The translations under genes were made by a program, and so were the position numbers. Below, one piece after another: positions 1 to 11,518 of a DNA stretch of 11,518 nt; the first letter of the stretch is position 1; each line of letters begins with the position of its first letter. The notes beneath the pieces were generated by a model that did not search any database, was not told the origin of the DNA, and saw only the letters and a list, made by a program, of their open reading frames with translations. The stretch is taken from positions 1 through 11,518 of the forward strand of contig NZER01000433.1 of assembly GCA_002690445.1 (NCBI GenBank), in the 5' to 3' direction. The DNA comes from Candidatus Pacearchaeota archaeon (lineage in GTDB: Archaea; Nanoarchaeota; Nanoarchaeia; Pacearchaeales; GW2011-AR1).

Positions 1-66
1 CAAAAAGAAGCAAGCCGCCCATATAACTACTAAGTCCGAATTCCAAGTTCCTGTGTTGGTTCTCAT
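1..66 (-). CDS. Start of a probable membrane protein, cut by the window edge
   Basis: An ATG at 66 opens a frame that stays open to base 1, giving 22 codons that begin MRTNTGTWNSDLV and run into a hydrophobic stretch (VVIWAACFFL). It begins 3 nt after the stop of the epimerase gene, so it is probably the next gene of the rIIA-rIIB-epimerase operon. The nearest Shine-Dalgarno-like bases (AAGGA) lie about 13 nt upstream, which is far, so the start is not certain. The hydrophobic run suggests an N-terminal membrane segment. A membrane enzyme of sugar transfer would fit the neighbour, but nothing in 22 residues shows that. Confidence 0.5.
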   Translation of the reverse strand, partial: MRTNTGTWNSDLVVIWAACFFL

Positions 67-69
67 ATA

Positions 70-1014
70 CTATAAGTGTTCCTTTATCCATTGTTTGGGG
101 GACATCTTGGTTCCCAATATTTTCTGTAATCCTATCCAGTCCTCAAGCTGCGTTTCGGGTTTCCACCCAAGAAGCTCACTAGCCTTATCTATATTTGCTA
201 AAGTTATTCTAGCCTCTCCCAATCTTTCTGGCAAATGTTTAAAGTTATACCCAATCATTTTGGCTAAACCTAAGATACTATGGTTATTCCCGACTCCAAT
301 ATTGAGCGTCTGACCAAAGACATCTTCATTATCGGTATTAGCCGCTAAGATGTTTGCCTCAACGACATCGTTGACATGGGTGAAGTCTCTTCTCTGTAAG
401 CCATCTCCAACAATGGTTAATGGCTCTCCAGCATCAAACTGTCTTAAAAAGATGCCCACAACGGGCGCGTACTGGCCTTTAAGGGGTTGTCTCTCTCCAT
501 ATACATTGAAATATCTGAATATTATTGTCTTAAGCCCATAGAGCTTGTTATACATATTACATAGACCTTCGCCCGATACCTTCGTTACTGAATATGGATT
601 CAAGCAGTCATTAGGCATGTCTTCTGTGAGTGGAGGAGTATTGATAAGACCGTAGGCAGAAGACGTAGAAGAGTATAAAACCCTATCTACGCCATTCTCC
701 CTGCTGGCCTGAAGTACGTTACAGGTTCCCAAGACGTTGGTAGCAACGGCTTTTTGGGGATTCTTAATGGCTGGCTGAATTCTAGCTTCTGCCGCCAAGT
801 GGAAGACACAATCAACATCTTTAAAAAGAGGTTCGATTTTATCATAGTCACATATGTCCAGAACAGCCTTGTGAGCCTCTTGGTTCCAATAAAATTCTTC
901 ATTGGAAGTAGCCGACTCGTTATCCAACGAGATTACCTCGTTACCATCCTTAATCAGCCTGTCAACAATATGACTACCTATAAAACCTGCGCCACCTGTA
1001 ACGATACACTTCAT
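70..1014 (-). CDS. NAD-dependent sugar-nucleotide epimerase/dehydratase (extended SDR)
   Basis: This 314-aa protein has the full extended short-chain dehydrogenase signature. The Rossmann glycine motif TGGAGFIG is at residues 6-13, followed by D31 at the end of the second strand, D53-I54, and HLAA at 72-75. An SSTSSAYG segment sits at 115-122 and the catalytic Y141-x3-K145 follows. FRYFNVYG and a C-terminal LGWKP segment are also typical. Family members act in the cytoplasm on UDP-, GDP- or dTDP-sugars, as 4-epimerases or 4,6-dehydratases, using bound NAD. It is closest in appearance to UDP-glucose/UDP-GlcNAc 4-epimerases, but the substrate cannot be fixed. The start ATG has an AGGAG placed inside the last codons of rIIB, and one base separates the two genes, so they should be co-translated. 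Together with the mannose genes at 6981-8977 it suggests phage-directed sugar-nucleotide synthesis (inference). Confidence 0.93.
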   Translation of the reverse strand: MKCIVTGGAGFIGSHIVDRLIKDGNEVISLDNESATSNEEFYWNQEAHKAVLDICDYDKIEPLFKDVDCVFHLAAEARIQPAIKNPQKAVATNVLGTCNVLQASRENGVDRVLYSSTSSAYGLINTPPLTEDMPNDCLNPYSVTKVSGEGLCNMYNKLYGLKTIIFRYFNVYGERQPLKGQYAPVVGIFLRQFDAGEPLTIVGDGLQRRDFTHVNDVVEANILAANTDNEDVFGQTLNIGVGNNHSILGLAKMIGYNFKHLPERLGEARITLANIDKASELLGWKPETQLEDWIGLQKILGTKMSPKQWIKEHL

Positions 1015-1015
1015 G

Positions 1016-1891
1016 CTACGCTCCTACTGTCTGATTGCTCAAGACCGCAGATAGTCGCTCAAGTCTAACCCTAACGTCTTCTTTCCAAGCCTCGTTATAT
1101 TTTACAACACGAACATTATCAGTCTTGTTGCCAAACATCTCTACCGACTTGTCAAAAACGTCATCAAAGATCGCCGCTACTTCATACTGGCAACAGCGTA
1201 GTTTTTGAAATTGAGAGCATTGTGGCACACTCACAACATCTCTTGGGTTGACCTTACAGATAACGATTTGGTTTCCACCACCGTCATCATCGTCACCACC
1301 CTTATTGTCCAGATCAATTCCACCATAGCTGGTGACGTAATCAATAGAACCAACATGCAGCCCATGACTACAGCCACGATCACGGTTGGAGTCCACTGAC
1401 GACCGATCTACGGACACGGTTTCCCCAACACTATTATCAAGGCTTCCGCTATAAATATCCTTGAAGTTTTCTTTCACGGCCTTGTAAGCCAAGAAGTGAC
1501 CATCATCCGTAATCGGAAGATGCTTATGTTGCATGAAGTCAAACAACTCTACAATAGCCTTGTCAGAGGGATTATCATTCAGGTTATTCAAAAAGTTGAG
1601 CATAGGCTCAAATTCAAAACCTTCCTTACGCATTTGCATAATGCGGTCAGAAAAAAGCTCTGGCATCGGAATCCCATTCCAATTAAGTGTACCATGTTTA
1701 ACATGCACATAGCCATCACAAAAGTGTTCAACAGAAGACGCAACATCATAAGCCGCCTCAAAGTGTTCTACGTTCCCACTCTTAAGATGCCGGATTAAGG
1801 CATTATAATTGTGGTGGTTCTTATCAAAGGTATATGCTTGACCATCTGCGATTGCATTTACCACACCTGAATTACTAATAATATACTTCAT
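1016..1891 (-). CDS. rIIB: RIIB-like protein
   Basis: The protein has 291 aa, close to the roughly 310 aa of T4 RIIB. The typical C-terminal half is present: FLAYKAV (133-139), then CSHGLHVGS (174-182), and ICKVNPRDVVSVP (211-223). RIIB acts with RIIA in T4-like phages in lysis timing and in growth on lambda lysogens (exclusion by RexAB); the biochemical role is unsettled. I chose the ATG at 1891: it follows the rIIA stop by one base, and GGAG lies 7 nt upstream inside the last rIIA codons. A TTG-type extension of 7 codons to 1912 is possible but lacks a comparable site. Residues 196-207 form an unusual Asp/Gly-rich insert (GG-DDDD-GGG) just before the conserved ICKVNP strand. Confidence 0.9.
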   Translation of the reverse strand: MKYIISNSGVVNAIADGQAYTFDKNHHNYNALIRHLKSGNVEHFEAAYDVASSVEHFCDGYVHVKHGTLNWNGIPMPELFSDRIMQMRKEGFEFEPMLNFLNNLNDNPSDKAIVELFDFMQHKHLPITDDGHFLAYKAVKENFKDIYSGSLDNSVGETVSVDRSSVDSNRDRGCSHGLHVGSIDYVTSYGGIDLDNKGGDDDDGGGNQIVICKVNPRDVVSVPQCSQFQKLRCCQYEVAAIFDDVFDKSVEMFGNKTDNVRVVKYNEAWKEDVRVRLERLSAVLSNQTVGA

Positions 1892-1910
1892 CTCAATTCT
1901 CCATTCTGTC
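1892..1910 (-). repeat. Repeated gene-junction sequence, copy 1 (rIIA/rIIB)
   Basis: The minus strand reads GACAGAATGGAGAATTGAG. It encodes the last residues of RIIA (DRMEN-stop) and carries the GGAG ribosome binding site of rIIB. A second copy with one mismatch lies at 8488-8506, at the junction after the mannose-6-phosphate isomerase gene. Confidence 0.8.
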
Positions 1911-4025
1911 AATATAGTTAGCTATAGTTTCATAATCATCTTCGGAAGGGTGTCCGAGTAAATTAATCATCGGATACTTCTTAATCATTATATCATACAT
2001 TTCGTCAGTATCAACCACTTGGCTTAAAATACTTTCCTTAAAATCTTTCCAGATACCAACACCAACCGCCATTCTTCTTAATGTCTTCAAGCCTTCACAA
2101 GTAACACCGTTAGGTAGCTCTGGCTCTTTATAAGTTTCATAGAAGTCGCTAAAAGCATTTTCGGTTGTGGTTTTATCTGAGATTCCTATCATTTTATGGG
2201 TATTCATATTACCACTTCCAACACTCCACATATCGAAAAGTGAGCTTTCCATATCAATGAAGTTCTGGCGATTCATACGAAGAGTCTCCAGTACAGCCTC
2301 TTTTAAATATGTAGCTCCATCAGTCCAGTTTTCTCGGCCTTCTAGTTTCATAGACTTTGCTGTGGAGGGAGTAACTATGAATATCTTATTGTCAAGCTCT
2401 CCCACATCATAACCAGCATCTTCTAGGGATTGCAGGAGGCCTTTAACTGAATCTATATGAAAGCTGTAATCGTTATAAATACCAGACATACAAACGGAGT
2501 CACGAATTTTGGTCAGATAAAAGGCATCCTCTTCTTTTACGCTAACTTTTGTTTCCCTGCTAACCCATTTGCTGCTTGATACAGAATTGTCCTCATGTTT
2601 GAGTATACGAATAGCGGGTGAAGTCGCACCACTAGAATAAGAACTAGAACTAGAAGCCTTTTTGGGTGGAGCAGGAAGGCCTGATGAGTTTATCACAAGC
2701 TCTTTGGGGCATCCAGACTTTTCTATGAAGGTGTTAAGCTCTTCTTCTGTGCGAATTAGGTAGGCGTAGCCTTGACCCTTTTCAATAAGAAAATGTCTTA
2801 CACGACCAACAGCACCTCTTTTAGAGTCTTGATAAATAATACTAACACCCTTTGTGTCTCCCAAGAAAACGTGTTGAGTTTCTTTCCTGCTAATAGATTC
2901 TCGCCATTGACTTTTTTGGAATTCTACTAAGGTTTCGATGCCTGTATCAACTGAGAACTTGCTATACCCCAACGCCTCGCTATCGAATAGTTCGATACCA
3001 TTCCAGTCGCCAATACTATTGAGGCTTGTTGACACAGAGGCTATTCTATCTAGCTTCTTAAACATGCTGATAAACTTGAGTCTAGCATCCCAGATTGTTT
3101 CACACTCAGCAACAGAATCTTTGACAATATCCGACAACTCAGAGAGTGCGTCTGTAACTATAGAAAGTATATTCTTTTTAGTTCTATCGTTATAGGATAG
3201 AGATTCCCTAGATGGTGTTATATCTAAATCACCAATGTCAACCTTGATTTCAAACCCATTACATCCGTCCAGCAGTTTGTAAGCATCCGTACCATACTCA
3301 AACTGATCGGTGTCTATTGGGTAAGATACTTGACCCATGATAACAGTATTTTTCCATCCTGATTTATATATTTTCCAATTGGAACCTTCTACCAGAACCT
3401 CATTGTTTTGAAAATTAAGCGGAACAGAAGTGGTAGGCCTAATATCAAAAGTCTCATAGATAGTCTCTGCCTCTTCTCTGAACTCGCCAGAATCTTCTGG
3501 GTCAACAGACATACTGATGCGCATACCGTTTGGTTCGTCTGTAGGTTTTTCATCTAGCAGAGAGAATACTGGCTCGCCGGTATCGCCCTTATAGGAACTA
3601 AATGTGTAGTGAGTACCATTGAAGAATGACTCAACCAAGAACTGGTCGGTGTATGCAAATGGAGACTTGCTACCAAGACCCAAGCAACCAACAGCATCGT
3701 TACTGTCTGTTTTATCGCTACGGAAATAAGTAGTATATAAATCAAAGCAGTCGTCGTGACTCAACCCAGTGCCGTAATCACGAACCGCAAATGTAGTGTC
3801 TAGTTTCGTAGGAATCTGGACATAGAAGGGCTTATTTGGACAGCCTGCTGCTACATGAGCATCGTAAGCATTGGTCGAGATTTCACGAACAACTGCCTTA
3901 ACTTTGTTTGAATAAAGGCTATCCGAAAGAATAGCGAAAGCCTTAGCTGTAGCATCTATCTTATAGTTAGATGTTTGAAAGCTGGAGGACTTTTCAATAG
4001 TATTTTGTGACGTATGCAATTTCAT
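1893..4025 (-). CDS. rIIA: RIIA-like protein with GHKL ATPase fold
   Basis: This 710-aa protein is near the length of T4 RIIA (about 725 aa). The N-terminal GHKL (gyrase/Hsp90/MutL) ATP-binding motifs are intact: the N box E48-x3-N52-x2-D55, the G1 box DYGTG at 83-87, and the G2 box GLGSKS at 116-121. The RIIA-typical TPSRESLSY follows at 270-278. A serine-rich linker (about 458-469) separates this core from a C-terminal region of unknown fold. In T4, RIIA is membrane-associated and works with RIIB in lysis control and exclusion by lambda Rex. The ATG at 4025 has AGGAG 8 nt upstream and a strong promoter about 45 nt further up (4070-4097). It heads the operon rIIA-rIIB-epimerase. The ATP-binding residues suggest real ATPase activity, which is inference. 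Confidence 0.93.
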   Translation of the reverse strand: MKLHTSQNTIEKSSSFQTSNYKIDATAKAFAILSDSLYSNKVKAVVREISTNAYDAHVAAGCPNKPFYVQIPTKLDTTFAVRDYGTGLSHDDCFDLYTTYFRSDKTDSNDAVGCLGLGSKSPFAYTDQFLVESFFNGTHYTFSSYKGDTGEPVFSLLDEKPTDEPNGMRISMSVDPEDSGEFREEAETIYETFDIRPTTSVPLNFQNNEVLVEGSNWKIYKSGWKNTVIMGQVSYPIDTDQFEYGTDAYKLLDGCNGFEIKVDIGDLDITPSRESLSYNDRTKKNILSIVTDALSELSDIVKDSVAECETIWDARLKFISMFKKLDRIASVSTSLNSIGDWNGIELFDSEALGYSKFSVDTGIETLVEFQKSQWRESISRKETQHVFLGDTKGVSIIYQDSKRGAVGRVRHFLIEKGQGYAYLIRTEEELNTFIEKSGCPKELVINSSGLPAPPKKASSSSSYSSGATSPAIRILKHEDNSVSSSKWVSRETKVSVKEEDAFYLTKIRDSVCMSGIYNDYSFHIDSVKGLLQSLEDAGYDVGELDNKIFIVTPSTAKSMKLEGRENWTDGATYLKEAVLETLRMNRQNFIDMESSLFDMWSVGSGNMNTHKMIGISDKTTTENAFSDFYETYKEPELPNGVTCEGLKTLRRMAVGVGIWKDFKESILSQVVDTDEMYDIMIKKYPMINLLGHPSEDDYETIANYIDRMEN

Positions 4026-4046
4026 TTTTAAATCTCCTAAAACGTG

Positions 4047-4055
4047 TAATAACCT
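4047..4055 (-). promoter_or_regulatory. Leader motif AGGTTATTA upstream of rIIA
   Basis: This motif begins 14 nt after the -10 hexamer of the rIIA promoter and ends 21 nt before the rIIA ATG, outside the ribosome binding site. The same 9-mer occurs upstream of three other starts (4960-4968, 5165-5173, 6094-6102). Its function is unknown; a leader RNA or early-transcribed control site is possible. Confidence 0.45.
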
Positions 4056-4069
4056 GTAACGATGTATTC

Positions 4070-4097
4070 ATTATATAATACTCATCGTCAATTGCAA
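4070..4097 (-). promoter_or_regulatory. Sigma70-like promoter for rIIA operon
   Basis: The minus strand has TTGCAA (4092-4097), a 16-nt spacer and a perfect TATAAT (4070-4075). The gap between the 4106 gene and rIIA is non-coding, and transcription would start near 4063. It would drive rIIA, rIIB, the epimerase and the gene at the left edge. Confidence 0.75.
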
Positions 4098-4105
4098 GCT
4101 CAAAC

Positions 4106-4318
4106 TTAAGTATTTTCTGAATTTTCTTTTGGTTTTCTGTAGGTAGTTCTCATCATGCGATTAATTTCTTTTTCGCTATCCCTATTTATAAGCCATATTT
4201 CCTTCTTTCGCTTCTCTTCTGCGCGGATCGATTTTCTTTTTGCTAATACTCTTTTCTTTGATTGTGCTAGACGGGCTTTTTTCTTTCTGGCTTTTTGTTT
4301 ATTCTTCATTGGTTGCAT
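4106..4318 (-). CDS. Small, strongly basic unknown protein
   Basis: This 70-aa protein is dominated by Lys and Arg, especially over residues 5-40, and has no membrane segment or recognised domain. The composition would suit nucleic acid binding or a long charged helix, but I do not recognise a family. The ATG at 4318 overlaps the end of the upstream gene by 20 nt and has a weak site (AAAGG, 4 nt upstream). A second ATG at 4309 has none. It is the last gene before the rIIA promoter. Low-complexity Lys-rich frames can arise by chance in this AT-rich sequence, so the call is moderate. Confidence 0.5.
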   Translation of the reverse strand: MQPMKNKQKARKKKARLAQSKKRVLAKRKSIRAEEKRKKEIWLINRDSEKEINRMMRTTYRKPKENSENT

Positions 4319-4481
4319 AGAGCCTTTTCTTTAGTTTGTTACGCTCTCTGATTAACTTGGAGCGTTTCTTTTCTAGTTCTCTTCTGTCTCGTTCAGTAAA
4401 TAAAGATTCCAACCTACACTCAAGGTCATGTAGTGAATCATTAATATTTTCTAGTCTAGTATATATTCTTTGTTTGTTCAT
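4299..4481 (-). CDS. Small coiled-coil protein, unknown
   Basis: The frame from ATG 4481 gives 60 aa, nearly all predicted helix with heptad-like Leu/Ile spacing (RLENINDSLHDLECRLESL) and a Lys/Arg-rich second half. A parallel coiled coil is likely; the function is unknown. The frame extends upstream to a TTG at 4523, but that region is the terminator hairpin behind ssb, so I prefer 4481. No clear Shine-Dalgarno precedes 4481, and no promoter lies between it and the terminator, so expression would depend on read-through. It overlaps the next small gene by 20 nt. Confidence 0.5.
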   Translation of the reverse strand: MNKQRIYTRLENINDSLHDLECRLESLFTERDRRELEKKRSKLIRERNKLKKRLYATNEE

Positions 4482-4491
4482 TATGTTTTGT

Positions 4492-4527
4492 AAAAACCTG
4501 AAGGGGATGAAACCCATCCCCAACAGG
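4492..4527 (-). terminator. Intrinsic terminator after ssb
   Basis: On the minus strand an outer CCTG/CAGG stem (4524-4527 with 4497-4500), a TT/TT internal mismatch and a perfect 7-bp stem GGGGATG/CATCCCC enclose the loop GGTTT. Five T residues (4492-4496) follow at once. It starts 13 nt after the ssb stop. The shape matches a Rho-independent terminator. Confidence 0.8.
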
Positions 4528-4540
4528 AATATATTAAGGA

Positions 4541-4936
4541 CTAAAAGACCTCAGTAACCTCTGCCGTCTCTGACATTTCGGCCTTAGTCGTTTTTGGCGT
4601 TTCGACTTTATCCGTTCGAGGAGGACGTACAATCTTCGAGATGTTAGAAGGAACAACGACCATTGAAAATCGTTTGTTTCCTTCTGTGTCTGTCCAAGAA
4701 CGATCTTGGATGCGACCACGAACACTTACTCTATCGCCCTTTGCGAATTCAACATTCTTGCAATAAGCGGCTTGATAACCCCAAGCATTGACATCAATAT
4801 ACAAAGTCTCTTCGTAGTCTTTGCTTACTCGCTCATTGATGGCCATACGAAACACGGCCAACTCTCTATCCTCTTTGATGGTTTTGAACTCAGGGTCTTT
4901 GGTAAGATTGCCTTCAAATGTTACAAAATTATTCAT
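4541..4936 (-). CDS. ssb: Single-stranded DNA-binding protein (OB fold)
   Basis: This 131-aa protein matches bacterial-type SSB: N-terminal FVTFEGNLTKDPEFK (4-18), then LAVFRMAINE (26-35), an aromatic strand YIDVNAWGYQAA (46-57), and FAKGDRVSVRGRI (64-76). A strand SMVVVPSNISKIV closes the OB domain near 103. It would coat single-stranded DNA in replication and recombination. The C-terminal tail (about 104-131) is Thr/Glu-rich and ends TEVF. It is acidic with a terminal Phe but lacks the DDDIPF tip by which cellular SSBs recruit partners. GGGAG lies 7 nt before the ATG. The leader motif AGGTTATTA lies 23 nt upstream, across the end of the previous gene. A terminator follows directly. Confidence 0.93.
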   Translation of the reverse strand: MNNFVTFEGNLTKDPEFKTIKEDRELAVFRMAINERVSKDYEETLYIDVNAWGYQAAYCKNVEFAKGDRVSVRGRIQDRSWTDTEGNKRFSMVVVPSNISKIVRPPRTDKVETPKTTKAEMSETAEVTEVF

Positions 4937-4958
4937 CGTGATACTCCCTTTTAAAAAA

Positions 4959-5165
4959 TTAATAACCTCGTCGCTTTAATGCTTTTCGAGCAAGGCGACG
5001 ACTATACGCAACTCCATGAGTACGCAACAATGTGCGAACTTCACTACTCTCTTCTGTTTTTGCAAAGCTGGTAGTAAGTTGGCTACCTGTAGCCTCACCA
5101 GTAGCAAACTTTTTAACCGCACGAACTTTTGTCTTGTTCGATAGAACAGAACTCCAATCAATCAT
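4959..5165 (-). CDS. Small basic protein upstream of ssb, unknown
   Basis: This 68-aa protein starts MIDWSSVLSNKTK and ends in an Arg/Lys-rich helix (YSRRLARKALKRRGY). I see no Cys pairs, membrane segment or known domain. The basic tail and position before ssb suggest DNA association (inference). I chose the ATG at 5165 because it has GGAGG at 5 nt spacing; the frame could extend to a TTG at 5177, but that lies on the ribosome binding site. A strong promoter lies 40 nt upstream. It is followed by ssb after 22 nt and is probably co-transcribed with it. Confidence 0.75.
   Translation of the reverse strand: MIDWSSVLSNKTKVRAVKKFATGEATGSQLTTSFAKTEESSEVRTLLRTHGVAYSRRLARKALKRRGY
4960..4968 (-). promoter_or_regulatory. 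Leader motif AGGTTATTA upstream of ssb
   Basis: This copy overlaps the last codons of the 4959-5165 gene (Gly-Tyr-stop) and ends 23 nt before the ssb ATG, nearly the same spacing as in the rIIA and 6072 leaders (21 nt). The function is unknown. Confidence 0.35.
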
Positions 5166-5173
5166 AATAACCT
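5165..5173 (-). promoter_or_regulatory. AGGTTATTA motif forming the RBS/start of the 68-aa gene
   Basis: Here the recurring 9-mer is part of GGAGGTTATTATG, that is, it includes the Shine-Dalgarno bases and the first base of the start codon. In the other three copies the position corresponding to the ATG is not a start codon. Confidence 0.4.
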
Positions 5174-5204
5174 CCAATTAAATTTAAAAAACAACTTACA
5201 TTAT

Positions 5205-5233
5205 ATTATAGACAGGTGGCCGCATTTTATCAA
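5205..5233 (-). promoter_or_regulatory. Sigma70-like promoter before the 68-aa gene and ssb
   Basis: The minus strand has TTGATA (5228-5233), a 17-nt spacer and a perfect TATAAT (5205-5210). The -35 overlaps the last codons of the upstream 139-aa gene. It would drive the 68-aa gene and ssb, with termination at 4492-4527. Confidence 0.8.
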
Positions 5234-5649
5234 CGTCTTTTTCTTTTTTTATCCCAAATTAATTTGTGTGGCCGGATGTGATAGTTGTCTAACATCTTCC
5301 ACGTTTTTGGACTTCCCATGTATACGAATTCAGAACAGTTAGACCTTAGCCCTTTATGTACCCTATAAGCAATCACCCCATCTCGCCTAACGCTCTTAAC
5401 AATTAGCTTGCCATAAACACCCATGTAGACCTTTTCTTTAGTCTCAGTGTCAATCCAGTAGCTTCCGTGACCCTTTATGGATTTAATTGCATCGCCATGA
5501 GCGAGCGTAGTCCAGTCTTCTATGATTGCCCGTTTCTTTTTGTAGAATATGTGACCACACCCACAGCTAGAAGACCTAGCATGGCAAGAGGCCTCACACT
5601 TGGGGCATTGTTTTTGGGGCGGCTTACGCTTTTCTGAAGTAGATTTCAT
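5230..5649 (-). CDS. Zinc-ribbon protein with C-terminal beta domain, unknown
   Basis: This 139-aa protein has an N-terminal zinc knuckle of the form CPKC-x3-CHAR-x3-CGCGHIF (residues about 15-35), like the short zinc ribbons fused to many phage proteins. A beta-rich region follows (about 45-115) with repeated short motifs (GDAIKSIKG, VYMGVYGKLIVKSV, FVYMG), then a basic tail. I recognise the zinc ribbon but not the function; a nucleic-acid or protein-binding adaptor is plausible. It overlaps the upstream gene by 26 nt, and the ribosome binding site at 5649 is weak (AAGAAAAG directly before the ATG). It is the last gene of the unit started at the 6117-6144 promoter. Confidence 0.75.
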   Translation of the reverse strand: MKSTSEKRKPPQKQCPKCEASCHARSSSCGCGHIFYKKKRAIIEDWTTLAHGDAIKSIKGHGSYWIDTETKEKVYMGVYGKLIVKSVRRDGVIAYRVHKGLRSNCSEFVYMGSPKTWKMLDNYHIRPHKLIWDKKRKRR

Positions 5650-5887
5650 CTTTTCTTATCGTTAGCTTGAGTTGACGTTTACGTAATAGCTTGTATAGAA
5701 CTGCTCCACACTTAGCTTCCTCTACCCATCTTGTTATTTTTACAATGGACTCAATATCCTTGTATCCATTCTCTCTAGCTATTTCCACTAAGTCGGAAAG
5801 CTCATCTTCAGACAGTAAGCACCAGTCTTCCTCGCCTTCTATCCGGTGTAAATAATCAAAGGGAATAAGGTCTTGTTTGTTTTGCAT
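5624..5887 (-). CDS. Small acidic/helical protein, unknown
   Basis: This 87-aa protein has an acidic N-terminal half (EGEEDWCLLSEDELSDLVEIARENGY) and a basic C-terminal half (LLRKRQLKLTIRKDEIYFRKA). The middle segment (IVKITRWVEEAKCG) is probably helical. I do not recognise a family. Its ATG at 5887 overlaps the stop of the upstream zinc-ribbon gene as TAATG, and it lacks a strong site of its own, so it is probably made by translational coupling. Its end overlaps the next gene by 26 nt. Confidence 0.7.
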   Translation of the reverse strand: MQNKQDLIPFDYLHRIEGEEDWCLLSEDELSDLVEIARENGYKDIESIVKITRWVEEAKCGAVLYKLLRKRQLKLTIRKDEIYFRKA

Positions 5888-6072
5888 TAGGGTTTTTTTG
5901 CTCTCTGTAGGGTGTCGTTGTAATTTGAGTATTCATCTCTTTGGCTACGCATGAAGTTTTCTTCATAGCAAGCCTTACACCTAAAAAGGTCGCCTTTGTT
6001 TGTTTTGATAATATAATAGTTAGATGTAGTCACTTTGCAGTTAATACAATCAATCTCTTTGGGAAGAGCCAT
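5887..6072 (-). CDS. Small zinc-ribbon protein
   Basis: This 61-aa protein carries two Cys pairs, C9-x2-C12 and C32-x2-C35, separated by a beta segment (YYIIKTNKGDLFR). This is the spacing of a single zinc ribbon; a charged C-terminal helix follows. Such proteins often bind nucleic acid or RNA polymerase, but the role here is open. The frame begins with a TTG at 6084, but GGAG lies 6 nt before the ATG at 6072, which I take as the start. It is the first gene after the promoter at 6117-6144 and is coupled to the next gene by TAATG. Confidence 0.78.
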   Translation of the reverse strand: MALPKEIDCINCKVTTSNYYIIKTNKGDLFRCKACYEENFMRSQRDEYSNYNDTLQRAKKP

Positions 6073-6093
6073 GTTGTTCTCCAAGTATAAAAA

Positions 6094-6102
6094 TAATAAC
6101 CT
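6094..6102 (-). promoter_or_regulatory. Leader motif AGGTTATTA upstream of the 61-aa gene
   Basis: The motif begins 14 nt after the -10 hexamer and ends 21 nt before the ATG at 6072. Both distances equal those in the rIIA leader, although the surrounding sequence differs. The function is unknown. Confidence 0.45.
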
Positions 6103-6116
6103 CTGTGTATGCTATA

Positions 6117-6144
6117 ATCATAACATACGATCTGGCTTTTTCAA
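6117..6144 (-). promoter_or_regulatory. Sigma70-like promoter before the 61-aa zinc-ribbon gene
   Basis: The minus strand has TTGAAA (6139-6144), a 16-nt spacer and TATGAT (6117-6122), each one base from consensus. It lies in the 100-nt non-coding gap between the 86-aa gene and the zinc-ribbon gene, with no other gene there. Confidence 0.72.
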
Positions 6145-6172
6145 GCTCTAAATATAATTATCGGCAAACTAT

Positions 6173-6433
6173 TTACAAATCTTTATCTGAATCAACAAAA
6201 ATTGGAGTATTTTCTCCAACATATGCGTTGAATGTGTTGAATTCTAGCCACTCCCAAGCCTCTTGCTCGGTTGAATCTAGATTCTTCATACATACTTCGA
6301 CCATTTTTTGAATATCGTAGACAACCCTTCCTGTATGGCAGCCCACAGAAACCCCAATAATACAAGAATCATAATCATTGGCAAAAAGCAACTCGCCGCC
6401 ATGATAGTCACTAAGCCTTTCACGAATTCCCAT
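6173..6433 (-). CDS. Conserved-looking small phage protein, unknown
   Basis: This 86-aa protein contains a segment of the type YDSCIIGV...VVYDIQKMVEV and a later EAWEWLEFNTFNAYVGENTPIFV. These look like a small family common in tailed phages, of unknown function, built from a strand-helix-helix core. There is no membrane segment or Cys pair. AGAGG lies 8 nt before the ATG at 6433. It overlaps the upstream 63-aa gene by 14 nt. A competing frame over 6286-6489 encodes a hydrophobic stretch, but I judge it a shadow. Confidence 0.8.
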   Translation of the reverse strand: MGIRERLSDYHGGELLFANDYDSCIIGVSVGCHTGRVVYDIQKMVEVCMKNLDSTEQEAWEWLEFNTFNAYVGENTPIFVDSDKDL

Positions 6434-6611
6434 TTTCTATACCTCTTTTTTCTTTCCATTTTTTCACCATAGTTTTCTTTTTTTCCCACATCTCTTGATG
6501 TTTTGCTTTTAAGGCTTTCTCTTTTTCGTCTATTATTTTATTGTGCGCTCTGATTTCTGCCATTTCTTTCTCATCAATCGCTTTTTTTGCAAACCTTTTC
6601 TTTTTTGTCAT
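6420..6611 (-). CDS. Small charged helical protein, unknown
   Basis: From the ATG at 6611 the frame gives 63 aa, almost entirely Lys/Glu with scattered Ala, Met and Trp, which would form a long charged helix or coiled coil. No family is recognised. AGG lies 5 nt upstream, a weak site. The frame extends upstream inside the 134-aa gene, but the ATG at 6611 is preferred. It overlaps the preceding gene by 38 nt and the next by 14 nt. Its low complexity makes it less certain than its neighbours. Confidence 0.5.
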   Translation of the reverse strand: MTKKKRFAKKAIDEKEMAEIRAHNKIIDEKEKALKAKHQEMWEKKKTMVKKWKEKRGIENGNS

Positions 6612-6978
6612 AGTACCTAGCACCTCTGAACATTGTAACAAATTCGGAATCCATAACGCATATTGTGTGTTGATTAAACCTATCCAGCAGTTTCTCTGCT
6701 AGATACTTCATAAATCTATCAATCTCAGAAGGGGTGGCTCCTATTTTGGGATAATTAATAGCTGATATTTCCCACCCAGATTCTTTATATTTACTACCAG
6801 AAACAAAAGTTATAGGAGTAACCCTAACCGGAATTATAATATCGTAGTCATCTTGTATCACCCCTATGAAGTTTTCTATTTCTTCTTGGTTGAACTTTTC
6901 ATCACTAAAAAATGTTTCACTACCCATGTATAGTTTAGACTCATAGCGATCTTCTGTCTTCGTGCTTGGTTTTTCCAT
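6574..6978 (-). CDS. 134-aa protein with a GWEI...INYPK motif, unknown
   Basis: The protein appears to alternate strands and helices: a beta segment DDYDIIIPVRVTPITFV (about 43-59), then GWEISAINYPKI, an amphipathic helix (DRFMKYLAEKLLDRF) and a strand (HTICVMDSEFVTMFR). The GWEI/INYP segment resembles small hypothetical proteins I associate with tailed phages, but no function is known to me. The ATG at 6978 lies 2 nt after the stop of the nucleotidyltransferase gene and has no good Shine-Dalgarno, so it is probably coupled to that gene. It sits in the same transcription unit as the mannose genes, without evidence that it belongs to that pathway. Confidence 0.75.
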   Translation of the reverse strand: MEKPSTKTEDRYESKLYMGSETFFSDEKFNQEEIENFIGVIQDDYDIIIPVRVTPITFVSGSKYKESGWEISAINYPKIGATPSEIDRFMKYLAEKLLDRFNQHTICVMDSEFVTMFRGARYYDKKEKVCKKSD

Positions 6979-6980
6979 GA

Positions 6981-7421
6981 TTAAATATCTTTTGCCCTAG
7001 AGATTAGACCGCTTGAGGATTCTGTTTTTTCTCCACCAACATTATATATCATACCAATTCCAAGTTCATCTTTCAAGATGTCTTCTGGAATCCCTCCCTC
7101 TTTTCTATCTCCACCATTAGCAAAAACCATACTGGTGAAAAAGTAATCGGTATAATGCTTGTAATACTCTACCCTTACGGACTCACAAACGGTTCCGTCT
7201 TTATCTACAGAGATAACAGCAGAGTCAACGCCCTTAATGTTGGATACAATCTTTAGGCGGTCTTCCTCGCTCATAAAGGGAACAGTGCCTTTTAGCCTAA
7301 CCTGCTTATCATTATTAACAATAACTATTAGCTTGTCGCCAAGAGAGGCTGCTGCCCTAATATAATCTATATGTCCACAATGTATTGGGTTAAAGAACCC
7401 AGAAATTACTACGACTCGCAC
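6981..7421 (-). CDS. HxGH nucleotidyltransferase (cytidylyltransferase-like)
   Basis: This 146-aa protein starts with the class motif SGFFNPIHCGHIDYI, giving H14-x-G16-H17. The conserved strand IVIVNND follows at about 32-38, then a GGDR segment. The C-terminal ESSSGLISRA (about 134-143) corresponds to the usual ISSTxIR phosphate-binding motif. The family transfers CMP or AMP from CTP/ATP to a phosphorylated acceptor, as in glycerol-3-phosphate cytidylyltransferase and heptose-1-phosphate adenylyltransferase. The start is GTG, with a full AAGGAGG at 7 nt (7429-7435). It overlaps the phosphomannomutase gene by 13 nt, so the two are probably made together. A sugar-1-phosphate substrate is inferred from this context; glycerol phosphate is the main alternative. 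Confidence 0.85.
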   Translation of the reverse strand: MRVVVISGFFNPIHCGHIDYIRAAASLGDKLIVIVNNDKQVRLKGTVPFMSEEDRLKIVSNIKGVDSAVISVDKDGTVCESVRVEYYKHYTDYFFTSMVFANGGDRKEGGIPEDILKDELGIGMIYNVGGEKTESSSGLISRAKDI

Positions 7422-8152
7422 AGGTTGTCCTCCTTGTTTAGTTCATCAAGTTTACTTATTACCGCCATTATATCTCTTGTCTGCTTCCAGTCTGCAACAT
7501 GATACCTCTCAGTAGCTCTACACGATATGCTATAATCATTACCTCCTCTGTCACATTTATCTCCAAAGAAAATAGTGTCGCCAATCATGTCGTTCAAAAC
7601 CTGAGACTTGTCTCTACCTTTGGGATATATATCAATGCTGATTTCTCCACCCACAACAGCTTCGATGGAGGGGAAGTTCATATTTAATTCGTTTGCTATT
7701 CTTCGTCGCTCTCCGTTTTCCTTATCCCACTGGTAATACTCAGCCCTGTCTTCTATCGAGCAGTTTCTACCAACGGTTGAGATGTTTAACATTCCAACCC
7801 TAATCTCTTTATTGCCGCTACTCTTCCCATACCACTCACTAGACCGTAGTAGGTCGTCAATTTTCATCTCCAGCTTTTTAGGTAGAGTCCAGTCACTACT
7901 CTTGCGTAACTGTTCATTTTTATAAAGTTCGTTGCCGCAGTTTTGATAAACACCATCGACTAGGTTATATATCTTAACGCCGACTTGCTCAATTGTTTTT
8001 TCTTTATCGGAACCTGTAACTAAGTAAATATTATTACCAAGTTTTAGTTGAGATTCAACCCAAGATATAAACTCATCTCGAAACTCCTTTTCCATTGGCT
8101 TTCTAGCAGGAGTTAAGGTTCCATCCACATCGAAAAGATAGCTTGTAATCAT
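7409..8152 (-). CDS. Phosphomannomutase, eukaryotic-type (HAD superfamily)
   Basis: Phosphomannomutase interconverts mannose-6-phosphate and mannose-1-phosphate through a phospho-Asp intermediate. At 247 aa it is the length of human PMM2 (246 aa). The nucleophile motif FDVDGT is at 7-12 (D8, D10). The TGSD motif is at 47-50, the substrate-binding GRNCS at 128-132 with R136, and GGEISIDIYPKG at 168-179 followed by D181-K182. The metal-binding FFGDKC and GGND follow (195-206). These are the hallmarks of the PMM (HAD-IIB cap) family, not of the ManB/AlgC family used by most bacteria. AGGA lies 6 nt before the ATG. It follows a tRNA gene and overlaps the nucleotidyltransferase by 13 nt. All catalytic positions I can place are present, so it should be active. 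Confidence 0.93.
   Translation of the reverse strand: MITSYLFDVDGTLTPARKPMEKEFRDEFISWVESQLKLGNNIYLVTGSDKEKTIEQVGVKIYNLVDGVYQNCGNELYKNEQLRKSSDWTLPKKLEMKIDDLLRSSEWYGKSSGNKEIRVGMLNISTVGRNCSIEDRAEYYQWDKENGERRRIANELNMNFPSIEAVVGGEISIDIYPKGRDKSQVLNDMIGDTIFFGDKCDRGGNDYSISCRATERYHVADWKQTRDIMAVISKLDELNKEDNLCES
7429..7435 (-). promoter_or_regulatory. Strong ribosome binding site for a GTG start
   Basis: AAGGAGG lies 7 nt before the GTG at 7421, inside the C-terminal codons of the phosphomannomutase gene. It decides the GTG start of the nucleotidyltransferase. Confidence 0.8.
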
Positions 8153-8172
8153 AATATATCCTATATGTTAAA

Positions 8173-8244
8173 TGACCTGTATGGGAGTCGAACCCATGTT
8201 GCCAGCGTGAGAGGCTGGAGTCCTAACCGCTAGACGAACAGGCC
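8173..8244 (-). tRNA. tRNA-Glu, anticodon CUC
   Basis: The 72 nt fold into a complete cloverleaf. The acceptor stem is GGCCTGT with ACAGGTC (one G-T pair), the D arm GTCT/GGAC, the anticodon stem CCAGC/GCTGG with loop CTCTCAC, the variable loop CAAC, and the T arm ATGGG-TTCGACT-CCCAT, with discriminator A. The anticodon is CUC, decoding GAG. The 3' CCA is not encoded (the next bases are TTT), so it relies on a host CCA-adding enzyme. The loop differs from a usual bacterial tRNA-Glu(UUC) by one base at position 34. It starts 5 nt after the stop of the 78-aa gene and is transcribed within the mannose operon. Confidence 0.95.
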
Positions 8245-8249
8245 AGACC

Positions 8250-8486
8250 CTAATTTATATTATTAAACCCAATTTTTGTAGGGGTGGACTGCTTGCCAAC
8301 GCTAATAAAATCGTTCTCAGTAAATAAATCTCGCGTCCTAATGTCACCATTCCACCATGCGCACTCATATTGAACAACATCATTAGCATGGATGGATACT
8401 GACATAATTTTTGCATTAATATTTTCTGTCAGCGATACTTCCGTTCCAACACTATATATGTCTAGTGTCTTTTTTCTAGCTACCAT
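8250..8486 (-). CDS. Small beta-rich protein, unknown
   Basis: This 78-aa protein has a pattern of short strands (TEVSLTENINAKIMSVSIH, VQYECAWWNG, RTRDLFTENDFI) that suggests an SH3-like barrel. The YECAWWNG segment resembles small hypothetical phage proteins. No catalytic motif or membrane segment is visible. I chose the ATG at 8486 because GGAG lies 8 nt upstream; the frame could extend only to a TTG at 8492. It overlaps the end of the isomerase gene only in its ribosome binding site, which is written in that gene's last codons. The tRNA-Glu gene begins 5 nt after its stop. Confidence 0.75.
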   Translation of the reverse strand: MVARKKTLDIYSVGTEVSLTENINAKIMSVSIHANDVVQYECAWWNGDIRTRDLFTENDFISVGKQSTPTKIGFNNIN

Positions 8487-8487
8487 A

Positions 8488-8506
8488 CTCAATTCTCCGT
8501 TCTGTC
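8488..8506 (-). repeat. Repeated gene-junction sequence, copy 2 (isomerase / 78-aa gene)
   Basis: The minus strand reads GACAGAACGGAGAATTGAG, one base different from the copy at 1892-1910. It encodes the isomerase C-terminus (DRTEN-stop) and carries the GGAG site of the next gene. Confidence 0.8.
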
Positions 8507-8977
8507 GTAGTCATCTTCGATTCTAACAATGTCGCCTTCTTGACACTTGCCGGTTTGAATTTCAACAAAAATTAAATCGTGAAGCCCATCAGATTTAACC
8601 CTATGGACATCATACTTATTAATTTTAACAATACTTCCGTGACCTATATCCCAAGATTTATTGCCAACCTGAACCGTTCCGCACCCAGATATTACGCTCC
8701 ACAGTTCATCCCTCTTGGTGTGAAGCTGTAAGCTGAGTCGCTGACCTGTCTTGACTGTTATTTTTTTTACTTTCACCTCTGGCTCATCCAGTAAGACCCG
8801 AAAAGATCCCCACGGACGGGTTTCATAGGGTTTATCTCCAGAGAAGGATGGAAGGTGAAGAAAAACCTCATCTTCCTTATCTACCTCTTCTCTGTTTGGA
8901 TTATCTTTACCACACGCCGGACATCTATCAGCGAGCGAGGTGGTAATGTATTGGCAGCAAGTATATCTGTATTGCAT
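8489..8977 (-). CDS. Mannose-6-phosphate isomerase cupin with N-terminal zinc ribbon
   Basis: This 162-aa protein matches the C-terminal isomerase domain of type II enzymes (ManC/AlgA): RPWGSF (54-59), the strand KVKKITVKTGQRLSLQLH (69-86), the metal-site stretch H86-TKRD-E91, then HR (125-126), EIQTG (139-143) and DIVRIEDDYDR to the end. It would interconvert fructose-6-phosphate and mannose-6-phosphate. The GDP-mannose pyrophosphorylase half of ManC is absent. In its place is a short N-terminal Cys cluster (C7, C8 and CPAC at 19-22) that looks like a zinc ribbon. AAGGA lies 7 nt before the ATG and a strong promoter about 30 nt before it. It heads the unit that includes the phosphomannomutase, the next enzyme in the pathway. 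The usual EHW is ELW here (L92). Confidence 0.9.
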   Translation of the reverse strand: MQYRYTCCQYITTSLADRCPACGKDNPNREEVDKEDEVFLHLPSFSGDKPYETRPWGSFRVLLDEPEVKVKKITVKTGQRLSLQLHTKRDELWSVISGCGTVQVGNKSWDIGHGSIVKINKYDVHRVKSDGLHDLIFVEIQTGKCQEGDIVRIEDDYDRTEN

Positions 8978-8987
8978 CTTTGTTTCC

Positions 8988-9197
8988 TTATATTGTGTTA
9001 CTATTGATTATATCATACGGTATAATGATTTGCAACACCTTTTCCCTTTTTCTTTCTATTCTCTTGATGTGTCTGTCGTATCTGCGTGAAAGTCTCTTGT
9101 AAAAATTATCCAGTCTGGAAAATCCAGTAGAGGGGCAAGCTGCCACCATCAATAAAGATAACAATATAGACATCCGTGCCTGTTTAAAGCCATTCAT
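8988..9197 (-). CDS. Small exported or lipid-anchored protein with basic helix
   Basis: From the ATG at 9197 (AAGGAG at 6 nt) the 69-aa product has a short basic N terminus and a hydrophobic segment (SILLSLLMVAAC). The lipobox-like VAAC ends at C21, so lipid attachment by signal peptidase II is possible. The rest is strongly basic and helical (YKRLSRRYDRHIKRIERKREK), ending with a hydrophobic IIIPYDII. It could be a spanin-like or other envelope protein; no family is recognised. An ATG at 9221 is in frame but lacks a ribosome binding site. Its 3' end contains the promoter of the isomerase gene. Confidence 0.75.
   Translation of the reverse strand: MNGFKQARMSILLSLLMVAACPSTGFSRLDNFYKRLSRRYDRHIKRIERKREKVLQIIIPYDIINSNTI
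9007..9035 (-). promoter_or_regulatory. Sigma70-like promoter before the isomerase/mannomutase unit
   Basis: The minus strand has TTGCAA (9030-9035), a 17-nt spacer and a perfect TATAAT (9007-9012), about 30 nt before the isomerase ATG. It lies inside the 3' end of the 69-aa gene. The -35 hexamer is the same as that of rIIA. Confidence 0.75.
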
Positions 9198-9223
9198 TTT
9201 ATTCTCCTTATAGAAATCCATTT

Positions 9224-9466
9224 CTATTTTGTTGAAGTTCGTAATTCTTTTCTTAGTTTGCCTACCGCCTCCTCAAGTGTTCTAATCCGCAGGAGTTGTT
9301 GCTCGTATCTCCATTCCCATTTATCCTCTATTGAGTCTAGAAACGCAGAGGAGTTGCTCTTAAGCCAATCCTTCTCTACGGCAACATGAACGGCATCTTC
9401 GGGTGGGTATTCGATAGAGTGTCTATCTACCCAACCTTCGACATAAGCCTTCTCAATTGGATTCAT
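9224..9466 (-). CDS. 80-aa soluble protein with C-terminal coiled coil, unknown
   Basis: The start ATG at 9466 has GGAG at 9 nt and lies inside the end of the lipoprotein gene (14-nt overlap). The product begins MNPIEKAYVEGWVDRH, a helix of a kind seen in small phage proteins. It has a Trp-rich middle (DKWEWRYEQ) and ends in a leucine-spaced charged helix (LLRIRTLEEAVGKLRKEL) likely to form a coiled coil. No membrane segment is seen although all neighbours are membrane proteins. Function unknown. Confidence 0.75.
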   Translation of the reverse strand: MNPIEKAYVEGWVDRHSIEYPPEDAVHVAVEKDWLKSNSSAFLDSIEDKWEWRYEQQLLRIRTLEEAVGKLRKELRTSTK

Positions 9467-9638
9467 AACTAACTTCTCCACTCGCATCAACACCAACGCC
9501 AGTGCCGATTGTCAGCTTACTATCTTGACCCTTAAATGCCGTCTTGCTTGTAACGGCGCAGCCGACTAGGTTTGACAAAATAAATCCTGCAATCATAGCA
9601 AGTAAACAGTAAGTAAAAATTTTCTTATTCTTTTCCAT
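9453..9638 (-). CDS. Small lipoprotein
   Basis: From the ATG at 9638 (GGAG at 6 nt) the 61-aa product has a classical lipoprotein signal peptide: basic MEKNKK, a hydrophobic stretch and the lipobox LVGC with C27. The mature part is only about 35 aa (AVTSKTAFKG...TIGTGVGVDASGEVSYESN), polar and Gly-rich. It would be anchored in the outer or inner membrane. Phage lipoproteins of this size include outer-membrane spanin subunits and superinfection-exclusion proteins; the sequence does not decide. The frame continues upstream to an ATG at 9710, but that would bury the signal peptide. Its start overlaps the stop of the 37-aa gene as TAATG. Confidence 0.83.
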   Translation of the reverse strand: MEKNKKIFTYCLLAMIAGFILSNLVGCAVTSKTAFKGQDSKLTIGTGVGVDASGEVSYESN

Positions 9639-9751
9639 TATAATCTCCATAAATATATAATACCTGTTCCAAATATTGTTCCACAAATGAACCCAGATAT
9701 AAAAAGCCATTTGAGTTTTGATTTATATACTGACACTGTTTCGTTACCCAT
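9638..9751 (-). CDS. 37-aa single-helix membrane protein
   Basis: This short gene runs from the ATG at 9751 to a TAA at 9640-9638 (minus strand). The product begins MGNETVSVYKSKLK and continues with one hydrophobic helix, about W15-Y33 (WLFISGFICGTIFGTGIIY), with LWRL at the C terminus. GAGG lies about 9 nt upstream. Both ends are coupled: its ATG overlaps the previous stop as TAATG, and its stop overlaps the lipoprotein start the same way. A helper of the lipoprotein or a lysis or exclusion peptide are all possible. An in-frame ATG at 9760 is less well spaced. Confidence 0.72.
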   Translation of the reverse strand: MGNETVSVYKSKLKWLFISGFICGTIFGTGIIYLWRL

Positions 9752-9855
9752 TACATACATCCTCTACTGCAAAATAAACCTACCGCTAAGGATAGGAAGA
9801 AATATAATACAGCCTTACCATAAAACTTCAGGTCATATTTTTCTATATTACTCAT
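9751..9855 (-). CDS. 34-aa single-helix membrane protein
   Basis: The ATG at 9855 has AGGA at 7 nt. The product begins MSNIEKYDLKFYGK, then has one hydrophobic helix (AVLYFFLSLAVGLFC, residues 15-29) and a short Arg-containing tail CSRGCM-stop. The stop overlaps the ATG of the next membrane gene as TAATG, and it starts 4 nt after the stop of the 47-aa gene. Coupling on both sides and a good ribosome binding site argue that it is real despite its size. Function unknown. Confidence 0.7.
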   Translation of the reverse strand: MSNIEKYDLKFYGKAVLYFFLSLAVGLFCSRGCM

Positions 9856-9859
9856 ATTG

Positions 9860-10003
9860 TTATCCTATTATTATAAGTACACCGCACATCAAAAGGGCGG
9901 CAAGGAAAAAGTAAAGTGTTATGCTCATTATTCTAGCAGAACGCTTGAGCTTGTCGTGACCTTTACTGTTTGCATTTGTATAGTCTCTGTAGCGGTTTAT
10001 CAT
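9860..10003 (-). CDS. 47-aa single-helix membrane protein
   Basis: The ATG at 10003 is preceded by AAGAGAG at 7 nt. The product has a basic, polar N-terminal half (MINRYRDYTNANSKGHDKLKR) and a C-terminal hydrophobic helix (about residues 26-47, MSITLYFFLAALLMCGVLIIIG) ending at the stop. The positive half would stay in the cytoplasm. It follows the 90-aa membrane gene after 12 nt and precedes the 34-aa gene by 4 nt. No family is recognised. Confidence 0.72.
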   Translation of the reverse strand: MINRYRDYTNANSKGHDKLKRSARIMSITLYFFLAALLMCGVLIIIG

Positions 10004-10015
10004 AATAATACTCTC

Positions 10016-10288
10016 TTAATGATTTAGGTCTATAACATATCTTATAACTAAAAGTATGTTTTTCACAATACCTGCACCTATGGCTCGGATACTGTCAAGC
10101 AAAAAGAACAACGCCGCAAGCAAAATGCCCCACAGGGTAAACTCTTTATATGCTCCGTTTATATTTATCTTATCCTCTTCTTGAGGTGGAACGCTAGGAG
10201 GCTCATATGGATTAGGTGTTTTCTTGTTAATGATTATCCACAATCCGATCTTGGTGACATATAAGGGTTCGTTCCCTCTGTCATCCAT
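10016..10288 (-). CDS. Small membrane protein, start uncertain
   Basis: The frame gives up to 90 aa. The C-terminal part has one long hydrophobic helix (LWGILLAALFFLLDS) and a weaker second one (IVKNILLVIRYVI). In front of it is a proline-rich segment (NPYEPPSVPPQEED). The ATG at 10288 has no ribosome binding site and lies 55 nt inside the upstream gene. A TTG about 16 codons later would remove most of that overlap, so the true N terminus is open. The membrane part and its place at the head of the membrane-gene run make the gene itself likely. Confidence 0.65.
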   Translation of the reverse strand: MDDRGNEPLYVTKIGLWIIINKKTPNPYEPPSVPPQEEDKININGAYKEFTLWGILLAALFFLLDSIRAIGAGIVKNILLVIRYVIDLNH

Positions 10289-10542
10289 CTAACTACTTCG
10301 TCATCTTTATCTATAGGCTCTAGTTCATCTTGCATTTGTTGTGAATAGGTGTCTTGTCCTTCTGCTTCGTAAGTGTGCAAATGGCTAAAGGTTTCCCCTA
10401 AGTCAGTATCTTCTCGAACTATATCCGCTACACGCTTTAGTACCGCCTCTACGATTTCAGACTTAGGGATATTATACCAAACCTTTTCGTCTGTCTCTAT
10501 CTCGAACGCCATGTCTAGCATGTGGTTATATTTCTTACTCAT
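10234..10542 (-). CDS. 102-aa soluble phage protein, unknown
   Basis: From the ATG at 10542 (GAGGAG at 7 nt) the product begins MSKKYNHMLDMAFEIETDEK and continues KVWYNIPKSEIVEAVLKRVADIV. This strand-then-helix arrangement looks like a small family of phage proteins of unknown role. The rest is acidic (QDELEPIDKDDEVVRW). The upstream frame is open to 10656, but that part overlaps a zinc-ribbon gene in another frame and has no start with a ribosome binding site. Its ATG is inside the 8-nt overlap ATGAGTAA with that gene. Confidence 0.78.
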   Translation of the reverse strand: MSKKYNHMLDMAFEIETDEKVWYNIPKSEIVEAVLKRVADIVREDTDLGETFSHLHTYEAEGQDTYSQQMQDELEPIDKDDEVVRWMTEGTNPYMSPRSDCG

Positions 10543-10684
10543 TTTCATACTCCTCTGGTTCTTCGGGAAGTTCATCGAAGAAGTGACCAATGTTTCTGTC
10601 ATTGCCACACTCAGGGCAATCACCACTACCTTTATTATCAAACCAATCATGCCCACAAGGGCAACTATGTGTCATGCACGCCAT
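10535..10684 (-). CDS. 49-aa zinc-ribbon protein
   Basis: The ATG at 10684 has GGAG at 6 nt, inside the end of the previous gene. The product carries CPCGHDWF (residues 8-15) and CPECGN (23-28), two Cys pairs spaced as in a short zinc ribbon, followed by an acidic tail (DELPEEPEEYENE). It ends in the shared junction ATGAGTAA with the next gene. Function unknown; such proteins are often nucleic-acid or protein adaptors. Confidence 0.78.
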   Translation of the reverse strand: MACMTHSCPCGHDWFDNKGSGDCPECGNDRNIGHFFDELPEEPEEYENE

Positions 10685-10685
10685 T

Positions 10686-11003
10686 TTATGCTCCAACCAT
10701 GCTGTTTGCTTTTCTGACTACAGCACAAGCCTTCTGTAGCTCATCTAGCAACTCGTATGATTCTGAGTAACTATATATATTGTCCTCTACGGTTAGCTCA
10801 ATGGTTTCATCAACCATATCAACCATTACAAATTCACCTTTGAATATTGTTGTTATCGTACTCTCCACGATGGGTCTATTTCGCTCCCGATAAAGCTCAT
10901 CAATATCTCCAGCATAACCATCGCATATAAACTCTGCTCTAGCTTCACCGTTCTTATCTACCTGTTCTGGGCAATCGCCGCCGCAGTATTTACAGTCATT
11001 CAT
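10686..11003 (-). CDS. 105-aa protein with N-terminal Cys cluster, unknown
   Basis: The product starts MNDCKYCGGDCPEQ, with C4, C7 and C11 in a zinc-binding-like cluster and C30 somewhat later. The middle is acidic and mixed, with two strands (ESTITTIFKGEFVMVDMV and ETIELTVEDNIYSY), and it ends in a helix (YELLDELQKACAVVRKANS). I chose the ATG at 11003, which lies in an 8-nt overlap (ATGAATGA) with the upstream gene; its GAGGG is 11 nt away. An ATG at 11036 is in frame without a site. Its last codons (VGA-stop) carry the GGAG of the next gene. Confidence 0.72.
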   Translation of the reverse strand: MNDCKYCGGDCPEQVDKNGEARAEFICDGYAGDIDELYRERNRPIVESTITTIFKGEFVMVDMVDETIELTVEDNIYSYSESYELLDELQKACAVVRKANSMVGA

Positions 11004-11160
11004 AATGTTCAAAACCCTCTGGTAAAGTAGAATCATGTATTAGTTTACTAACTTTTTCAGCACGCAACTTACTAAAAGGTCTTACAATCCAGTAAGCCAA
11101 TTCGCTAACAGGGTGTGCAATTAAGTTATGTGTCGGCCAATTCTTATATAGTTTACTCAT
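10996..11160 (-). CDS. 54-aa basic protein, unknown
   Basis: The ATG at 11160 has GGGAG at 7 nt. The product begins MSKLYKNWPTHNLIAHPVSE and continues through an aromatic helix (LAYWIVRPFSKLRAEKV) to an acidic end (LPEGFEHYE). No Cys pair or certain membrane segment is seen; the LAYWIV stretch is too short to span a membrane. Function unknown. It overlaps both neighbours by 8 nt (ATGAGTAA before, ATGAATGA after). Confidence 0.72.
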   Translation of the reverse strand: MSKLYKNWPTHNLIAHPVSELAYWIVRPFSKLRAEKVSKLIHDSTLPEGFEHYE

Positions 11161-11254
11161 TTTCAATCTCCCAACTGATTATTAACTCACAATATGGACA
11201 ATACCATGTGCCTTCACTTTGCTCATACGCTGCTTGGTGGGTACACTCACTCAT
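11153..11254 (-). CDS. 33-aa zinc-binding micro-protein
   Basis: The ATG at 11254 has AGGAGG at 6 nt, one of the best sites in the window. The product has C4-x-H6 and C19-P-x-C22 flanking a Trp-Tyr (TWYCPYCE), the pattern of half a zinc ribbon, and ends WEIENE. It overlaps the previous gene by ATGAGTGA and the next by ATGAGTAA. Despite only 33 codons, the strong site and coupling support it. Confidence 0.68.
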   Translation of the reverse strand: MSECTHQAAYEQSEGTWYCPYCELIISWEIENE

Positions 11255-11369
11255 CTTCCACCTCCTGTAAAGCTATATGTGCATCTTCAAGTAGGCAATT
11301 AACATCTTCCTGAGTTAAATCATCAGGGGTTTCTATTGCCGCCATTAGTCTTGCAATTAGTTCACTCAT
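11247..11369 (-). CDS. 40-aa acidic helical protein, unknown
   Basis: The ATG at 11369 has GGGAG at 7 nt. The product begins MSELIARLMAAIETPDDLTQ and continues with a second helix (EDVNCLLEDAHIALQEVEDE). It would be a two-helix hairpin, acidic and soluble. No family is recognised. It overlaps both neighbours through ATGAGTGA. Confidence 0.68.
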   Translation of the reverse strand: MSELIARLMAAIETPDDLTQEDVNCLLEDAHIALQEVEDE

Positions 11370-11487
11370 TGTCCATCTCCCAATTTAGTATCCCATTTTC
11401 CATAAGTTCATTCAGATAGTTGTATACTTCCGCATCATCAACATCATCATGGTCAAACTCTAAATATATAGCTACTGTTTTAGCCAT
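11362..11487 (-). CDS. 41-aa acidic protein, unknown
   Basis: The ATG at 11487 has AAGGAG at 9 nt. The product has a strand (KTVAIYLEF) followed by an acidic loop and a helix (AEVYNYLNELMENG), then a strand-like end (ILNWEMDNE). It may be a small alpha/beta protein. It directly follows a TAG and overlaps the next gene by ATGAGTGA. Function unknown. Confidence 0.68.
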   Translation of the reverse strand: MAKTVAIYLEFDHDDVDDAEVYNYLNELMENGILNWEMDNE

Positions 11488-11518
11488 CTAACTTAACTCC
11501 TTAGTAAATACTTGCATC
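11488..11518 (-). CDS. Possible 3' end of another gene, cut by the window edge
   Basis: The frame that ends in TAG (11490-11488), touching the ATG of the 41-aa gene, is open to the window edge and would end ...MQVFTKELS. Its codons contain the AAGGAG site of the next gene, as in other junctions here. With fewer than 10 codons visible, this is only suggested. Confidence 0.35.
   Translation of the reverse strand, partial: MQVFTKELS

Follow-up and report, generated by a model that had tools for sequence, protein, structure and literature searches.

In the ManC/AlgA proteins (TIGR01479), a PF00483 nucleotidyltransferase domain and a mannose-6-phosphate isomerase (MPI) domain are joined in a single chain. 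Nucleotidyltransferases of the HxGH superfamily (PF01467) are, to our knowledge, known with ATP or CTP only; HldC and GCT are ATP and CTP users, respectively, and NMNAT is another HxGH relative. An activity on mannose-1-phosphate has been described for HldE, which makes ADP-β-mannose from β-mannose-1-phosphate and uses the β but not the α anomer (PMC10948575). Among phages, the cyanophage S-SCSM1 carries an MPI together with genes annotated as GDP-mannose 4,6-dehydratase, fucose synthase and 3,5-epimerase, according to the available portion of the report (PMC9602691). A literature search of titles and abstract starts, mostly outside subscription journals, returned no HxGH mannose-1-phosphate enzyme of the kind considered here except HldE acting on β-mannose-1-phosphate (PMC10948575), no HxGH–MPI fusion and no phage phosphomannomutase accompanied by such an HxGH enzyme.

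The window, which is the whole 11.5-kb stretch of DNA analysed here, belongs to a marine bacteriophage. It is reasonably probable, in our view, that this phage would bring its own route from host fructose-6-phosphate to activated mannose, in which an HxGH protein would act as a non-orthologous stand-in for ManC, most likely with GTP.

Gene set of the window

All three genes listed by the first-pass annotation, a type II MPI cupin, a phosphomannomutase (PMM) and an HxGH nucleotidyltransferase, were confirmed on the minus strand, each with profile scores above the cut-offs. The cupin (8489–8977, 162 aa) matches PF01050 (E 1.1e-21, 77.6 bits for a cut-off of 23.6) and aligns to the C-terminal part of TIGR01479 only (profile positions 360–466 of 467, E 4.5e-21). 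It carries LSLQLH at residues 81–86, in line with the SLQxH motif, HR at residue 125, and an N-terminal CC...CPAC stretch that is putatively metal-binding; it is predicted to be a type II MPI. The PMM (7409–8152, 247 aa) matches PF03332 (E 2.3e-27, 96.7 bits, cut-off 22.4) and its best solved relatives are phosphomannomutases (PDB 2i54, E 5e-29). It retains D8, D10, R17, R118, R129 and R136, which we take to be the DxDGT nucleophile motif and the substrate-binding arginines, and is predicted to be a eukaryotic-type (HAD) phosphomannomutase. The HxGH gene (6981–7421, 146 aa, GTG start), a predicted mannose-1-phosphate nucleotidyltransferase, overlaps the PMM gene by 13 bases (7409–7421). Its likely ribosome-binding site, AAGGAGG (7429–7435, minus strand), lies inside the PMM coding sequence, seven bases upstream of the GTG.

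Two features separate the cupin from the PMM, also on the minus strand: an 80-aa ORF (8250–8492), with a 4-base overlap with the cupin, and a tRNA-Glu with anticodon CTC (8172–8245, ARAGORN). Neither Pfam nor PHROG gave a match for the ORF at E 0.01, so that these profiles assign it no function; homologues occupy the same place between cupin and PMM in two other loci, L002 (51% identity) and L061 (49%). With the tRNA and the ORF in between, one transcription unit for the three genes is likely, as judged by strand and spacing. As to the reported lack of ManC, a Pfam scan of 10 of the window's ORFs gave no PF00483 match; the phage as a whole, of which the window is an 11.5-kb fragment, may still encode ManC.

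No near-identical counterpart of the window was found among 50,697 phage records. Assignment of a host from the window's rIIA gene was rejected, because the best 12 of 2862 records are 31–43% identical and come from many hosts.

The HxGH protein and its viral relatives

The window HxGH protein matches PF01467 (E 7.7e-14, 52.5 bits, cut-off 21), with HCGH at residues 14–17; PF00483 gave no hit to it at E 0.01. Its AF2 model (pLDDT 91.8) has HldC, GCT and Thermoplasma 3glv as nearest solved folds. There are 2438 matches to this protein, its own cluster spans 50 contigs, and at least 25 relatives share 86–97% identity with it across 99% or more of its length (25 of the 119 other matches listed), which argues against an accident of assembly. 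The matches are mostly unnamed, some being annotated "cytidyltransferase-like" or "heptose adenylyltransferase".

The best NCBIfam match is rfaE domain II, with GCT lower down, and some phage records name such proteins heptose or glycerol-3-phosphate enzymes. Both facts would fit a nucleotidyltransferase of known type, acting on heptose-1-phosphate or glycerol-3-phosphate. However, the protein scores far under the curated cut-offs for the first (TIGR02199, 58.6 bits against 181.5) and the second (TIGR01518, 34.9 against 165.4), and the tree places it in a separate clade of its own (support 99/96), called NTA here and marked by FANGGDR...SSS. An HldE-type domain above its cut-off was also found in 4 of 22 genomes with the NTA clade, which speaks against the same reading. 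A known-type enzyme is therefore very unlikely, and plain HldE or GCT identity was rejected on the cut-offs and the tree. HxGH proteins were counted in two classes, NTA and the cyanophage-type NTB; the latter, like its small cupin CUB, is a different family from the window's, and both were left out of the window-class counts.

When gene order was checked in relatives, the MPI–PMM–HxGH order was found to be kept in six further viral loci (L071–L073 and L148–L150), which form three groups at 80% PMM identity. In another viral locus (L076), an NTA-class HxGH domain is fused to MPI and followed by an overlapping PMM-like HAD gene. The conserved order and the fusion both support the idea that the three steps belong together. 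Wider viral counts tell against the proposed role: when the HxGH protein was used to retrieve 80 viral loci, PMM was found in only 8 and an MPI scoring at least 40 in 9 within the available stretch, the L076 fusion being uncounted among these nine as its MPI falls just under 40. Retrieval by PMM gave 23 dereplicated groups, 13 of them with an HxGH gene no more than 5 kb away, which is NTB in 12 and the window's class, NTA, in only 1; the PMM group L052 includes NTA. PF00483 occurs in none of 22 PMM-bearing viral contigs and PF01467 in 18 of them, while one record with MPI and PMM (G025) has no PF01467 in 77.6 kb. The three genes are not adjacent in some relatives.

Gmd-type genes are also found in viruses. 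A match at E <1e-85 was obtained in 6 of the 23 viral records searched, one of which, S-SCSM1, lies above the cut-off; the phages S-SSM7 and P-TIM68, which have PMM and NTA, gave no real Gmd match. A related 85.6-kb contig (G123) combines PMM, NTA and a Gmd-like gene; it also has one ORF with a weak MobA-like NTP_transf_3 match. On a further contig (G129), MPI, NTA and an inorganic pyrophosphatase are consecutive, with a Gmd-like gene elsewhere on the contig. The pyrophosphatase directly after MPI and NTA favours synthesis over the opposite direction, in which isomerase and mutase would run towards fructose-6-phosphate. PMC9602691 proposes such a role for the isomerase of S-SCSM1, with the pentose phosphate pathway and, through it, nucleotide synthesis being fed. 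A dedicated mutase and nucleotidyltransferase would moreover be pointless in the catabolic direction, which we regard as highly improbable.

HxGH–MPI fusions in cellular genomes

The NTA clade is fused to an MPI domain in SAR11, SAR86, other marine bacteria and Patescibacteria. A fused ORF, with the nucleotidyltransferase followed by the cupin, was present in 40 of the 80 cellular contig loci fetched. Below the top matches, the model of one fusion (P0126; pLDDT 91.7, pTM 0.58) gave a cupin-sized match to the Thermococcus phosphomannose isomerase 7zvm (rmsd 1.4 Å, 106 columns) and matches to the HxGH proteins HldC, GCT and 3glv. CapF gave the top matches in this fold search but was rejected as a relative, the rmsd of 17 Å leaving no meaningful whole-chain match.

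ManC and Gmd were searched in 34 of the 40 genomes with the fusion, most cell genomes being incomplete metagenome-assembled (MAGs) or single-cell genomes. A ManC nucleotidyltransferase domain was found in 2 and none was found in 32, whereas 21 have a full-length Gmd-like protein (14 above the curated cut-off); none of these 21 yielded the ManC domain. Seven genomes have gmd no more than 2.4 kb from the fusion, four of them with both on one strand, and one MAG has the order gmd–fcl–[HxGH–MPI], where the fusion occupies the position of ManC in a predicted GDP-fucose operon. Eleven of the 34 are SAR11, eight of which have a full-length Gmd-like protein. Across 53 genomes of the SAR11 family, the MPI part is strong in 49, in 48 of these within frames of 258–273 aa, the size of the fusion, and the ManC domain was found in none of the 53. 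The four SAR11 genomes with no strong MPI match lack it too, so the lack of ManC in SAR11 is not tied to the fusion; the family, nearly all of which carries the MPI part, is thus unsuited as a control. The available part of a paper on SAR11 glycosyltransferases gives no source of GDP-mannose (PMC8231724).

Another PF00483 enzyme may supply GDP-mannose in fusion-bearing cells, and weak matches to mannose-1-phosphate guanylyltransferase and HddC models do occur among the 11 proteins scanned. Their best matches are nevertheless of other types: RmlA (4), MurU (1) and archaeal GlmU-like (4) for nine Patescibacteria matches, all below curated cut-offs, and MurU-like for two short SAR11 ones.

These data also bear on a host ManC finishing a phage set that would end at mannose-1-phosphate, with the HxGH protein doing an unrelated job. 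The NTA clade does occur solitary, beside unrelated, non-sugar genes, in Bacteroidota and Falkowbacteria, and most viral HxGH loci lack PMM or MPI in the available stretch, as this explanation would predict. The fusions, in genomes most of which yielded no ManC domain, argue against it, and we consider it quite unlikely. With the order kept in the six viral loci, they make it probable that mannose-1-phosphate is activated by the HxGH enzyme and not by a ManC of the host.

The first-pass annotation had mainly envisaged CDP- or ADP-mannose, made with CTP or ATP as the nucleotide. The closest solved folds, HldC and GCT, and the ADP-β-mannose made by HldE (PMC10948575) are in keeping with this idea. 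The neighbours of the fusion are less so, since Gmd- and Fcl-type genes, which NCBIfam names as enzymes of GDP-sugars, adjoin it where no ManC domain was found. An unusual nucleotide sugar is thus the less supported product and appears unlikely; more likely, the enzyme is unusual and its product is ordinary GDP-mannose.

A predicted route and its known counterparts

In the proposed route, the cupin would give mannose-6-phosphate and the HAD phosphomannomutase mannose-1-phosphate. The HxGH enzyme would then join the latter to a nucleotide, most likely GTP, with release of pyrophosphate. The resulting GDP-mannose would pass to a Gmd-type dehydratase and to glycosyltransferases, supplied by the host or by genes in other parts of such phages, and would probably serve surface glycans or glycosylation during infection. 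We infer each catalytic step, sugar substrate, nucleotide and end use from what the sequences show, namely families, motifs, adjacency, the fusion in other genomes and the occurrence of Gmd where ManC was not found. Synthesis of an NDP-mannose by the HxGH enzyme is probable from the fusion, neighbours and distribution; the broader reading, in which marine phages carry a split form with a eukaryotic-type phosphomannomutase and the HxGH enzyme uses GTP, is put forward tentatively. We know of no other GTP-using HxGH enzyme, and such use would be new for a superfamily known with ATP or CTP. Eukaryotic-type phosphomannomutases yield the α anomer, which the window enzyme should also give. This weakens the proposed activation, since HldE takes the β anomer only (PMC10948575).

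If correct, the route would fill the missing GDP-mannose step in SAR11 and other Gmd-encoding bacteria with no detected ManC nucleotidyltransferase domain, extend a classic enzyme superfamily by one substrate and perhaps by a nucleotide, and mean that marine phages carry a three-gene sugar-activation route. The 2438 mostly unnamed matches gain a testable function prediction, and the same substitute enzyme, of predicted activity, would be shared by a marine bacteriophage and very abundant ocean bacteria.

Compared with known systems, the window PMM shares with PMM1/PMM2 (2amy, 2i54) the PF03332 match above cut-off, the Asp residues of the active site and the Arg residues for the substrate, but it is viral and known from its sequence. 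TagD (CTP:glycerol-3-phosphate cytidylyltransferase, 1coz) differs from the window HxGH protein, as the low score given above indicates. The C-terminal domain of HldE and HldC share the HxGH fold, HldC 5xf2 being the top Foldseek match; the window protein nevertheless stands in its own clade far under the HldE cut-off, and two HldE-type proteins show KGGDY...SSSN or KGGDY...STTK where the NTA clade mostly shows FANGGDR...SSS. A phage-borne MPI is common to S-SCSM1 and the window; the available part of PMC9602691 mentions an NMNAT gene but neither a phosphomannomutase nor an HxGH protein as partner of the MPI. As for ManC/AlgA, its nucleotidyltransferase is PF00483, in contrast to the PF01467 of the fusion and the window, and it is one two-domain protein, whereas the window has separate genes. 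The MPI domain is common to all of them, and the cellular fusion has the same two-domain order as ManC/AlgA, with gmd or gmd–fcl as neighbours in some genomes.

Layout and integrity of the phage module

The window, with a GC content of 39.5%, is a phage fragment, probably T4-like, in which an SSB gene accompanies rIIA (1893-4025, minus strand) and rIIB (within 1016-1912, minus strand). The first-pass annotation had placed three sugar-activation genes at 6981-8977; all three were confirmed on the minus strand, with families assigned by Pfam. The gene order is cupin (the mannose-6-phosphate isomerase, MPI), an 80-aa ORF, tRNA-Glu, phosphomannomutase (PMM) and HxGH nucleotidyltransferase. The HxGH gene overlaps the PMM gene by 13 bases and AAGGAGG precedes its GTG start, an arrangement which makes translational coupling likely. 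The 80-aa ORF (8250-8492, minus strand) matched no known family; its position is kept in the viral loci L002 (51% identity) and L061 (49%).

Each of the three enzymes looks intact at the sequence level, the cupin (PF01050, 77.6 bits), PMM (PF03332, 96.7 bits) and HxGH protein (PF01467, 52.5 bits) all scoring above the gathering cut-offs. The PMM, which matches phosphomannomutases of solved structure (2i54, E 5e-29; PMM2 2amy, E 4e-28), keeps both nucleophile-site aspartates and has R17, R118, R129 and R136 aligned with PMM2 arginines, at what we take to be substrate-binding positions. Residues 7-22 of the cupin (8912-8959) form an N-terminal CC...CPAC stretch, a putative zinc ribbon with a similar counterpart in the relative L068 and, to our knowledge, unusual among ManC-type cupins. 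The cupin also contains SLQxH, a motif that PMC9602691 gives for type II isomerases. The predicted HxGH model (mean pLDDT 91.8) has HldC, Thermoplasma 3glv and glycerol-3-phosphate cytidylyltransferase (GCT) as its nearest solved folds. Outside this module, the only sugar gene found in the window encodes a GalE/LegB-like SDR resembling nucleotide-sugar epimerases (70-1014; phrog_540, E 7e-98); it scores below the cut-off of every NCBIfam model listed, and is a possible nucleotide-sugar consumer.

The HxGH classes and their partners

Neither familiar assignment suits the window HxGH protein, whose scores, 58.6 bits with the HldE domain model and 34.9 bits with that for GCT, stay below the respective cut-offs of 181.5 and 165.4. 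A tree built on 87 dereplicated rows, whose bootstrap is not fully settled and where several HldE-like rows are long branches, unites its clade, here called NTA, in one group (71 rows, support 99/96); HldE-like proteins and a second HxGH class, NTB, with 8 rows each, fall outside it. NTA proteins share an invariant GGD, which mostly sits inside FANGGDR, and an SSS stretch.

A scan of 2.9 million viral contigs yielded 63 loci with the PMM query, 128 with HxGH (80 kept) and 6 with the cupin, and MPI, PMM, NTA and NTB were classed by separate profiles. The gene order, which the first-pass annotation had proposed to look for in relatives, does recur: MPI-PMM-NTA lie on one strand in L071-L073 and L148-L150, which represent three groups at 80% PMM identity, the window aside. 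PMM comes first in L075, followed by overlapping MPI and NTA, and L070 begins within PMM, with NTA downstream. MPI and NTA overlap in L099 and L105, and occur in L068 and L069 with no PMM in the stretch examined. MPI and PMM lack a nearby NTA in L002, L003 and L061; the contigs of L001 and L002 carry NTA at another site, and no PF01467 match was found on those of L061 (77.6 kb) or L003 (17.5 kb).

Counting that of the window, 78 viral PMM ORFs fall into 33 groups at 80% identity, a set pooling different fetch routes. At least one member has a same-strand HxGH ORF within 5 kb in 21 of them, the nearest being NTB in 12, NTA in 8 and HldE-like in 1. Among groups fetched by PMM alone, 13 of 23 have such a neighbour (12 NTB, 1 NTA). 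PMM thus pairs with two HxGH classes, and the evidence for its pairing with NTA comes largely from loci retrieved with NTA or MPI as query. NTA-fetched viral loci contain PMM in 8/80 cases and MPI scoring at least 40 in 9/80; the class has roles beyond the MPI-PMM module.

Cyanophage-type loci (L004-L056, e.g. L016:3992-5476) carry PMM and NTB, sometimes with a small cupin_2 protein, often with an SDR next and in some with a UDP-glucose/GDP-mannose dehydrogenase-like gene; they make up a second, parallel PMM-HxGH module. Separately, NTB-like and NTA genes overlap in tandem amid phage replication genes (exonuclease, gp32-like, helicase) at L110:7553-8414, with similar tandems in L111-L113, L124, L128, L131, L137, L140, L142 and L144.

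Fusion to the isomerase and the probable GDP-mannose context

In the viral contig L076, NTA and MPI form a single 237-aa protein (PF01467 + PF01050), directly followed by an overlapping PMM-like HAD gene. Many two-domain proteins with both Pfam families were among its best 120 matches, and the fusion is encoded in 40 of the 80 cellular loci kept, out of at least 550 confirmed (genome_contigs). Its hosts are SAR11, SAR86, Woeseia and other Gammaproteobacteria, a Neomarinimicrobiota MAG, a Flavobacteriaceae MAG and Patescibacteria. The fused state requires at least three changes on the tree, where L076 is labelled single; the fusion was therefore gained or lost more than once. A PMM-like HAD adjoins it in two cellular loci, L158 and L169, but lacks the phage-type residues R129 and R136; in L158 its Pfam match is HAD hydrolase only.

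Four family searches were run on 34 of the 40 fusion genomes, many genomes surveyed for ManC being incomplete. TIGR01479 (ManC) matched all 34, with a strong nucleotidyltransferase part in only two (G059, G060); elsewhere it matched through its cupin part, or weakly (E >1e-6) over the nucleotidyltransferase part. TIGR01472 (Gmd) matched full-length at E <1e-85 in 21, above cut-off in 14, and G059 and G060 are not among these 21. Classical PGM/PMM (PF02878) was found in 26/34 and PF03332 in 6/34. The G060 Neomarinimicrobiota bin also holds a cupin-NTB-PMM trio (L233:395-2103), which could be a viral contig within the bin.

The MPI part was detected at E <1e-30 in 49 of 53 genomes of the SAR11 family, and the ManC nucleotidyltransferase part in none of the 53 (best E 1.7e-4), including the four lacking the MPI part. 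The MPI frames measure 258-273 aa in 48 cases, with one of 127 aa at a contig start; from their length the former are probably fusions, as read directly in the SAR11 loci examined. Twenty genomes with stand-alone NTA gave no ManC domain, with weak matches only (E 7e-8 or worse over the nucleotidyltransferase part), which is compatible with substitution for ManC and by itself no evidence for it. Stand-alone NTA genes of Bacteroidota (L214-L216, L219, L221-L224, L230, L231) and Patescibacteria (L165, L194 and kin) occupy conserved sites by SprT-like/2-oxoacid dehydrogenase or YceG genes, with no obvious sugar neighbours.

Fusion neighbours point to GDP-mannose. In seven genomes the fusion has a Gmd-like gene no more than 2.4 kb away, on the same strand in G029, G034, G038 and G044 and on the opposite one in G028, G030 and G035. 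In G029, one strand carries in succession gmd (575 bits against a cut-off of 415), a GDP-L-fucose-synthase-like gene (494.5 against 500) and the fusion. At the SAR86 locus L211, the fusion is preceded by an SDR and followed by a UDP-glucose/GDP-mannose dehydrogenase-like gene. Further fusion loci show no such neighbours; in SAR11 the fusion gene is flanked by DNA polymerase I and MFS transporter genes.

Of 23 viral records searched, six have Gmd at E <1e-85: S-SCSM1, above the cut-off, and L070 (G123), L077, L099, L105 and L101, below it. S-SSM7 gave no match, and P-TIM68, L071 and L073 only weak ones. The G123 protein scores 353.6 bits with Gmd and 112 with the next model. A custom profile of 20 NTP_transferases retrieved nothing in the 101 kb of G129, where MPI, NTA and inorganic pyrophosphatase are consecutive with overlaps, and one weak ORF in G123, MobA-like NTP_transf_3 by Pfam.

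Proposed pathway and comparison with ManC

The cupin would convert fructose-6-phosphate to mannose-6-phosphate, PMM would yield mannose-1-phosphate, and the HxGH enzyme would turn this into NDP-mannose, most likely with GTP, since the adjacent consumers are GDP-mannose enzymes by family. The product may serve a surface glycan, or glycosylation of phage or host parts. A eukaryotic-type PMM should yield alpha-mannose-1-phosphate. HldE of E. coli and Vibrio activates the beta anomer and not the alpha, according to PMC10948575. Anomer choice, by this analogy, is the main biochemical objection to the proposed HxGH step: either the NTA clade would have changed its anomer preference, or the phage mutase may not be a strict alpha mutase.

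MPI of marine phages is already known, PMC9602691 reporting the first isolate and describing MPI as frequent in viral metagenomes. Searches of an open-access library turned up no account of the HxGH partner, the NTA-MPI fusion or a viral eukaryotic-type PMM. The window HxGH module is likened to ManC by its predicted function, whereas its family membership differs from that of ManC.
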